Part shown: piece by piece, positions 1-62,729 of the stretch
How the letters are laid out: each line of letters begins with the position of its first letter
How positions within the stretch are numbered: position 1 is the first letter of the stretch
Assembly (NCBI GenBank): GCA_944320795.1
Contig: CALUIU010000018.1
Coordinates: 1-62,729 of the forward strand
DNA: 62,729 bases
DNA from: Candidatus Paraprevotella stercoravium
Lineage (GTDB): Bacteria > Bacteroidota > Bacteroidia > Bacteroidales > Bacteroidaceae
Direction of reading: 5' to 3'
Notes under the pieces: model-generated
What the model saw: only the letters and a program-made list of their open reading frames with translations
Told to the model about the DNA's origin: nothing
Databases searched by the model: none
Translations under genes and position numbers: made by a program

Positions 1-291
1 TGGCCGCATATTTGAGTGCGGCAGTAGCCAGACCGGCCAGTCCCTTGGTCGCTATATCCTGGGCTGTAATCTCTGCACAGTATAAGTTTGTGCAGAGATC
101 TGAGAAGATATAATCAAAAAAAGCAATATAAGAATATTGCGTATAAAATTATAATTAAAGATGAATCATCCAAAGATATCTTATTCCCTCTCATTTGACG
201 ACTGGGACACTAGGTTCTACCATCAGAAAGGTAAATGATATATTTGCCATTTTTTTAATAAGTTTTTTCGTTTTTCGGTCAGTTTCTATTC
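1..291. other. Left edge, no assignable gene; contains an 11-bp inverted repeat
   Basis: No gene can be called with confidence. A perfect 11-bp inverted repeat (69-79 against 89-99, 9-nt loop) is visible but has no T-run on either strand, so it is not an obvious intrinsic terminator. Short open stretches run off the left edge on both strands: a minus-strand frame from about 148 down to 1 has no start codon, and a plus-strand frame ends at about 115. Either could be the cut end of a neighbouring gene. The rest is AT-rich. Confidence 0.4.
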
Positions 292-504
292 TTATTGTTT
301 CTGTGCTGCCGACATGGCTTCCTTCATAAATTGTTCATAGAGAGAAAGAGTCAATTCGTCGTGGCAATTATCACAGCGCTTTTTACAAGTTTCAAGGAGT
401 TCTGATAATCCCATAAAATTAAAGTCGAAAGTGACGGATTTTTCCTTATTATAGGTATCTTGAATGAATTTGATCGTGTCATTTTTTGTACTATCTAAAA
501 ACAA
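292..504 (-). CDS. Small hypothetical protein with a CxxC pair
   Basis: A 70-residue open frame starting at a TTG codon; no ATG is available because an in-frame TGA lies just upstream. The protein is charged, probably helical, and has CKKRCDNCHDE near residues 40-50, which could bind a metal or form a disulfide. It lies 31 nt downstream of the HicB-like gene on the same strand and may be co-transcribed with it. I do not recognise a family. The TTG start and the decayed surroundings leave open that this is the tail of a longer broken gene. Confidence 0.45.
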   Translation of the reverse strand: MFLDSTKNDTIKFIQDTYNKEKSVTFDFNFMGLSELLETCKKRCDNCHDELTLSLYEQFMKEAMSAAQKQ

Positions 505-535
505 AAAAGTGCGTCACAAAGGACACACTTGAAAT

Positions 536-943
536 TTAAACAGTAACCGCCATCATCTCCTGAGCTAACCGATGCAAACCATCTGCAATCTTTTGCGCCT
601 GTTGCGGTCTTGGTTTGGACCGGCCTGCAGCATAATGAGCCAGTTGTTTTTGATTAATGCCTGTAATCGTTTGTAAGGCAGAAAAAGAAAATATACCTTG
701 GAAGAATTGTAACAGGCTTTGAACGTCAAATTTGTAGATCAATTCATATTCTCCATCAAGAACCGCCGGATAAGGATTACCATCTTCTTTTGCACATGCG
801 ACATAAAAATTAATGCTCTCTTGAACTTCTTTTTTAAAGGTTTCAAAATCGCCTTCAGAAGCAACAATCCAGCCTGGCAATAAATCGCAAGAACAGCTGT
901 AACCGTTTGCGGTGCGTGCTGTATTCATTAATAATTTATCCAT
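536..943 (-). CDS. hicB: HicB-family antitoxin-like protein, orphaned
   Basis: About 135 residues with the HicB layout: an N-terminal alpha/beta (RNase H-like) half containing GYSCSCDLLPGWIVASEGDF and a C-terminal helix-turn-helix half (INQKQLAHYAAGRSKPRPQQ). HicB proteins neutralise the HicA mRNA interferase and repress their own operon. I chose the ATG at 943; a GTG at 949 is in frame but overlaps a TAnnTTTG-like box (949-956). The gene follows the hicA remnant at 1046-1240 with about 100 nt between them. Because that hicA has an internal stop, this antitoxin probably has no active cognate toxin here. Confidence 0.7.
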   Translation of the reverse strand: MDKLLMNTARTANGYSCSCDLLPGWIVASEGDFETFKKEVQESINFYVACAKEDGNPYPAVLDGEYELIYKFDVQSLLQFFQGIFSFSALQTITGINQKQLAHYAAGRSKPRPQQAQKIADGLHRLAQEMMAVTV

Positions 944-1045
944 AACCACAAAACTATAAATTATAAAATATCAAATGCTTTTTAGAAGCGGTTCATAAAG
1001 AACCACTCTTGTAATCTTAAAGAGAATTGAGCGAGAAGCTCTGAG

Positions 1046-1240
1046 TTAGCACTTTAATCCTGATTGCTTCTCAATGCTCTTTAGTAGGTTTCCCAAAACA
1101 TCACCACTTTTCTTATTTGCAGTAACTATACCTTTGGGGAGTGGATGTTTAAATTGTCGGTGGATTCCTACTTGGTGAACCAATTGCTATTCATTTGCCT
1201 GAATGGTAGCCAGAATGGCTGAAGCTTTGATTATTTTCAT
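1046..1240 (-). pseudogene. hicA: hicA toxin inactivated by an in-frame amber codon
   Basis: Reading from the ATG at 1240 gives exactly 65 codons to the TAA at 1046, the normal HicA length (about 60 residues), with one internal TAG at codon 18 (1187-1189). Residues after the stop, QVGIHRQFKHPLPKGIVT and LKSIEKQSGLK, match the HicA double-stranded RNA-binding-like fold, whose usual motif is GSHRQ(Y/F)KHP...TLKSI.KQAGL. The amber sits where HicA proteins usually have Trp, so a TGG-to-TAG change is likely. The conserved Ser before the catalytic His is Ile here (GIH instead of GSH), a second damaging change. It precedes hicB in the usual toxin-antitoxin order. Confidence 0.75.
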
Positions 1241-1269
1241 ATACCATTCTTGTTGATTGCACTACAAGG

Positions 1270-1327
1270 ATAGTAATTTTACTATTAATTATAAAGAAAA
1301 ACAAGAAGATAATAGTATTTTTACTAT
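1270..1327. promoter_or_regulatory. Two identical-arm palindromes upstream of hicA (probable HicB operators)
   Basis: ATAGTA-N4-TACTAT occurs at 1270-1285 and again at 1312-1327. The spacers are four A/T bases in both, and the centres are 42 bp apart, four turns of B-DNA, so both would face the same side of the helix. They lie 30 and 72 bp upstream of the hicA start. HicB antitoxins with DNA-binding domains repress their own operons through such inverted repeats, so assigning them to HicB is an inference from position and symmetry. Confidence 0.6.
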
Positions 1328-1434
1328 TAAAATCTCGCAAAACTTTTGCGTCAAGCAAAATTCCGCTTTCCACTTGTCGTCAATGGTTCCGATGGTCTTG
1401 TGAGGTGGCGCCCAGAGGGACATCGTCGTTCTCC

Positions 1435-1650
1435 TTAGAATAACCCTTCATTCCAAAAAGAATAATAATTGTCATCAGCTAAAATAACATGCTTCCATTC
1501 GGTGAACATCCAGTCTTTGCTCTCTGATTCTTGTTACCGTTCGGATGATGGTGTTCCATTGCTACAGTAGTAGCATTTTGCAATATGGTATGTTTCAGCA
1601 AAAGGCGAATGTCTACAACTGTTTCCGCCATGCCACCGACTGATTTTCTG
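1435..1650 (-). pseudogene. radC: RadC/JAB-domain protein relic
   Basis: Fragments on the minus strand reproduce the RadC C-terminal domain: GGMAETVVDIRLLLKH, then ATTVAMEHHHPNGNK (degraded form of the metal-binding HNHPSGN motif), then after a frame change and an internal loss, KHVILADDNYYSFWNEGLF ending at a TAA (1435-1437). In intact RadC about 25 residues containing an S..D separate the last two blocks, so there is a deletion plus frameshift. An in-frame stop also precedes the first block. Accessory RadC proteins are common on Bacteroidales mobile elements, so this is probably a remnant of one. Confidence 0.75.
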
Positions 1651-1800
1651 TCCTAAGAATGGATTTTACAACTCTAACTCTATTCTATTGTAAAGAGGAT
1701 ATTTTGCTCCTTTTTATACGTCGGGGCAAAATCGGGACATTTTGCTGTAGCCAAAATAAAACAAATACAATACTGTATTAATGACTTTAAAGCGGAATAT

Positions 1801-1838
1801 AAAAAATCCCAATGATAGTGTTCAGCTGTCATTGGGAT
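1801..1838 (-). terminator. Intrinsic terminator of the thiamine operon
   Basis: A perfect 10-bp stem (1806-1815 against 1829-1838) is followed on the minus strand by a run of six T. It lies 24 nt past the stop of the thiamine pyrophosphokinase gene and closes the three-gene minus-strand operon. Confidence 0.85.
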
Positions 1839-1861
1839 AAAATTATAATACCTCTTTCTTT

Positions 1862-2497
1862 TTATTTCTTCTCACCGATATAAACCAGATAAGGACCTTG
1901 GCAACGAATCGTAAAGGTACCTTCGGTTGTTTCGTTCAGAGTACCTTCCCACCAGCTCTGAAAATCGCGGATCGGATATTTCAGGCCTTCACCGGTCATG
2001 CCTTGTGTTCCGAAGTTGAAAATGGAAACTTGAGTGCCTATCGGGCAAGTGAAGCTGCAATCATTTTCTGCTGGGATAAAGACACCGTAATCTGTATACA
2101 TACGTACATCCAATCCCATTTTCTGATATTCCATCAGCAGACTGATATTGCCCAAGGTATGATCCTCACGCATACCGGTTGCTCCCACAATAGCTATTTT
2201 CCGGAATCCTTTATCCTGAAGAAAACGTATGGCCTTGGTCTGGTCGTTGGTTTCCTGATCCGGGTCGTGATGAATGATGGAGGCATACAGGCGTCGGTAT
2301 TGCGGATCAATAGAATCACTGTCGCCTACAATAATATCAGGTACAAGACCGGAATCCAGATACTGGTTGGCTGCTCCGTCGCAGCAGGCTACATAAGGAG
2401 CTGATTTGAGTTTGTGAACCGGTGTCGGACGGAAAGGGAAATCACCGTTGGCCACGACGACTGCTTCCGGAATAAATTCAGTGGTATTTGTTTTCAT
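1862..2497 (-). CDS. Thiamine pyrophosphokinase (thiamine diphosphokinase)
   Basis: Transfers pyrophosphate from ATP to thiamine to make the cofactor TPP. The 211-residue product has the family signatures CDGAAN (near residue 40), GDSDS and DPDQETNDQTKA, with the Asp/Gln residues that bind Mg-ATP, and is family length. The chosen ATG at 2497 overlaps the TGA of pnuT (ATGA), indicating translational coupling; the longer upstream frame is read through pnuT and is spurious. It is the last gene of the receptor-transporter-kinase operon, so imported thiamine is trapped by pyrophosphorylation. In Bacteroides the equivalent trio is known as OMthi-PnuT-Tnr3. Confidence 0.93.
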   Translation of the reverse strand: MKTNTTEFIPEAVVVANGDFPFRPTPVHKLKSAPYVACCDGAANQYLDSGLVPDIIVGDSDSIDPQYRRLYASIIHHDPDQETNDQTKAIRFLQDKGFRKIAIVGATGMREDHTLGNISLLMEYQKMGLDVRMYTDYGVFIPAENDCSFTCPIGTQVSIFNFGTQGMTGEGLKYPIRDFQSWWEGTLNETTEGTFTIRCQGPYLVYIGEKK

Positions 2498-3072
2498 TGT
2501 TCTACTTTTATGAGACGTTTCCATTTCAAGAAGCCAAAGATAGCAATTACTGTGTAAAAACCGTAAAGAATTGCTGTAAAATATAAATCTTTGTAGAAAT
2601 AGAGGCCGCAGCATACAATATCTACCAATATCCACGCCAGCCATTGTTCCACATATTTCTTGGCCAGCATCCACAGAGCAATGACACTCAGTGCTGTCGT
2701 AAAGCTGTCAAACCAGGGCACTGTACTGTCGGTATAGCGGACTAAAATAAAACCGATGCCGGTAAACAATGCTGCAAACAGAAAGAGCAGGATGGGGAGC
2801 GTGCGGAGCGGAAGATGTCCGATACCCGACTCCTGCATTTCTGTTGTTTCTTGCCCCTTCTTTTGGTATTTCCAGGCAATCCAGCCGTAGACGGATGCCA
2901 GTAGATAATAGATATTGATACCGAAGTCGGCATACAGGCCGGCCTGATAATATACCACAATATAGATAGCTGGCATGATGATGCTGGCTATCCACAGATA
3001 AATGCTGGCTTTGTATTCGAGCCACAGATAGGCCAGTCCCACAAGGGTACCGGCCAGTTCCAGATAATTCAT
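2494..3072 (-). CDS. pnuT: PnuT-type thiamine transporter (PnuC family)
   Basis: A 192-residue inner-membrane protein with about seven hydrophobic segments and PnuC-family features such as the WLEYKAS N-terminal region and the aromatic WFDSFTTALSVIALWMLAKK segment. PnuC relatives move nicotinamide riboside, riboflavin or thiamine by facilitated diffusion. Its place between an outer-membrane receptor and thiamine pyrophosphokinase, under a TPP riboswitch, identifies thiamine as the substrate. The start at 3072 lies 18 nt after the receptor stop, and the 3' end overlaps the kinase start by four bases. Confidence 0.9.
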   Translation of the reverse strand: MNYLELAGTLVGLAYLWLEYKASIYLWIASIIMPAIYIVVYYQAGLYADFGINIYYLLASVYGWIAWKYQKKGQETTEMQESGIGHLPLRTLPILLFLFAALFTGIGFILVRYTDSTVPWFDSFTTALSVIALWMLAKKYVEQWLAWILVDIVCCGLYFYKDLYFTAILYGFYTVIAIFGFLKWKRLIKVEQ

Positions 3073-3090
3073 AGATGTCAGTTTTGAATG

Positions 3091-5316
3091 TTAGAAAGAA
3101 ATGGATACATGTCCCAAGGCATGAATGCCGGCCTGGGCGGCATATCCTGCATAGCTTTGGCGCACCTTGTACCCGTTAACGGTTTCGTAATAACTTCCGG
3201 CATATCCGTTATTTTCGTATTGGGTGTTGAACAGATTGTACACACTTACACCAAGAACCAGTTCTTTGATTTTACGCGGGTGGAACGTGTAACTCAGGTC
3301 CAGATTGCTGACACAATAGGCATCGAGCATCTGGTCTTTCTGGCCGGCATTGGTCATATACTGACTGCCTACATATTGAGTGCAGAGTGCGGCTTCCCAT
3401 TGGCGGTAAGAGAACGTGAAACGGTTGCTGGCCGTCCAATCCGGTGAGAAAGCAATCGGTGTGTTGCCGTGATGGATTACCCAAGGATTCATCTCTTCAT
3501 CGTAGAGTGTTTCCGTAAAATCCACGATGCGGTTGCGGCTCCACGTTGCAGTCAGATCCCAGCGGAACCATTCAACAGGCTTCAGACTTCCGGTCAGTTC
3601 CACTCCCAGACGATAGCTTTTCGGTACATTGTCTGTCAGAGCTTCACCGATTTCATTGACTTCGCCGGTCAGAATCAGCTGGTCCTTATAATCCATAAAA
3701 TACAGATTGGCTCCCAAGGCCGCAATCCGGTTCTGGAACTGATATCCCAGTTCATAGTCGAGCAGACGTTCCGGCCGTGGCAGTCTGTTCTGTTTCATCT
3801 CAGTGTAATTGTTCCGGGTCGGTTCTTTCTGAGCTATTGCAAAAGAAGCATACAGTCGGTTGTTTTTATTGATCTCCCAGTTAAGGCCGGCTTTCGGATT
3901 GCAGAAATTAAAATGTTCGTTTACATTCAGTTCCTGCATCTTTCCGGTTGCCGGATTGTATTTGTCATTCTCTCCCTCTATCTGATAGCTGATATGTCGG
4001 TATTGCACATCGGCATATACGCTGAGTTGCGGTGTTATGTCATAACTGCCCTTCACATAAAGGTTTCCGTCGTTCTTGAATGCTTTGCTGTCGTAATACG
4101 GATGCAACGGGTCCAGATCTCCTTCATATTGCTTCACCCAGATGACTCTTCCGAAATGTTTGCCGTGATATCTGTTGAAAGCTCCGCCGAAAGCAATATC
4201 CCAGGGCCCTTTGCGGTAAGCGATTCCCGCCAGTCCGCCGGCAAAGTCATTATCCATCTGTTTCCGGCGGATCAGATCGTCATCCAGGCGGTTTCCCTGT
4301 TCGTCCAGACGGCTTTGCAAACCATATTCGGTCAGATTGCTTTCCGGTTTGTATTCCTCATAATAGCCGTCGCCGTGAGTGTAGTGCAGGGCTGCATTCA
4401 GTTTCCAATAAGCGTTGAACGTATGGTTTATCAGCAACTGGCTGTGCAACTGGTTATAAATATCATTCTGGTTTTCATAAAAGCGGATATTTCCTTTACT
4501 GTCCGTATACATTCCGCAGGAATTGAACGTACGTCCGTACTGCTTCATCTCTTCTTTGCTGGCATAGTTCCAGGCATGATAGGTCTTTTCTTTTCCTCCG
4601 AAGACAAGCAGCTTTACGGATGTGGCATGCGAATAGAAAGCTCCCTGCGTGAAGAAAGACTGCAGATGGGATGAGGCTCGGTCGATGTATCCGTCACTCC
4701 CGATATTGGATAACCGGGCATCAAAGGTCCAGTGATCGTTTATCAGACCGGTTGCGGCACGGAACATTTCTTTATGTGTATTGAAAGAACCGTAGGTACC
4801 TTGAAAAGATGCCGAAGGTTTGTAGGCTGCATTGTCGGTAAGCATATTCACGCTGGCACCGAAGGCGCCGGCACCGTTGGTCGAAGTGCCGGCACCCCGT
4901 TGTATCTGCACATCCTTGAGGGACGAGGCCAGGTCCGGTACATTTACCCAATACAGACAATGGCTTTCCGAATCATTGAGAGGTACTCCGTTAATGGTTA
5001 CATTGATGCGGGTTGCGTCTGTGCCGCGTACTCTCAGCGTGGTGTAACCGATTCCGGTTCCGGCATCACTGGTTGTTATGGCCGAAGGAGTCAGACTTAA
5101 TAAATAAGGAATGTCTTTGCCCAGATTTCTTTTTTGCAGTTCTTCCTTACTGATGTTTGTGTAGGCGGTTCCGCTTTTTCGTGTAGCGCGATTGGCTAAA
5201 ATGTCTACACGCTCCAAAGAGCGGCTTACTGCAATAGAATCTTGGTCAGTTGCATGATGGGCATACGACTGACTGACCATTCCGGTGAGAATGGAGGTAA
5301 GAAGAATAAATCTCAT
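3091..5316 (-). CDS. TonB-dependent thiamine receptor (OMthi type)
   Basis: A 741-residue outer-membrane receptor with a signal peptide (MRFILLTSILTGMVSQSYA), a plug domain (VDILANRATRKSGT through LRVRGTDATRINVTINGVPL) and a C-terminal beta barrel ending in the aromatic GHVSISF. I start it at the ATG at 5316. A longer frame reaching 5409 is spurious because it is read through the riboswitch. TonB receptors use the proton motive force to import scarce ligands. The TPP riboswitch upstream and the PnuT and kinase genes downstream point to thiamine. It lacks the carboxypeptidase-like N-terminal extension of SusC proteins, and no SusD partner is present. Confidence 0.92.
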   Translation of the reverse strand: MRFILLTSILTGMVSQSYAHHATDQDSIAVSRSLERVDILANRATRKSGTAYTNISKEELQKRNLGKDIPYLLSLTPSAITTSDAGTGIGYTTLRVRGTDATRINVTINGVPLNDSESHCLYWVNVPDLASSLKDVQIQRGAGTSTNGAGAFGASVNMLTDNAAYKPSASFQGTYGSFNTHKEMFRAATGLINDHWTFDARLSNIGSDGYIDRASSHLQSFFTQGAFYSHATSVKLLVFGGKEKTYHAWNYASKEEMKQYGRTFNSCGMYTDSKGNIRFYENQNDIYNQLHSQLLINHTFNAYWKLNAALHYTHGDGYYEEYKPESNLTEYGLQSRLDEQGNRLDDDLIRRKQMDNDFAGGLAGIAYRKGPWDIAFGGAFNRYHGKHFGRVIWVKQYEGDLDPLHPYYDSKAFKNDGNLYVKGSYDITPQLSVYADVQYRHISYQIEGENDKYNPATGKMQELNVNEHFNFCNPKAGLNWEINKNNRLYASFAIAQKEPTRNNYTEMKQNRLPRPERLLDYELGYQFQNRIAALGANLYFMDYKDQLILTGEVNEIGEALTDNVPKSYRLGVELTGSLKPVEWFRWDLTATWSRNRIVDFTETLYDEEMNPWVIHHGNTPIAFSPDWTASNRFTFSYRQWEAALCTQYVGSQYMTNAGQKDQMLDAYCVSNLDLSYTFHPRKIKELVLGVSVYNLFNTQYENNGYAGSYYETVNGYKVRQSYAGYAAQAGIHALGHVSISF

Positions 5317-5340
5317 AAATAATGAAGTATAAAATAAATA

Positions 5341-5420
5341 ATTTCTCTTCGCCGGCATTGTCCGGATCAGATGATAAGGGTATGTTCTCAGCCCGTTGTT
5401 ATGAGGCACCCCGCGACAGA
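5341..5420 (-). promoter_or_regulatory. TPP riboswitch (THI element)
   Basis: On the minus strand the leader contains GGGGTGCC, GGGCTGAGA, ACCC, CTGATCCGGACAATGCCGG and CGAAGAGAA in order, the conserved core of the thiamine pyrophosphate aptamer. It ends 26 nt before the receptor start codon and no terminator hairpin lies between, which suggests control of translation initiation rather than attenuation. TPP binding should shut off the uptake operon. Confidence 0.95.
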
Positions 5421-5435
5421 TTTGTCATCGCACTG

Positions 5436-5443
5436 CAAAATTA
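5436..5443 (-). promoter_or_regulatory. Promoter -7 box of the thiamine operon
   Basis: Minus-strand TAATTTTG fits the Bacteroidetes consensus TAnnTTTG and lies just upstream of the TPP aptamer, so transcription would begin at its 5' edge. No clear -33 TTTG is seen. Confidence 0.65.
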
Positions 5444-5605
5444 ATGATATTTTCTGTGACAGCTCTTTCTTTTTAAGAAAAGGATAGATATTTTTTAACG
5501 ATCCTTGCCGAATTAAAGTTTTTGAGGAAAAACAGAATCCTTCTTTCAAATGCAATAATAAAAAGAATGGGCCGTTTATAAGGATAAACGATAAAATTTA
5601 AAGCT

Positions 5606-6202
5606 ATGATGAATTTGAAAAGATTGGCTGCTCTGGTGATTGGTCTGGGACTGGGCAGTACTGCGTTATGGGCACAATGGAGTTTTGGAGTGAAAGGCGG
5701 ATTGAATGCCAGTAAAATGAAATGGGAAGCTATGGATCCGAAGTTCAAGGTTGGAGCTCAGATAGGTGGCTTTGCAACTTATCATCTTAATGAGGAGTGG
5801 AGTTTGCAGACCGAATTGCTTTATGCTCTGCAAGGTTGTCGCTTTGAAATTTGGGAGTCTTTGGACGAAAAAGATAAATTTATGGCTAAAGAAAATCTTC
5901 ATTATCTGAACATACCGATACTGACTCGTTTTCAGTTTGCTGGCGGATTATATTTCGAACTGGGTCCACAAGTCGGTTTTCTGTTGGGAGAATATCAAAA
6001 ATACAAGGATGAAAGACATCGTATCGAAGATACCAAACCGGTAGATGTGGCTTTAGCCGGTGGCGTCGGTTATGCCTTTAATGAGCATTTGGAGTGGAAT
6101 TTCCGTTATGTGCATGGCTTTCTTCCAACGCGCAAATCTTTAAATGATGATTTTAAGTCTATGAACCGCAGTATGCAGTTGAGTCTAGGCTATCGGTTTT
6201 AA
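5606..6202 (+). CDS. Outer-membrane beta-barrel protein (PorT/OMP_b-brl family)
   Basis: A 198-residue protein with a signal peptide (MMNLKRLAALVIGLGLGSTALWA) and alternating aromatic and charged strands typical of an eight-stranded barrel: WSFGVKGGLNASKM, SLQTELLYALQGCRFE, LYFELGPQVGFLLGEY, a GGVGYAFNEHLEWNFRYVHG strand and a terminal QLSLGYRF ending in Phe. Such barrels are abundant in Bacteroidales and their ligands are mostly unknown. It is a single gene divergent from the thiamine operon. ATG codons at 5606 and 5609 are both possible starts. Confidence 0.8.
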   Translation: MMNLKRLAALVIGLGLGSTALWAQWSFGVKGGLNASKMKWEAMDPKFKVGAQIGGFATYHLNEEWSLQTELLYALQGCRFEIWESLDEKDKFMAKENLHYLNIPILTRFQFAGGLYFELGPQVGFLLGEYQKYKDERHRIEDTKPVDVALAGGVGYAFNEHLEWNFRYVHGFLPTRKSLNDDFKSMNRSMQLSLGYRF

Positions 6203-6242
6203 CAGGGCATTTTTGAGAATGACGGATTAAGAGTCCGCTCTG

Positions 6243-6273
6243 TTGTTTTTCAGGTCAGGAAGCTATATCTTTG
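6243..6273 (+). promoter_or_regulatory. Promoter of the EFR1-HD operon
   Basis: TTG at 6243-6245, then 20 nt, then TATCTTTG at 6266-6273, a good match to the Bacteroidetes -33/-7 arrangement, 27 nt before the start codon. Confidence 0.7.
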
Positions 6274-6299
6274 TATGTCTTTAATACAAAACTGATAGA

Positions 6300-7082
6300 A
6301 TGGAAAGTTTGGTGAAAACAGTAGGTGTTGTATATTTTTCTCCTACAGATACTTCAAAAAAAGTGGCTTTGGCCTTGGCAGAAGGAACTGGAGCCAAAGA
6401 GATAAAGGAATTTGATCTGACTACAGATGAAAGTGTTTCCCTGATAGTATGTGATGCGGACTTGTTGGTGTTGGCTGCTCCTGTTTATGCCGGTCGTGTG
6501 GCTTTGCAGGCAATACAGCGTTTCCAAAGAATTCAGGCGTCTGGTGTTCCAGCCCTTGTGGCCGTCGTTTACGGAAATCGGGATTATGAAGACGCTTTGA
6601 TCGAGTTGCGTGATGAGGCTGAAAAATTGCATCTCAAGGTTATAGCAGCCGGTGCTTTCATTGGTGAACACAGTTTCAGCCGCAAGCAGATGCCGGTAGC
6701 GGAAGGTCGTCCGGATGCTTCAGACCTGCAAAAAGCCCGTGAACTGGGACAGAAGGCAGTCCAGAAGCTGGAACAGGGAGTCTCCGAAGAAACTTTATGG
6801 GTAAAAGGAAATGTTCCTTATCGTGCGCCCAAAGAACAGCCGCCGGTAGCGCCGGTCTGCCTGGAAAACTGTACGTTATGCGGAAAATGCATTGCCGTTT
6901 GTCCGGTACACGCCATATCCAAGTCACCCGAAGGGAAAATCGAAACAGATGCGGCGAAGTGTACGCTTTGTTGTGCCTGTGTGAAGAAATGTCCGTTTGA
7001 ACAGCGCGTTTTTGATACACCGTTTACCAAATTCCTTTACGATAACTTCCGGGAAAGACGTGAACCGGAATTGTTCCTCTAG
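6300..7082 (+). CDS. EFR1-family flavodoxin-ferredoxin
   Basis: 260 residues combining an N-terminal flavodoxin-like domain (FMN phosphate loop SPTDTSK at 14-20; VYAGR and YGNRDYEDA loops) with two C-terminal 4Fe-4S motifs: C191, C194, C197, C201 and C221, C224, C227, C231, both in CxxCxxCxxxCP form. It is probably a cytoplasmic low-potential electron carrier or flavin oxidoreductase; partner unknown. It begins a two-gene unit with the HD protein 43 nt downstream. The CTLCCACVKKCP second cluster is complete, so the protein should hold two clusters. Confidence 0.85.
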   Translation: MESLVKTVGVVYFSPTDTSKKVALALAEGTGAKEIKEFDLTTDESVSLIVCDADLLVLAAPVYAGRVALQAIQRFQRIQASGVPALVAVVYGNRDYEDALIELRDEAEKLHLKVIAAGAFIGEHSFSRKQMPVAEGRPDASDLQKARELGQKAVQKLEQGVSEETLWVKGNVPYRAPKEQPPVAPVCLENCTLCGKCIAVCPVHAISKSPEGKIETDAAKCTLCCACVKKCPFEQRVFDTPFTKFLYDNFRERREPELFL

Positions 7083-7125
7083 TAATGTGACTTAGTTGTT
7101 ACCTATAAAAAGAAAAGAGAAAACT

Positions 7126-7743
7126 ATGAAAGCAAAGGAAGAGTTTATGGAATTGCTCCGGTCTACGAATCGTGAAGGGGTGGAGGATTTGTTGGCTGCT
7201 CTGGAAGATATGGGCTTCTTCACTGCTCCGGCATCTTCCAATCATCATCTGAATGTGGAAGGTGGACTGGTGGAACATTCGCTGAATACCTGTAAGGCCG
7301 CTCTGATGGTCTGGGAGGGAATGATCGGCCTGGAACCCGGACTAGTCAAAGAGGTAGAGCGGGAAAGTGTGATTATTGCCAGTCTGTTGCATGATGTGTG
7401 CAAGAGTGATATTTATTTCCGCACCATAAAGAAGCGTAAGACCGCATTAGGCATCTGGGAAGATAGTGAGGGATATAAGGTTTCGTATAAGAATTTCCCG
7501 ATGGGGCATGGTGAGAAGTCTGTAATCCTGTTGCTTTGCAACGGAATTGCACTGACTGATGATGAAATGCTTGCCATTCGTTGGCATATGGGAGCCTGGG
7601 GTATTAATATGAACAGTTATGAAGATCAGCGTTGTTTTGATGCTTCGCAAAAACTTTATCCTTTGGTGACGATTATTCAGACTGCTGATAAGCTTGCGGC
7701 AAATATTCTGGAGCGGGATGGAGCTGATTTGGATGAACTTTAG
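7126..7743 (+). CDS. HD-domain hydrolase-like protein
   Basis: A 205-residue protein with metal-binding HD superfamily features: GGLVEHSLNT (first His), ASLLHDVCKSD (the HD pair) and later histidines in FPMGHGEKS and RWHMGAWG, as in phosphohydrolases acting on nucleotides or RNA ends. The true substrate cannot be told. I start at the ATG at 7126, after the purine-rich stretch AAAAAGAAAAGAGAAAA; an upstream TTG at 7096 is less likely. It shares a transcript with the EFR1 gene. Confidence 0.75.
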   Translation: MKAKEEFMELLRSTNREGVEDLLAALEDMGFFTAPASSNHHLNVEGGLVEHSLNTCKAALMVWEGMIGLEPGLVKEVERESVIIASLLHDVCKSDIYFRTIKKRKTALGIWEDSEGYKVSYKNFPMGHGEKSVILLLCNGIALTDDEMLAIRWHMGAWGINMNSYEDQRCFDASQKLYPLVTIIQTADKLAANILERDGADLDEL

Positions 7744-7763
7744 CATAAAGGTATTTTATACAG

Positions 7764-7797
7764 AAAAGGGTGCACCGGCTTATCGGTGCACCCTTTT
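7764..7797. terminator. Bidirectional intrinsic terminator
   Basis: A 14-bp perfect stem (7764-7777 against 7784-7797) with A-run and T-run flanks and a 6-nt loop. It follows the HD gene and could also serve the convergent SulP gene on the other strand. Confidence 0.85.
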
Positions 7798-7880
7798 GCA
7801 TAGATTAGGGAGTGTCTTTTGAATGACATGTTCCCTGTTCAGTTAACAAGGAGAGATAATAGCCCCCTGAGGGCTTTGGG

Positions 7881-9575
7881 TTAAACCTTCTGGTTTTTGT
7901 AACTTTCAAGCAGAACTTCAGCCCGTTTGATTGCTTCGTGAATGTTCTTGCAAATATTCTCCTCTTTCAGGTTTTCTGTGAAACCACTTTTTTTCAATGC
8001 TTTATAGACCTCTTCGTTTACTCCGGAAAGAATAATCTGAATATTTTCCTTACGGCTCATTTCACAGAGATTGGTCAGGTTATGGATACCTGTAGAGTCA
8101 ATGAATGGAACCTTTCTCATTCTGATGATACGGATCTTCGGACGGTCTTTGGTCTGTAACATGACTTCTTCAAATTTGTTGGCGATACCGAAGAAGTAAG
8201 GACCATTGATTTCATAAGCTTCTACATCTTTCGGAATGCTGAGATGCTCTTCTTTTCCGGAAATGGTTACGTCCTCGGAATGGATGATTTCATCACGGAT
8301 GCTGCTGATTTCCACAACGCTCATAACTCGTTTGATAAACAACAGACAGGCCAGTACCAGACCGAATTCTATGGCAATGGTCAGGTCGAAGATTACGGTG
8401 AGCAGGAATGTAATGAGCAGAACCGATACGTCTGATTTCGGGTTTTTCAGTAATTCACGGAAGGTGCGCCAGCCACTCATGTTATAGCTGACAACTACCA
8501 GAACACCGGCCAGACAAGACATAGGAATATACTGTGCTAAGGGCATCAGGAATACAAAGATGAGCAACAGCATGATGGCATGGATTACTCCGGCTACAGG
8601 AGTCTTGCCGCCATTGTTGATATTGGTCATGGTACGTGCGATGGCTCCGGTTGCCGGAATGCCGCCGAATAATGGAGAAAGTACGTTGGCGATTCCTTGG
8701 CCGATCAGTTCCTGATTGGAATTGTGCTTGCTTCCGATCACACCGTCGGCTACGGTAGCCGAAAGCAGTGACTCAATGGCGCCGAGCACGGCAATGGTAA
8801 TGGCCGGCTGCATCAGTGACTTGATGGTTTCCCATTCCAAGGATGGCATGGCCAGTGACGGCAATTTGCCTTCAATGGTAAAACGGTCGCCAATGGTTTC
8901 AATACCGGTGATGCCTGCATAAGTCTTGAGCAGATAAACACCTACGGTCATCAGGACGATAGCCACCAGAGAACCCGGGATCACTCGGGAAATTTTGGGG
9001 AATACGGCAATAATGACAATGCTGACAATACCTACCAAGGCCGACCAGTAGTTAATGGTATCAAAACTTTGGATGTAGACAATCCATTTTTCGATGAAGT
9101 CTGCCGGATTCTCAGTCAAAGTCAGACCGAACAGGTCTTTGATCTGAGTGGTAAAGATCGTAACGGCAATACCGCTTGTAAAACCTACGATAATCGGGTA
9201 GGGAATGTATTTGATGATGGTGCCCAGACGGAAAAATCCCAAAACCAGCAAGATAATACCTGCCAGGATGGTGGCTGTGAGCAGTCCCGACTCTCCGTAT
9301 TGTTGGATGATGTTATAAATGATAACGATAAAAGCACCGGTCGGTCCGCCGATCTGTACGCTGCTTCCTCCAAACAAAGAGATGGCCAGTCCGGCAATAA
9401 TGGCTGTGATGATTCCGGTTTCCGGACTTACGCCAGAGGCAATACCGAAAGCAATAGCCAGCGGAAGCGCCACAATACCGACAATGACTCCCGCCATCAG
9501 ATCGGCCGCAAATTTTTCTTTGGAGTAGTTCTTCAAATCAGAGATGATTTGAGGAGAAAATGTAAAACTCTTCAT
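7881..9575 (-). CDS. SulP-family anion transporter with STAS domain
   Basis: A 564-residue inner-membrane protein. About the first 430 residues hold the membrane domain (LMAGVIVGIVALPLAIAFGI, the SulP signature, then GGSSVQIGGPTGAF), followed by a cytoplasmic STAS domain containing IDSTGIHNL. SulP proteins carry sulfate, bicarbonate or dicarboxylates; the substrate is not deducible from sequence alone. The start at 9575 fits the SulP N-terminus; a longer frame to 9620 is unlikely. No carbonic anhydrase or cysteine genes lie beside it. A minus-strand TAATTTTG (9618-9625) is a likely promoter. Confidence 0.9.
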   Translation of the reverse strand: MKSFTFSPQIISDLKNYSKEKFAADLMAGVIVGIVALPLAIAFGIASGVSPETGIITAIIAGLAISLFGGSSVQIGGPTGAFIVIIYNIIQQYGESGLLTATILAGIILLVLGFFRLGTIIKYIPYPIIVGFTSGIAVTIFTTQIKDLFGLTLTENPADFIEKWIVYIQSFDTINYWSALVGIVSIVIIAVFPKISRVIPGSLVAIVLMTVGVYLLKTYAGITGIETIGDRFTIEGKLPSLAMPSLEWETIKSLMQPAITIAVLGAIESLLSATVADGVIGSKHNSNQELIGQGIANVLSPLFGGIPATGAIARTMTNINNGGKTPVAGVIHAIMLLLIFVFLMPLAQYIPMSCLAGVLVVVSYNMSGWRTFRELLKNPKSDVSVLLITFLLTVIFDLTIAIEFGLVLACLLFIKRVMSVVEISSIRDEIIHSEDVTISGKEEHLSIPKDVEAYEINGPYFFGIANKFEEVMLQTKDRPKIRIIRMRKVPFIDSTGIHNLTNLCEMSRKENIQIILSGVNEEVYKALKKSGFTENLKEENICKNIHEAIKRAEVLLESYKNQKV

Positions 9576-9889
9576 AATTCTGTAAAGCAATAAATAGTGA
9601 TATTTCCAAATGAGCTGCAAAATTATGAAAAATATTTATTATTAAATCATTTTTGACGGAAAAATATCTTATTTTGTTATCTCTGTTTTGCAAAAACGAT
9701 GTTATAATGTGAATTAATGTATTAATTTGTTCCGTTTTTATATATAGAGAAATATCTCATTTATTTCATTATGCTTGTGTTTTATCCATTTTGCAAGACG
9801 AATTAATGCTTTAAATATCTGTTTTCTTTATTTTTGTTTTATCTTTGCGACCGTAAACTGAGTTTTAAACTAATTAATACCATTAATTT
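9576..9889. promoter_or_regulatory. Divergent AT-rich promoter region, SulP and POT genes
   Basis: This 314-bp gap holds no gene. Minus-strand TAATTTTG (9618-9625) faces the SulP gene and plus-strand TATCTTTG (9840-9847) faces the peptide transporter. No structured leader was recognised. Confidence 0.6.
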
Positions 9890-11425
9890 ATGTTTGAAGG
9901 ACAACCTAAAGGACTTTATGCGTTGGCCCTGGCCAACACAGGCGAGCGTTTCGGTTACTACACTATGCTTGCTATTTTCGTTTTGTTTTTGAAGGCTAAC
10001 TTCGGTTGGTCGCATGCTGTAGCTGGAAATATTTATTCTATTTTCCTGGCTTTGGTTTATTTCCTCCCGTTTATTGGAGGTATTCTTGCCGATAAGTTCG
10101 GTTATGGAAAGATGGTTACCATCGGTGTCATTGCCATGTTTGCCGGATATGTGCTTCTGGCTCTTCCTATGGGAACCGGAACCATGGGTATGATTGCCAT
10201 GTTTGCCGCTTTGCTGGTGATCAGCTGCGGAACCGGATTGTTTAAAGGTAATCTGCAGGTTATGGTTGGTAATTTGTATGATGACCCCAAATACGCTGCC
10301 AAGCGTGACTCTGCTTTCAGTATTTTCTATATGGCCATCAACATCGGTGCCTTGTTTGCTCCGACTGCGGCTGTCGCAATGATGGACTATGCCCAGAAGG
10401 CTTGGGGGGTTACTGAGAATGACTCTTATCACTATGCGTTTGCAGTAGCTTGTGTTTCTTTGATCGTTTCTATGGCTATTTATTATGGATTCCGTAGCAC
10501 TTTCAAGCATGTAGAGGGTGGTGCTGCCAAGCCTGTAGCTGCTGGTAATGCAAAGGAAGCTGCTCCAGCTGAGGAGTTGTCTCCAGCAGAGACTAAGGCA
10601 CGTATCGTGGCTCTGTGCCTGGTGTTTGCGGTGGTTATCTTTTTCTGGATGGCTTTCCATCAGAATGGTTTGACTTTGACTTATTTTGCCGATGAGTTTA
10701 CCGCCAAGAGTTCTACCGGATTGGAGAGTATGATGTTCAGCGTGTGGAACCTGCTTGCTGTTATCTTCATCGTTTACGCTTTGTTCTCTTTGTTCCAGTC
10801 AAAGACTGCCAAGGCTAAGGGTATCTCTGCGATTGTGATTGTGCTGGCCGCTGCGTTCCTGGGATGGAGATATGTTAATCTGGACGGTGCCGTTGATGTT
10901 AATGCTCCTATTTTCCAGCAGTTCAACCCGTTCTTCGTGGTTGCTTTGACTCCGGTGTCTATGGCTATTTTCAGTTCTTTGGCACGTAAGGGTAAAGAGC
11001 CTTCTGCACCTCGTAAGATCGGTTTGGGTATGTTGGTAGCCGCTTGCGGTTATGTGCTGATGATGTTTGCTTCTTTCGGCTTGCTGACTCCTAATGCTCA
11101 GGCTGAGGCTGTTCAGGCCGGTACAGCATCTTTCGTATCTCCAAACTGGTTGATCTCTACTTATCTGGTGCTGACTTTCGGTGAGTTGCTGCTTTCTCCG
11201 ATGGGAATCTCTTTCGTATCCAAGGTAGCTCCTCCTAAATATAAAGGTATGATGATGGGAGGTTGGTTCGTGGCTACTGCCATCGGTAACTATCTGACAT
11301 CAGTTGCTGCTTTCCTGTGGGGCGACTTCGAACTGACTGTTGTTTGGGGTGTTTTGATGGGTCTGTGCTTGTTGGCAGCTCTCTTCATCTTCTCTGTGAT
11401 GAAGAAATTGGAAAAAGTAGCCTAA
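9890..11425 (+). CDS. POT-family proton-coupled oligopeptide transporter
   Basis: A 511-residue major facilitator with the POT signature ANTGERFGYYTM near the start (E..ERF.YY type), IYSIFLALVYFLPFIGGILAD and about 12-14 membrane segments. The mature family imports di- and tripeptides with protons across the inner membrane. GTGLFKGNLQVMVGNLYDD matches the second family motif. Codon use looks biased as in highly expressed genes (few rare codons). It is monocistronic, with a TATCTTTG box upstream and a terminator downstream. Confidence 0.92.
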   Translation: MFEGQPKGLYALALANTGERFGYYTMLAIFVLFLKANFGWSHAVAGNIYSIFLALVYFLPFIGGILADKFGYGKMVTIGVIAMFAGYVLLALPMGTGTMGMIAMFAALLVISCGTGLFKGNLQVMVGNLYDDPKYAAKRDSAFSIFYMAINIGALFAPTAAVAMMDYAQKAWGVTENDSYHYAFAVACVSLIVSMAIYYGFRSTFKHVEGGAAKPVAAGNAKEAAPAEELSPAETKARIVALCLVFAVVIFFWMAFHQNGLTLTYFADEFTAKSSTGLESMMFSVWNLLAVIFIVYALFSLFQSKTAKAKGISAIVIVLAAAFLGWRYVNLDGAVDVNAPIFQQFNPFFVVALTPVSMAIFSSLARKGKEPSAPRKIGLGMLVAACGYVLMMFASFGLLTPNAQAEAVQAGTASFVSPNWLISTYLVLTFGELLLSPMGISFVSKVAPPKYKGMMMGGWFVATAIGNYLTSVAAFLWGDFELTVVWGVLMGLCLLAALFIFSVMKKLEKVA

Positions 11426-11451
11426 TCTGGTATTAGGTCAGAAAATATAAG

Positions 11452-11494
11452 AATGCGTTGTTGCTCCTTGTAAAAGGGCAATGACGCATTTTTC
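11452..11494 (+). terminator. Intrinsic terminator after the POT gene
   Basis: An imperfect stem, AATGCGT..TTGC against GCAA..ACGCATT, followed by TTTTT. Confidence 0.75.
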
Positions 11495-11550
11495 AGGTAT
11501 AGGAGTTATTGTCAGAATTCAAATCGTGTTTGTAAACAGGAATAAATAAA

Positions 11551-13065
11551 ATGAGGGAAGATTACAAAGTAGACGCAGAAGGCATGCTTCAGGATTTGAA
11601 ACGGGATCGGAAGCTTCCTCCCGTGTGGTTGGCTTTTGTGCCGCTGGTATTGCTGGTGGGACTGTTGGTCTGTGTGATTTCGGCGTTTGGCAGTGATGCC
11701 CTGTCTGGAGGTAGCCAGATCGCTTTATTAGTCACTTCGGCCTGTTGTGTGATTATAGGTCTGTTGCTTAAGACCATGAATTGGGAAGATTTTGAGCGTG
11801 CCGTAAACGAGAACATCAGCGGAGTGGCTCAGGCAATTCTGATTCTGTTGCTGATCGGAGCGGTTGGCGGTTCCTGGATGGTCAGTGGTGTGGTGCCAAC
11901 AATGATTTATTATGGTATGCAGATTATCGATCCTCAGTGGTTTTTGGTATCTTCCTGTGCCATTTGTGCCTTTATTTCCGTGATGACCGGAAGTTCCTGG
12001 ACTACGATTGCCACTATTGGAATTGCCTTGTTGGGCATTGGTAAGGCACAAGGTTTTGAAGAAGGGTGGATTGCCGGTGCCATCATTTCGGGAGCCTATT
12101 TCGGCGATAAGATTTCGCCGATGAGCGAAACGACCGTTCTGGCGGCTTCTACCACACGGACCCCTCTTTTTACGCATATCCGTTATATGGGTTATACCAC
12201 GGTTCCTTCGTTTGTCATTACTTTGGGCATTTTTACCGTGGTCGGTTTGATGCATCATGAGGCTGCGGCACAAAACGTGGGAGAGTTTACGGAAGGTTTG
12301 AAGCATGTTTTTGTGATTTCTCCTTGGCTGATGCTGGTACCGTTGGTTACCGGTGTGATGATTGCCCGTAAATTACCGGCAGTGGTCATTCTTTTTACAG
12401 CTACTGTGATGGCCTGTCTGGCTGCTGTATTGGTACAGACAGATCTGGTAGACCAGATTGCCGGAGATGATTTGGGCAAATGGATGAGCCGTTTCAAGGG
12501 AGCGATGATTCTGGTGTATGGCAGTACCAGTCTGGATACTGGCGTACCGGCCTTGAATGAACTGGTGGCCACCCGGGGTATGTCGGGTATGATGAGTACT
12601 GTCTGGCTTATTTTCTGTGCCATGATTTTCGGAGCTTCCATGAGTGCGGCCGGTATGATTGAAAGCATTATGCGCATGTTCATCCGTTTGGCACACAATA
12701 CTTTTTCTTTGGTAGGTTCTACTGTTGGAGTCGGCCTGTTTATGAATATAGTCTGTGCCGACCAGTACCTTTCCATTATTCTTACGGGAAATATGTTCCG
12801 GGATACGTATGCGCGTTTGGGGTTTGAAAGCCGCCTGTTGAGCCGAAGTACTGAGGATGCTGTAACGGTAACTTCCGTTTTGATTCCCTGGAACTCTTGT
12901 GGTATGACACAGTCTATGGTTCTAGGAGTATCCACGTTGGTTTATTTGCCTTACTGCTTCTTTAATTATCTGAGTCCGCTGATGACTTTGTTGGTTGCGG
13001 CTGTGGGATATAAGATATTCCGGAAGAAGCCTGAGGCTGTATCCGAAGAGACGGTTGCGTCTTAA
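11551..13065 (+). CDS. nhaC: NhaC-family Na+/H+ antiporter
   Basis: A 504-residue polytopic inner-membrane protein whose central part matches NhaC: TGSSWTTIATIGIALLGIG, SGAYFGDKISPMSETTVLA and IVCADQYLSIILTGNMF. It exchanges Na+ for H+ and helps in pH and sodium homeostasis. The length is normal for the family. Single gene with a terminator-like inverted repeat downstream (13074-13127). Confidence 0.92.
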   Translation: MREDYKVDAEGMLQDLKRDRKLPPVWLAFVPLVLLVGLLVCVISAFGSDALSGGSQIALLVTSACCVIIGLLLKTMNWEDFERAVNENISGVAQAILILLLIGAVGGSWMVSGVVPTMIYYGMQIIDPQWFLVSSCAICAFISVMTGSSWTTIATIGIALLGIGKAQGFEEGWIAGAIISGAYFGDKISPMSETTVLAASTTRTPLFTHIRYMGYTTVPSFVITLGIFTVVGLMHHEAAAQNVGEFTEGLKHVFVISPWLMLVPLVTGVMIARKLPAVVILFTATVMACLAAVLVQTDLVDQIAGDDLGKWMSRFKGAMILVYGSTSLDTGVPALNELVATRGMSGMMSTVWLIFCAMIFGASMSAAGMIESIMRMFIRLAHNTFSLVGSTVGVGLFMNIVCADQYLSIILTGNMFRDTYARLGFESRLLSRSTEDAVTVTSVLIPWNSCGMTQSMVLGVSTLVYLPYCFFNYLSPLMTLLVAAVGYKIFRKKPEAVSEETVAS

Positions 13066-13073
13066 AATAAGTA

Positions 13074-13127
13074 TTCCCGTTTGAGGAACAGGGTTATCCT
13101 GATAGCACTCAGACGGGAATATTTTTT
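13074..13127 (+). terminator. Terminator after nhaC
   Basis: TATTCCCGTTTGAG pairs with CTCAGACGGGAATA, then a run of T follows. The loop is long, so the fold is less certain than the others. Confidence 0.6.
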
Positions 13128-13137
13128 GTTCTCCGGT

Positions 13138-13650
13138 TTATTTGATGATACAGATTTCATTCAGCGGTTTGCGCGTTTTGGGATGATCTGTTTCCGTTTC
13201 ATTGCTGTAGCCCAGAGGAATGATGACTGCCGGTTCCAGATTCGCTTCCAGATTCAAGGCGGCACGTACCCCTTCCGGATCGAAGTTGCATACCCAGCAG
13301 CTTCCCAAGCCCTGTTCTGCCGCCGCCAGACAGATGTGTTCGCTCAGAATGGCGATGTCAATGTCGCCATGGTTCTTCTGGTCGCAGGGGCGTACCCATG
13401 AAGCGTCGGTCTTGTGGCAAACGACCAGATACATGGGCGCCTGCTGAAACCAGCTACGGTTGTAGGCTGCCTGCAATTGCTGGCGTACTGTTTCGTCACG
13501 GCACACATAGACGACCCACGGCTGCTTGTTTACGGCAGATGGAGCCAGACGGGCACATTCCAGAATATATTCTACGGCAGAGTCCGGTACCTGCGTTGGC
13601 AGATAAGAGCGGACTGAAAAGCGTTTGATACAAAGTTCCTTAAAATTCAT
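13138..13650 (-). CDS. Nitroreductase-family FMN oxidoreductase
   Basis: 170 residues with the nitroreductase fold markers: RFSVRSY at the N-terminus (phosphate-binding Arg/Ser), ARLAPSAVNKQPW (FMN contact), and AAAEQGLGSCWVC. Members reduce quinones, nitro compounds or flavins with NAD(P)H, usually as dimers. I start at the ATG at 13650; the frame extends upstream but lacks family similarity there. A minus-strand TACATTTG (13694-13701) is a plausible promoter. Monocistronic. Confidence 0.85.
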   Translation of the reverse strand: MNFKELCIKRFSVRSYLPTQVPDSAVEYILECARLAPSAVNKQPWVVYVCRDETVRQQLQAAYNRSWFQQAPMYLVVCHKTDASWVRPCDQKNHGDIDIAILSEHICLAAAEQGLGSCWVCNFDPEGVRAALNLEANLEPAVIIPLGYSNETETDHPKTRKPLNEICIIK

Positions 13651-13779
13651 ATCTTCTGTTTTTAGGATTATACGATAGTGGTAGTTGTTTTCACAAATGT
13701 ACAAAAAGATGGCAGATGAAAATGATATTTTCCGAAAAAGATTTCTTTAATTTTAATAGGTATAGTCATTTATTCTTCT

Positions 13780-13787
13780 TACATTTG
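13780..13787 (+). promoter_or_regulatory. Promoter -7 box of the superoxide dismutase gene
   Basis: TACATTTG, a TAnnTTTG match 43 nt before the start codon. Confidence 0.6.
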
Positions 13788-13830
13788 TTAGGTAGGCAAG
13801 CAGTTTTGCCTATATAAAATCATTTTCACC

Positions 13831-14436
13831 ATGGCAACACAAATTCAAATGCCGGAACTCAGATATGGATTGTCTGATCTGGCGCCGGTAATCAGTGAGG
13901 AAACTCTGAACTATCATTATGGAAAACATCTGCAGACTTATGTCAACCAACTCAATACATTGATTGAGGCTACTGAGTATGAAGATATGGTTTTGGCAGA
14001 TATAATCCGGGAGGCTCCGGCCGGTCCGCTGTTCAATAATGCCGGACAGGTCTTTAATCATGCGATGTATTTCGAGCAGTTTGCAGCTCCGGTAAAGGAA
14101 GGAGAAGAGAATCTGCCTACAGGAGCCTTGGAAGAGGCTATTTATGCGTCATTCGGAGATTTTGAGACCTTCCGTCAGCTGATGAGTGATGCGGCATTGA
14201 AACTTTTCGGTTCCGGATGGGCCTGGCTGGTACAGACGGAAAACGGTTCTCTCAAAATTGAACAATACCCTAATGCCGATAATCCCCTGAAACATGATCA
14301 GGTGCCTCTGCTTTGCATTGATGTATGGGAGCATGCTTATTATCTGGACTATCAGAACCGGAGAGCGGAGTATATACAGAAAATTTGGAATATCATTGAC
14401 TGGGAGATCGTGGCGGCCCGAATGTCTGTCCGATAA
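13831..14436 (+). CDS. sodB: Superoxide dismutase, Fe/Mn family
   Basis: A 201-residue cytoplasmic enzyme that dismutates superoxide. All four metal ligands are visible: H29 (NYHYGKH), H77 (FNHAMYF), D164 and H168 (DVWEHAYY). A Gln at position 73 (NNAGQVFNH) is where iron-type enzymes place their active-site Gln, so iron use is favoured; Bacteroides enzymes of this group are known to be able to use either metal. The acyltransferase gene follows 28 nt later and may be co-transcribed. Confidence 0.95.
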   Translation: MATQIQMPELRYGLSDLAPVISEETLNYHYGKHLQTYVNQLNTLIEATEYEDMVLADIIREAPAGPLFNNAGQVFNHAMYFEQFAAPVKEGEENLPTGALEEAIYASFGDFETFRQLMSDAALKLFGSGWAWLVQTENGSLKIEQYPNADNPLKHDQVPLLCIDVWEHAYYLDYQNRRAEYIQKIWNIIDWEIVAARMSVR

Positions 14437-14464
14437 TCTTCCATAAAACAGTAAAAAGGAGTAT

Positions 14465-15403
14465 ATGAAAGAACGTTTGGAAGCAGCAGATTTTATCAAG
14501 TGTGTCTGTATTGTATTGATGGTCATTTTCCATCTGGCCTATATCGGGGACAAATATCCGGTGGCCAAACAGTTTGTCTATACATTTCACATGCCTGCCT
14601 TTCTGGTTCTTTCAGGATATTTTCTGAATGTGCGCAAACCGGCAAAGGGATTCCTGCGCTCCATGTGGTGGATTTTCGTGCCTTATGCGGTATTTGAGGT
14701 CGGCTATGTGGTAGCCGCTTCTTTCTTGCCTACCCGTGATGCTGTAGATCATCTTTCTCTGGCACTGGTACTTCGAAAACTTTTTGTTGATCCTTTAGGT
14801 CCTTACTGGTATCTGCACACGCTGATTATCGCCTCGCTGATTGCCTATGCCCTGACGCATTGGCTGAAGAGGATTACCGATGATTTCTCGCGCAGTCTGC
14901 TGGTTACTGTGGCTTTGGCGGCAGTGGCTCATTTTACCGGTCTGATGTCGGTAACCAATGTGCTTTATTACGCTTTGGGATATATGTTGTCTCGGATGAA
15001 CATTCCTTTGCACTCATTTATTCGTCCAAGTGGTTGGGCACTGTTACCTTTGCTGCTGTTGATGACCGATTCGGGGCATTTTGACAAGAATACGGTGGGA
15101 GGAGTGGCTATTGTTTATCTGATGATGAGCTTGCTTTTGGCTCTTTATCCGCGACTTCCGGAACGCCTTCGGTCTGCAGTTTCGTTCGTAGGCCAGAATA
15201 CACTTCCGATTCTGATCTTGTCTCCTGTTTTCACAATGGGAGCAAAAGTTCTCCTTCCATTCTTTGCGTTTGATTCTACCGGATTCCTGTTTTTGGCAGT
15301 GGCCACCTCGATAACCTTGTTTGGCTGTCTGTTTCTTACTTGGATTCTGGATCGTCTGCAATTGTCGCGTTACTTTTGGGGGCGTGAACGTTTTCTGAAA
15401 TAA
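14465..15403 (+). CDS. Acyltransferase family 3 membrane protein
   Basis: 312 residues with about ten membrane segments and the acyltransferase-3 N-terminal pattern ADFIKCVCIVLMVIFHLA, containing the conserved His, plus PYWYLHTLI. Relatives O-acetylate or O-acylate surface polysaccharides, peptidoglycan or lipids. No glycan operon is adjacent, so the acceptor is unknown. It sits 28 nt after sodB, which looks incidental rather than functional. Confidence 0.8.
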   Translation: MKERLEAADFIKCVCIVLMVIFHLAYIGDKYPVAKQFVYTFHMPAFLVLSGYFLNVRKPAKGFLRSMWWIFVPYAVFEVGYVVAASFLPTRDAVDHLSLALVLRKLFVDPLGPYWYLHTLIIASLIAYALTHWLKRITDDFSRSLLVTVALAAVAHFTGLMSVTNVLYYALGYMLSRMNIPLHSFIRPSGWALLPLLLLMTDSGHFDKNTVGGVAIVYLMMSLLLALYPRLPERLRSAVSFVGQNTLPILILSPVFTMGAKVLLPFFAFDSTGFLFLAVATSITLFGCLFLTWILDRLQLSRYFWGRERFLK

Positions 15404-15416
15404 ACATGATGATATA

Positions 15417-15466
15417 AAAACTCGTCCGGATGAGCAGAATATCTTTCATCCGGACGAGTTTTTTTA
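15417..15466. terminator. Strong bidirectional terminator
   Basis: A 13-bp perfect stem (15421-15433 against 15447-15459) with A-run before and T-run after, between the acyltransferase and the convergent porin gene. Confidence 0.88.
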
Positions 15467-15484
15467 TGATTGGAGTGTCTGTAT

Positions 15485-16729
15485 TTAGAACACTGGAATG
15501 GTGTATACCAGTCCTAATGTTATTCTTTGCATGTCATTATTTACCGCGCCTAACTTTCTGCCTTGTTCGGTATAATTATATTTTTTATAAAGCAGATGGG
15601 CATAGAAACGCAGATTATCCCGTTCGGGCATGGGAATATATTCCGCACAAAGCTGTCCGTTCCAGGTTCGTTTGTAGAGTCCTTTCGAGAATAACACTTC
15701 CCCGTTGGCTTTCGTTCCGTTGCTTTCATATACTCCGGCTGTTTCAAAAGCTCCTTTGATGAATACATTCCAGTTTTTATGCACCCGGTAGTCCAAGTTG
15801 GCAATTGTGGTGAAGTATTCTACATTTTGCGCGGATACAGGTGTCCATTGAACGGCGTTTTCATCTGAGACAGTCAAATCGCTTAACTGGCTGACCTGTC
15901 CTTTTGTATCCAGTCCCTCACGTGAGTACATAAAGTCCAGATAGGCTGTGACGGGACCTTTTTTCCATACATTACCGCCTGTAAGCATCAACAGGTTCCT
16001 GTTTTTAGCCATATTTCCGAATGAAGCGGAATATTGCAACATGAGTGCTTTGTCGGCAAAATAACCGATCCATTGTGTGCCCGCAATGAGTGGAGCCTTG
16101 GATTTTTCTATTGTTGACGGTACCGGATAAGGTAAAAAATGCTCCAAGGCATTGGGTATGGAGTTTGCCAGCTGTATTCCGAGCATTTGATTGGAGTTCA
16201 TATGGAAATTTGCGGTTACTCCCGCACGGCAAGGATTGAAGTAGTCGTTAAAATCAGAAAATTCACGTACATCCACTCCGTTTACCCAGCACTCATATCC
16301 GCTGACATTCAGGAACTGTTTGCCGATCATCAGTTCCAGCTTTTCTGTCGGTTGCCAGCGCACAAACGCCATTTCGATGGAGTTATTGATATTTTCCATT
16401 CCGCTCAGTTCGAAGGAACCGTTGATGTTCTGGCGAAAGTGAAAGGAAAGGGTAGGGGCGATGTCGCCATAGATTTCCCAGCGCATGCGACGTATTCTGA
16501 ATTTTGACTCGGTAAATTCAAAATTATGGAAATCTGTATGTTCGGTGGTACAGAAATTGAAATTCATGTGTGAACTGAGCTCCCGTGCGTTCTCATCGGC
16601 CATCCGTTCATATAATGAAGGCTCGGTGGAAGCAGAATCCAGCATCGGAGCATGGTTCTGTGCCCAGGAGTCGGTAATCAAACAGAATAAACTTGAGAAT
16701 ACAAAAACTAGAAGCGATTGTCGTTTCAT
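15485..16729 (-). CDS. Phosphate-selective porin O/P-like outer-membrane protein
   Basis: 414 residues with a signal peptide (MKRQSLLVFVFSSLFCLITDSWA) and the porin O/P pattern SKFRIRRMRWEIYGDIAP, LSFHFRQNINGSFEL and LELMIGKQFLNVSGYECW, then barrel strands to the C-terminal TLGLVYTIPVF. Related Pseudomonas porins pass phosphate or polyphosphate; in Bacteroidales the substrate is unknown. I start at the ATG at 16729, since the longer frame lacks a signal. A minus-strand TATCTTTG at 16772-16779 is its probable promoter. Confidence 0.82.
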   Translation of the reverse strand: MKRQSLLVFVFSSLFCLITDSWAQNHAPMLDSASTEPSLYERMADENARELSSHMNFNFCTTEHTDFHNFEFTESKFRIRRMRWEIYGDIAPTLSFHFRQNINGSFELSGMENINNSIEMAFVRWQPTEKLELMIGKQFLNVSGYECWVNGVDVREFSDFNDYFNPCRAGVTANFHMNSNQMLGIQLANSIPNALEHFLPYPVPSTIEKSKAPLIAGTQWIGYFADKALMLQYSASFGNMAKNRNLLMLTGGNVWKKGPVTAYLDFMYSREGLDTKGQVSQLSDLTVSDENAVQWTPVSAQNVEYFTTIANLDYRVHKNWNVFIKGAFETAGVYESNGTKANGEVLFSKGLYKRTWNGQLCAEYIPMPERDNLRFYAHLLYKKYNYTEQGRKLGAVNNDMQRITLGLVYTIPVF

Positions 16730-16786
16730 GAATAAAAAATGATTGATAATAAAAAAATGAATAATGAGGTGCAAAGATATACAAAA

Positions 16787-16833
16787 CCTGCGTGCCGCAA
16801 AATGAAATGATTCTGATTTTTGCGGCACGCAGG
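16787..16833 (-). terminator. Terminator of the tamB-tamL operon
   Basis: A long perfect stem (about 16 bp, starting CCTGCGTGCCGC) just past the tamL stop, with T-rich flanks. Confidence 0.8.
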
Positions 16834-16858
16834 TTGGCTGCTGTTCTGTAAATTCATT

Positions 16859-19333
16859 TTAGAAAGGATAACCTACCGCCAGATGATAAGCCAGACTGTT
16901 TTTGAAGCGCGGCAGATTATAATAACCGCTTTTACCCGTATCATATGGAGCATGCAGTCCGACACCGACATCGAAGCGCAATACCAGGAAATCCAAATCA
17001 TAGCGTACGCCCAGTCCGGTACCTAACGCTATCTCACGCCCCAGGCGCTTCAGGTCAAAGTTTCCGCCCGGACGGTTCGGATCGGCATGCATCAGCCATA
17101 CATTACCCGCATCAAGGAAGGTGGCACCGTAAAGGCTGCCCACAATCGGGAACCGGTATTCGAGATTGGCTTCAAATTTGATGTCTCCCATCTGATCAAC
17201 ATAAGAGTAGCGCGATAATCCCGGTACATTGGATCCCGGTCCTACACCACGCATGTTGAATGCGCGTATACTGTTGGCTCCACCGACATAGAACAGGTCG
17301 TTGTAAGGGGCATTGGTAGAGTTACCATAGCTGTATATTCCTCCTAAGGAGATGCGACCTACCAGGCTGCTCCGTGAAGTCAGTTTGAAGGATTGCCGGA
17401 AATCGGCAGAGATGCGCAGATATTGGGCAAAAGGCACATTGAACAGTTTTTTGTCCTTTTGACGGAATGGTTTTCCGAAGGCTGCAAAGATGCCGGAAGT
17501 TACATTGCCGCTCTCTTTTATGTCCAGAATGAATGAAATGGGATTGCGTGCCCTTTTACTGCTGGAATACGTCATGATATAGCGCATGGAAGGAACAAAC
17601 TGGTTACGCATACTGATGTAAAGCGCTTCGTTGGCATTCATGATCGAATCAAAGCGCTGCGTGGTCGACAGCAATTCATCGTAGTCCAGTCTGAAGGGAA
17701 CGAATTCATGCTTCAGGCGTAGCTTGCTTTGGTATGTGTAGGCTACTCTTGCTCCCAATGATACCATGCTGAAGAAATTTGCCCGGTTCAGCCAGGTGGC
17801 ATCCAAAGTAAATGACGTGCTGGTAAAGGCCTTTCGGGACAGTTTGCGCCATCCGGGCATAACAAGACGGGGATAATCCAAAGAAAGGGAAGTTCCGTAC
17901 TCATAAGAGTTGATCACGGAGTTGTCGCCGATCACATTGGAATTGGTTTGCCACTCATAGGAACCGTGTACTTCAAATTTCAGTTTCTCCGCACCTCGGA
18001 AAGCATTGCGTTTCGACATTCCGAAGGAGATACCGGGACCAACCTGATCATTGCTTTTAGAGGTTACCTTGGCTTCGAACTCACCGTCATAAGGCTTGTC
18101 CAGTACTCCGTTGATTTCAATGTCCAGGGTATCGCTGGTCATCATCGAATCACGCGGCACATATTTCATGCTCACCTGACTGAATACTCCCATACCGCTC
18201 AATTGTTCCTGTATAAAATTGTGCAGGTCTTCCCGATACAGATCGCCTCTTTTGTAGAACAGATACCGGCGTATGGCATTCATTTTCAATGGTGTCTTGT
18301 GCTTCTTGTCGGAGAAGTACATTTTTATGTCCCGTCGTCCGATTGAGTCGGTCAGTTCAAAATCGTTTTGCCGGTAGATGTTGATGCGTGTCTTTCCCAA
18401 ATAATACTTTTTTTGTGCGGATTTGGGGATGTTTGCGGCCGGCATTACCTGAAGCTGTACTTTGTTTGGTTTGGCCACAGTATCGGCTCGGTAGGCAATA
18501 TATTCGGGTTTATAATAAAAAAAGCCGTTGTTTCGGAACAGACTGTTCAGGCGGCTTCTTTCTCCGTCAAGGTTCAGCACACTGAAGGCATCTCCTTTTT
18601 TGAGCAAGGTTTTTGCCATATTTTTCCGGATCAGGGTGTCGGCTCCTAACGAGAAATGCAGATAGGCGATCGAGTCCAGCCGATATAACTGGTTGGGCAT
18701 GACCGTATAGGAGATTTTGGCTTCCCGGGGATTTTTCTGAGGAAGGATTTCATGAGTTACGGTACCGAAGAAGAAGCCGTAGTTCCGCAGGGTGTTTTGT
18801 GCCACAAGAGAACGCACCTCCGGATTTACAGTACTGATAAATACTGGAGTCGCCGCAAACTGATTGAAGATCCATTTGCCGAACTTGTTCTTGGAATTTA
18901 CGAAACTGTTATAGATCCACAGACGCAAGGGAAAAGGATGGCGTATTGTGGAGCTTCCCATGAGCGAAGCGTTGGGAGCATAGGCCAGTGCCGCCTCAAC
19001 CTCTTCTTTTGCTTTGGTATAGGCCGCTTCAAAATCTTCCTCTTCCTTCCTGATGGAATCTTTTTGTTCTTTGGTCAGTTCCTTTTTTTCCAATACGGAG
19101 ACATTTTTCTTGATGAGCACCTCATCTACAGTTTTATAGGCGTCGGCCAATGAGGTAATGACTCCTTTCTCCTTTTCCTTTTTCTTTTTCTTGGTTCCTG
19201 CCTGATATCCGAATGCTATTTCTTCTATACCGGCATACAGAGTCTCGTCTTCGGGGATGTTTCTGGTAGTAGAACATCCTGAAGCGATGATCAGGCAGCA
19301 CAAGGTATAAATTATATTTTTTATTCTCATCAT
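16859..19333 (-). CDS. tamL: TamL, lipoprotein BamA/TamA-family outer-membrane protein
   Basis: 824 residues with a lipoprotein signal (LCCLIIASGC, lipobox before the Cys), POTRA-like periplasmic repeats (GERSRLNSLFRNNGFFYYKP), and a C-terminal Omp85 barrel (DQVGPGISFGMSKRNAFRGAE, then VGGANSIRAFNMRGVGPGS near the barrel lid loop). In Bacteroidota TamA is replaced by this lipidated form, and the product works with TamB in outer-membrane biogenesis. The 3-nt gap from tamB indicates one transcript. A Lys/Glu-rich linker (residues 48-110) is typical of this branch. Confidence 0.85.
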   Translation of the reverse strand: MMRIKNIIYTLCCLIIASGCSTTRNIPEDETLYAGIEEIAFGYQAGTKKKKKEKEKGVITSLADAYKTVDEVLIKKNVSVLEKKELTKEQKDSIRKEEEDFEAAYTKAKEEVEAALAYAPNASLMGSSTIRHPFPLRLWIYNSFVNSKNKFGKWIFNQFAATPVFISTVNPEVRSLVAQNTLRNYGFFFGTVTHEILPQKNPREAKISYTVMPNQLYRLDSIAYLHFSLGADTLIRKNMAKTLLKKGDAFSVLNLDGERSRLNSLFRNNGFFYYKPEYIAYRADTVAKPNKVQLQVMPAANIPKSAQKKYYLGKTRINIYRQNDFELTDSIGRRDIKMYFSDKKHKTPLKMNAIRRYLFYKRGDLYREDLHNFIQEQLSGMGVFSQVSMKYVPRDSMMTSDTLDIEINGVLDKPYDGEFEAKVTSKSNDQVGPGISFGMSKRNAFRGAEKLKFEVHGSYEWQTNSNVIGDNSVINSYEYGTSLSLDYPRLVMPGWRKLSRKAFTSTSFTLDATWLNRANFFSMVSLGARVAYTYQSKLRLKHEFVPFRLDYDELLSTTQRFDSIMNANEALYISMRNQFVPSMRYIMTYSSSKRARNPISFILDIKESGNVTSGIFAAFGKPFRQKDKKLFNVPFAQYLRISADFRQSFKLTSRSSLVGRISLGGIYSYGNSTNAPYNDLFYVGGANSIRAFNMRGVGPGSNVPGLSRYSYVDQMGDIKFEANLEYRFPIVGSLYGATFLDAGNVWLMHADPNRPGGNFDLKRLGREIALGTGLGVRYDLDFLVLRFDVGVGLHAPYDTGKSGYYNLPRFKNSLAYHLAVGYPF

Positions 19334-19336
19334 GCG

Positions 19337-22300
19337 TTATTTCTCTTGATTTACGGTTTTGGGTTGTGTCTCCTGCTTATTCTGCTTTCTTTTGAAAATG
19401 AAGAGTTCTCCCAGTCGGCTCATCTTTTTGCGGAGTACCAGACCGGCACCCATTTCAGTGAGTTCACCTTCAAGCAAGGATTCATAACTTTTATCATAAA
19501 ATACTTTCACATATCGGGTTGCGGAATTATCCAGTCGATATTCCACAGACACGTTGTCAATTAAAGTTTCTCCGGTATTTTCTACATTTTCTCCGGTAGA
19601 AACCTTTCCTCCAACAATGACACTGATCCGGTTACCCCAGAAACGTTTGGCAAACTGGAAAGAATAGTCTGTCTGGTTGGTTCCGCTGGCTGAAGTGGAA
19701 TTTTCCATTCCGATACTCAGGTCGATCGTACTCAACGCGCGTCCGCTGATTTTGGAAATTTCACTCTGTAGATAAGCGTTCAGCGCATTGGATGTAGAGA
19801 AACTGTTCGCATTATTATTGGAGAGATACATTCCTGTAGCCAGCATTGTAACAGCCAGACGTCCGCGCTGTTCCACGGACATGGAGGCCAGTTCATTTTG
19901 CACGTTCATATCTTCAGGAGCTTCCAGTGTGAATTCCAGTCCCATATTCTCCAGGGTCTGGCTGATGGCAATTCCTACATCAAAGCTTACGGTGCGTGGA
20001 ACGTCATTCTCGGTAACAGTGGTACGTACCCGTTCGGTTGCCGACAGGTTAAGACGCGGATTCAGCATATTTCCGGTAAATTCCACATAACTTCCGCTCT
20101 TGATTGTAAATGTTTTCAGCGGAATGATCGGTAAGGAATAACGCATTTCACCACTGAGCACTTCGTAACGTCCGCTTAACTGCAAGTCGCCGTCGGGTGT
20201 ATAGATCATGGTCAGGGCACCTCCTCCTTCCAGATCGATGTAATGAGAACGGTCCGGACTGAGCAGGCAGTGTACCTGGGCCGCCTGATCTATGTTTAAC
20301 ACCATAACCATGTCAATATTCATCGGTTTGGGGCGTACTACCTGAACGTGTTCGGTCGTGTCAGAAAAATCCGTAAAGGTTACCAGGTCACTTAATCGGT
20401 CCTCGACCGTAAGCGGAGAGTCTTTCAGGACATAAGTCACATCCGTGCTTCCCAATACATTCAGCTGTCCGCGCATGCTGATGTCACTCATGTCTCCCTT
20501 TAACGTAGTGTTCAGATCAACCATGACCCGTCCGTATGCCGTAGCATCTTTGGTTTTCGACGCATTGATCAGTTCAAAGCTGCGGGCCTGCATATTCAGG
20601 TCCAGTCTGATATTGTCCAGTTCCTTCAGGTTGACCGTACCGTCTACGGTCAACGGGTTTCTGTTTGAACCATACAGGTCAATTTTATTCAGTTTCAGCA
20701 GGTTATCCTGGATTTCCAGAGAGTCTTTGTTGATGCGGAGCGCCAGACTGTATTCTTTTGATTTGATATTGGTCTCATCCAGCAGAACCTTGCCATTGAT
20801 TCTTGGCTTGGCTGTGCTTCCGGTGAGACTGATATTTCCATTGGCATAACCGCTTAAGGTTGCCAGCTGGTCGCTGATAAATCCGTTGGCCATGGAAAGA
20901 GGGAAGCTTAATAGTCTCAGATTGATGTCCAAAGCCTCCTGTTCCGAGTTGCCGTTATAACTTCCTGACAAGGTGGCTACCTCCTTACGGTTTTGCAGGA
21001 TCATGGCATCTACGGCATGAGTACCGTCATTGTCCGGCATATAGATAAGACTTAGTCCGATATCTCCTAATGGCGCGGTTTCATAAGCCATATTCTGTAT
21101 TTCCAGTTCGCTGCTTAGAGAGAGTTCTTCCTCGGTGCGCATCATGTGGGTATCTCCTTTCAGGAAACCGCTGATACGCGGAGCGTAGGGAATGACAGAG
21201 GTCAGCTCACCCAGATTTATGTGGCTTAAGGACACGGTAAGATCCTGCAGCACATGTTCGCTTGTACTGCTGTAAATCTGTATACCAGTACTGTCGTCTG
21301 CCTGCAGATCAATATTGGCTTCCACTTCCCGTTTATTTCCCAGGAAGATAAAGTTGTCCCGATTCAGTTTGAAGCGTCGGTAAGCCAGAATAGGCTCTGC
21401 CGGATAAAGAGAGATACGTGCTCCGGAATCCTCGATATGGGCCAGAGCGCCTATGTCAACTCCCTTTTTCCGTTTTTCGTCATAATATACAAGTTTTACT
21501 CCGGCACCGGTAGCATAGATATTGGCATTCAGCAAGGCTTCGAAAACGATCTGTTTGTTTTTAGGACCGTTTTTGATACGGCTGTTTAGCTTTACTCCGG
21601 TAGAGTCCTGATAAATCTGAGTCTGTATGGTGTCAATCAAAATGCCGCCGGTGTTCAGGCTATAGATATGTCCTCCGCCATTAAGGCCGACGTTAGGGTC
21701 ACTTTCCAGATCAAAAAACATATTTCTGAGATGATATCCGCTGGAAGCCAGATAATTGATAATCGGATTGTCTCCTCCGGATATGATCTTCAGTCTGAGC
21801 ATCGGCAGTAATTGTTTGAGGGAATCCTGGTCAATGTGTTTCCGCTTTACCTGTTCGTTCAGGGCATTCAGAAACTCTGTGGCTTTTTTGCTGATGTCGT
21901 TATAATTCTCCCGTGCGCTGACATTCAGCAGCATATCTCCTGATTCCAGGTAGGCATAAGTGGTATCAGGGTAAGCCAGAGCTTTCAGCTTCAGGTCCTT
22001 TGTCTTGTAAGATGAATCGGGAGTGCTGAGCAGCAGATTGCTGATTTTCGCTTCCACTTCATGTCGTTCTTTCAAATCAGATGCCCCGCTCATATTCAGG
22101 GTCAGATCCGTTTTAAGCGGTTTGGGAGAAAGCCCCAATCCATAAAGATCCATTTGCTCCAGTCCCATGCGCAGTTCGGCTCCGATTTCTTTTTTATCGA
22201 GCAGGGCCCTCAGATAGGTGTCTATCTTGAACAGGGGTGTCTCACCGTTCAGCGTGGCTATGGCTTCGCCTTTATCCAGCGATGTGTTCAGTTCAATCCC

Positions 22301-23938
22301 GCTGAGATACAGTTTTCCATATTCCAGAGAATCCAGCGTCAGCTGTCCGTCGAGGCTCGTGTAGCGTGACAACGGATCTGTACCCCGTCCCCGAATGTGG
22401 GCCGAAGCAGAGATATGATATAGCGAATCCTGAGGCAGGAAGTGGGTCAGATTCAGGTTCTGCACCTTCAGGTCGGCGCGATAGCTCATCTGTTTTTGGT
22501 GGAAAGAGCCTTTCATCTGTACGTGTCCCCGGCCTTCTCTAAGCTGAAGGTCGGCCTGATATTGTGGACCGTCAATGCCGACCTTTCCATTTAGGGTAAT
22601 GGGGGGCAGAGCTATACCTTGCATGCCTCCCGGTCCGGCCAGTGCCTTGATAAAATCAATATTCTGCGTGTTTCCGTTTATCTGGATATTGCCGCGCAGT
22701 TTCTCCATATCCGTTACATTCCAGGCTTCTCCCTTGGCTTTTAAGGTAAAGGCGCCCGGAAGCTGTACGTCCAGAGCCTGCAGTTTCAGACGTGACATGT
22801 TTCCGTCTGCAGATACACGGACTGTCATCGGACGGTTGGGGTAGGCCTTGGCAAAACTTTTGGGCAGACCACCGCCAAACAGCAGCAAATCCTGTTTGCC
22901 GATGCTTCCCAACAGGCGCACCATAAAGTTTCCCGGTTCCTTGGCGGTGGCATCTACCGCTGTCCATACCATATTGACTGCCGCTTTCAGATAAGAGTCC
23001 GGAGTATTCAATACCAATTGCGGCGATTGGATTCCGGCACTGTCCAGACGGATCTGTCCGTTGAGATTTGTTACAGAGAGTCCGCTTTTCTCTTTCAGGG
23101 CAACTTCATTGATTTTTGCCTGAAGCAACATCGGTTCCAGATTAAAATCCACGGAATCGATACCGATTTCAATGTTGTGACACAGGATATGATTGTAATC
23201 CAGGCCGGAAACAGAGTCGGCCGTGGTAATATCATACTTCAGCGTGTCGGCTTGCAGACTGAATTGTCGGGCGGTATAATGATTCTTTTCCAGATCGACC
23301 AAACCGTCTTTCAGTAATACCTTTTGCAGTTTGCTGTCTATCTGCATGGTGTCGCCCGGCATGCTGAGATACAGGCGGGTATTGTCAATACCAACCTTCT
23401 TTATTCGGATCTTCCACAACACCGGTCCGCTTTCCGTGGTGTCTTCAGAGGTAGAATCATTCAGCAGAATCCGCACATCAGAATTTTCCAACAGGGCATT
23501 ATTGACAACTACATCGGATTCTTTCAGGTCAATCCCGTGAGAATTGATGAAAAAACGTCCCACTTCTCCCTGAATGGATACTCCGGGAATGATTTTCTGG
23601 GTGTTTACCAGGCCGCTGTTCAAGGTGATGCCTTCTACATCCACTATCCCCTGTAATAAATGAGTCAGGCGCAGATCTACAATCAGAGATTCCACGCCCA
23701 CAAGCAATCCGTTGCTGAGGTCGTTCATCCGGAATTCTTCCAGTTTCAGATCCAGAGGAAAGGAGAGGCGCAGTTTTTTTACCGAAACCTGAGTTTCCGT
23801 ATTTTCAGAGATGTATTCTGTGACCGTACGTACCGCAAAGCGCTGTACCGGTGGAATGTAGAGCAATATAGAGAGTATGATGAACAAAATGACAGGACTC
23901 AAAAGGATCCCAATTGTCCATTTCAGAAACTTTTTCAT
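19337..23938 (-). CDS. tamB: TamB, AsmA-like inter-membrane bridge protein
   Basis: 1533 residues: an N-terminal membrane anchor (LKWTIGILLSPVILFIILSI), a very long repetitive beta-rich periplasmic part (AsmA/TamB groove), and a C-terminal DUF490/TamB domain containing SGEMRYSLPIIPLKTF and LQSEISKISGRALSTIDLS. TamB proteins span the periplasm and help move phospholipids and barrel proteins to the outer membrane. The ATG at 23938 is chosen; an upstream TTG is not needed. Minus-strand TATCTTTG at 23976-23983 is the likely promoter for tamB and tamL. Confidence 0.9.
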   Translation of the reverse strand: MKKFLKWTIGILLSPVILFIILSILLYIPPVQRFAVRTVTEYISENTETQVSVKKLRLSFPLDLKLEEFRMNDLSNGLLVGVESLIVDLRLTHLLQGIVDVEGITLNSGLVNTQKIIPGVSIQGEVGRFFINSHGIDLKESDVVVNNALLENSDVRILLNDSTSEDTTESGPVLWKIRIKKVGIDNTRLYLSMPGDTMQIDSKLQKVLLKDGLVDLEKNHYTARQFSLQADTLKYDITTADSVSGLDYNHILCHNIEIGIDSVDFNLEPMLLQAKINEVALKEKSGLSVTNLNGQIRLDSAGIQSPQLVLNTPDSYLKAAVNMVWTAVDATAKEPGNFMVRLLGSIGKQDLLLFGGGLPKSFAKAYPNRPMTVRVSADGNMSRLKLQALDVQLPGAFTLKAKGEAWNVTDMEKLRGNIQINGNTQNIDFIKALAGPGGMQGIALPPITLNGKVGIDGPQYQADLQLREGRGHVQMKGSFHQKQMSYRADLKVQNLNLTHFLPQDSLYHISASAHIRGRGTDPLSRYTSLDGQLTLDSLEYGKLYLSGIELNTSLDKGEAIATLNGETPLFKIDTYLRALLDKKEIGAELRMGLEQMDLYGLGLSPKPLKTDLTLNMSGASDLKERHEVEAKISNLLLSTPDSSYKTKDLKLKALAYPDTTYAYLESGDMLLNVSARENYNDISKKATEFLNALNEQVKRKHIDQDSLKQLLPMLRLKIISGGDNPIINYLASSGYHLRNMFFDLESDPNVGLNGGGHIYSLNTGGILIDTIQTQIYQDSTGVKLNSRIKNGPKNKQIVFEALLNANIYATGAGVKLVYYDEKRKKGVDIGALAHIEDSGARISLYPAEPILAYRRFKLNRDNFIFLGNKREVEANIDLQADDSTGIQIYSSTSEHVLQDLTVSLSHINLGELTSVIPYAPRISGFLKGDTHMMRTEEELSLSSELEIQNMAYETAPLGDIGLSLIYMPDNDGTHAVDAMILQNRKEVATLSGSYNGNSEQEALDINLRLLSFPLSMANGFISDQLATLSGYANGNISLTGSTAKPRINGKVLLDETNIKSKEYSLALRINKDSLEIQDNLLKLNKIDLYGSNRNPLTVDGTVNLKELDNIRLDLNMQARSFELINASKTKDATAYGRVMVDLNTTLKGDMSDISMRGQLNVLGSTDVTYVLKDSPLTVEDRLSDLVTFTDFSDTTEHVQVVRPKPMNIDMVMVLNIDQAAQVHCLLSPDRSHYIDLEGGGALTMIYTPDGDLQLSGRYEVLSGEMRYSLPIIPLKTFTIKSGSYVEFTGNMLNPRLNLSATERVRTTVTENDVPRTVSFDVGIAISQTLENMGLEFTLEAPEDMNVQNELASMSVEQRGRLAVTMLATGMYLSNNNANSFSTSNALNAYLQSEISKISGRALSTIDLSIGMENSTSASGTNQTDYSFQFAKRFWGNRISVIVGGKVSTGENVENTGETLIDNVSVEYRLDNSATRYVKVFYDKSYESLLEGELTEMGAGLVLRKKMSRLGELFIFKRKQNKQETQPKTVNQEK

Positions 23939-24020
23939 AAAAATAAAAGGTATAGTTTTCAATTTTAATTAGATACAAAGATATGAATTAATTCCAACTA
24001 TTCATGAAAACCTGAAGTTT

Positions 24021-24074
24021 TATCTTTGAAATACATGGAAATACCTTCTTATTCAAATGAAAAACTTATCTTTG
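24021..24074 (+). promoter_or_regulatory. Two TATCTTTG boxes ahead of the cyclophilin gene
   Basis: TATCTTTG occurs at 24021-24028 and 24067-24074. The downstream box lies 17 nt before the chosen ATG at 24092, which argues against the longer open frame starting at 24026. Confidence 0.55.
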
Positions 24075-24091
24075 CAAATAAAAAGAGGATT

Positions 24092-24916
24092 ATGAGATTC
24101 GTGTCATCTATTTTGCTGCTTTCATTGGTTCTGATGATGGCAGGATGCAGTAGCCAGAAAAAGAATATGGAAAAGGAAACGATTGTTTGTTTTGAGACCT
24201 CGATGGGAGATATCCGTGTCAAGCTGTACAATGACACGCCCAAACATCGGGACAATTTTATTAAACTGGTAAAAGAGGGTATTTACGACAATATTCTGTT
24301 TCACCGGGTAATCCGTAATTTTATGATCCAGACCGGAGATCCGGGTTTGAAACCGGCCGGTATGCCTTTGGCGGTAGATACCAATCAGTATCAGTACACT
24401 ATTCCGGCTGAGATTGTCTATCCCAAGCATTTCCACAAGAAAGGCGCTTTGGCTGCTGCCCGAATGGGGGATGATGTCAATCCGGAGCGTGCATCCAGCG
24501 GAACCCAGTTCTATATTGTGACCGGACATACTTACGATGGGGCCCAGCTGATGGAGTTGCATCAGGCCATTTATCAGAATAAGGTGGATGAATGCTATGA
24601 TACCCTGTCCCGCAGCCGGATGAAGGAACTCTTCCTGTTGCGCCGTTCGGATCAGGAGAAATATCAGGCGCTCAAGGACTCGCTGATGCATCAGGCCGAA
24701 ACGATGGTGGCTCAGAATCCTCCCGCTTATTTCAATGATACGCAGAAGGCGGTCTATGCTTCTGAGGGAGGTGCTCCGCATTTGGATGGAGAGTATACCG
24801 TTTTTGGTGAAGTGATTGAGGGCATTCAGGTTGCTGAGGCTATTGAGAAAGTGAAGACCCGCAAGGACCGTCCGGTGGAAGAGGTCTATGTGAAGAAAGC
24901 TTATGTTGAGGAATAA
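24092..24916 (+). CDS. Lipoprotein peptidyl-prolyl isomerase (cyclophilin type)
   Basis: 274 residues with a lipoprotein signal (LVLMMAGC) and a cyclophilin domain: FHRVIRNFMIQTGDP (catalytic Arg and Phe), SSGTQFYIVTG, and YTVFGEVIEG. A roughly 80-residue insertion (VDECYDTLSRSRMKELF region) splits the domain, a common form in Bacteroidetes. It should assist folding of proline-containing proteins in the periplasm. Monocistronic, with a terminator at 24951. Confidence 0.9.
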   Translation: MRFVSSILLLSLVLMMAGCSSQKKNMEKETIVCFETSMGDIRVKLYNDTPKHRDNFIKLVKEGIYDNILFHRVIRNFMIQTGDPGLKPAGMPLAVDTNQYQYTIPAEIVYPKHFHKKGALAAARMGDDVNPERASSGTQFYIVTGHTYDGAQLMELHQAIYQNKVDECYDTLSRSRMKELFLLRRSDQEKYQALKDSLMHQAETMVAQNPPAYFNDTQKAVYASEGGAPHLDGEYTVFGEVIEGIQVAEAIEKVKTRKDRPVEEVYVKKAYVEE

Positions 24917-24950
24917 AAAATTGGAAGGGTAAAATATTGTCCGTTTTAAG

Positions 24951-24981
24951 AAAGAGTTCGGTATTGCACCGGACTCTTTTT
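24951..24981 (+). terminator. Terminator after the cyclophilin gene
   Basis: AAAGAGTTCGGT pairs with ACCGGACTCTTT (one G-T pair), then TT. Confidence 0.8.
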
Positions 24982-25197
24982 GTTTATATACATCTGTTTG
25001 TAGACCAAGGATGGTGGTCATTGGAGAATTTCCTCGGGATGAAATTCTAGTTTTATTGAGATGAAATTTCAATGTCGTCCCGATAAAACTCTTTCGTGCT
25101 TTCGGAAAGGTGTTTTTTTTCGTTAGTTGATGAGAATATTTTGGATAAGTTTTTTTGTAATGATTGTATGATGTATGAATGTTGGTCTGCTAGTGGC

Positions 25198-25806
25198 TTA
25201 ATTTCCTTCCTGGAATTTGTTCCGAGACAGTATCTCGCAAATTTTTTGAATCATGCACCAAAGAGGTTTCATGGCTCTTTTTGAAGTTATAGCTGCTAGA
25301 AGCACGTTCACAACACTGTGGGGTAAGTGATATACTTTTACTGAACTGTAAAATCAATAAAAGCCCCTTATTGCTTGTGCTAAATCACTTTCCTGTGATG
25401 GCAATGTCTTGATAAAGTTCGTCTCTCCTTTTCCTTGACGTTCAAACGTTTCGCACATATTCATCAAATACAGAACGGCCTCATCCGTGTTTTACAGTTT
25501 CACGTGTATAAAACAAAGTATCAGTCGGCTTGTCAGAACATTTATTAATCTAATACATGTGATGTTTCCCTGGTAACGAAAATATCTGGTTCCGTATTTG
25601 CTCAGCAGGTTGCAGAGTAATTTCAAGAATTTTGTTATAAAGACGATAAAGATCTCCATATACAGGAGATTCTTTGGGGAGAAATATGTTGCTCTGAGTG
25701 TCAGTGTTATCTGGTCACGGCTCAAACTTTCGAAAAAAATCAATCCCCAACGTGTCTCTGCTTTCTTCTCTGAAACATCATGACCCAGGTGTGGCTGCAA
25801 CTTCAT
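25198..25806 (-). pseudogene. Decayed mobile-element-like coding stretch
   Basis: One minus-strand frame runs for 203 codons with only two internal stops (a TAA at 25492-25494 and a TGA about 46 codons later), far fewer than expected by chance in such AT-rich DNA. Its last part contains LLAAITSKRAMKPLW and MIQKICEILS. The 30 bp at 25225-25254 recur exactly at the right edge of the window beside the truncated sialidase. I infer a degraded insertion-sequence gene but cannot name the family. The first codons overlap a hairpin (25788-25820), so the real 5' end is uncertain. The flanks 24982-25197 hold nothing recognisable. Confidence 0.4.
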
Positions 25807-25820
25807 GAAGCAGCCACACC
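25788..25820. repeat. 11-bp inverted repeat beyond murF-alr
   Basis: GGTGTGGCTGC (25788-25798) and its complement (25810-25820) flank an 11-nt loop. It lies 30 nt past the murF-alr stop but has no T-run on the minus strand, so it may be a weak terminator or an end of the decayed element. Confidence 0.55.
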
Positions 25821-25849
25821 GATTGTTTATTATTATATTGGTAGAAAAT

Positions 25850-28315
25850 CTATCCCTGGAAATAAACCCGTTTCACACGGGTGCTGATGCCAGTGAGAAT
25901 CTCATATGGGATTGTTCCCAAAAGAGCGCTCAACACGGTTACCGGAAGGTTCTTTCCGAAGATTTCCACAGAATCTCCTTCCTTGCAGTCGATATCCGTA
26001 ACGTCAATCATACAGACATCCATACAGATATTGCCCACGTAAGGTGCTTTCTGTCCGTTTACCAGACAATATCCGTGTCCGCAACCCAATTTGCGGTTCA
26101 GTCCGTCGGCATAACCGATCGGAAGGGCGGCTATGCGACTGTCACGATGCAGGATGCCCTTGCGGCTGTAGCCCACGGTGTCTTCTTTAGGCACATCATG
26201 AATCTGTAGGATAGTTGTGCGCAGGGTACTGACGTGGTTGATGGTTTCGTTGTTACGTGAATTGATTCCGTAAAGACCCAGTCCGAGACGCACCATATCA
26301 AGATGACGTTCGGGGAAACGCTCAATGCCGGCACTGTTACAGATATGACGCAGGATTTTATGTGGGAACGCCTGCTGGAGCATATCGCTACCGTGCAGGA
26401 AACGTTCGTACTGTAATTTGGAGAACTCGTCGAATCCGTCGGCATCACTGCCCACAAAGTGTGAGAATACCGACCGCGGGATGACTGCCGTCTGATGTTT
26501 CAGTTTTTCGATAAGCTGTTCCATATCCTTGTATGGATCGAAACCCAAACGGTGCATGCCGGTGTCCAGCTTGATATGGATCGGATAGTTGGTGATGCCT
26601 TCTTTCTCTGCCGCATGAATCAGGGCGTCGAGCAGTCGGAAACTGTAGACTTCAGGTTCCAGCTCATATTCAAACAAGGTCTTGAAAGCGGTCATTTCCG
26701 GATTCATGATCATGATGTTTGATTTGATGCCGGCTTTTCTCAGGTCTGCTCCCTCATCGGCAACCGCTACAGCCAGATAGTCGGCATGATGATCCTGAAG
26801 TGTCTTGGCTATTTCGATGGCACCGGCACCATAGGCCGAAGCCTTGACCATACATACCATCTTGGTTTCCGGTTTCATGAAGCTGCGATAGTAGTTCATG
26901 TTTTCCACCACGGCGTTCAGGTCAATTTCCAGTATGGTTTCGTGCACCTTGAGTTCCAGCAGTTCGGTCAGTTCATCAAAGCGGAAGGCACGGGCTCCCT
27001 TGATGAGAATCACCTCGTTGCGTAAGGTTTCAAGAAGGCCGCTGCCGATCAGTTCATCGGTAGTGGCGAAGAAGTGATGCTCCATAGGGAAGCGGTCGGC
27101 AAACTGGCTGATGGCTTCGCCTACACCGATTATTTTCTTGATGTGGCGATTTTCCAGCAGAGTGGCTACCTTGCCATACAGTTCTTCCGGTTTTTCTCCG
27201 GTCTGGCACAAATCGCTCAGCAATACGGTGCGTTCTTTTCCCTGACAGTCCGGGCGGCGGTTCATGAAGTCCAGAGCAATATCCAATGCGTTGAAGTCCG
27301 AGTTGTAACTGTCGTTGATCAGCGTGCAGCCGTTTTTACCCTCAATCACCTCCAGACGCATGGCAATCGGTTCCAGCTGGGCCATTTTCTGTCGGATGAT
27401 GTTACGATCTAGATTCAGGTATAACGCCATAGCCAGACAATGAGTGGCATCCGTAATGGAAGCTTCGTCGATGAACGGAATTTCCACTTGATCGGTAGTG
27501 CCCTGATAACGATAGGTCAGCACCGTGGAGCGTTCCTGATATTCGGGGCGCACAAACAGGCGTGCGTCCGGATTATGGAATGACCATCCGAAGGCCTTGC
27601 TGCTCATACCATAGCTTTGGATGCCTTCCTTGATCATCGTATTGTCTTCATTATATATCAGAAGTTCTGCATCTTTAAAAAGCTTCAGTTTTTCGTGGCA
27701 TTTCTCGTCCATAGAAACGAAATTCTCCTGATGCGCATTACCTAATGACGTAAAGATGCCGTATTGGGGTTGGATGATGGTCTGTAAGGCCTCCATTTCG
27801 CCACACTGTGAGATGCCGGCTTCGAAAATACCCAGTTCGGTCTGGGCATTCAGATTCCAGATAGACAGCGGAACTCCGATCTGGGAATTATAGCTGCGTG
27901 GAGAGCGGGCTATGACGTAATTGTCCGACAGAATCTGGTAAAGCCACTCCTTGACTACCGTTTTACCGTTGCTGCCGGTGATTCCGATAATCGGAATGTT
28001 GAATGCTTCGCGATGGCGTTCTGCCAGGCGTTGCAGTGCTTTGAGCGGGTCCAGTACGACCAGAAAATTCGCATCAGTATAGACACTCATATCTTGAGGA
28101 GGAGCGCTGACTACAAAATTGCGTACTCCCCGTTGGTAAAGTTCCGGTATGTAATGATGTCCGTCGTTGCGATTGCTTTTCAGGGCGAAGAACAGAGATT
28201 CCTCCGGGAAGCATAAAGAACGGCTGTCTGTAAGGATCCAATCTATTTTGGAGTCCTGATTTCCGATGTGCTTGGCTCCGATGAGTGAAGCGATTTGTTC
28301 TAATGAATAGGCCAT
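25850..28315 (-). CDS. murF-alr: Bifunctional MurF / alanine racemase
   Basis: 821 residues. About residues 1-445 are MurF, which adds D-Ala-D-Ala to UDP-MurNAc-tripeptide: ATP loop GITGSNGKTVVKEW, then GIFEAGISQCGEME and INDSYNSDFNALD. From about 455 onward is a PLP alanine racemase: EIDLNAVVENMNYY, the PLP lysine in MVKASAYGAG, FSHFVGSDAD, and GNICMDVCMIDVTD. The fusion supplies D-Ala and uses it in the same cytoplasmic protein and is common in Bacteroidetes. The GSCFA gene precedes it by 6 nt in the same operon. Confidence 0.95.
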   Translation of the reverse strand: MAYSLEQIASLIGAKHIGNQDSKIDWILTDSRSLCFPEESLFFALKSNRNDGHHYIPELYQRGVRNFVVSAPPQDMSVYTDANFLVVLDPLKALQRLAERHREAFNIPIIGITGSNGKTVVKEWLYQILSDNYVIARSPRSYNSQIGVPLSIWNLNAQTELGIFEAGISQCGEMEALQTIIQPQYGIFTSLGNAHQENFVSMDEKCHEKLKLFKDAELLIYNEDNTMIKEGIQSYGMSSKAFGWSFHNPDARLFVRPEYQERSTVLTYRYQGTTDQVEIPFIDEASITDATHCLAMALYLNLDRNIIRQKMAQLEPIAMRLEVIEGKNGCTLINDSYNSDFNALDIALDFMNRRPDCQGKERTVLLSDLCQTGEKPEELYGKVATLLENRHIKKIIGVGEAISQFADRFPMEHHFFATTDELIGSGLLETLRNEVILIKGARAFRFDELTELLELKVHETILEIDLNAVVENMNYYRSFMKPETKMVCMVKASAYGAGAIEIAKTLQDHHADYLAVAVADEGADLRKAGIKSNIMIMNPEMTAFKTLFEYELEPEVYSFRLLDALIHAAEKEGITNYPIHIKLDTGMHRLGFDPYKDMEQLIEKLKHQTAVIPRSVFSHFVGSDADGFDEFSKLQYERFLHGSDMLQQAFPHKILRHICNSAGIERFPERHLDMVRLGLGLYGINSRNNETINHVSTLRTTILQIHDVPKEDTVGYSRKGILHRDSRIAALPIGYADGLNRKLGCGHGYCLVNGQKAPYVGNICMDVCMIDVTDIDCKEGDSVEIFGKNLPVTVLSALLGTIPYEILTGISTRVKRVYFQG

Positions 28316-28321
28316 ATTCTT

Positions 28322-29305
28322 TTATTTTAGACGACTAGATAACCAATCGAATTCATAATTTAATGCTAAGTTCGGATATTTTTTTTGTATGCTTTCTAAT
28401 TTTAACAAAGTTTTACTCAAAAAATCCTGATAGGCTTTTGAGTCAGGATGAGTGGGGCGATGCTCCAGAGCACGTTTGACAGATTCCCATTCTTTGACGA
28501 ATTCTTTGGTTTTAGAAGTAAAGAATGTTTTCTGGAAACATTCCCAGATATAGGCTACAGCCTGTGGGGAAGGATGGAGCATGTCTTCCTTATAAAAACG
28601 GTAATCACGCAGTTCATCCAGTACAATTTCGTAGGCAGGAAAATAAAAGCAAGATTCCGGGTGTGCGCGGCATACCTCGTCGGCTGCAAGAAGCAGCGTG
28701 GCTTTGCTGAGCTGGCTTCCGTGAAATCCGTATTTTGCATAGCGGTAAGGACTTATGGTAAACACGATGTGCAAACCGGGATTTTTCTGATGACACAAGG
28801 CTATGATTGTTTCCAGTTCCTCTTTGCAACGTTGGATATCCAGAGTGATTTCCTCAAAGAGACGTCCTGGCTGCTTGTGGCAGTTGCCAACAATCAATTG
28901 CTGTTCTTTCAGCCGGTAAGCCCGGTTGGTACCTAAGGTAAGAAATAAGGTATGTGCCTGCTGCAACAGCCGGCATGTATCTTCCAGCCGGTTTTGCAGG
29001 TTGTTGAGGCATGCTATGCGGCTGTGTCCGCAGAAACTGCTGTCGTGTAGCCAGGAATGCCATCCCTGATCTGATTCAAAAAGGAATTTCTCGGGAGTTA
29101 TTTCTCCGTTAAGTTCCTGAAAACACAGCCGGATGCTGGCCGGATTATACAATACCCCGAAAGGATTAACGGCACAGGAGAACTTGCGTGCGGCCATTTC
29201 CGAACCGATATTCTCGGCAAAACAGGAACCGATGAAGAGGGTCTGGTCGGAGGGATTAAGCGACGGAATGTTGTCCGGCAATTCAATTTGTGTCCTGAAT
29301 TCCAT
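28322..29305 (-). CDS. GSCFA-domain protein
   Basis: 327 residues with the naming motif LFIGSCFAENIG near residue 30, then NPFGVLYNP and HSSFCGHSR-like SGNH-hydrolase features, and DMLHPSPQAVAYIW with the Asp-His pair expected late in such hydrolases. The family is thought to be an SGNH esterase with unknown substrate; location next to murF-alr hints at a cell-envelope role. ATG at 29305 selected. Minus-strand TATTTTTG (29342-29349) is the likely operon promoter. Confidence 0.85.
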   Translation of the reverse strand: MEFRTQIELPDNIPSLNPSDQTLFIGSCFAENIGSEMAARKFSCAVNPFGVLYNPASIRLCFQELNGEITPEKFLFESDQGWHSWLHDSSFCGHSRIACLNNLQNRLEDTCRLLQQAHTLFLTLGTNRAYRLKEQQLIVGNCHKQPGRLFEEITLDIQRCKEELETIIALCHQKNPGLHIVFTISPYRYAKYGFHGSQLSKATLLLAADEVCRAHPESCFYFPAYEIVLDELRDYRFYKEDMLHPSPQAVAYIWECFQKTFFTSKTKEFVKEWESVKRALEHRPTHPDSKAYQDFLSKTLLKLESIQKKYPNLALNYEFDWLSSRLK

Positions 29306-29341
29306 ACGATGCAAATATTCTTTGGGAATAAATTTATCTTG

Positions 29342-29379
29342 CAAAAATAGGTAACTTCATCGAAATTATGCTAATTTTG
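29342..29379. promoter_or_regulatory. Divergent promoters for GSCFA-murF-alr and dxs-trkA
   Basis: Minus-strand TATTTTTG at 29342-29349 and plus-strand TAATTTTG at 29372-29379, both matching TAnnTTTG, within a 91-bp gap. Confidence 0.65.
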
Positions 29380-29396
29380 CGATAATTTATATCGTC

Positions 29397-31319
29397 ATGA
29401 GTAAGGAAAGCAACTTTAACTTATTGTCTAAAATAAATTTTCCTGCCGATCTGAGACAGCTTCCCGTAGAGAAGCTGCCGGAAGTCTGTGCGGAGCTGCG
29501 TCAGGATATTATCGATGAACTGGCCGACAATCCGGGGCATTTTGCTTCGAGTCTGGGAGTCGTAGAACTGACCGTGGCTCTTCATTATGTTTTTAATACG
29601 CCTTATGACCGTATTGTATGGGATGTAGGACATCAGGCATACGGACATAAGATCCTGACCGGCAGAAGAGAACGTTTTTCGACCAACCGGAAACTGCATG
29701 GTATTTGTCCGTTTCCTTCACCCGAGGAGAGCGAATACGACAGCTTTACCTGCGGACATGCGTCTAACTCTATTTCCGCGGCTTTAGGTATGTCGGTGGC
29801 TTTTGAAGAAAAAGGAGAAACCGACCGCAATGTCATTGCTGTAATTGGTGATGGCTCCATGAGTGGTGGCCTGGCATTTGAGGGGTTGAACAATACGTCG
29901 TCTACTCCCAATAATTTGTTGATTATTCTCAATGACAACAATATGAGCATTGACCGCAGTGTGGGAGGAATGAAACATTATCTGCTCCAGTTGCATACCA
30001 GTCCGTGGTATAACCGGCTGCGTTTCCGTGTTTCACAAAAACTGTATCGTTGGGGATGGCTCAACGACGAACGCAAGAACAGCATTATCCGTTTCAACAA
30101 TTCTCTGAAATCACTGATCAGTAACCAACAGAATATTTTCGAAGGAATGAATATCCGTTATTTCGGACCGTGTGACGGGCATAATATTCTGGAATTGGTG
30201 CAGGTGCTTCGTGATATTAAAAATATGAAGGGCCCGAAACTGCTGCATTTGCATACGGTGAAGGGAAAGGGTTTCAAACCGGCCGAAAAAGCGGCGACAA
30301 TCTGGCATGCTCCCGGAAAGTTCGATAAGGATACCGGAGAGCGTATTGTAAGCGACACCAGCAGTCAGCCACCCAGATATCAGGATGTGTTTGGAAATAC
30401 TTTGTTGGAGCTGGCTCAGCAGAACGATCGTATCGTAGGAGTGACGCCGGCCATGCCGACGGGGTGTTCTATGAATATACTGATGACGGCTATGCCCGAC
30501 CGTGCCTTTGATGTGGGTATAGCTGAAGGTCATGCCGTAACGTTCTCGGGAGGAATGGCTAAGGAAGGAATGTTGCCTTTCTGCAATATCTATTCGGCAT
30601 TTGCTCAGAGGGCATATGACAATATCATTCATGATGTGGCTATACAGAGATTGAATGTGGTATTGTGTCTGGACCGTGCCGGACTGGTCGGTGAAGACGG
30701 ACCGACACATCATGGAGCGTTTGATCTGGCTTATTTGCGCCCGATACCGCATCTTACTATTGCTTCGCCCCGTAACGAGCATGAGTTACGCCATCTGATG
30801 TATACGGCACAGTTGCCCGATAAGGGACCTTTTGTCATCCGTTATCCTCGTGGTTGCGGACATCTGGTAAACTGGAAATGCGAAATGAGGGAGCTTACGG
30901 TAGGCAAGGGAGAAAAACTGCGTGAAGGTGCCGATCTGGCTGTTCTGACATTGGGCCCTATCGCTTACGAGGCTGAAAAGGCTATAGAAAAAGCTGAAAA
31001 AGAGGCTGAAGCGCGGGGAGAAAGTCTGACGGTTGCGCATTACGACATGCGTTTCCTGAAACCGATAGATACGGAGATTCTTGAGGAGGTTGCCCACAAA
31101 TTTACACGGGTCATTACCATTGAGGATGGTGTGGTTTCCGGTGGTTTGGGCAGCGCCGTTCTGGAATATATGGCCGATAACGGGTATACTTTGAAAATAA
31201 AGCGTCTGGGATTGCCGGATGAGTTTGTAGAGCATGGGGCAGTGAATCAGCTTTATCAGATTGTAGGGCTTGATAGCGAAAGTATTGCCCGCGAAATTAT
31301 ACAATTAGTAAAACATTGA
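29397..31319 (+). CDS. dxs: 1-deoxy-D-xylulose-5-phosphate synthase
   Basis: 640 residues. Joins pyruvate and glyceraldehyde-3-phosphate, the first step of the MEP isoprenoid pathway, and also feeds thiamine and pyridoxal synthesis. The thiamine-diphosphate motif [16 protein letters not shown] ends with [23 protein letters not shown] and [16 protein letters not shown] carry substrate-binding His residues; [16 protein letters not shown] marks the pyrimidine-binding domain. The C-terminal transketolase domain is complete. Three nt separate it from trkA. Confidence 0.97.
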
Positions 31320-31322
31320 TCT

Positions 31323-32666
31323 ATGAAAATAGTGATTGCTGGGGCCGGAGGAGTAGGCACCCATTTGGCTGAACTTTTATCCAAAGAAGACCAGGATATC
31401 GTACTGATTGACGAAAATCCGGAAAAACTGGCAAATATTGCCAACAGTTTTGACCTGATGACATTAAATGTGCATCCTACTTCGATTAATGGTCTGAGAG
31501 AAGCGGGTACCAATAAGGCTGATCTGTTTATTGCCGTAACTCCCGATGAAACCAAAAATATGACTTGCTGTATGCTGGCAAGTGCCATGGGGGCGCAAAA
31601 GACTGTGGCCCGAATAGATAATGATGAGTATCTGTTGCCCCAACACAGTGAGTTTTTCAAGAAAATGGGTATTAATTCCATGATCTATCCGGAGTTGTTG
31701 GCTGCCGGTGAGATTACCGAGGCATTGAAACGAAGCTGGGTACGTCAATGGTGGGAAGTGCACGACGGTGCGCTGATCATGCTGGGTATCAAACTTCGGG
31801 AAACGGCGGAAATTCTGAATATTCCGTTTAAGGCACTGAATGGATCTGGTGTAAATTATCATATTGTAGCCATCAAGCGGGGGGAGGAAACCATCATTCC
31901 GAACGGTGACGACGAACTGAAGTCGGGCGATCTGGCCTATTTCATGTGTACCAAGAAATATATTCCTTATATCCGTAAGATTGTGGGAAAGGAACATTAT
32001 GAAGATGTGCGCAATGTGATGATTATGGGCGGAGGAATGATCAGCGTGCATGCGGCGAAATTCGCTCCAAGCTATATGAATGTGAAAATCATCGAGCAGG
32101 ATACAGCCAAGTGTATGGAACTGAATAATCTGTTGGAAACGGATGATGCTCTGGTGATTCATGGTGACGGGCGTGACGCTTCCCTGCTGATGGATGAGGA
32201 TATTGAGCACACACAGGCCTTTGTGGCGCTGACCGATCAGACGGAAATCAATATTCTGGCCTGTCTGACAGCCAAGCGTATGGGAGTGCGCAAGACGGTG
32301 GCCCTGATCGAGAATATGGATTATATCGGTATGGCTGAAAAACTGGATATCGGTACGATTATCAACAAGAAAGAAATTGCGGCCAGCCATATTTACCAGC
32401 TGATGCTGGATGCCGATGTGGCCAATGTGAAGTGTCTGACTCTTGCCAATGCGGATGTGGCTGAATTCCTGGTAAAACCGAATGCCAAGGTCACTAAAAA
32501 AGAGGTGAAGGATCTGGGGCTTCCGCATGGAGTAACCCTTGGAGGTCTGGTACGCGCCGGAGAGGGAATGCTGGTGAGCGGTAATACACAGATTCAGGCC
32601 GGTGACCGTGTGGTGGTGTTCTGCAAGAGCATGCTGATGAAAAAACTGGATAAATATTTTAACTGA
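31323..32666 (+). CDS. trkA: TrkA, potassium uptake regulatory subunit
   Basis: 447 residues arranged as two tandem RCK units: NAD-binding MKIVIAGAGGVGTHLAELL at the start and VMIMGGGMISVHAAKF near residue 235, each followed by an RCK_C domain. It forms the cytoplasmic ring that gates the TrkH channel. No trkH gene follows inside the window, so the partner must be elsewhere or absent from this operon. It is coupled to dxs; the terminator at 32703 ends the unit. Confidence 0.93.
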   Translation: MKIVIAGAGGVGTHLAELLSKEDQDIVLIDENPEKLANIANSFDLMTLNVHPTSINGLREAGTNKADLFIAVTPDETKNMTCCMLASAMGAQKTVARIDNDEYLLPQHSEFFKKMGINSMIYPELLAAGEITEALKRSWVRQWWEVHDGALIMLGIKLRETAEILNIPFKALNGSGVNYHIVAIKRGEETIIPNGDDELKSGDLAYFMCTKKYIPYIRKIVGKEHYEDVRNVMIMGGGMISVHAAKFAPSYMNVKIIEQDTAKCMELNNLLETDDALVIHGDGRDASLLMDEDIEHTQAFVALTDQTEINILACLTAKRMGVRKTVALIENMDYIGMAEKLDIGTIINKKEIAASHIYQLMLDADVANVKCLTLANADVAEFLVKPNAKVTKKEVKDLGLPHGVTLGGLVRAGEGMLVSGNTQIQAGDRVVVFCKSMLMKKLDKYFN

Positions 32667-32702
32667 TGAAATACGGGACCGGAAAATGACCGGAAAGATA
32701 TG

Positions 32703-32739
32703 AAAAAGAGGAGCGCTTTCAAGAAGCGCTCCTCTTTTT
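32703..32739. terminator. Strong bidirectional terminator after trkA
   Basis: A 16-bp perfect stem (32703-32718 against 32724-32739) with a 5-nt loop and A/T-run flanks; it can also end the convergent DUF4435 gene. Confidence 0.9.
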
Positions 32740-32752
32740 CATATTTGTTAGA

Positions 32753-33853
32753 TTACAGATAATTGTCGTCATCGTCATCAACCTCATCGGCCATGTCATA
32801 ATAAGACAAGGGAGGAGTGTCTGAGGGTTTCGGGGCATTACTTGTCGCTTCTTCCTGTTCATCATTCTCTAAAAAGGTGATCAGGTCCTGTCGCAGACGC
32901 TGATAAGGAGGAGCGCTCTTGAAATTGATGTTTTTGCGTAACATGGATTCTACGGTACTTTGGCTGTGCTGATAGCAGGACAGTTCGTTTTGCATCTGTG
33001 TTTCATGCTCGGCCAGATTGCGGATTTCCCGCTCACGTTCCTTGCGCAACAGGGTGCATACAGGGTTCAGCAGTGGGCAGATAATGTTTTCAAAAAGGGT
33101 ATGTCCCTGCATATACAGATAAGTGGTTTCCGGGGTAACTCCCAGCTTTATCAATTCTTCTTTTAGCGGTTCATATGCCCCCTTGGCTTGCGGAAAGTGA
33201 TTTTGCAGATAACCGATTTTCCGGTTTACCCGTTTCCGGATGGCTTCCAATGTATGTTCCGGGTGATATACATTGATTTCGGAGAAAGATACGATATTGC
33301 CGAATTCGGTCATTGTAAAGTCCCGGTAGAAGTTATTCCGGTATGCCCAGATAGACCACACGAACAGGGGCCAGATAATTTTGGAGAATTCGGTCAGAAA
33401 ACTTTCCAGGTCAATGATGCGGTGGTCATTGAGGGTGGCCATGACACATACGCTGTGCAGACTTTCTGCATAGCACTGGTAATTCTCGATGGCATAAACA
33501 TAGGTGTGGAAGATATAGGGACTGTGATTGATGAGGCGCGAAGTGTAGTTGGTGTCCTGGAGGAGATAATCGTAGTCGGCATCTACACAGGCAATCATAT
33601 CCGTACCCAATTGTTTGCCCAGCTGGTTCATCAGTACAATTTTCTTGCCTTTGCCCAAATTGGTGCGCGAAGGGAGCATCACCTCAAAATAACGCCGGTC
33701 GTTTTCAAACTCATCGAGGACCATGCGCCAGAAGAACACGTCATCATAGCTTTCCACATAGGCGATGATTTTCTTGCGCGCAGTCTTGGAGCGCATCCTG
33801 TTGGCGGCTCCCAGATAGAGCGAGTTCAAATGTTCGGATAATCGTTTGGCCAT
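32753..33853 (-). CDS. DUF4435 protein (TOPRIM-like, AriB-like)
   Basis: 366 residues. The N-terminal half has the TOPRIM pattern of DUF4435: E34 in AYVESYDDVFFW and the DxD pair D91/D93 in CVDADYDYL, typical of metal-dependent nucleases. The C-terminal part is helical (HETQMQNELSCYQHSQS) and ends in an acidic tail with five Asp in a row. It lies 26 nt downstream of an ABC-type ATPase gene. In the phage-defence system PARIS, AriA (ATPase) and AriB (DUF4435) are encoded in this order. Function here is inferred. Confidence 0.75.
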   Translation of the reverse strand: MAKRLSEHLNSLYLGAANRMRSKTARKKIIAYVESYDDVFFWRMVLDEFENDRRYFEVMLPSRTNLGKGKKIVLMNQLGKQLGTDMIACVDADYDYLLQDTNYTSRLINHSPYIFHTYVYAIENYQCYAESLHSVCVMATLNDHRIIDLESFLTEFSKIIWPLFVWSIWAYRNNFYRDFTMTEFGNIVSFSEINVYHPEHTLEAIRKRVNRKIGYLQNHFPQAKGAYEPLKEELIKLGVTPETTYLYMQGHTLFENIICPLLNPVCTLLRKEREREIRNLAEHETQMQNELSCYQHSQSTVESMLRKNINFKSAPPYQRLRQDLITFLENDEQEEATSNAPKPSDTPPLSYYDMADEVDDDDDNYL

Positions 33854-33879
33854 AGCTGCCTCCTTTTGTTAAAGTGTGG

Positions 33880-34704
33880 TTATTCGGTGGTGATGTCCGA
33901 TACTTCGGTTACGGCATCCAGCCAGCCGTTCATGATTACGGCAGGAGAGTGGGTGGTAAGGATGATCTGCACATTGGGGTTGATCTGCCGTATGGTGGTG
34001 ATGAGCTTCTGTTGCCATTCGATGTGCAGACTCACTTCCGGTTCGTCCATAAACAGTACGTAGGGGGTTTTATCCTCAACCAGTACGGTGAGCAGGATGA
34101 CCAGGATCTGTTTCTCACCGGAAGAAAGCTGATAGGGAGACAGTACTTCACCGATTTGGGTAAAAAATATCTCATTGCTTTTGCGGACAATCTTCTTTCC
34201 GGTTTCCTGAAAGAAATCATCAATCAGATCCTGAAACCGTTTTTTGGCTTCGGCCTGTTCACGCGCTTTGTTCTGTGCTTCCGGATCACCGCTGGTCAGC
34301 ATTTCGATCATGCGGTTACCTACATTTACCTGATAGTCCAGATAACGCCGTTGCAGCTGGTAAATCTGCCAGTCCAGTTCGGTAGCTACACGGGCATCGG
34401 TCAGCTTTTCAATCAGTCCGCCGTGAATCAGCGGACGGTCTACACTGCGGATGACATCGAAATGGATACAGGTGGCATCTTCCGGATAAAAAGACAGTTT
34501 TACGCCTCCCGGCATTTCACGCTCCAAAGCTCTGTTGGTAGCAAGAAGCTGCTTGATGACTTTGTTCAGAATCGTACTTTTACCGACACCGTTTACTCCA
34601 CTCAGAATGTTGACATCCTTTTGCAGATCCCATATGATATGATGCCGTCCGCTCCATAAAGAATCTATCTCAATGCGGCGGATATATTCTCCAACTTTTT
34701 CCAT
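33880..34704 (-). CDS. ABC/SMC-type AAA ATPase (AriA-like)
   Basis: 274 residues with a full ATPase set: Walker A GVNGVGKST (36-44), signature LSSGEKQ (193-199), Walker B VLFMDEPE (216-223) and switch His in TTHSP (250-254). It belongs to the AAA_15/AAA_21 group of stand-alone ATPases. The segment between Walker A and the signature is only about 150 residues, so the coiled-coil insert is short; E. coli AriA is considerably longer. ATG at 34704; the longer frame to 34758 lies on the promoter. Co-transcribed with the DUF4435 gene. Confidence 0.8.
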   Translation of the reverse strand: MEKVGEYIRRIEIDSLWSGRHHIIWDLQKDVNILSGVNGVGKSTILNKVIKQLLATNRALEREMPGGVKLSFYPEDATCIHFDVIRSVDRPLIHGGLIEKLTDARVATELDWQIYQLQRRYLDYQVNVGNRMIEMLTSGDPEAQNKAREQAEAKKRFQDLIDDFFQETGKKIVRKSNEIFFTQIGEVLSPYQLSSGEKQILVILLTVLVEDKTPYVLFMDEPEVSLHIEWQQKLITTIRQINPNVQIILTTHSPAVIMNGWLDAVTEVSDITTE

Positions 34705-34726
34705 AATATAAAGTTTATGCTCCTTA

Positions 34727-34734
34727 CAAAGATA
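34727..34734 (-). promoter_or_regulatory. Promoter -7 box of the ATPase-DUF4435 pair
   Basis: Minus-strand TATCTTTG, a perfect TAnnTTTG, 22 nt before the ATPase start. The pair therefore has its own promoter. Confidence 0.65.
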
Positions 34735-35039
34735 GATTTTCCGCATGAATAAAACCACTTTTTCAGGGAAAATCTTTCCGGTTCGGACTGATTCGTTTTT
34801 TCATACAAAAATAGGGTGATAAAGAGGATTGTAAGGATTGGTGAGACATTGAATCGAAAAACTTTTGTCTTTGCATGCGGTCCGTCCGTGAACCGTTCCT
34901 ATGGAATAGGAGGACGCAACTGCTTTCCGGGCAGAAATCATATTGAAATATACTGTCGGTTTTCCGTCTTTGATGTTCATGAATATCCGAAACTTTGCAC
35001 GTTGAAAAAAAACACTTTATTCTATCGGCTTTTACAATA
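34735..35039. other. Intergenic stretch, no assigned gene
   Basis: About 300 bp between the ATPase promoter and the promoter of the nucleotidyltransferase. Open frames of 59 to 100 codons exist on both strands but overlap each other and match nothing I recognise. The one with the best start is a 59-codon minus-strand frame at about 34803-34982. No clear hairpin or leader seen. Confidence 0.3.
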
Positions 35040-35055
35040 TATTTTTGTACTTTTG
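35040..35055 (+). promoter_or_regulatory. Overlapping -7 boxes before the nucleotidyltransferase
   Basis: TATTTTTG (35040-35047) is directly followed by TACTTTTG (35048-35055); both fit TAnnTTTG. Confidence 0.6.
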
Positions 35056-35099
35056 TACACAGTAACAATCATAACCTAATAGTTTAAAAATAAGCGAAA

Positions 35100-36014
35100 A
35101 TGAAACCTACTTTATTTCTTTTGGCTGCTGGTATGGGTAGCCGTTACGGTGGTTTGAAGCAGCTCGACGGGCTGGGTCCAAACGGAGAAACAATCATGGA
35201 CTACTCTATTTACGATGCCATTCAGGCCGGATTCGGTAAACTGGTATTTGTGATCCGTAAGGATTTCGAGCAGGAGTTCCGTGATAAGATCATCAGCAAG
35301 TATGAGGGACACATCCCATGTGAACTGGTATTTCAGGCACTGGATGCTCTGCCAGAAGGATTTACTTGTCCGGAAGGTCGTGAGAAGCCATGGGGAACAA
35401 ACCATGCGGTAATGATGGGTAAGGATGTCATTAAGGAACCTTTCTGTGTCATCAACTGCGATGACTTCTACAATCGTGATGCTTTCATGGCTATCGGTAA
35501 GTTCTTGAGCGAGCTGCCTGAAGGTGCTACAAACCAGTATGCAATGGTTGGTTTCCGTATCGGAAACACTTTGTCAGAGAACGGTTCAGTAGCTCGTGGC
35601 GTTTGCGCTAAGGATGACAAGGGTAACTTGTCTGCTATTGTAGAGCGTACTGAGATCATGAAGGTTGACGGTGAGATCTGCTACAAGGACGAGAACGGCA
35701 ACTGGACTCCGGTTGGTGGCGAGAACACTCCGGTTTCTATGAACATGTGGGGATTCACTCCAGACTACTTCGCATACAGCGAGGAGTTCTTCAAGACTTT
35801 CCTGAGCAATCCTAAGAATATGGAGAATCTGAAGTCTGAGTTCTTCATTCCTTTGATGGTAGATAAATTGATCAACGACGGTACTGCTACCGTTAAGATC
35901 CTGGATACAACTTCAAAATGGTTCGGTGTAACTTACGCAGCAGATCGTGATGGTGTTGTTGCCCGCATCAAGGCATTGGTTGACGAAGGTGTTTATCCTG
36001 CAAAATTGTTCTAA
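35100..36014 (+). CDS. Sugar-phosphate nucleotidyltransferase-like protein
   Basis: 304 residues with an NTP-transferase fold: LLAAGMGSRYGGLKQL (nucleotide loop with Arg and Lys), CVINCDDFYNRDA (metal-binding Asp pair) and ETP-like central strands. Relatives activate sugars as NDP-sugars. The exact sugar is not deducible and no kinase or glycan cluster adjoins. Strong codon bias (GGT, GAC, AAG, TTC preferred) and a well-defined promoter suggest high expression. Monocistronic. Confidence 0.8.
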   Translation: MKPTLFLLAAGMGSRYGGLKQLDGLGPNGETIMDYSIYDAIQAGFGKLVFVIRKDFEQEFRDKIISKYEGHIPCELVFQALDALPEGFTCPEGREKPWGTNHAVMMGKDVIKEPFCVINCDDFYNRDAFMAIGKFLSELPEGATNQYAMVGFRIGNTLSENGSVARGVCAKDDKGNLSAIVERTEIMKVDGEICYKDENGNWTPVGGENTPVSMNMWGFTPDYFAYSEEFFKTFLSNPKNMENLKSEFFIPLMVDKLINDGTATVKILDTTSKWFGVTYAADRDGVVARIKALVDEGVYPAKLF

Positions 36015-36040
36015 TCAGAAGAGAACAAAGATATGTAAGG

Positions 36041-36080
36041 ACGGGATGCTCTGCTTTTCGGCAGATCATCCCGTTTTTTT
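36041..36080 (+). terminator. Terminator after the nucleotidyltransferase
   Basis: ACGGGATG.TCTGC pairs with GCAGA.CATCCCGT, followed by seven T. Confidence 0.85.
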
Positions 36081-36241
36081 ATACTCCTTTGGTACTTGGT
36101 ATATTCGTGATAATTCTCAGGTATTTTATGGATGAAAATTCTCCTTGAATCCATGAAGAATGATTATCTTTGAAGCGATTCGGAAAAAAGGAACAGTAAT
36201 TGTTTCCTTTTTCATACGGGTTTTAAACAGATAGATAAGTA

Positions 36242-37121
36242 ATGAAAAATACGATGAAAGCAAGACTGAACTGGAAACTGTTTTTGATATGCTGTCTGTG
36301 TCTGAACGCAGGGTTGGCTAACGGACAGCTCAGAGGAAAAATCAATGAATTGTTGGGGAGGGCAGATACTGCCATTCGTGTTCAGGCGGCCGATACGCCA
36401 CAAATGGCAACAGATACAGGGACTTATCGTCGTTTGCAACAGTCTTTGCAGGAATCCCGTCAAAGAGAGGAACGCCTGCAAATGGAGTTGAACGAACTTA
36501 AAATAGGGGCTCTTGCCCGTGATTCTGTGAATCAGGCTTTACTGGTACGTCAGATTGATTCCTTAAGAGCTACGACAAAGGGATATCCGGTAGTGGTAGA
36601 CGAAGATACTTTATTTGCGTTTTATGCGGCAAGAGGCGGACTTACACCTCAGGCTGTCATCGCATACGATTAATTACAGTTCGTCGGCCAAGGAATATGG
36701 ACTGATTATTCATTCGGAAGTGACCATTGGGTATGACGCGCCCTGGCGTCAGGTGCGTCAGTTGCTGATAGAGGCGGCTTTGGCAACGCCCGGGGTAACC
36801 GATGAACCGAGACCGTTTGTGTTGCAAACCTCATTGAGTGACTGGTATCCGGTATATCAGGTCAACGCTTATGTACGTAATGCGCAGGAGTTGCCGCGTA
36901 TTTATTCCATCTTGCATCAGAACATACAGGACCGTTTCAATGAAGCCGGAGTGGAAATCATGTCACCGCACTATATGGCCATGCGTGACGGTAATGATAC
37001 GACAATTCCCAAAAATGATCAGCGTAGTAACCCGGATTATCAGAATTCTTCGCTAAAACTGAAAAAACAGACAGAGGAAAAAGAGCCGGAAACGGAACCG
37101 ACAGAGAAGAAACAAGAGTAA
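36242..37121 (+). pseudogene. MscS-type mechanosensitive channel gene with a large internal deletion
   Basis: Two out-of-frame pieces of one gene. The first (36242-36673) has a signal peptide, a helical periplasmic segment and DEDTLFAFYAARGGLTPQ. The second (in frame from about 36657 to 37121) begins SSHTINYSSSAKEYGLIIHS, then VTIGYDAPWRQVRQLLIEAA and ends with EAGVEIMSPHYMAMRDG, the C-terminal alpha/beta domain of MscS proteins. Between them all membrane segments and most of the beta domain are missing, roughly 250-300 codons judged from intact homologues. The junction is near 36652-36657 and shifts the frame, so no channel can be made. Confidence 0.8.
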
Positions 37122-37144
37122 ATCACTTTTAATATAATTAATTT

Positions 37145-37606
37145 ATGAATGTAGGAGATAAAGCGCCCGAAGTTCTGGGCTATAATGAAAAAGGAGAAGA
37201 AGTATTGTTGAGCCAGTATCGTGGCAAGAAGGTGGTGTTGTATTTCTATCCGAAAGACAATACCTCCGGTTGTACGGCTGAGGCTTGCAGCTTGCGTGAT
37301 CAGTATGCTGATTTAAAGCAGGCGGGTGTGGAAGTGATTGGAGTCAGTGTGGACAGTGCCGCTTCGCACCAGAAATTCATTGCCAAGCATGAACTGCCTT
37401 TCACGCTGATTGCTGATACCGAGAAGACTTTGGTAGAGGCTATGGGTGTATGGGGAGAGAAAAGCATGTACGGACGTAAATATATGGGTACTTTCCGTAC
37501 TACCTTTATCATTAATGAAGAAGGAGTCATTGAACATATATTCTTGCCCAAACAGATCAAAACCAAGACTCATGCCGATCAGATCCGTGATTATCTGAAA
37601 GGATAA
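37145..37606 (+). CDS. bcp: Thioredoxin-dependent thiol peroxidase (Bcp/PrxQ)
   Basis: 153 residues, cytoplasmic. Reduces hydrogen peroxide and organic peroxides with thioredoxin. The active site YPKDNTSGCTAEAC places the peroxidatic Cys at 43 and the resolving Cys at 48, the atypical two-Cys PrxQ arrangement. FRTTFIINEEG is the usual later strand. It follows the broken MscS gene by 23 nt and probably used that gene's promoter (TATCTTTG at 36165-36172). Confidence 0.95.
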   Translation: MNVGDKAPEVLGYNEKGEEVLLSQYRGKKVVLYFYPKDNTSGCTAEACSLRDQYADLKQAGVEVIGVSVDSAASHQKFIAKHELPFTLIADTEKTLVEAMGVWGEKSMYGRKYMGTFRTTFIINEEGVIEHIFLPKQIKTKTHADQIRDYLKG

Positions 37607-37652
37607 TCGTTGTTTGTCCTGATCCGTTATTCGAGAAAAGTTCTGCAAAATA

Positions 37653-37697
37653 AAAATCCATAGCAAAGTTTCCACATGGAATTTGCTATGGATTTTA
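37653..37697. terminator. Bidirectional terminator after bcp
   Basis: AAAATCCATAGCAAA pairs with TTTGCTATGGATTTT around an inner TTTCC/GGAA helix; convergent genes on both sides. Confidence 0.85.
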
Positions 37698-37724
37698 TTT
37701 GTTTTTACCTTTTCCAATATTGGC

Positions 37725-39761
37725 TTACCAAAGTTTCAGACGTTTATCTTCGGGCAGGAACATGGCGTCTTTAGATGTGATGCCGAAGGCCTGATACCAG
37801 GCGTCTATATGTGGTAATGCTCCGTTCACACGCCATTTATCCAAGGAATGCGGGTCACTTTTTGTCAATTTACGAATTTGTTCTTCTCGTATATTGGTTG
37901 CCCATAAATTGGCGTAGGCGATGAAGAAACGCTGTTCGGGTGTAAAATTGTCTTTTACCGGCAATGGATTTTCACGTGTGGCATTGTGGAATGCCAGCAA
38001 GGCAACTTTAAGACCACCGTGATCGGCCAGATTCTCACCGAGTGTCAGTTCACCATTGGCTTTCAGACCCGGAAGCACTTCTATTTGATCAAAATAGTTT
38101 TTCATGACCTCGGCACGCTTAACGAAGCGTTCCCCATCACCAGGAGCCCACCAGTCTGTCAGGTTTCCGTTTTTATCGAATTGTCTTCCCTTGTCATCGA
38201 AACCATGTGTCATCTCGTGGCCGATGACTACTCCGATAGCACCATAATTAAAGGCATCATCGTTGTCCATGTCGAAGAACGGGTATTGCAGGATTCCTGC
38301 CGGGAAACAGATTTCGTTGGTGGTCGGATTATAATATGCATTTACGGTCTGAGGAGTCATGTGCCACTCTTCCGGATCAACCGGTTTGTTCAGCTTTTCC
38401 TTAATCATGTTCTGAACATCAAATTCAGAGCAACGTATGATGTTTTCCAATAGCGTATCGCCAATCTCTAAGGCTGAATAGTCACGCCATTTGTCCGGAT
38501 ATCCCACTTTTACGTGAAAGGCATTCAGTTTGTCTAATGCGGCAGTCTTGGTTGTTTCGCTCATCCATTCCTGTTCTTTGATACGTTCTGCCAAAGCCGT
38601 TTGCAGATTCGCGATGAGTTTGATCATACGCTCTTTGGCAGCCTGCGGGAAATAACGTTCCACATACAGACGTCCCATTGCTTCGCCCAGATTACTTTCT
38701 ACTACACTTAAGGCACGTTTCCAGCGTGGACGGTCCTGTTCGCTACCCGACAATACTTTACCGTAGAAAGAGAAGTAGATGGCTCTTATGGAGTCGTCCA
38801 GATATGAAGCCGAGGAGTCAATCAGTTTCCAAAGCATAAATGCCTGAAGACTGTTCAGACTTTCTTCTTTCAGGACTGATTCCACCTCGTGTATGGCTTC
38901 CGGTTGCGCTACATTGACTTCTGAAATACCTTCCATGCCGATTATGCGGAAATAGTTACTCCAGTCAATACCCGGATAATCCTTTTTCAGGTTTTCAAAT
39001 GATATTTTATGATAGTTCGCTTCCGGGTCTCTCTGTTGTGTCGCATTATAAGATGCTTTGGCCAGACGAGTTTCTATGCGCATGATGTCGGTAACCATCT
39101 GATCGGCTTCTTCTTCATAGCCACAATAGGTCAGAGCCTCTTTCATATATTTCCGGTAAGCCTCACGGATATTTTTCGTCACCTCATCTTCGTCCAGATA
39201 ATATTCGCGTTCTCCCAGACAAATGCCTCCCTGATAAAGCTGTACCAGATTCATGCTGCTGTTTTTTATATCAGCGCCGATATAGAAGTAGAAGAAAGCC
39301 GGCATACCCAAACGTTGCATTTGTGCAACTTGCGCCATTAACTCAGTCTTGTTTTTACATTGGGTGATCTTTTCCATATAGGGGCGGATCGGTTGCCATC
39401 CGGCTTTATTGCGTGCGGTACTGTCCATGGCGCTCAGATAAAGTCGGGAAATCTTGTCTTCCAGACTACCGGGAGTAGCCTTGCTTTTGATCAGTTCCTC
39501 AATCAGCTGTTGCTGACGTTTGTTGTTATTTTCCATCAGCATGTCGAACGTACCGAATTGCGCATATTCGGCAGTGAGCGGATGAGCTTTGAGCCATCCT
39601 CCGCAAGCATACTGATAGAAGTCTGTTCCCGGTTTCACATCCAGGTTCATATTTTCAACAGAAATACCTGACAGATTTTTTTCTTCGGTCTGCGCATTCA
39701 GTGCAGTTACTGCTCCGGTATTCAGCAATAGAGAGAGCAGTGTCATTTTCCAATTTATCAT
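37725..39761 (-). CDS. pepO: M13-family zinc metallopeptidase (neprilysin/PepO type)
   Basis: 678 residues with a signal peptide ending near ALNAQ. Catalytic zinc motif GHEMTHGFDD (HExxH) and third ligand motif GENLADHGG are intact, as is NAYYNPTTNEICFPAGIL. These enzymes cleave oligopeptides in the periplasm or at the surface. The C-terminus ends DKRLKLW, matching the terminal Trp of the family but without the preceding Cys found in eukaryotic members. Ends convergent with bcp. Confidence 0.93.
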   Translation of the reverse strand: MINWKMTLLSLLLNTGAVTALNAQTEEKNLSGISVENMNLDVKPGTDFYQYACGGWLKAHPLTAEYAQFGTFDMLMENNNKRQQQLIEELIKSKATPGSLEDKISRLYLSAMDSTARNKAGWQPIRPYMEKITQCKNKTELMAQVAQMQRLGMPAFFYFYIGADIKNSSMNLVQLYQGGICLGEREYYLDEDEVTKNIREAYRKYMKEALTYCGYEEEADQMVTDIMRIETRLAKASYNATQQRDPEANYHKISFENLKKDYPGIDWSNYFRIIGMEGISEVNVAQPEAIHEVESVLKEESLNSLQAFMLWKLIDSSASYLDDSIRAIYFSFYGKVLSGSEQDRPRWKRALSVVESNLGEAMGRLYVERYFPQAAKERMIKLIANLQTALAERIKEQEWMSETTKTAALDKLNAFHVKVGYPDKWRDYSALEIGDTLLENIIRCSEFDVQNMIKEKLNKPVDPEEWHMTPQTVNAYYNPTTNEICFPAGILQYPFFDMDNDDAFNYGAIGVVIGHEMTHGFDDKGRQFDKNGNLTDWWAPGDGERFVKRAEVMKNYFDQIEVLPGLKANGELTLGENLADHGGLKVALLAFHNATRENPLPVKDNFTPEQRFFIAYANLWATNIREEQIRKLTKSDPHSLDKWRVNGALPHIDAWYQAFGITSKDAMFLPEDKRLKLW

Positions 39762-39772
39762 GTTCCGACTAT

Positions 39773-41716
39773 TTAGTTGTTTGTTTTCGCTTCATCCAGT
39801 TCCAGAGATACCGCTTCCCAACGTTCTACAGTTTCGTCCAACTGTTTTTTAAGTGCGCCGTGCTTTTCATAAAGCTGCATGTCGGCCGCTCCTTCGGGAG
39901 TTGCCATTTGCGCCTCGAGCTCCGCGATTTGTGTTTCCAGTCCCTCGATTTCCGATTCACAGACACTGACCGCTTTTTCCAGTTTGCGTATTTTCTTTTG
40001 CTGTTCCTTCTGCTGTTCGTAGGACAGACGGTTGCTGCTGGTTTCCTTTTCAGCCGGTGCGCTGGTTTTGGTGGTCGGACTGCTGCTTAGTTGCAGTTCG
40101 TTGAGTGATTCGATATTCTTTTTCTTCAGAAAGTCGTAGATGCCGCCGAGGTGTTCTTTCACTACACCTCCGCCGAACTCGTAAACTTTTTCTACCAGTC
40201 CGTCGAGGAATTCACGGTCATGGCTTACCACGATTACCGTACCGTCAAAATCCCGGATGGCTTCTTTGAGCACATCTTTCGAACGCATGTCCAGATGGTT
40301 GGTCGGCTCATCGAGAATCAGCAGGTTTACCGGTTCCAGCAACAGTTTGATCATGGCCAGACGGCTGCGCTCACCACCGGAAAGTACCTTGACCTTCTTT
40401 TCTGAGGCTTCTCCTCCAAACATGAAAGAGCCGAGGATGTCCTTGATGCGCAGACGGATGTCGCCTTTCGCTACCCGGTCTATCGTATCGAAAACGGTCA
40501 GCTCTCCATCGAGCAGCTGCGCCTGGTTTTGGGCAAAGTAACCGATCTGTACCATGTGCCCCACTTTCAGGGTACCGTCAAAAGGAATCTCGTTCATGAT
40601 ACATTTCACAAGCGTAGACTTACCCTCACCGTTTTTACCTACAAAAGCCACTTTCTCGCCACGCTTGATGGTGAGGTTTACATCGTGGAATACTACATGA
40701 TCGCCATAAGCCTTACGCACATTTTCGCAGATGATGGGATAGTCACCGCTACGCATGGCTGGCGGAAACTTAAGGTGTAGTGAAGAGTTGTCCACTTCGT
40801 CCACTTCAATCGGGATGATTTTTTCCAGCTGTTTGATGCGGCTCTGCACCTGTACGGCCTTGGTGGCCTTATAGCGGAAGCGCTCGATAAAGTCCTTGAT
40901 GTCGGCAATTTCCTTTTGCTGGTTTTCATAGGCACGGAGCTGCTGTTCGCGTCGTTCGGCACGTAGCTTCACATATTCGTCATATTTCACCTTATAGTCG
41001 TAGATGCGTCCGCAGGAGATTTCCAAAGTGCGGTTGGTTACGTTATTGATAAACGCACGGTCGTGGCTGACCAGTACTACGGCATTGGCCCGGGTTGACA
41101 GAAAGTTTTCCAGCCACTGGATACTTTCAATGTCCAGATGGTTGGTCGGCTCATCGAGCAACAGAATGTCCGGTTTACGCAGCAACAGTTTGGCCAGTTC
41201 GATACGCATACGCCATCCTCCGCTGAACTCTTTGGTGGGGCGGTCAAAATCAGAGCGTGCGAAGCCCAGTCCCATGAGTGTCCGTTCGATTTCGGCATGG
41301 AAGTTCATGCCTCCCATCATCTGGAAACGTTCGTTTTCGTGCGTAAAACGTTCCACGAGCTGCATATAGCTTTCGCTTTCATAGTCCGTACGTTCTGCCA
41401 GTTCGTTGTTCATCTTCTCCAGTCGGAGCTGCATTTCCGTAATATGGTCAAAGGCCTGCATGGCTTCCTCCATGACGGTATGTTCATCCGACAGCACCAT
41501 GACCTGAGGCAGATATCCGATGGTGGTGTCTTTCGGCACAGCCACTACGCCCCCTGTGGGTTGTTGCAGTCCGGCAATGATTTTGAGCATGGTGGATTTT
41601 CCCGCTCCGTTTTTTCCGACGAGCGCGATGCGGTCCTTGTCATTTATCACATAAGATACGTTCTGGAATAAGGGCTTGGCTCCAAATTCCACTTCGAGGT
41701 TTTCTACTGAAATCAA
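39773..41716 (-). CDS. ABC-F family ATP-binding protein
   Basis: 647 residues with two ABC domains in tandem and no membrane segments: Walker A GKNGAGKST and GKNGEGKST, signatures FSGGWRMRIELAK and LSGGERSRLAMIK, Walker B LLLDEPTNHLD and LILDEPTNHLD. A linker (ERFRYKATKAVQVQSRIKQL) and a C-terminal coiled coil (KIRKLEKAVSVCESEIEGLE) match the Uup/EttA group of ribosome-associated factors. Minus-strand TATTTTTG at 41746-41753 is the likely promoter; the M13 gene follows 11 nt later. Confidence 0.92.
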   Translation of the reverse strand: MISVENLEVEFGAKPLFQNVSYVINDKDRIALVGKNGAGKSTMLKIIAGLQQPTGGVVAVPKDTTIGYLPQVMVLSDEHTVMEEAMQAFDHITEMQLRLEKMNNELAERTDYESESYMQLVERFTHENERFQMMGGMNFHAEIERTLMGLGFARSDFDRPTKEFSGGWRMRIELAKLLLRKPDILLLDEPTNHLDIESIQWLENFLSTRANAVVLVSHDRAFINNVTNRTLEISCGRIYDYKVKYDEYVKLRAERREQQLRAYENQQKEIADIKDFIERFRYKATKAVQVQSRIKQLEKIIPIEVDEVDNSSLHLKFPPAMRSGDYPIICENVRKAYGDHVVFHDVNLTIKRGEKVAFVGKNGEGKSTLVKCIMNEIPFDGTLKVGHMVQIGYFAQNQAQLLDGELTVFDTIDRVAKGDIRLRIKDILGSFMFGGEASEKKVKVLSGGERSRLAMIKLLLEPVNLLILDEPTNHLDMRSKDVLKEAIRDFDGTVIVVSHDREFLDGLVEKVYEFGGGVVKEHLGGIYDFLKKKNIESLNELQLSSSPTTKTSAPAEKETSSNRLSYEQQKEQQKKIRKLEKAVSVCESEIEGLETQIAELEAQMATPEGAADMQLYEKHGALKKQLDETVERWEAVSLELDEAKTNN

Positions 41717-41875
41717 AGTATTTTGTCTTTTTAAAATTCGAGATGCAAAAATACGGATTTTTCAGCAGAATCGGGAGGCGAGTCTCAAAAAACTTATGGT
41801 AGGTCTGCTGAGTGTTAAAAATGAATTGTCAGACAATTGTCATTTCTTCTACATCATTTTGTTATGGTATTCAGA

Positions 41876-41883
41876 TACTTTTG
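41876..41883 (+). promoter_or_regulatory. Promoter -7 box of the LpxH-glycosyltransferase pair
   Basis: TACTTTTG, a TAnnTTTG match 22 nt before the start codon. Confidence 0.6.
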
Positions 41884-41905
41884 TACTGACCAAAAAGAAA
41901 AAACC

Positions 41906-42712
41906 ATGCAATTGAGAAAACATTATCGTACGATTGTGCTTTCAGACATACACCTGGGCACATCCCATTCCAAAGTGGATGAAGTGAATCAATTTTTGAA
42001 AAGTGTGAACTGCGACCGTCTGATTCTGAACGGTGATATTATTGACGGATGGCATATCCGCAAGAACGGAAGCAAAAAATGGTTGCCGGAACATACCTTG
42101 TTCTTCAAGATTCTGATGAAGCTGATGGAGAAATGCAATACCGAGATCATTTATGTCAGTGGAAATCATGATGATTTTCTGGATGCCCTGGTTCCGCTTC
42201 AATTGGGAAATATTACGGTAGTCAAGGATTTTGTTCATGAAACCAATGGAAAACGATATTTTGTGACGCATGGTGATGTGTTCGACCGGGTGACAAGTCA
42301 GATGAAGTGGCTGGCTAATCTGGGTGATACCGGATATACATTCCTGTTATGGTTTAACGGCTGGTATAACCGTTATCGCCGGGCAATGGGCAAACCTTAT
42401 TATTCTTTGTCGCAACGTATCAAGCAAAAGGTGAAAACGGCTGTGTCCTATATTTCAGACTTTGAGCAGACACTAGCCGAATTTGCACAAAGTAAAAAAT
42501 GCGATGGTGTGATCTGTGGCCATATTCATCATCCCGAAAATACCTATTATGGAAATATACATTATCTGAATTCTGGTGATTGGGTGGAAACCATGTCGGC
42601 TTTGGCTGAGGATGAAGACGGAAACTGGAGCATTCTTTATTATGGTGAAACATATCAGAATGCTGAATGTGAAGAGAATCAGGACATAACAAAAATAAAT
42701 GCAGCGGTATGA
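41906..42712 (+). CDS. lpxH: LpxH-like UDP-2,3-diacylglucosamine diphosphatase
   Basis: 268 residues of the calcineurin-like metallophosphoesterase fold. All motifs are present: SDIHLGTSHS, NGDIIDGWH, SGNHDD, VTHGD and GHIHHPE. In Bacteroidetes this family is assigned to the lipid A pathway, hydrolysing UDP-diacylglucosamine to lipid X. ATG at 41906 is used because the -7 box lies inside the longer frame. Its TGA overlaps the next ATG (ATGA), so the two genes are translationally coupled, which suggests the glycosyltransferase also acts on an envelope lipid or glycan. Confidence 0.78.
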   Translation: MQLRKHYRTIVLSDIHLGTSHSKVDEVNQFLKSVNCDRLILNGDIIDGWHIRKNGSKKWLPEHTLFFKILMKLMEKCNTEIIYVSGNHDDFLDALVPLQLGNITVVKDFVHETNGKRYFVTHGDVFDRVTSQMKWLANLGDTGYTFLLWFNGWYNRYRRAMGKPYYSLSQRIKQKVKTAVSYISDFEQTLAEFAQSKKCDGVICGHIHHPENTYYGNIHYLNSGDWVETMSALAEDEDGNWSILYYGETYQNAECEENQDITKINAAV

Positions 42713-43824
42713 GATTTCTTTTTGTAGTGCAAGGTGAGGGACGCGGACATTTGACACAGGCCTTGGCCATGGAGCGATTGCTCACTCAGGCCGGTCATGA
42801 AGTTGTGGAGATTTTGGTCGGAAAAAGCAATAGCCGGCAATTGCCCGGTTTTTTCAATCGGAACGTGAAGGCTGCCGTAAGTCGTTTTGACAGTCCGAAT
42901 TTTTTGCCTTCGGCTAAAACCGGCCGGGCCAATCTTACAAAGAGTATCACTTACAATATGACTTGTTTGTCTGCCTATTGGCATAGTATCCGTTTCATCC
43001 GTGAAAAAATAGAGAATAGTGGAGTGGATGCTGTCATCAATTTTTATGAGTTGCTTGTAGGGATGACTTATGCGTTACACCGTATTCGTGTGCCGCAGAT
43101 CTGTATCGGGCATCAGTATCTTTTTCTGCACCACGATTTCAAGACCCCGTTTAACCAGAATGTAGATATGCAACTGTTGCGTCTCTTCACCAAGATGACG
43201 GCATGGGGATCGGCACGGAAGTTAGCATTGTCTTTTCACATGATGCCGGTGGACCGTGAAGAGAATATTGTGACCGTTCCGCCTTTGTTGCGTCGTGAGG
43301 TGCTTTCCCAAAAGGCTGTTCCCGGCGATTATGTGCACGGCTATATGCTCAATCCCGGATTTGTGGAACAGGTGAAGGCCTGGCATGCCCGTCATCCTGA
43401 AGTGTCGCTGCGTTTCTTTTGGGACAAGCAGAATGCTTCCGTGATGAAGAAAGTGGACGAAACTCTGACACTGTACCAGATTGATGATGTGGAGTTTCTG
43501 AAACAGATGCGTGGCTGTGGAGCTTATGCCACTACGGCCGGTTTTGAATCTATCTGCGAAGCGATGTACTGGGGCAAGCCCATTCTGATGGTTCCGGCAC
43601 ATATCGAGCAGGAATGCAATGCCTGGGATGCGGCCCGTAATGGTGCCGGCATTATCTCCGATGACTTCAATCTGGACCGTTTGCTGGAGTTTGCCCGCGA
43701 TTATCGTCCAGACACGGCTTTCCGTGCCTGGGTGCAGTCTGCAGGCGAAATCATACTTTCTGAAATCGAATCTGTAGTTCACGAGTCTATAGGCGATAGC
43801 GCTTTGGTATCTGCAGCCTGCTGA
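42709..43824 (+). CDS. GT-B glycosyltransferase, MurG/UGT-like
   Basis: 371 residues with an N-terminal VVQGEGRGHLTQALAMERLL (glycine-rich acceptor loop with His) and a C-terminal donor-binding part YATTAGFESICEAMYWGKP then MVPAHIEQECNAWDA, the classic two-Rossmann GT-B pattern. There are no membrane helices, so it works at the inner face of the membrane. The acceptor is unknown. Overlaps lpxH by four bases. Confidence 0.78.
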   Translation: MRFLFVVQGEGRGHLTQALAMERLLTQAGHEVVEILVGKSNSRQLPGFFNRNVKAAVSRFDSPNFLPSAKTGRANLTKSITYNMTCLSAYWHSIRFIREKIENSGVDAVINFYELLVGMTYALHRIRVPQICIGHQYLFLHHDFKTPFNQNVDMQLLRLFTKMTAWGSARKLALSFHMMPVDREENIVTVPPLLRREVLSQKAVPGDYVHGYMLNPGFVEQVKAWHARHPEVSLRFFWDKQNASVMKKVDETLTLYQIDDVEFLKQMRGCGAYATTAGFESICEAMYWGKPILMVPAHIEQECNAWDAARNGAGIISDDFNLDRLLEFARDYRPDTAFRAWVQSAGEIILSEIESVVHESIGDSALVSAAC

Positions 43825-43867
43825 GAATACATTCAGGTTACATGAATGTGTTCTGGAAAATCAGGAT

Positions 43868-44526
43868 CTACCGCTTTGGAGTTTCTTTCTGATAAATTGT
43901 TTGCAGAATGAACCGGGCGACACATGGTCTGTAATGAGAGTCTTCATAATAGTTATGATAATCTTCGGTGATAGAATTTACTCCTGAGAAATCATAAATG
44001 TTGTTTTCTCCAAATAGCATTTCCAGTTGCCTCTTATCTTCGGGATGCAGTTTTTGCTGATAATACAAAGGAGAAATGATTACCTTGTAATGGCTGTGAT
44101 GCTTTTGCAATAGGGCTGCCATATTTTGTAATAGGGAATATTGACTGTCACCGATGACCGCGGGGTGTGTCTGTGGAGTTTGTTTTCCTTCGAATACGGC
44201 TAATCGCTGTGGCGAGTAATAGTTGCCTTGGTTGATTTCATGCTCAATGCTGTCGTAACGTATTTCATTATAACGGAGTTCATAAGTAATATTGAATTCC
44301 TTTATTAGAAAATTCCGGGTCATATAATCCTTTAATCTATGGCTGATGGCATAGTCGCAAACGGCAAAAGCTATTTTAGGGTTGCAGTATGCCATGAAAT
44401 GTACCCAGTGAAAACCCCAGAAATGTTTGTACTGTTCTGTTTCAGGAGACGGGTAAAACAGAGCTTCCAGTAAAGTATAAATACAATAGGAAGAAATATT
44501 AAAAATTCAATAGAGTTAAACAGCAT
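43868..44526 (-). pseudogene. MBOAT acyltransferase start fused by deletion to an SGNH-like gene tail
   Basis: The ATG at 44526 opens a frame reading MLFNSIEFLIFLPIVFILYW, the standard N-terminus of MBOAT membrane O-acyltransferases. After about 24 codons the homology stops and another frame carries the C-terminal part of a different protein: KHFWGFHWVHFMAYCNPK through NYYEDSHYRPCVARFILQ (ends 43868), with the late Asp/His pattern of SGNH/DltD-like partners that usually follow MBOAT genes. The body of the MBOAT gene and the front of its neighbour are missing. The remaining 175-codon frame (43868-44395) might still be translated but lacks its active-site front. Confidence 0.65.
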
Positions 44527-44697
44527 TATTGTTGATTTATTACAAGGAAATAATCGTATCTTGGTTGAAAAGTATTTTTTGTTTCTTTAATCAGGATATG
44601 AAAAGAATGTAAAATTACGATAAATGGAATTTCTTCCCAAATTTTTTGATTATTTGTTTAACAATCTGTTGGTAACCCGTATTGGTACGAAGCCATA

Positions 44698-44750
44698 TAA
44701 CAGAAAACGGATATTCTTGTCTTTTGAACAGGAATATCCGTTTTCTGTTA
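44698..44750 (-). terminator. Terminator of the alcohol dehydrogenase gene
   Basis: A 19-bp perfect stem (44698-44716 against 44732-44750) with a 15-nt loop, 35 nt past the stop. Confidence 0.8.
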
Positions 44751-44785
44751 TAAACATTCAATGATGAATCAGGAATTTAATACCT

Positions 44786-45961
44786 TTATCGATATGACTC
44801 TTTGTAGATGGCAATGATTTCCTCGTCGTTCAGCGGGCGCGGATCGAACTGGAACAGTCCGCCCATGGTGTCACGGGCATTGGCAGCAAAGCGTTCGAAA
44901 TCCTCTTCCTTGATACCCCATTCGCTTAGTGCCAGCTGGTCTACACCACATTCTTTCTGCATGCGCTCCAAAGCTTCGATGAAGTCGCTCGGACGGTTGC
45001 TCTTGCTTTGTGTCATCACCTCGGCCATCTTCATGTATCTCTTGGTGCAGTCGTTGCGGAAAGTATTGAAGTAAGCCCGGCTGATGGCAATCAGTCCTGC
45101 GCCGTGCGGCAGTGCCGGATAATAGGCGCTCATGGCGTGCTCCAGAGAATGTTCAGAAGTGCAGCTTGAAGTAGACTCCACCATTCCGGCCAAAGTGCTT
45201 GCCCAGGCTACTCGTGCGCGGGCAACAAGGTCATTTCCGTCGCACACGGCTTTGGGCAGATATTTGTATAACAGACGAATGGCTTCGAGGGCGTAGAGAT
45301 CGCTGATGCCGTTGCTGCATCCGGCTATATATCCTTCAGCGGCATGGAAAAAGGCATCGAATCCTTGATAAGCCGTAAGTTTCGGCGGGATGGAAACCAT
45401 CAGTTTCGGATCGATGATAGACAGTACCGGGAAGGTATAGCGGTTGCCGTAACCGATTTTTTCCTGCTTTTCCTCATCGGTGATGACGGTCCACGGATCG
45501 GCTTCCGTACCCGTTCCGGCAGTTGTCGGAATGGCCACTACGGGTAGTGCACCCTGGATTTCACGTCCCTTGCCGCTTCCTCCGGAGATGTAATCCCAGT
45601 AGTCACCCTTATTGCAAGCCATCACGGCGATGGATTTGGCTGAATCGATACTGCTTCCGCCACCCAGACCGATCACGAAATCACAGCCCAGTTCCTTACA
45701 GATGGATGCTGCCTCCATGACGTGTGCCTTGGTTGGGTTGGGTTGTATTTTGTCATAAACGATTGCTGATACATTGTTCTCCGTGAGCAGACGGAGTACC
45801 AGATCCAGATAACCATACTTTTTCATGGAACTGCCCGATGAAATAACCACCATTGCCTTTTTACCGGGAAGTTCTTCCGTAGCTAATTTCTTGATCTCGC
45901 CACATCCGAACACGATCTTCGTGGGGATGTGAAAACTGAATGAAGGATTGTTATTCATCAT
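44786..45961 (-). CDS. Iron-containing alcohol dehydrogenase (class III)
   Basis: 391 residues. The NAD(P)-binding GLGGGSSIDSAKSIAV and metal-site residues in QGFDAFFHAAEGY and HSLEHAMSAYYPALPHGAG (Asp and three His) are all present. Enzymes of this group reduce aldehydes such as butyraldehyde or act on glycols, often with NADPH. It is monocistronic, with minus-strand TATTTTTG at 45986-45993 as probable promoter. MM at the start leaves 45961 or 45958 as the first codon. Confidence 0.9.
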   Translation of the reverse strand: MMNNNPSFSFHIPTKIVFGCGEIKKLATEELPGKKAMVVISSGSSMKKYGYLDLVLRLLTENNVSAIVYDKIQPNPTKAHVMEAASICKELGCDFVIGLGGGSSIDSAKSIAVMACNKGDYWDYISGGSGKGREIQGALPVVAIPTTAGTGTEADPWTVITDEEKQEKIGYGNRYTFPVLSIIDPKLMVSIPPKLTAYQGFDAFFHAAEGYIAGCSNGISDLYALEAIRLLYKYLPKAVCDGNDLVARARVAWASTLAGMVESTSSCTSEHSLEHAMSAYYPALPHGAGLIAISRAYFNTFRNDCTKRYMKMAEVMTQSKSNRPSDFIEALERMQKECGVDQLALSEWGIKEEDFERFAANARDTMGGLFQFDPRPLNDEEIIAIYKESYR

Positions 45962-46089
45962 AATAATTACATTTAAGCATATACCCAAAAATAGGAAAAA
46001 AACAAATGAAAAACGAAACTTTACGGCGGTTTTTCTTACGTTTTTAAATTCATTTTATAATTAAAGCCTTATCCTTATATGTTATAGTC

Positions 46090-46120
46090 TTTGTTTGCTT
46101 TCTATTTTGCGCTAACTTTG
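46090..46120 (+). promoter_or_regulatory. Promoter of the metA operon
   Basis: TTTG at 46090-46093, 19 nt, then TAACTTTG at 46113-46120; start codon 27 nt later. The leader is too short for a SAM riboswitch. Confidence 0.75.
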
Positions 46121-46147
46121 CAGTCAGAATACTCAAAAAATACGACT

Positions 46148-47065
46148 ATGTCTTTGATTTTACCGGAACATTTTCCCGCAACAGATATTTTACGGAAAGA
46201 ACATATTGACGTGACAGAGAACACACGTTCCGTGGCTCTGAAAGTACGTCCTCTGCGTGTGGCTATTCTAAATCTTATGCCTTTGAAGATTGACACCGAG
46301 GTGGATTTGCTGCGCATTCTGGCGCAGTCGCCCTATCATATTGAGGTTACTTGGATGTCTTTAGCCACGCATACGCCGAAACATGCCTCTCCGGAGCATA
46401 TGCAAGCTTTTTATCAGCCTTTTCCGGAGTTGAAGGAACAGAAGTTCGACGGTTTTATCGTGACCGGAGCTCCGGTGGAGCATCTGGCTTTTGAGGAAGT
46501 GGGGTACTGGCCCGAGTTATCCGACATCTTCCGTTGGGCGCGCACGAATGTCACTTCTACTCTCTATATATGTTGGGCGGCACAAGCCGGACTGTATTTC
46601 CATTATGGCATTCCGAAACATCCGCTGCCTCAGAAAATGTTCGGCATATTCCCGCAACAGGTGCTTGATGCCGCTCATCCGCTGATGCGGGGCATGGACG
46701 ATGTGTTCTTTATGCCGCATAGTCGTCACACAGAAGTACGTCGTGAAGACATCGATCGGGTGAACGAACTGAAAATCATTGCCGAGTCAGAATATTCGGG
46801 TGTCGGTATGGTGGTGGCCCGTGAGGGACGTGAGGTTTTTGTTACCGGTCATTCGGAGTATTCGCCTTACACGCTTGACACCGAATACAAGCGAGATTTG
46901 GGCAAGGGGCTGCCCATTCAGATGCCGATGAATTACTATCGTGATGATAATCCTGAACTTGGGCCTGTGGTACGCTGGCGTACACATGGTGTACAATGGT
47001 ACCTGAACTGGCTTCATTATCTGGTCTATCAGACGACACCTTATAATTTAAACGATATAAAATAA
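46148..47065 (+). CDS. metA: Homoserine O-acyltransferase MetA, likely acetyl-CoA type
   Basis: 305 residues; acylates homoserine in methionine synthesis. The nucleophile C142 lies in LYICWAAQAG and a catalytic His in PHSRHTEVR. Residue 111 is Glu (TGAPVEHLAFEE); in characterised MetA proteins Glu here selects acetyl-CoA and Gly selects succinyl-CoA, so the product is probably O-acetylhomoserine although databases usually label it succinyltransferase. Its TAA overlaps the next ATG (TAATG). Confidence 0.93.
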   Translation: MSLILPEHFPATDILRKEHIDVTENTRSVALKVRPLRVAILNLMPLKIDTEVDLLRILAQSPYHIEVTWMSLATHTPKHASPEHMQAFYQPFPELKEQKFDGFIVTGAPVEHLAFEEVGYWPELSDIFRWARTNVTSTLYICWAAQAGLYFHYGIPKHPLPQKMFGIFPQQVLDAAHPLMRGMDDVFFMPHSRHTEVRREDIDRVNELKIIAESEYSGVGMVVAREGREVFVTGHSEYSPYTLDTEYKRDLGKGLPIQMPMNYYRDDNPELGPVVRWRTHGVQWYLNWLHYLVYQTTPYNLNDIK

Positions 47066-48942
47066 TGCAACCAAGACCTGTTGAACTATTGGCACCGGCC
47101 AAGAATGCCGATTGTGGCATTGAAGCTATCCGTCATGGGGCGGATGCTGTATATATAGGCGCTCCCCGTTTCGGAGCCCGTGCTGCTGCCGGCAATTCTG
47201 TAGAGGATATCGCCCGCCTTACTGCTTTTGCCCACCAATATCGGGCTAGAGTCTATGTGGCCGTCAATACCATTCTGAAGGATGAAGAACTGGCCGAAAC
47301 CGAAGAAATGATCTGGGAACTGTATCGTGCCGGCGCGGATGCGCTGATTGTGCAGGACATGGCTTTGTTGCAGCTGAATCTGCCTCCGATAGCCTTGCAT
47401 GCCAGTACGCAGATGGATAACCGTAGCGCCGATAAGGTTCGTTTTTTACAACAACAGGGATTTTCGCAGGTGGTATTGGCCCGTGAACTTACTTTACAAC
47501 AGATTCGCGATATTCACGAGGCGTGTCCGTCGGTGCCGCTTGAGGTGTTTGTGCACGGAGCGTTGTGTGTCAGCTACAGCGGTCAGTGTTATGTGTCGCA
47601 ACATTGCTTCGGTCGTAGCGCCAACCGGGGAAACTGCGCGCAGTTCTGTCGTCTGAAATTTGATCTGGTAGATGCTGACGGTAAGGTTATCGAACAGGAA
47701 AAACATCTGCTCTCATTGAAGGACCTGAACCAAAGCGATCAGCTGGAGCAGATTCTGGAAGCAGGAGCTACCTCGCTCAAAATCGAAGGTCGTCTGAAGG
47801 ACATGGCTTATGTGAAAAACGTGACAGCCTATTATCGTCAGAAACTGGATGCCATCTTCCGTAAGCATCCGGAGTATTGTCGTGCTTCTTCTGGTAAGTG
47901 TGAATATACTTTCCGTCCGCAGTTGGAGAAGAGTTTTAACCGGGGATTCACCCATTACTTCCTGAACGGGCGGAAAACCGATATATTTTCTTTCAATACC
48001 CCGAAATCGTTGGGCGAGGAGGTAGGTGATGTAAAGGAAATCCGGGGCAAATGCATTATCGTGGCTGGTGTGAAACCTTTCAGTAACGGTGACGGATTGT
48101 GCTATATGGACGAGAATGGCAAGCTGCAGGGCTTCCGTGTCAATAGGGTGGACGACAGCAATAAGATTTATCCGGTGGAGATGCCACGCGTGAAACCGCA
48201 TACACGCCTTTACCGTAATTTTGACCAGGAGTTTGACCGTTTGCTTTCCAAGCCGTCAGCAGAACGTAAGATTACCGTGGACTGGACTGTTGGTGAATAT
48301 CCCGAAGGTTTTGTGCTGAGTCTGAAAGATGAGGACGGAGTTTCGGTCAGTGTTCCGTTTGCTGCTGAAAAAGAACCGGCACGTAGTCCACAGGAGGAGA
48401 ATATCCGCAGACAGCTTTCCAAATTGGGCAATACCTGTTTTACCGTTGGTCAGGTAGAGGTATGCTGGCAAGACAACTGGTTTGTTCCTTCTTCCGTACT
48501 GGCCGAATGGCGCCGTGTGGCTATTGAGAAACTGGAGCAGGCACGAAGAGTGAACTTCCCGGTGCATTACCGTAAGATTCCAACCGGTTTTACCCGTCAA
48601 CTGCGTGAGAAACAGGGACAGGAGAACGCTCCGTTGAAGGGTATGCGTCTCACTTATCTGGCCAATGTCATGAATAGTCGTGCGGAATCCTTTTATAAGT
48701 CGCTCGGAGCCGTACAGATAGAACCGGCTTTTGAAAAGAAAGAACCTGCCGGAGCTGTCCTGATGTTCTGCAAGCATTGTCTGCGTTATAGCTTGGGATG
48801 GTGTACGAAGCAAGGTGGTCGCCGCTCTCCGTTCCGCGAGCCTTATTTTCTGGTGTCGGGAGACGGGCGTCGTTTTCGTTTGGAGTTTGATTGCAAGAAT
48901 TGTCAAATGAAAGTCTATGCAGATCAGGAAGGTGTTCAATAA
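47065..48942 (+). CDS. U32-family peptidase-like protein (RlhA/YdcP type)
   Basis: 625 residues with a TIM-barrel N-terminal U32 domain: ELLAPAKNADCGIEAIRHGA, the U32 signature EVFVHGALCVSYSGQCYVSQ and FGRSANRGNCAQFCR. A DUF3656-like middle and a Cys cluster near the C-terminus (CKHCLRYSLGWC, DCKNC) follow. E. coli RlhA, with the same layout, is needed for hydroxylation of 23S rRNA C2501, so an RNA-modification role is more likely than proteolysis. Overlaps metA by one base and the next gene by 26. Confidence 0.85.
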   Translation: MQPRPVELLAPAKNADCGIEAIRHGADAVYIGAPRFGARAAAGNSVEDIARLTAFAHQYRARVYVAVNTILKDEELAETEEMIWELYRAGADALIVQDMALLQLNLPPIALHASTQMDNRSADKVRFLQQQGFSQVVLARELTLQQIRDIHEACPSVPLEVFVHGALCVSYSGQCYVSQHCFGRSANRGNCAQFCRLKFDLVDADGKVIEQEKHLLSLKDLNQSDQLEQILEAGATSLKIEGRLKDMAYVKNVTAYYRQKLDAIFRKHPEYCRASSGKCEYTFRPQLEKSFNRGFTHYFLNGRKTDIFSFNTPKSLGEEVGDVKEIRGKCIIVAGVKPFSNGDGLCYMDENGKLQGFRVNRVDDSNKIYPVEMPRVKPHTRLYRNFDQEFDRLLSKPSAERKITVDWTVGEYPEGFVLSLKDEDGVSVSVPFAAEKEPARSPQEENIRRQLSKLGNTCFTVGQVEVCWQDNWFVPSSVLAEWRRVAIEKLEQARRVNFPVHYRKIPTGFTRQLREKQGQENAPLKGMRLTYLANVMNSRAESFYKSLGAVQIEPAFEKKEPAGAVLMFCKHCLRYSLGWCTKQGGRRSPFREPYFLVSGDGRRFRLEFDCKNCQMKVYADQEGVQ

Positions 48943-49936
48943 AATAAAGTTGAGTTTCGTGTTTGGATTTTGGGGATTGTGTGTGTTGCTCCTTTCTGCT
49001 TGCTACCGTTCCTCTTCCAACGACGATCAGTGGAGTGTTTCTGAGAGTTCAGTCTATTCTCTGGACTTTATGAACCAGCATCATTATGGGCTTAATTATA
49101 ATTTTAAAGTCTGTAGTGATAGTCTGTGGCTTCAGGGAGATCGTCCGATGCACACTGATTTTAACGGGACTTATTTTATTGATTCTATTGATCTGAATGC
49201 GGGAGATTTGGTTGTTGTTGCGGATCTGGCCATTATTCCGGAAGATTCAATTGATTCGGTTTGGGTGAAGGTTGCCCGCGATCAGTCTACGATGGGATGG
49301 ATTCACGAAAAATCCTTGTTGAAACAAGTGGTTCCAGATGATTCCATATCTGAATTTATTTATGTGTTCAGTAATAAACATCTGCTGTATTTTTTGTCAG
49401 CTCTGGTCGTGTTGTTTGTACTTTATCTTATTCGCAAGATGAGGCGTCAGCGTTTTCGGATGGTTTTTTTTGATGATATAGCCAGTTTTTATCCCACAGG
49501 ATTGTGTCTGGTTATTTCGACGGCGGCAGTGCTTTATGGTTTAATTCAACAGAATAATCCTTCCTTATGGGTGGAGTTTTATTTTCATCCTACACTGAAT
49601 CCTTTCGGGCAGCCTTTGATTTTGGCTTCTTTTTTGTCTACAGTGTGGCTGATGCTGATTCTGTCTATTGCAGTCGTTGACGATGTGCTACGCCAACTTA
49701 CAGTGGCAGAAGCTGTTCCTTATTTGTTGGGGCTTCTGGGGGTCTGCATGCTGTGCTATCTGTTTTTTTCGGTAGCAACCTTATATTATTTGGGAATTCC
49801 TTTTTGGGCGTTTTTTGTCTGGTGGGCTTTACGCCGTTATTATCGTCATGGTTATTCGCGTTATATTTGCGGAAAATGTGGCGCAAAGATTTCCAAGAAA
49901 GGAACTTGTCCGCGTTGTGGAGCCTGGAATGAGTAA
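48917..49936 (+). CDS. Membrane lipoprotein-like protein with C-terminal zinc ribbon
   Basis: 339 residues of unknown function. It has an N-terminal lipobox-like LLLSAC, a periplasmic domain with an SH3-like look (GDLVVVADLAI, MGWIHEKSLL), several membrane helices (YFLSALVVLFVLYLI onward) and a terminal zinc ribbon, CGKCGAKISKKGTCPRCG. The topology would place the ribbon in the cytoplasm. Start at 48917 overlaps the U32 gene by 26 bases, so it is co-transcribed with metA and the U32 gene. Confidence 0.7.
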   Translation: MQIRKVFNKIKLSFVFGFWGLCVLLLSACYRSSSNDDQWSVSESSVYSLDFMNQHHYGLNYNFKVCSDSLWLQGDRPMHTDFNGTYFIDSIDLNAGDLVVVADLAIIPEDSIDSVWVKVARDQSTMGWIHEKSLLKQVVPDDSISEFIYVFSNKHLLYFLSALVVLFVLYLIRKMRRQRFRMVFFDDIASFYPTGLCLVISTAAVLYGLIQQNNPSLWVEFYFHPTLNPFGQPLILASFLSTVWLMLILSIAVVDDVLRQLTVAEAVPYLLGLLGVCMLCYLFFSVATLYYLGIPFWAFFVWWALRRYYRHGYSRYICGKCGAKISKKGTCPRCGAWNE

Positions 49937-49950
49937 TTCCGGGCTTTTTT
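49921..49950. terminator. Terminator overlapping the end of the zinc-ribbon gene
   Basis: AGCC.GGAAT pairs with ATTCC.GGCT and runs into TTTTTT. The 5' arm is inside the last codons, and the convergent LuxR gene stops at 49949. Confidence 0.75.
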
Positions 49951-50572
49951 ATATTCTGTCTGCTTCAATATATCCATTCATTACGGCATATATGGTCAAT
50001 CCGGAAACAGACTTGATATTCAGCTTTTCCATAATATTTTTTCGATGCGATATGACTGTGGTAATGCTGATGTTCAGTTCTTCGGCAATTTCTTTGTTGG
50101 CCATTCCTCGTACAATACATACCAGAACTTCTATTTCACGTGAAGTCAGTCCGTTTGGTTCGCTCCAGTTCTGTAGTTGCGGATTGGTTATCGTTTTGCG
50201 CATTTTGGCTGGGAGATGCAGGCCGCCGGCATGGGCGCTCTGTTGTAATCGCAGCAGAGCGCGTATCATCATTTCTTCGTCCAAACAGATGTTCAAAGTA
50301 TGAAAATTGGCAATGTAAGGCAGGGTGATACGTCCATAAGTCAATACGATGGTCTTATGTTTCCGTTCTACAAAGAAAGCGCTGTGTTCTATAAGAATCT
50401 GGGAAGAAATAAAATAATGGAAATACATGTCCGGAGTGTCGCAAACGAAGTGCTCGAATGAATTGAATTTGCGCACAACCGCATTGGGCATCATTTTTTC
50501 AATCAGATTCTGAAGTCCGATGCTGCTTAGCGTATTGGCATCGATAATTGCTATTTCCGGAAGAATTTTCAT
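49949..50572 (-). CDS. LuxR-type transcription factor with a degenerate receiver domain
   Basis: 207 residues. The C-terminal LuxR helix-turn-helix is intact: LTSREIEVLVCIVRGMANKE and ISITTVISHRKNIMEKL. The N-terminal half starts like a receiver (IAIIDANTLSSIGLQNLI, with D11) but the expected phospho-acceptor region near residue 55 reads YFHYFISSQIL with no Asp. It is probably a pseudo-receiver controlled by another signal. Last gene of the DUF3810-redoxin operon, 13 nt after the redoxin. Confidence 0.85.
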   Translation of the reverse strand: MKILPEIAIIDANTLSSIGLQNLIEKMMPNAVVRKFNSFEHFVCDTPDMYFHYFISSQILIEHSAFFVERKHKTIVLTYGRITLPYIANFHTLNICLDEEMMIRALLRLQQSAHAGGLHLPAKMRKTITNPQLQNWSEPNGLTSREIEVLVCIVRGMANKEIAEELNISITTVISHRKNIMEKLNIKSVSGLTIYAVMNGYIEADRI

Positions 50573-50585
50573 AAGCGTCTGTTTT

Positions 50586-51173
50586 TTAGAGCGGCGAAGT
50601 TAGTGATTTGGCCTGAAAAAATGAAGCCGATTCTTTGTCTTTTTGATTTTCTTCATTGACTTTTAGGATCCATTCCTTCAATTCTTCGTACGATGCCATT
50701 TTCTGATCACTATAAACGGCTCGGATGATATTCCGTGCATCAATTATATAAAGCATGGGGACACCGTTATAGGCAAACCGGTCATAGACAATTCGGGTTT
50801 CCTGAGGAGATACCGGCATGGTAAATTGATGTTGTTGCCAGTATTGTTTTACTGCTGTTGCTTTCTCTTCTCTTCCAATGCAGATCAGTTGCCATAAAGA
50901 ATCCTGACGGCAATCCCGATATACCTGTTCAATGACAGGCAGTTCTTTTTGGCAATCACTGCATGCCGTGTGGAAGAATACCAATACCAGCGTTTTTTCT
51001 TGATGACTGTCTTGGGTCAATGTGTCCTGATCCAGTGTGATAACCTGAAACTCAGGTATGGTATCTCCTATAGAAAGTTTGCTTCCTGTATTTGTGAACT
51101 CCATCGGCTCACTGATACAAGATGTCAGGAACATGATGGAGTATAAGCATAAAAAAAGAAATTGTTTTTTCAT
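50586..51173 (-). CDS. Lipoprotein thioredoxin-like protein (TlpA/redoxin)
   Basis: 195 residues with a lipoprotein signal (IMFLTSC) and a thioredoxin fold with a CxxC active site in FFHTACSDCQKELP and cis-Pro region YNGVPMLYIID. It is anchored in the periplasm and probably reduces disulfides or carries electrons to a partner. Start overlaps the DUF3810 stop by one base (TAATG), showing tight coupling. Confidence 0.85.
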   Translation of the reverse strand: MKKQFLFLCLYSIMFLTSCISEPMEFTNTGSKLSIGDTIPEFQVITLDQDTLTQDSHQEKTLVLVFFHTACSDCQKELPVIEQVYRDCRQDSLWQLICIGREEKATAVKQYWQQHQFTMPVSPQETRIVYDRFAYNGVPMLYIIDARNIIRAVYSDQKMASYEELKEWILKVNEENQKDKESASFFQAKSLTSPL

Positions 51174-52279
51174 TATTTGATAGGTTTTGAGGAGCTGTTC
51201 AGGCCGAATGCCAGCTGTTCGCGCTCAGAGATGATGAGAGACAGTACTTGTCCGTAGTTTTTTTGTCCGTTGCTGATTTGGTTTCCTTTGAGAAAGGATT
51301 CATACAAGATATTCTGTATCTTTCCAATCCACGGGGAATATTTTTCTTTCCAATAAAGATGTTCCTGTTCGGCCAGTGCCAGAATTTCCGGTCGTATGCC
51401 TGTGACCCAGATATGATATTGTTCGTCATCAAGACATCCGTATGCCTGATTCATGACGTAAGGCAATATACCAAGGTAACCGCTGAAACGGACTGATGGA
51501 TTCTTGCTGGCCGTGCATACCTTATATGCCCAATAATTTGCTTCGGCTTCACTGCTTATGCTTAGTAAATGTGCCAGTTCATGAGCATATGTAAAAGGGT
51601 ATTGTGGTGGTAGCAAGTCTTCATTCACTTGCATCTCGCAAAAAAAAGGTCCCATGAATCCCAACACGCCTACTTGGGAATAGAGGGTATTGAAGGCCAG
51701 TTTTTTGGGAATAAAATGCTCTTGAGGCAAGCAGAGGGATGCTTGTGAAGGAATGGTATGATAGATATTTCTGATTTCCTTTTCCCATAACTTGGTGTCA
51801 GGATGCCTGTCAAAAGATATGTAACTTTGGTTCAGGGCTTCGGTGTAATCATGCAGAAAGCTTTGAAAGACAGAATCTTCATATGCAACGGGAGTTAACA
51901 TCATGCGCTGATAGAAAGAGTGTCTGAAATAATTGATCCCCCAACCCCAATAAAACCAAACGGTAATCCAAAGCAGAATTTCAATGCAACTCCGTATCTG
52001 TTTCTTCCAATTATGTTTACGAAGTTTCAGCAAACGGAAGAGCAACAGCAGGACAAAGAGGCAGACTACCAACTCTTCTAAAGAAAAACGTGATATGCTT
52101 GCCAGATGCGACAGAAAATAGGAGATCTTGGGATAAAGGCGGGTGGCATAGAATTCTCCGACCGCATGATTCATTCGAGACAAAAGAACAAATCCTAATA
52201 AAAGCAGTAGAATTACGTATCGAAGGGTGTTGCTCCGATAATATGATATGATATGGTGAAATCGGTAGGGTTGCTTCAT
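51173..52279 (-). CDS. DUF3810 membrane protein with metallopeptidase-like HELAH motif
   Basis: 368 residues: an N-terminal part with three membrane helices (YVILLLLLGFVLL, VVCLFVLLLLFRLL, LLWITVWFYWGWGI) and a soluble domain with AHELAHLLSISSEAEANYW, resembling the HExxH...E zinc site of gluzincins. Function unknown. It heads the operon with a redoxin and LuxR regulator and follows a structured leader RNA (52311-52571). Start ATG at 52279 is 18 nt after a small GGAG/CTCC hairpin (52297-52307). Confidence 0.8.
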   Translation of the reverse strand: MKQPYRFHHIISYYRSNTLRYVILLLLLGFVLLSRMNHAVGEFYATRLYPKISYFLSHLASISRFSLEELVVCLFVLLLLFRLLKLRKHNWKKQIRSCIEILLWITVWFYWGWGINYFRHSFYQRMMLTPVAYEDSVFQSFLHDYTEALNQSYISFDRHPDTKLWEKEIRNIYHTIPSQASLCLPQEHFIPKKLAFNTLYSQVGVLGFMGPFFCEMQVNEDLLPPQYPFTYAHELAHLLSISSEAEANYWAYKVCTASKNPSVRFSGYLGILPYVMNQAYGCLDDEQYHIWVTGIRPEILALAEQEHLYWKEKYSPWIGKIQNILYESFLKGNQISNGQKNYGQVLSLIISEREQLAFGLNSSSKPIK

Positions 52280-52310
52280 GATTGTTGGATTTTTAAGGAG
52301 AGACTCCTAT

Positions 52311-52571
52311 AAAAACAAAGAAAGAGGAAGTATCCGCTGATACGCCCTCAAGCAAACAAACTAATAAATTTCAATTTAAAGAGTGCTTGAACGAACCTTA
52401 TTGTCCGTAGCACTCCAGCGCATTTCTGTTAGCACTTGTTGCAAGTGTTTTACAGAATGCAAAGTGTCATAATTTTTGAAACCCTTAAACATTAACAATC
52501 TATCACCTAATACACTCTTCACAGAGTCATTTAACTTTGAGTATATAACTCTTTTCTTAATTATGACATTG
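52311..52571 (-). ncRNA. Structured leader or small RNA 'A', upstream of the DUF3810 operon
   Basis: Begins just after a TTG-N20-TAAATTTG promoter. Features in order on the minus strand: a 10-nt arm (52559-52568) pairing with 52465-52474; a hairpin with a 5-bp stem and GTGA loop (52514-52527); a 27-nt motif (52481-52507) 6 nt after it; a compound hairpin (52420-52460) containing a 6-bp CACTTG helix; a hairpin at 52378-52416; and a terminator-like hairpin (52324-52349) followed by a T-rich tract. The same architecture recurs in RNA B. It may be a free sRNA or an attenuating leader of the DUF3810 operon; Rfam Bacteroidales-1 is one candidate family. Confidence 0.7.
52324..52349 (-). terminator. 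Terminator-like hairpin at the end of RNA A
   Basis: GAGG..GTATC pairs with GATAC..CCTC on the minus strand, followed by a T-rich tract (52311-52323), 45 nt before the DUF3810 start. Confidence 0.6.
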
Positions 52572-52602
52572 CAAATTTACATGATTTCTATCCTTAAGTC
52601 AA
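52572..52602 (-). promoter_or_regulatory. Promoter of RNA A
   Basis: Minus-strand TTG (52600-52602), 20 nt, TAAATTTG (52572-52579), the full Bacteroidetes pattern. Confidence 0.8.
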
Positions 52603-52639
52603 GAAAATCATGCCTTTATATATTTTTTTTCGCTATTTC

Positions 52640-52653
52640 TTGATATAAATCAA
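52640..52653. promoter_or_regulatory. TTGAT-N4-ATCAA palindrome (CRP/FNR-type site)
   Basis: TTGATATAAATCAA has the half-sites typical of CRP/FNR-family regulators. It lies exactly 60 nt upstream of the RNA A -7 box and also overlaps the -33 region of the divergent permease promoter. Confidence 0.65.
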
Positions 52654-52664
52654 TTAAGAAGCTG

Positions 52665-52672
52665 TATTTTTG
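52665..52672 (+). promoter_or_regulatory. Promoter -7 box of the NCS2 permease
   Basis: TATTTTTG, with a TTG at 52640-52642 that belongs to the palindrome; spacing 22 nt. Confidence 0.55.
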
Positions 52673-52716
52673 CAGTTTCAAAAAACAATTGTAATATTTT
52701 TGTAAATAAAAATCAA

Positions 52717-54030
52717 ATGAAAGAAAACGGAGATTTGATTTATGGACTGGAAGACCGTCCGCCTGTGAAAGATGCCTTGTTTGCAGCATTGCAACACTTG
52801 TTAGCTATTTTTGTGGCTATCATTACCCCCCCTCTCATTATTGCCGGTGCCATGAAACTGGACTTGGAAACTACAGGTTTTCTGGTATCCATGGCTTTGT
52901 TCGCATCAGGTGTCTCTACTTTTATTCAATGTCGTCGGATCGGTCCGGTCGGAACCGGTTTGCTTTGTATCCAGGGAACAAGCTTTTCATTTATCGGTCC
53001 GATTATTGCTGCCGGTCTTTCCGGTGGTTTGGCTTCGGTTTTTGGAGCTTGTATGGCGGCCTCATTTGTAGAGATGGCTATTAGTCGTGTACTGAAATAT
53101 ACCCGCAAGATCATTACTCCGTTGGTATCCGGTATTGTGGTGACACTTATCGGTATGAGTCTGATTAAAGTGGGTATTACTGCTTGCGGTGGTGGAGCTG
53201 TGGCTCAGGCTGACGGAAGTTTCGGATCTTTGCGTTATATTGGTCTGGCGGCTTTGGTATTGGTACTCATTGTGATTTTCAACAGAAGTTCTAACCGCTA
53301 TTTGCGTATGAGTTCTATTGTTATTGGCCTTGTTATCGGTTATGCTGTGGCTTGGTCTATGGGTATGGTTGATTTTTCGGCCGTGCAGAGTTATGGTGGT
53401 TTCAACATTCCGGTACCTTTTAAATATGGTCTGTCATTTGACTGGTCTGCCATTATCGCCTTGGGACTTGTTTATTTGATTACCGCTATTGAAGCATATG
53501 GTGATATTACAGCCAATTCATTGATTTCCGGAGAACCTGTTGAAGGTGAAGTTTTTGTGAAGCGTGCTTCCGGTGGTATTCTGGCTGACGGTTTCAATTC
53601 ATTCCTGGCTGGAGTGTTCAACTCTTTCCCGAACTCTATCTTTGCCCAGAATAATGGAATGATTCAGTTGACGGGAGTTGCCAGCCGCTATGTGGGTTAT
53701 TATATTGCCGGTTTTCTGATCCTGTTAGGGCTTTTTCCGGCGGTGGGACTGGTGTTCTCGTTGATGCCAGAACCGGTTTTGGGAGGCGCTACACTGCTGA
53801 TGTTCGGTACGGTTGCTGCGGCGGGTATCCGTATTATTGCGGCTCAGAAGATTGACCGCAAGGCTACTCTGGTTATGGCCTTGAGTTTCTCTTTCGGTTT
53901 GAGTGTAGAGCTTGTTCCGGAGATTCTGACACAGTTGCCTGAAGCTGTACGCAGCATTTTCGCTTCTGGTATTACTACTGGAGGACTTACCGCTATTCTG
54001 GCTAATATGCTGATTCGCATCAAGGATTAA
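52717..54030 (+). CDS. NCS2-family xanthine/uracil permease
   Basis: 437-residue inner-membrane carrier with about 14 segments. The nucleobase-ascorbate transporter signature QNNGMIQLTGVASR is present, as are ALQHLLAIFVAIITPPLI (His in segment 1) and TAIEAYGDITA (conserved Glu in segment 8). It imports a purine or pyrimidine base with a cation; the spacing of motifs resembles xanthine/uric acid carriers but the exact base is not settled. Single gene lying between the two structured RNAs, transcribed the other way. Confidence 0.88.
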   Translation: MKENGDLIYGLEDRPPVKDALFAALQHLLAIFVAIITPPLIIAGAMKLDLETTGFLVSMALFASGVSTFIQCRRIGPVGTGLLCIQGTSFSFIGPIIAAGLSGGLASVFGACMAASFVEMAISRVLKYTRKIITPLVSGIVVTLIGMSLIKVGITACGGGAVAQADGSFGSLRYIGLAALVLVLIVIFNRSSNRYLRMSSIVIGLVIGYAVAWSMGMVDFSAVQSYGGFNIPVPFKYGLSFDWSAIIALGLVYLITAIEAYGDITANSLISGEPVEGEVFVKRASGGILADGFNSFLAGVFNSFPNSIFAQNNGMIQLTGVASRYVGYYIAGFLILLGLFPAVGLVFSLMPEPVLGGATLLMFGTVAAAGIRIIAAQKIDRKATLVMALSFSFGLSVELVPEILTQLPEAVRSIFASGITTGGLTAILANMLIRIKD

Positions 54031-54057
54031 TTTTTGAAATCCCTATAACATGAAATC

Positions 54058-54092
54058 GGGGGTGTGCTCATTCAGAGTACAGCCCCTTTTTA
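54058..54092 (+). terminator. Terminator after the permease
   Basis: GGGG.TGTGCTC pairs with GAGTACA.CCCC, then five T. Confidence 0.8.
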
Positions 54093-54343
54093 TATTCTTT
54101 TCTGAAAAAACTTATGTAATGACTATTCATATTTGGGGGGTCCGAAGAAGATCTTGATTTTATTTCTTGTTTTGATTTGGAGTTTTGATAGACAATTTTG
54201 GGTGGAAACATTTACAACTTTTGCAGACTTTATAAAACTTATAATGGAAGAACTTTGTTTTGCTAAACAAAATTCTAATCTTGTTCGGGTGTATGATATG
54301 AATTAAATTAAACAGAGCTGACATGTTGGTGGGGTATAGAAAC

Positions 54344-54376
54344 GAAAAAAGACATGCTTTCACGCATGTCTTTTTA
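54344..54376. terminator. Terminator of RNA B
   Basis: AAAAAGACATGC pairs with GCATGTCTTTTT around a 6-nt loop; strong T-runs on both strands. Confidence 0.88.
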
Positions 54377-54656
54377 TGATGAATGAATTTTTTTCTTTCT
54401 AAAGGTGCCTCAACTTCACAGTATCCAGCACCTGTCTTGTTTTTGGAAGTAAACTTTTTTCGTTTTCCTTCCTTGAAGAACTTGCTCACTGTAGTCATTT
54501 AAAATGACTAACAGTGAATTCTTCTTCATGAGTCATAAGTCACTACCTTAATTACCTTAAATTACCCTTAAAACTAAACAACCTTTTACCAATAATATCT
54601 CTCACGAGATCCTAACTAATACCTTAATATGTTACCCTTATTTCCTTATGACATTG
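54349..54656 (-). ncRNA. Structured RNA 'B', paralogue of RNA A
   Basis: Starts just after a consensus promoter. An 8-nt arm (54645-54652) pairs with 54532-54539; a hairpin with 5-bp stem and GTGA loop lies at 54597-54610; the 27-nt motif at 54564-54590 is 6 nt further on and matches RNA A at 21 of 27 positions. Stem sequences differ from RNA A but remain complementary. Downstream come a tiny open frame, a hairpin around 54493-54515 and a terminator. The remaining gap 54093-54343 shows no gene. Confidence 0.7.
54416..54529 (-). CDS. Possible 37-residue small protein in RNA B
   Basis: The ATG at 54529 starts a 37-codon frame (begins MKKNSLLVILNDYSEQ, ends QDRCWIL) that stops 40 nt before the terminator stem. 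Its start abuts the 3' arm of the closing stem of RNA B (54532-54539). Overlapping alternatives exist: a 13-codon frame from 54536, and a longer frame from 54498 coupled to it by ATGA, but the latter runs straight through the terminator and is less credible. No known family recognised. Confidence 0.4.
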   Translation of the reverse strand: MKKNSLLVILNDYSEQVLQGRKTKKVYFQKQDRCWIL

Positions 54657-54688
54657 CAAAGGTAGTGACTGTTTGCCTACACAGCAAA
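54657..54688 (-). promoter_or_regulatory. Promoter of RNA B
   Basis: Minus-strand TTTG (54685-54688), 20 nt, TACCTTTG (54657-54664): a perfect Bacteroidetes promoter. Confidence 0.85.
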
Positions 54689-54724
54689 TATTTATTCACT
54701 TTTTATGCAAAAAAACTCCTTTTC

Positions 54725-54738
54725 TTGATTTATATCAA
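54725..54738. promoter_or_regulatory. TTGAT-N4-ATCAA palindrome upstream of RNA B
   Basis: TTGATTTATATCAA, exactly 60 nt upstream of the -7 box, the same distance as at RNA A. Confidence 0.65.
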
Positions 54739-54975
54739 TTCTAAAGTGGGAGAACTCTTTTGGAAAGGGATTTTTTAGGATTTTTCGTCAGCTCTTTTCG
54801 AAATATTTTCAGAGGAGAGTTGTGGAGATATGAAGAACGAAAATGATTCTGATTACTGAATTTTTGTTCGTATATTTTACGTTGTTGAATTCTTGTCACT
54901 TTTTTTTGTGCTTTTATGACGTTCTACCCGATAAATATCCGTATTTTTATGCTCAAAAATAAAGATATAATTATT

Positions 54976-56400
54976 ATGGCCAAGGAAAAGACGGTATATG
55001 TTTGTGAAAATTGCGGGCAAGAGTCTCCCAAATGGGTTGGGAAGTGTCCTTCGTGCGGTGCCTGGAATACGTTCAAAGAGTTCCGAGTGCGCAAGGAGTC
55101 GTCGGCTTCACTGGCAGCCGGTTCCTATGGAGGGTTGTCGGCTCTTCCGACATCCGGCAGTGTTCGTGTGCGTCCGTTGTCGGTAGGAGAGATTGATTCT
55201 TGTGCGGAGCCTCGTCTGGATATGGGTGACGGGGAGCTGAACCGGGTATTAGGAGGTGGTTTGGTTCCGGGATCACTGGTCCTGTTGGGCGGCGAGCCAG
55301 GTATCGGAAAATCTACGTTGGTGCTTCAGACTGTGCTGCGCATGCCGCAGCGTCGGGTGCTTTATGTCAGTGGCGAGGAGAGTGCCCGTCAGATCAAGTT
55401 GCGTGCTGACCGTCTGGTCAGTACCCAGCCTTCGGGAGGACAGGATCTGTTGGCTTCGTCCTCGTGTATGATTGTTTGCGAAACTTTACTGGAGCAGATT
55501 TTCCTGCACATCAAGAATGAACAGCCGGGACTGGTTATTATCGATTCTATTCAAACCATCATGACCGAATCTGTAGATTCTTCCCCAGGAAGTATTACCC
55601 AGGTACGTGAGTGTGCGGCTGCTCTGTTGAAATTTGCCAAACAAAGTAATATTCCTGTAATTCTTATCGGTCATATTAATAAGGAAGGAACTTTGGCCGG
55701 CCCGAAGGTGCTGGAGCATATTGTGGATGCCGTGCTTCAGTTTGAGGGCGACCAGCATTATATGTATCGCATATTGCGCAGCATCAAAAACCGTTTCGGA
55801 AGTACGGCCGAACTGGGTATTTATGAAATGCGACAAACGGGATTACGTCCGGTGAGTAATCCGTCGGAACTGTTGCTTACCGAAGACCATGAAGGTATGA
55901 GTGGAGTGGCTATTTCTTCGGCCATCGAAGGAATCCGTCCGTTTCTCATCGAAACCCAGGCTTTGGTCAGCACTGCTGCATATGGAACACCCCAGCGTTC
56001 GTCTACCGGATTTGATTTACGTCGCCTCAACATGCTGTTGGCCGTGCTGGAAAAGCGTGTCGGCTTTAAGCTGGCCCAAAAGGACGTGTTTCTGAATATA
56101 GCCGGGGGATTGCGGGTGAATGATCCCGCCATTGACCTGTCGGTCATTGCCGCGGTGCTGAGCAGTAATGTAGATACCGGCATTGAGTCGGGCGTATGTA
56201 TGGCCGGAGAGGTGGGACTTAGTGGAGAAATTCGTCCTGTGAACCGTATAGAGCAACGCATTGCCGAAGCGGAGAAACTGGGATTCAGTAGGATGATTGT
56301 GCCACGCTCCAACCTTCAGGGATTTGATTATAAGAAAATGAAAATAGAGCTGGTGCCGGTGCGTAAGGTTGAAGAAGCCTTGCGTGCTCTGTTCGGATAA
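54976..56400 (+). CDS. radA: RadA, DNA repair ATPase
   Basis: 474 residues. N-terminal C4 zinc finger (CENCGQESPKWVGKCPSCG), RecA-like core with Walker A GGEPGIGKST and Walker B LVIIDSIQT, the RadA-specific KNRFG motif (IKNRFGSTAELGIYEM) and a C-terminal Lon-like domain (GEVGLSGEIRPV). It promotes branch migration of recombination intermediates. ATG at 54976 chosen because the zinc finger starts nine codons later. Followed after 54 nt by the FAD oxidoreductase. Confidence 0.96.
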   Translation: MAKEKTVYVCENCGQESPKWVGKCPSCGAWNTFKEFRVRKESSASLAAGSYGGLSALPTSGSVRVRPLSVGEIDSCAEPRLDMGDGELNRVLGGGLVPGSLVLLGGEPGIGKSTLVLQTVLRMPQRRVLYVSGEESARQIKLRADRLVSTQPSGGQDLLASSSCMIVCETLLEQIFLHIKNEQPGLVIIDSIQTIMTESVDSSPGSITQVRECAAALLKFAKQSNIPVILIGHINKEGTLAGPKVLEHIVDAVLQFEGDQHYMYRILRSIKNRFGSTAELGIYEMRQTGLRPVSNPSELLLTEDHEGMSGVAISSAIEGIRPFLIETQALVSTAAYGTPQRSSTGFDLRRLNMLLAVLEKRVGFKLAQKDVFLNIAGGLRVNDPAIDLSVIAAVLSSNVDTGIESGVCMAGEVGLSGEIRPVNRIEQRIAEAEKLGFSRMIVPRSNLQGFDYKKMKIELVPVRKVEEALRALFG

Positions 56401-56454
56401 GAAATTCCACTCTATACCTTTATATAGTAAAATAAAAAAAGATACAGAAAAATA

Positions 56455-58134
56455 ATGATACATGAATTTCAACTGCGGGCCTTGCCCGAGCAAGCCTATA
56501 ATGAGCAAGCTGTGCGCCGCTTTGTGGCCCGCGAGAAAGGACTTGATGAACGAACAATTCAGGGAGTGCGCATACTGAAAAAAAGCATTGACGCCCGACA
56601 ACGCACCATCTATGTCAACCTGAAAGTGCGGGTTTACGTCAACGAGCAGCCTACGGATGAGGCTTATGTGCCTACAGAATATCAGAATGTGGAGGGACAT
56701 CGGCGCGTGATTGTGGTGGGTGCCGGTCCTGGAGGGCTTTTTGCCGCCTTGCGTCTGATAGAATTGGGGTATTGTCCGATTGTGGTGGAACGTGGAAAGA
56801 ATGTGCGCGACCGGAAACTGGATTTGGCTCGTATCTCGCGTGAGCATAAGGTAGATCCCGAGAGTAATTACAGTTTTGGAGAGGGAGGAGCCGGTGCTTA
56901 TTCCGACGGAAAACTCTACACCCGTAGCAAGAAACGTGGTAATGTGGACAAGATTCTGAATGTATTCTGTCAGCATGGAGCCAGTACGGCCATTCTGTCC
57001 GATGCCCATCCGCATATTGGAACTGATAAGTTGCCCCGTGTCATCGAGAATATGCGCAATACCATTCTGCAATGCGGGGGTGAGGTACATTTTGAGACCC
57101 GTATGGATCGGCTGATCGTGCACGAAGGCAAAGTGGAAGGTATCGAAACCCATGACGGACGGATCTTTAAGGGACCGGTCATTCTGGCCACCGGTCATTC
57201 GGCACGAGATGTATACCGTCATCTGTTCCGTCAAGGCATAACGGTTGAGGCCAAAGGACTGGCGGTAGGTGTGCGTCTGGAGCATCCTTCCAAACTGATT
57301 GACCAGATACAGTATCACAATAAGAATGGCCGTGGAAAATATCTGCCCGCAGCCGAATACAGTTTTGTGACGCAGGTGGACGGTCGTGGTGTGTACAGTT
57401 TCTGTATGTGTCCTGGAGGATTTATTGTGCCGGCAGCCAGCGGTCCGCAGCAGATTGTGGTCAACGGTATGTCACCCAGCAATCGCGGTTCTCAGTGGAG
57501 TAATTCCGGCATGGTGGTAGAGTTGCATTCTGAAGACTTACAGGAGAAATCCATGTATCGTTTCCTGAAAGAATATGTGCACAGTATAGAGGCTCCAGAG
57601 TGCGACACTCTGAAAGACATTCTGCATTATTGCGATCCGGAGTCGGTGTGGAACGGAGCGCCTGAGGAGCATCCTTTGGCGTTGCTTTACTTTCAGGAAG
57701 CCATCGAACGCCAGAATTGGGTACAGGGACAATACCGCCAGACAGCACCGGCACAGCGTATGGCCGACTTTGTGAACCGCAAGTTGAGTTACGATCTGCC
57801 GCGCAGTTCCTATTCACCGGGACTGATTTCCTCGCCACTGCATTTCTGGATGCCGGAGTTTATCGCCGGTCGTTTGGCACGTGGATTCCAGAACTTCGGC
57901 CGGAGCAGCCGTGGTTTTCTGACCAACGAGGCCGTGATGATTGCGGTAGAGAGCCGTACGTCGGCACCTGTGCGTATCGTCCGTGACGCTGAGACATTGC
58001 AACATATTACCGTAGAAGGTCTTTTTCCTTGCGGCGAAGGGGCCGGATATGCCGGAGGTATTGTTTCGGCCGGTATCGACGGAGAGCGTTGTGCCGAAGC
58101 TGTAGCGGCTTATTTGGATTGTGTTGCCCGCTAA
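56455..58134 (+). CDS. FAD-dependent oxidoreductase (COG2509 type)
   Basis: 559 residues. An N-terminal ferredoxin-like segment (HEFQLRALPEQAYNEQ) precedes the FAD-binding GAGPGGLFAALRLIELG near residue 85, then YSFGEGGAGAYSDGKLYTR, ILATGHSARD and a terminal GEGAGYAGGIVSAGIDGE flavin motif. The family is uncharacterised; it is soluble and probably NAD(P)-linked. Possibly transcribed with radA, without an obvious functional tie. Confidence 0.85.
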   Translation: MIHEFQLRALPEQAYNEQAVRRFVAREKGLDERTIQGVRILKKSIDARQRTIYVNLKVRVYVNEQPTDEAYVPTEYQNVEGHRRVIVVGAGPGGLFAALRLIELGYCPIVVERGKNVRDRKLDLARISREHKVDPESNYSFGEGGAGAYSDGKLYTRSKKRGNVDKILNVFCQHGASTAILSDAHPHIGTDKLPRVIENMRNTILQCGGEVHFETRMDRLIVHEGKVEGIETHDGRIFKGPVILATGHSARDVYRHLFRQGITVEAKGLAVGVRLEHPSKLIDQIQYHNKNGRGKYLPAAEYSFVTQVDGRGVYSFCMCPGGFIVPAASGPQQIVVNGMSPSNRGSQWSNSGMVVELHSEDLQEKSMYRFLKEYVHSIEAPECDTLKDILHYCDPESVWNGAPEEHPLALLYFQEAIERQNWVQGQYRQTAPAQRMADFVNRKLSYDLPRSSYSPGLISSPLHFWMPEFIAGRLARGFQNFGRSSRGFLTNEAVMIAVESRTSAPVRIVRDAETLQHITVEGLFPCGEGAGYAGGIVSAGIDGERCAEAVAAYLDCVAR

Positions 58135-58174
58135 TGGTATTCTTTTCGAATACACGAGAGGGTAAAGAAAGAAT

Positions 58175-58236
58175 AAAAAGCCAAACACCTCAATAAGTTT
58201 TGAAACAATTGACTTATTGAGGTGTTTGGCTTTTTT
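58175..58236. terminator. Long bidirectional terminator
   Basis: A perfect stem of about 23 bp (58175-58197 against 58213-58235) with A- and T-runs, between convergent genes. Confidence 0.9.
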
Positions 58237-58265
58237 ATTGTTTTTGAAAACAGATTTTCCGGTAT

Positions 58266-58976
58266 TTAAAAATCCAGTCCAACACTGGCTGTAAAACAGC
58301 CGGTGCGGATGCGTCCGTCAAAATCGTCATAATTATAATCTTTAAAATCTTTTCCGGCCAGATTGTTCATACCGATGTCATAACAGAAATCCAAATAGAA
58401 ATTCTGGAAGGCCATGCCCAAGCCTAGACGGAATCCGGCATCAAAACGTTTCAGATATTTGTCTGAAAATGGATTTTCTTTGATGCGTTGCTCATATAGC
58501 TTGACATTTCCGCCTACACCACAGGCTATAAAGCCGCCGAAATAAGGTTGAATCGTCAGATCATCGAAACCTACATCGGCTTTGTATTTAAATACAATTG
58601 GCAGTTCCAGATATTTCAGGTTATAGGTTTTGCGTTCAATATCCTTTGTAGCTTCCAGCTTGGCACCTTTTTCTGAGTAGAGCAGGCCGGTTTCAAAGTA
58701 AAGTGGTATGGTGCGTCCTACCCGGTTTCCATAAACAATGCCCGCATTGATGAGTGAGAGTGGCCGGGTTTCCGGTCCGGGATTGAATCCCCGGCAATAG
58801 AAGCGGGGTACATTCAGACCTACACGGATTCCAAAATAGCTGCTGCGGTCGTAGTTATACCATCTGCTGGCGCTTATTCCTTCGGCCTGGGTCGTATTTC
58901 CATTGATTCCGATATAGCCCATTCCTGCCGGCAACATACAGAGCAGAATCAGGAAAGAAAATATTCTTTTGATCAT
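58266..58976 (-). CDS. Outer-membrane beta-barrel protein (porin-like)
   Basis: 236 residues with a signal peptide (MIKRIFSFLILLCMLPAG) and barrel strands such as YFGIRVGLNVPRFY, LYFETGLLYSEKGAKLE and a terminal TGCFTASVGLDF ending in Phe. It belongs to the same broad OMP_b-brl group as the gene at 5606 but is not closely similar. Function unknown. The ATG at 58976 is preferred over the TTG two codons upstream. Confidence 0.78.
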   Translation of the reverse strand: MIKRIFSFLILLCMLPAGMGYIGINGNTTQAEGISASRWYNYDRSSYFGIRVGLNVPRFYCRGFNPGPETRPLSLINAGIVYGNRVGRTIPLYFETGLLYSEKGAKLEATKDIERKTYNLKYLELPIVFKYKADVGFDDLTIQPYFGGFIACGVGGNVKLYEQRIKENPFSDKYLKRFDAGFRLGLGMAFQNFYLDFCYDIGMNNLAGKDFKDYNYDDFDGRIRTGCFTASVGLDF

Positions 58977-59061
58977 TTTCAACTTGTTTTTGAATGGTTG
59001 ATTTTCACAGACAAAAGTACAATTTTTTTTTATAACATCTTTCTTTTAGAGAAATAATTAC

Positions 59062-59149
59062 TATTTTTGTTCTTCTAATAATGTGGATTGCGGGCGAAGT
59101 AACCTGGATACTTCGGTGCAGGTGCTCAATGCCCGAGAATAATAATTGA
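59062..59149 (+). promoter_or_regulatory. thrA promoter and short leader
   Basis: TATTTTTG at 59062-59069 is a TAnnTTTG box. Between it and thrA a 22-codon frame (59081-59149) ends 6 nt before the thrA start; it has only one Thr and two Ile codons, so classical Thr/Ile attenuation is not supported. A GGGC/GCCC pairing is possible within it. Confidence 0.45.
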
Positions 59150-59155
59150 CAGCAA

Positions 59156-61591
59156 ATGAAAGTTCTGAAATTTGGAGGAACCTCGGTGGGTTCCGTGGAA
59201 AGTATCCTAAATGTAAAAAAAATAGTTGAGGGACAGACTGAGCCTGTGATTGTAGTTGTTTCTGCTCTTGGAGGAGTGACTGATAAATTGATACATACTT
59301 CACAGCTGGCTGTGTCTGGAAATCTGGATTACAAGAAGTCGTTTATGGAACTGACAGACCGTCATTACCAGATGATAGATCAGATCATTCCGGCAGGTCC
59401 CCGCAAGGAGATGTTGATTTCTATTGTCAATTCTCTGTTTGAAGAGCTGCACAGCATTTATCAGGGTGTTTATCTGATTAAGGATTTGTCTGCCAAGACT
59501 CAGGACATGATCGTAAGTTATGGCGAGCGTATCTCTTCAAATATTATATCTGTTTTGATTACCGGTTCGGTGTGGTACGATTCGCGTACATTTATCAAAA
59601 CCGAAATGCGTGGAGGACGCCGCTTGCTGGCTTCAGAGGAAACTAACCGTTTGATAGGGGACACTTTTGGAAAACTGCCGAAAGTGGCTTTGGTGCCGGG
59701 ATTCATATCCAGCGATGTTGAGTCTGGGGAAACAACCAATCTGGGACGCGGTGGCTCAGATTATACGGCTTCTATTTTGGCAGCTGCTCTTGATGCTTCA
59801 GTTCTGGAAATATGGACCGATGTGGACGGCTTTATGACAGCCGATCCGAAAGTTATTTCTACGGCCTATACCATTAATGAGTTGAGTTATGTAGAGGCTA
59901 TGGAGCTTTGTAACTTTGGTGCCAAAGTGGTCTATCCGCCGACCATCTATCCGGTGTGCGTCAAGAACATTCCGATTTGGGTTAAGAATACTTTCAAACC
60001 CGAAGCACAGGGAACCATTATCAAGAAAGAAGTGGAGCGTGACCGTACCGGTAAACCGATCTGCGGTATTTCGAGCATTAACAATACTTCACTGATTTTT
60101 GTTTCCGGTTTGTCTATGGTGGGTGTGATTGGTGTGAACCAGCGCATTTTCTCGGCATTGGCCAATAACGGAATCAGTGTATTTATGGTAGCTCAGACCT
60201 CTTCTGAGAGCAGTACATCAATTGGTGTGCGTGACGAGGATGTAGAAAAGGCATGCCGTGTATTGGATGAAGAGTTTGCCAAGGAGATTCAGACCGGCGC
60301 CATGTTCCCGATGCAGGCCAGTAGCGGATTGGCTACCGTAGCTGTTGTAGGCGAAAGCATGAAGAATGTTTCGGGAGTGGCCGGAAAACTGTTCGGTACT
60401 TTGGGGCGCAACGGTATTAATGTCATTGCTTGTGCGCAGGGTGTTTCCCAAACCAATATTTCCTTTGTTGTGGAATCGGCTTATTTGAGAAAGACGCTGA
60501 ATGTGATTCACGACAGTTTCTTCTTGTCTGAATACCGTGTGCTGAACCTCTTCCTGTGTGGGGTAGGCACTGTGGGCGGTAGCCTGATTGAACAGATTGC
60601 CGCTCAGCGCGAAAAACTGATGAAGGAAAAAGGACTTAAACTGAATGTTGTTGGTATTGCCAGCAGTCGTAATGCTTTGTTCGACCGCAAGGGACTTTCG
60701 CTTACCGATTACAAGGAGCGTTTGCGCGCTTCTGCTCCCAGCACCTTGCAGAATTTGCGTGATGAAATCATCAATATGAATATCTTCAATTCGGTATTTG
60801 TGGACTGCACGGCAAGTGCCGAGGTCGCTTCCTTGTATCAGGACTTCCTGGAGCATAATATTTCGGTGGTAGCTGCCAATAAAGTGGCTGCTTCTTCAGA
60901 CTATGCCAGCTATTCACGTCTGAAGCATACGGCATTCCAACGTGGAGTGAAGTATCTGTTTGAAACAAATGTAGGAGCCGGTCTGCCAATTATCCGTACA
61001 CTGAATGATTTGCGTAACAGTGGTGACAAGATTCTTCGTATAGAAGCTGTATTAAGCGGTACTTTGAATTTTATCTTCAACAAGATATCACGTGAGATTC
61101 CTTTCAGTAAGACCGTACAGATGGCCAAGGACGAAGGTTACAGTGAGCCGGATCCACGAATTGATTTGAGCGGAAAAGACGTAATCCGAAAACTAGTTAT
61201 CCTGACCCGTGAATCGGGCTATCAGATTGAGCAGGAGGATGTAGAGGCTCATCTCTTTATACCGGATGAACTGTTTCAGGGATCCGTTGAGGAGTTTTGG
61301 GAAAAACTTCCTTCTTTGGACGCTGAGTTCGAGGAAAAACGTCAGAAGTTGGAAGCTGAAAACAAACGTTGGCGTTTTGTGGCAAAATATGAGAATGGAA
61401 AAGGTTCTGTTGCACTTTGTGCTGTAGACCGCAGTCATCCGTTCTACTCACTGGAAGGCTCAAATAATGTGGTATTGCTTACTACAGAACGTTACAATGA
61501 GTATCCGATGATCATTCAGGGCTATGGAGCCGGAGCAAGTGTTACAGCAGCAGGTGTGTTTGCCGACATCATGAGTATTGCTAATATTTAA
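59156..61591 (+). CDS. thrA: Bifunctional aspartate kinase / homoserine dehydrogenase I
   Basis: 811 residues. The N-terminal kinase (KVLKFGGTSVGS, then LGRGGSDYTASILA) phosphorylates aspartate; the central ACT domains (SMVGVIGVNQRIFSALANNG and repeat) bind feedback inhibitor, usually threonine; the C-terminal homoserine dehydrogenase (FLCGVGTVGGSL, then GAGLPIIRTLNDL) makes homoserine. Length equals E. coli ThrA. Its homoserine supplies MetA, encoded 12 kb away in this window. No thrB or thrC follows within the window. Confidence 0.96.
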   Translation: MKVLKFGGTSVGSVESILNVKKIVEGQTEPVIVVVSALGGVTDKLIHTSQLAVSGNLDYKKSFMELTDRHYQMIDQIIPAGPRKEMLISIVNSLFEELHSIYQGVYLIKDLSAKTQDMIVSYGERISSNIISVLITGSVWYDSRTFIKTEMRGGRRLLASEETNRLIGDTFGKLPKVALVPGFISSDVESGETTNLGRGGSDYTASILAAALDASVLEIWTDVDGFMTADPKVISTAYTINELSYVEAMELCNFGAKVVYPPTIYPVCVKNIPIWVKNTFKPEAQGTIIKKEVERDRTGKPICGISSINNTSLIFVSGLSMVGVIGVNQRIFSALANNGISVFMVAQTSSESSTSIGVRDEDVEKACRVLDEEFAKEIQTGAMFPMQASSGLATVAVVGESMKNVSGVAGKLFGTLGRNGINVIACAQGVSQTNISFVVESAYLRKTLNVIHDSFFLSEYRVLNLFLCGVGTVGGSLIEQIAAQREKLMKEKGLKLNVVGIASSRNALFDRKGLSLTDYKERLRASAPSTLQNLRDEIINMNIFNSVFVDCTASAEVASLYQDFLEHNISVVAANKVAASSDYASYSRLKHTAFQRGVKYLFETNVGAGLPIIRTLNDLRNSGDKILRIEAVLSGTLNFIFNKISREIPFSKTVQMAKDEGYSEPDPRIDLSGKDVIRKLVILTRESGYQIEQEDVEAHLFIPDELFQGSVEEFWEKLPSLDAEFEEKRQKLEAENKRWRFVAKYENGKGSVALCAVDRSHPFYSLEGSNNVVLLTTERYNEYPMIIQGYGAGASVTAAGVFADIMSIANI

Positions 61592-61611
61592 GTAATGAGA
61601 ATTTGACGAAT

Positions 61612-61753
61612 TCAGAACAAGGTTGGCTGTGTCATTGATACAAAGATCCCCAAATTATCATTATCATCGGGAATTGAATGGATTGACATCGGGGATTTAA
61701 TTTCCGGTAATGCCGTTAGACATTTGGAACAGTCCGATGAATTCTCTGTATGA
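61612..61753 (+). pseudogene. Possible gene fragment downstream of thrA
   Basis: A plus-strand frame without a start codon reads NKVGCVIDTKIPKL and SSGIEWIDIGDLISGNAV, then stops at a TGA (61751-61753). The composition resembles a real protein tail, but I recognise no family. It may be a remnant or a chance frame. Confidence 0.25.
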
Positions 61754-61775
61754 TTCTACAATTTTATGTTAAGGT

Positions 61776-61838
61776 ATATATAAGAAAACCGCCTTGCCAA
61801 AATCCTTTCGGGACAGGCAAGGCGGTTTTCTTATATAT
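61776..61838. terminator. Very stable bidirectional terminator
   Basis: A perfect stem of more than 20 bp (61776-61798 against 61816-61838) containing AAAACCGCCTTGCC, between convergent thrA and the sialidase remnant. Confidence 0.85.
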
Positions 61839-61919
61839 TGCTGAGAACTTTTATGTTGGGAAGCACTTTTCCAGAGCCCTTCTGTTCTTTGCAGATTCCC
61901 ATATTCCTTTTGAGCAGAA

Positions 61920-62666
61920 TTACTTCATGGAATACTTTCCGGAAGTAATATCCTCTACGCTTAAAGCCTTGTATACCATGTTATAATAGCCAGGTTCTTC
62001 TTCGTAGAAGAATCCGATTTTCTTGTCTTTCTGGATACAGAAAGTAGAATAGGCCGATCCGGCATGGGTAACCAGATAGGAACCCTCCCAGTTGGAGGCC
62101 AAAGCTTTAGGAGTGGCATAATCAGCTTCGCTCTCTAAGGCCTTGTAATAAATGGTCACTTCTGCACGCTTGTCAGCAACAGGGAGTGACTGGATGATCA
62201 GGTCCACTTCTTTGCCGTCACTATTACGTATAGCCTTGAAGATACCAACTTCGCCATTGGTAGCGTTGGCGCCGGTTTTGATTCCTCCCGGACAGTCGTG
62301 CGAGGCAACTACTTCTCCCCAGCTTCCGGTGGCCTTCTTCTTGTTTTTATAAGAGTAGATATTGTAGAAACGTCCGTATCCCTTACGGCTGCTTAGCAAG
62401 ACATCACCATTAGGCAATTCCTCGCATTTGGGTTCATCCCCCTTGGGAGCCGGTGACTGGTTTACATCTCCAAGCACCTTCCATTCCTTTCCGAAGTTAT
62501 CGCTATAAATTACATAGTTTCCTCCGTCAGTGCACAAGGCGGCATAGATACGTTTGTATTTTCCTTTTTTTATCTGCTTGGACTGGCAAATCTTGCCCGA
62601 ACCGATAAAGAGTTTTTTGATCGGTCCTTGTTCGCGCTGGTCGAAAAGGCTGTAAATAGTCGTCCC
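61920..62666 (-). pseudogene. nanH: GH33 exo-sialidase, 5' part missing
   Basis: The frame is open for 248 codons to a stop at 61920 but lacks any family N-terminus, running into a TAA at 62667-62669. It shows the Asp-box YSDNFGKEW, an arginine-triad segment (VLLSSRKGYGRFYNI), the Tyr/Glu region AYSTFCIQKDKKIGFFYEE and the usual end NMVYKALSVEDIT. Intact Bacteroides sialidases are about 540 residues, so half is gone. The intact protein would release sialic acid from host glycans. The truncation coincides with a mobile-element end. Confidence 0.75.
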
Positions 62667-62729
62667 TTAAAAAGCCCATTTTTGCGAGATATTGTTCACA
62701 GACAGTATCTCGCAAATTTTTTGAATCAT
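62667..62729 (-). mobile_element. Probable insertion-sequence end at the right edge
   Basis: Minus-strand codons from 62729 read MIQKICEILSVNNISQKWAF and a TAA at 62667, in the same frame as the interrupted sialidase. The outer 30 bp (62700-62729) are identical to 25225-25254 in the decayed patch. An 11-bp inverted repeat (TTTGCGAGATA, 62681-62691 against 62705-62715) lies inside. The element continues beyond the window, so its family cannot be named. A repeat would also explain a contig ending here. Confidence 0.5.

Follow-up and report, generated by a model that had tools for sequence, protein, structure and literature searches.

The window analysed here is the whole of contig CALUIU010000018.1 (C18), 62,729 nucleotides in length, from the 2.8 Mb genome (G000) of Candidatus Paraprevotella stercoravium. 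It contains two predicted transcripts on the minus strand, W1 and W2, whose features are collected in Table 1. The DUF3810 gene (51173-52279) starts 45 nt past the terminator-like hairpin of W1.

Table 1. Predicted features of W1 and W2, in window positions. G010_1 and G010_2 are copies in G010, one of the two nearest relatives.
RNA	Feature	Positions	Strand	Remark
W1	FNR/CRP-type box TTGATTTATATCAA	52640..52653	(-)	centre ~80 nt before predicted start
W1	promoter TTG-N20-TAAATTTG	52572..52602	(-)	
W1	predicted transcript	52308..52567	(-)	~260 nt; both ends deduced from promoter and terminator
W1	closing stem, 5' arm TGTCATAATT	52559..52568	(-)	
W1	GNRA hairpin ACTCT-GTGA-AGAGT	52514..52527	(-)	
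W1	leader motif GGTGATAGATTGTTAATGTTTAAGGGT	52481..52507	(-)	
W1	closing stem, 3' arm AATTATGACA	52465..52474	(-)	holds AUG position of coding relatives; 6-codon frame here
W1	central hairpin, in place of ORF	52420..52460	(-)	hairpin of different sequence in G010_1
W1	3' hairpin GAGTGCT...AGCACTC	52381..52415	(-)	counterpart of 3' hairpin of coding members
W1	match to 3' UTR of own coding member	52356..52386	(-)	
W1	terminator-like hairpin, then T-rich tail	52324..52349	(-)	absent from terminator-scan hits
W2	FNR/CRP-type box TTGATATAAATCAA	54725..54738	(-)	
W2	promoter TTTG-N20-TACCTTTG	54657..54688	(-)	
W2	predicted transcript	54345..54653	(-)	~310 nt
W2	closing stem, 5' arm GTCATAAG	54645..54652	(-)	
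W2	AAGGTATTAGTTAGG, GTATTAG in common with FopS	54611..54625	(-)	
W2	GNRA hairpin ATCTC-GTGA-GAGAT	54597..54610	(-)	
W2	leader motif GGTAAAAGGTTGTTTAGTTTTAAGGGT	54564..54590	(-)	
W2	closing stem, 3' arm CTTATGAC	54532..54539	(-)	13-codon frame here
W2	central hairpin	54475..54524	(-)	loop indel against G010_2 shifts frame; stem kept
W2	ORF remnant AAGTTCTTCAAGGAAGGAAA	54464..54483	(-)	19/20 against own coding member
W2	3' hairpin GGTGCT...GGCACC	54404..54432	(-)	
W2	terminator	54345..54375	(-)	among terminator-scan hits

The sequence-only reading had proposed two related structured RNAs on the minus strand. The features that it named are present in both: matched promoters of the TTG/TTTG-N20-TAnnTTTG type, one 5-bp hairpin with a GTGA loop and, 6 nt from this hairpin, one 27-nt motif that is identical at 21 of 27 positions (78%). 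Compared with dinucleotide shuffles, the fold of each RNA is better, with z-scores of -3.33 for W1 (0 of 200 shuffles as good) and -5.81 for W2 (0 of 100). The 15-mer TTTGCAATGTCATAA has two exact copies genome-wide, both at these loci, and one further site with a single mismatch; the backward-read control gave none. Taken together, these observations support, at the level of sequence, that W1 and W2 are real, related and structured RNAs. Generic scans of the region gave no excess over shuffles, neither for sigma-70 promoters (7 hits versus 7.1) nor for terminators (3 hits versus 2.8).

Comparison of the whole window with Rfam gave no matches at the gathering threshold, neither to Bacteroidales-1 RNA, 6S nor any other family. 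With relaxed limits, positions 52200-54980 gave sub-threshold matches only, the best being STnc370 on the W2 terminator (37.5 bits versus a threshold of 54). Bacteroidales-1 RNA, which is likewise structured and found in Bacteroidales, had no match there up to E = 10, and the same was true of FopS (RF04319), which has no match in the window and three true genes elsewhere in the genome. In the relatives, Rfam identified FopS, cobalamin riboswitches and one tRNA.

The FNR/CRP-type box upstream of W1 and W2

Identical palindromes had been noticed upstream of the two RNAs; they are 14 nt in length, given by TTGATTTATATCAA and its reverse complement. The genome has TTGATwTAwATCAA in two places, one upstream of W1 and the other upstream of W2. 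The wider TTGATN4ATCAA, which we take to be the FNR consensus, fits the palindrome and occurs at six places in the source genome, the two in the window being those of the TwTAwA form. By its pattern, the palindrome is an FNR/CRP-type box, TTGAN6TCAA.

The pattern TTGAYNNNNRTCAA-N56-64-TANNTTTG matched 82 sites in 17 of the 18 genomes of the genus, and the reversed control pattern matched once. Although spacers of 56-64 nt were allowed, the distance between the box and TAnnTTTG is 59-61 nt at all 82 Paraprevotella sites. Four of the sites are in the source genome (W1, W2, C2:133847 and C3:37120); the two-copy family of the sequence-only reading was thus too narrow, W1 and W2 being two of four apparently box-controlled promoters. 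With a slightly tighter pattern, the putative regulon of box and fixed spacing was seen in 150 of 251 genomes of the family, versus control matches in 2 genomes (5 in total). Downstream sequence was read for 30 loci of this family-wide search.

FopS follows the box, with the same spacing, at 13 of the 82 sites (assigned by sequence pattern; Rfam matches were obtained for L019 and L021). Among the matches listed, the other sites, named by eye, precede leaders of short membrane-peptide ORFs, one RNA without evident ORF adjoining mutS (own copy L163), one small secreted protein, and one 32-aa ORF followed by a second small ORF; single sites, also among the matches listed and named by eye, precede gapA-like and YeiH-like genes. 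None of the three FopS genes of the source genome is located at any of its four box sites. With a palindromic FNR-type box at fixed position, W1 and W2 look like members of a Crp/Fnr regulon.

The source genome contains several Crp/Fnr genes, none of them tied to the box. One of the proteins, encoded at C41, carries the helix PETLSR, which is presumably FNR-like. Its close orthologues are confined to the two nearest relatives, G010 (88%) and G009 (65%), all other hits being below 40% over most of the length; because of this narrow distribution, we did not assign it as the box regulator. Cur, according to the consulted parts of PMC6989115 and PMC3878776, binds wwwTATGTTnTAnAACATAwww. As a candidate, Cur (BT4338) was rejected: its motif is absent upstream of W1 and W2 as judged by eye, and TTGAN6TCAA differs from the motif as given in the consulted part of PMC6989115.

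A leader family of peptide mRNAs

One leader model, R1, was built from six leaders including W1 and W2; the scores of these two are therefore not independent, and six rows were used because, in some coding members, the hairpin had been wrongly aligned by MAFFT. R1 matched in 18 of 251 genomes, 15 of them Paraprevotella (a search of the same size includes 16 of the genus) and three of other genera with weaker scores. All 26 matches were read, and 23 are in Paraprevotella. Sixteen of these 23 leaders encode one short hydrophobic SSTSM peptide (one is cut by a contig end), and in 16 of 16 the ORF starts from the AUG that TTATGACA, or a close variant of it, contains; this AUG belongs to the closing stem, in its 3' arm. 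The three matches outside the genus precede ORFs of 32, 25 and 25 aa, as judged by eye; these ORFs suggest that the coding state may be the older one. The source genome has its own coding member at C2:133847, MAFFMFVIIAVGVSAAVVEFNKSNGKFFKKGNTMFFRDEDLKNGATC, which was found by the box search and missed by R1.

The remaining 7 of the 23 leaders are ORF-less; they are W1, W2, two in G010 and three in G009. W1 and W2 carry the box, TAnnTTTG at fixed spacing, the GNRA hairpin and the GGTAAAAGATTG-type motif of the family, and no SSTSM peptide ORF from the closing-stem AUG was found in either. Rather than a family of two, they form the ORF-less side of a leader family that spans the genus and is otherwise coding. 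From the corresponding AUG, frames of 6 (W1), 13 (W2), 23 (G010_1), 44 (G010_2), 11 (G009_a) and 7 (G009_b) codons are read, and G009_1 has none. That very short peptides are made from these frames is highly improbable: the AUG is kept at this place in six of the seven ORF-less copies, but past the first codons the frames are alike in neither length nor sequence.

Traces of a peptide mRNA could be identified by comparison with the coding member of the same genome. W2 shares AAGTTCTTCAAGGAAGGAAA with it at 19 of 20 positions, and GCACTCTTTAAATTGAAATTTATTAGTTTGT of W1 aligns with its 3' UTR; in each case, none of 1000 dinucleotide shuffles scored as high. W2 and the P. clara ORF showed no similarity (164 of 1000 shuffles as good). 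Neither Pfam nor NCBIfam returned a family for two of the peptides or for the longest W2 frame, and a search of open-access full text, in part with loose terms, found no paper on this leader family.

Covariation and sequence constraint

Closing stems of 10 bp in W1 and 8 bp in W2, with complementary arms, are present as the sequence-only reading described them. In that reading, compensatory change in this stem was the main sign of a conserved fold, yet the stem is the element that covaries least. Since the two copies agree in seven of the pairs, the compensated change comes down to one pair (T-A versus G-C) and the longer ends of W1. At least five pairs are predicted in 22 of the 23 leaders, covariation is weak (101 of 2000 partner permutations as good as the true partners), and in coding relatives the start codon falls within its 3' arm.

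The GNRA hairpin and the 3' hairpin do covary. With relatives added, as the sequence-only reading had advised, the GNRA hairpin is paired in 30 of 30 cells and all five pairs are changed on both sides (6 rows, one a helper row). For the 3' hairpin, 98.8% of 84 cells are paired and 9 cells are changed on both sides, with none of 500 shuffles as high; these values refer to 14 chosen rows, from which G010_1 (same hairpin as W1), G009_1 and the cut L102 were left out, as were L103, L104, L107, L110-L112 and L116-L119, where a clear counterpart was either not seen or not sought. In coding members the stop codon lies in the loop of this hairpin, which is kept in W1 and W2. Among the 69 non-FopS box transcripts, 23 contain 5-bp GNRA hairpins (shuffled mean 4.8; control loop class ARNG, 12 of 69) and 48 contain GGTAAA-N0-3-GATT (shuffled mean 0.3).

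The ORF remnants would suit transcribed pseudogenes, that is, decayed peptide mRNAs without function, and so would G009_1, the counterpart of W1 and third copy in G009, which has one weakened promoter (TAATTTTA) and is without the closing stem. Between the window genome and G010, however, fourfold sites differ by 37-55% (pbuX, 87/234; DUF3810, 52/95; radA, 119/223), whereas the identical runs measure 73 and 113 nt in W1 and 87, 81 and 31 nt in W2, the run of 87 being partly promoter. Runs of 73-113 nt against such divergence, and hairpins preserved through base changes, leave little probability to this explanation. W1 and W2 have kept leader, 3' hairpin and terminator, which appear to be under selection.

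The same conservation bears on the idea that these are cis-acting leaders, W1 being one attenuator of the DUF3810 gene and W2 one stray copy. In its favour, W1 and its G010 and G009 counterparts all sit immediately 5' of DUF3810, in the same orientation. For W2, though, which is just as conserved, there is no close same-strand gene downstream, and what it faces is the 3' end of pbuX; moreover, each coding member is a short transcript complete in itself, with a peptide of its own. We therefore consider cis action improbable.

Possible mode of action

Our preferred reading, to which we give a probability of about 50%, is that W1 and W2 are noncoding RNAs with a function, that they arose from peptide mRNAs and are controlled by one Crp/Fnr-type signal, and that they act in trans, with decoys as the most plausible form. 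Its parts differ in strength. The sequence itself shows the box at fixed spacing, the homology to coding members, the ORF loss, the covariation and the constraint, whereas transcription, binding of the box and action in trans are inferred. An origin from peptide mRNAs together with a function for the RNA is probable; the decoy step is doubtful. In the proposed mechanism, one Crp/Fnr-family protein would bind TTGAN6TCAA ~80 nt upstream of the start and switch on both promoters. The ancestors of the two RNAs would be mRNAs that encoded short membrane peptides with a single span; the ORF would have been lost, and the leader (GNRA hairpin and GGUAAAAGAUUG-type motif), the 3'-UTR hairpin and the terminator kept. 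They would respond to the same signal as the peptide mRNAs (in relatives, also one FopS copy) and act in trans, as decoys for some factor that reads the shared leader motif, so that peptide synthesis would be damped or timed. W1 and W2 would then be regulatory RNAs, and a decoy for the factor that reads the GGUAAAAGAUUG-type motif is our preference, since what both have retained is just the 3' hairpin and the shared leader.

RbpB was considered as the partner of the leader. The search for an RRM_1 gene, which was positive in Bacteroides ihuae, found none in the source genome (97% complete; a gene may have been missed). For this reason, one RbpB-type partner is unlikely, and the corresponding sponge was rejected.

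Alternatively, W1 and W2 may be base-pairing sRNAs like FopS, which would target the mRNAs of other genes by way of unpaired stretches; one such stretch is GGUAUUAG, with GUAUUAG as in the FopS 5' region. GTATTAG occurs in 19 of the 69 non-FopS box transcripts (shuffled mean 1.9) and in W2, but W1 is without it. Pairing with their own peptide mRNA is borderline, with 3 of 60 mononucleotide shuffles as good for W1 and W2 each (whole-length duplex), whereas pairing with the three own FopS or with the mutS-side RNA showed no excess (matched by 19 to 54 of the 60 shuffles). On this balance, base pairing seems unlikely, less so than cis action or decay.

FnrS of E. coli is, like W1 and W2 by their predicted promoters, one sRNA under an FNR-type box; to our knowledge, its sequence is unrelated to theirs. 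RNAs that bridge coding and regulatory roles are also familiar, mRNA-derived or dual-function sRNAs such as SgrS being examples; in Paraprevotella, by contrast, the coding and ORF-less versions are separate relatives in one leader family. Nearest in kind, judging from the consulted parts of the two reports, are FopS (PMC11697453) and MasB (PMC10994844). FopS/GibS is described in the former as one sRNA of ~65-70 nt in which a terminator follows the single-stranded 5' seed part. Like W1 and W2, FopS RNAs are paralogous RNAs of the same bacterial group, they are found at the box sites counted above, and some share GTATTAG with W2; unlike them, W1 and W2 are predicted to be 260-310 nt in length, with several hairpins and an apparent origin from peptide mRNAs. 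MasB, according to the part of PMC10994844 consulted, is one ~100-nt sRNA activated by Cur, a Crp-type regulator. It thus resembles W1 and W2 in being one sRNA of the group under a Crp-type regulator, but differs in size and in the Cur motif, which is not TTGAN6TCAA.

How new bacterial sRNAs originate is an open question. Because one genus contains the coding members as well as ORF remnants and ORF-less RNAs that are conserved, the step from mRNA to sRNA is traceable and testable here; if our reading is right, this route can be seen with its coding relatives still present next to remnants and ORF-less products. Somewhat more tentatively than the main reading, one Crp/Fnr-type regulon in Paraprevotella may link structured leaders and tiny membrane peptides with FopS sRNAs; in this regulon, peptide mRNAs would have become decoy noncoding RNAs that keep leader and 3' hairpin. 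In many of these genomes one FopS copy has the fixed box, which also offers one testable lead to a transcriptional regulator of FopS, which the consulted part of PMC11697453 leaves unknown.

Genomic linkage of W1 and W2

In G010, one of the two nearest relatives, the counterparts of the two predicted structured RNAs W1 and W2 (L046 and L045) are located on separate contigs. The W1 counterpart lies beside pbuX/DUF3810 and the W2 counterpart beside radA. Because the two are found on different contigs with their respective neighbours, W1 and W2 are each linked to their own neighbour genes, rather than to one another.

A box possibly shared by divergent transcription units

On the plus strand, a possible pbuX promoter is located directly downstream of the W1 box, the FNR/CRP-type palindrome TTGAN6TCAA. 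As the box is thus also just upstream of this promoter, it may act on two divergent promoters, that of W1 and the possible one of pbuX. At L023, L027 and L033, one box is common to a divergent cobalamin riboswitch and a peptide mRNA.

Positions of the promoter region and the mutS-side RNA loci
Feature	Position	Strand	Detail
Possible pbuX promoter and W1 box	52640-52702	+	TATTTTTG 25 nt beyond box start
mutS-side RNA, L163	G000:C3 near 37120		
mutS-side RNA, L138, L140, L141, L142, L149, L161, L173, L184, L194			

Other transcripts with the box or the GGTAAA motif

The mutS-side RNA (10 loci) is ∼170–240 nt in length, has no evident ORF and adjoins mutS in several genomes. It possesses a box like those of W1 and W2, a terminator and the motif GGTAAAA(A)GATTG; most loci also contain a GNRA hairpin. 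Rfam scanning of L138, L140, L149 and L163 gave no match.

The leader-model matches L111 (G190) and L112 (G177) contain about four GGTAAA-N0-2-GATTG repeats in the leader, followed by a 25-residue ORF. In genus g3 of the family, which has larger genomes, the same box and spacing occur upstream of leaders (L198–L209) that belong to a ∼117-residue secreted protein (MKRLGLTLVAA...) and to peptides of 24–29 residues. Several of these g3 promoters also contain ATGTTATAAAACAT, which is similar to the published Cur-binding motif.
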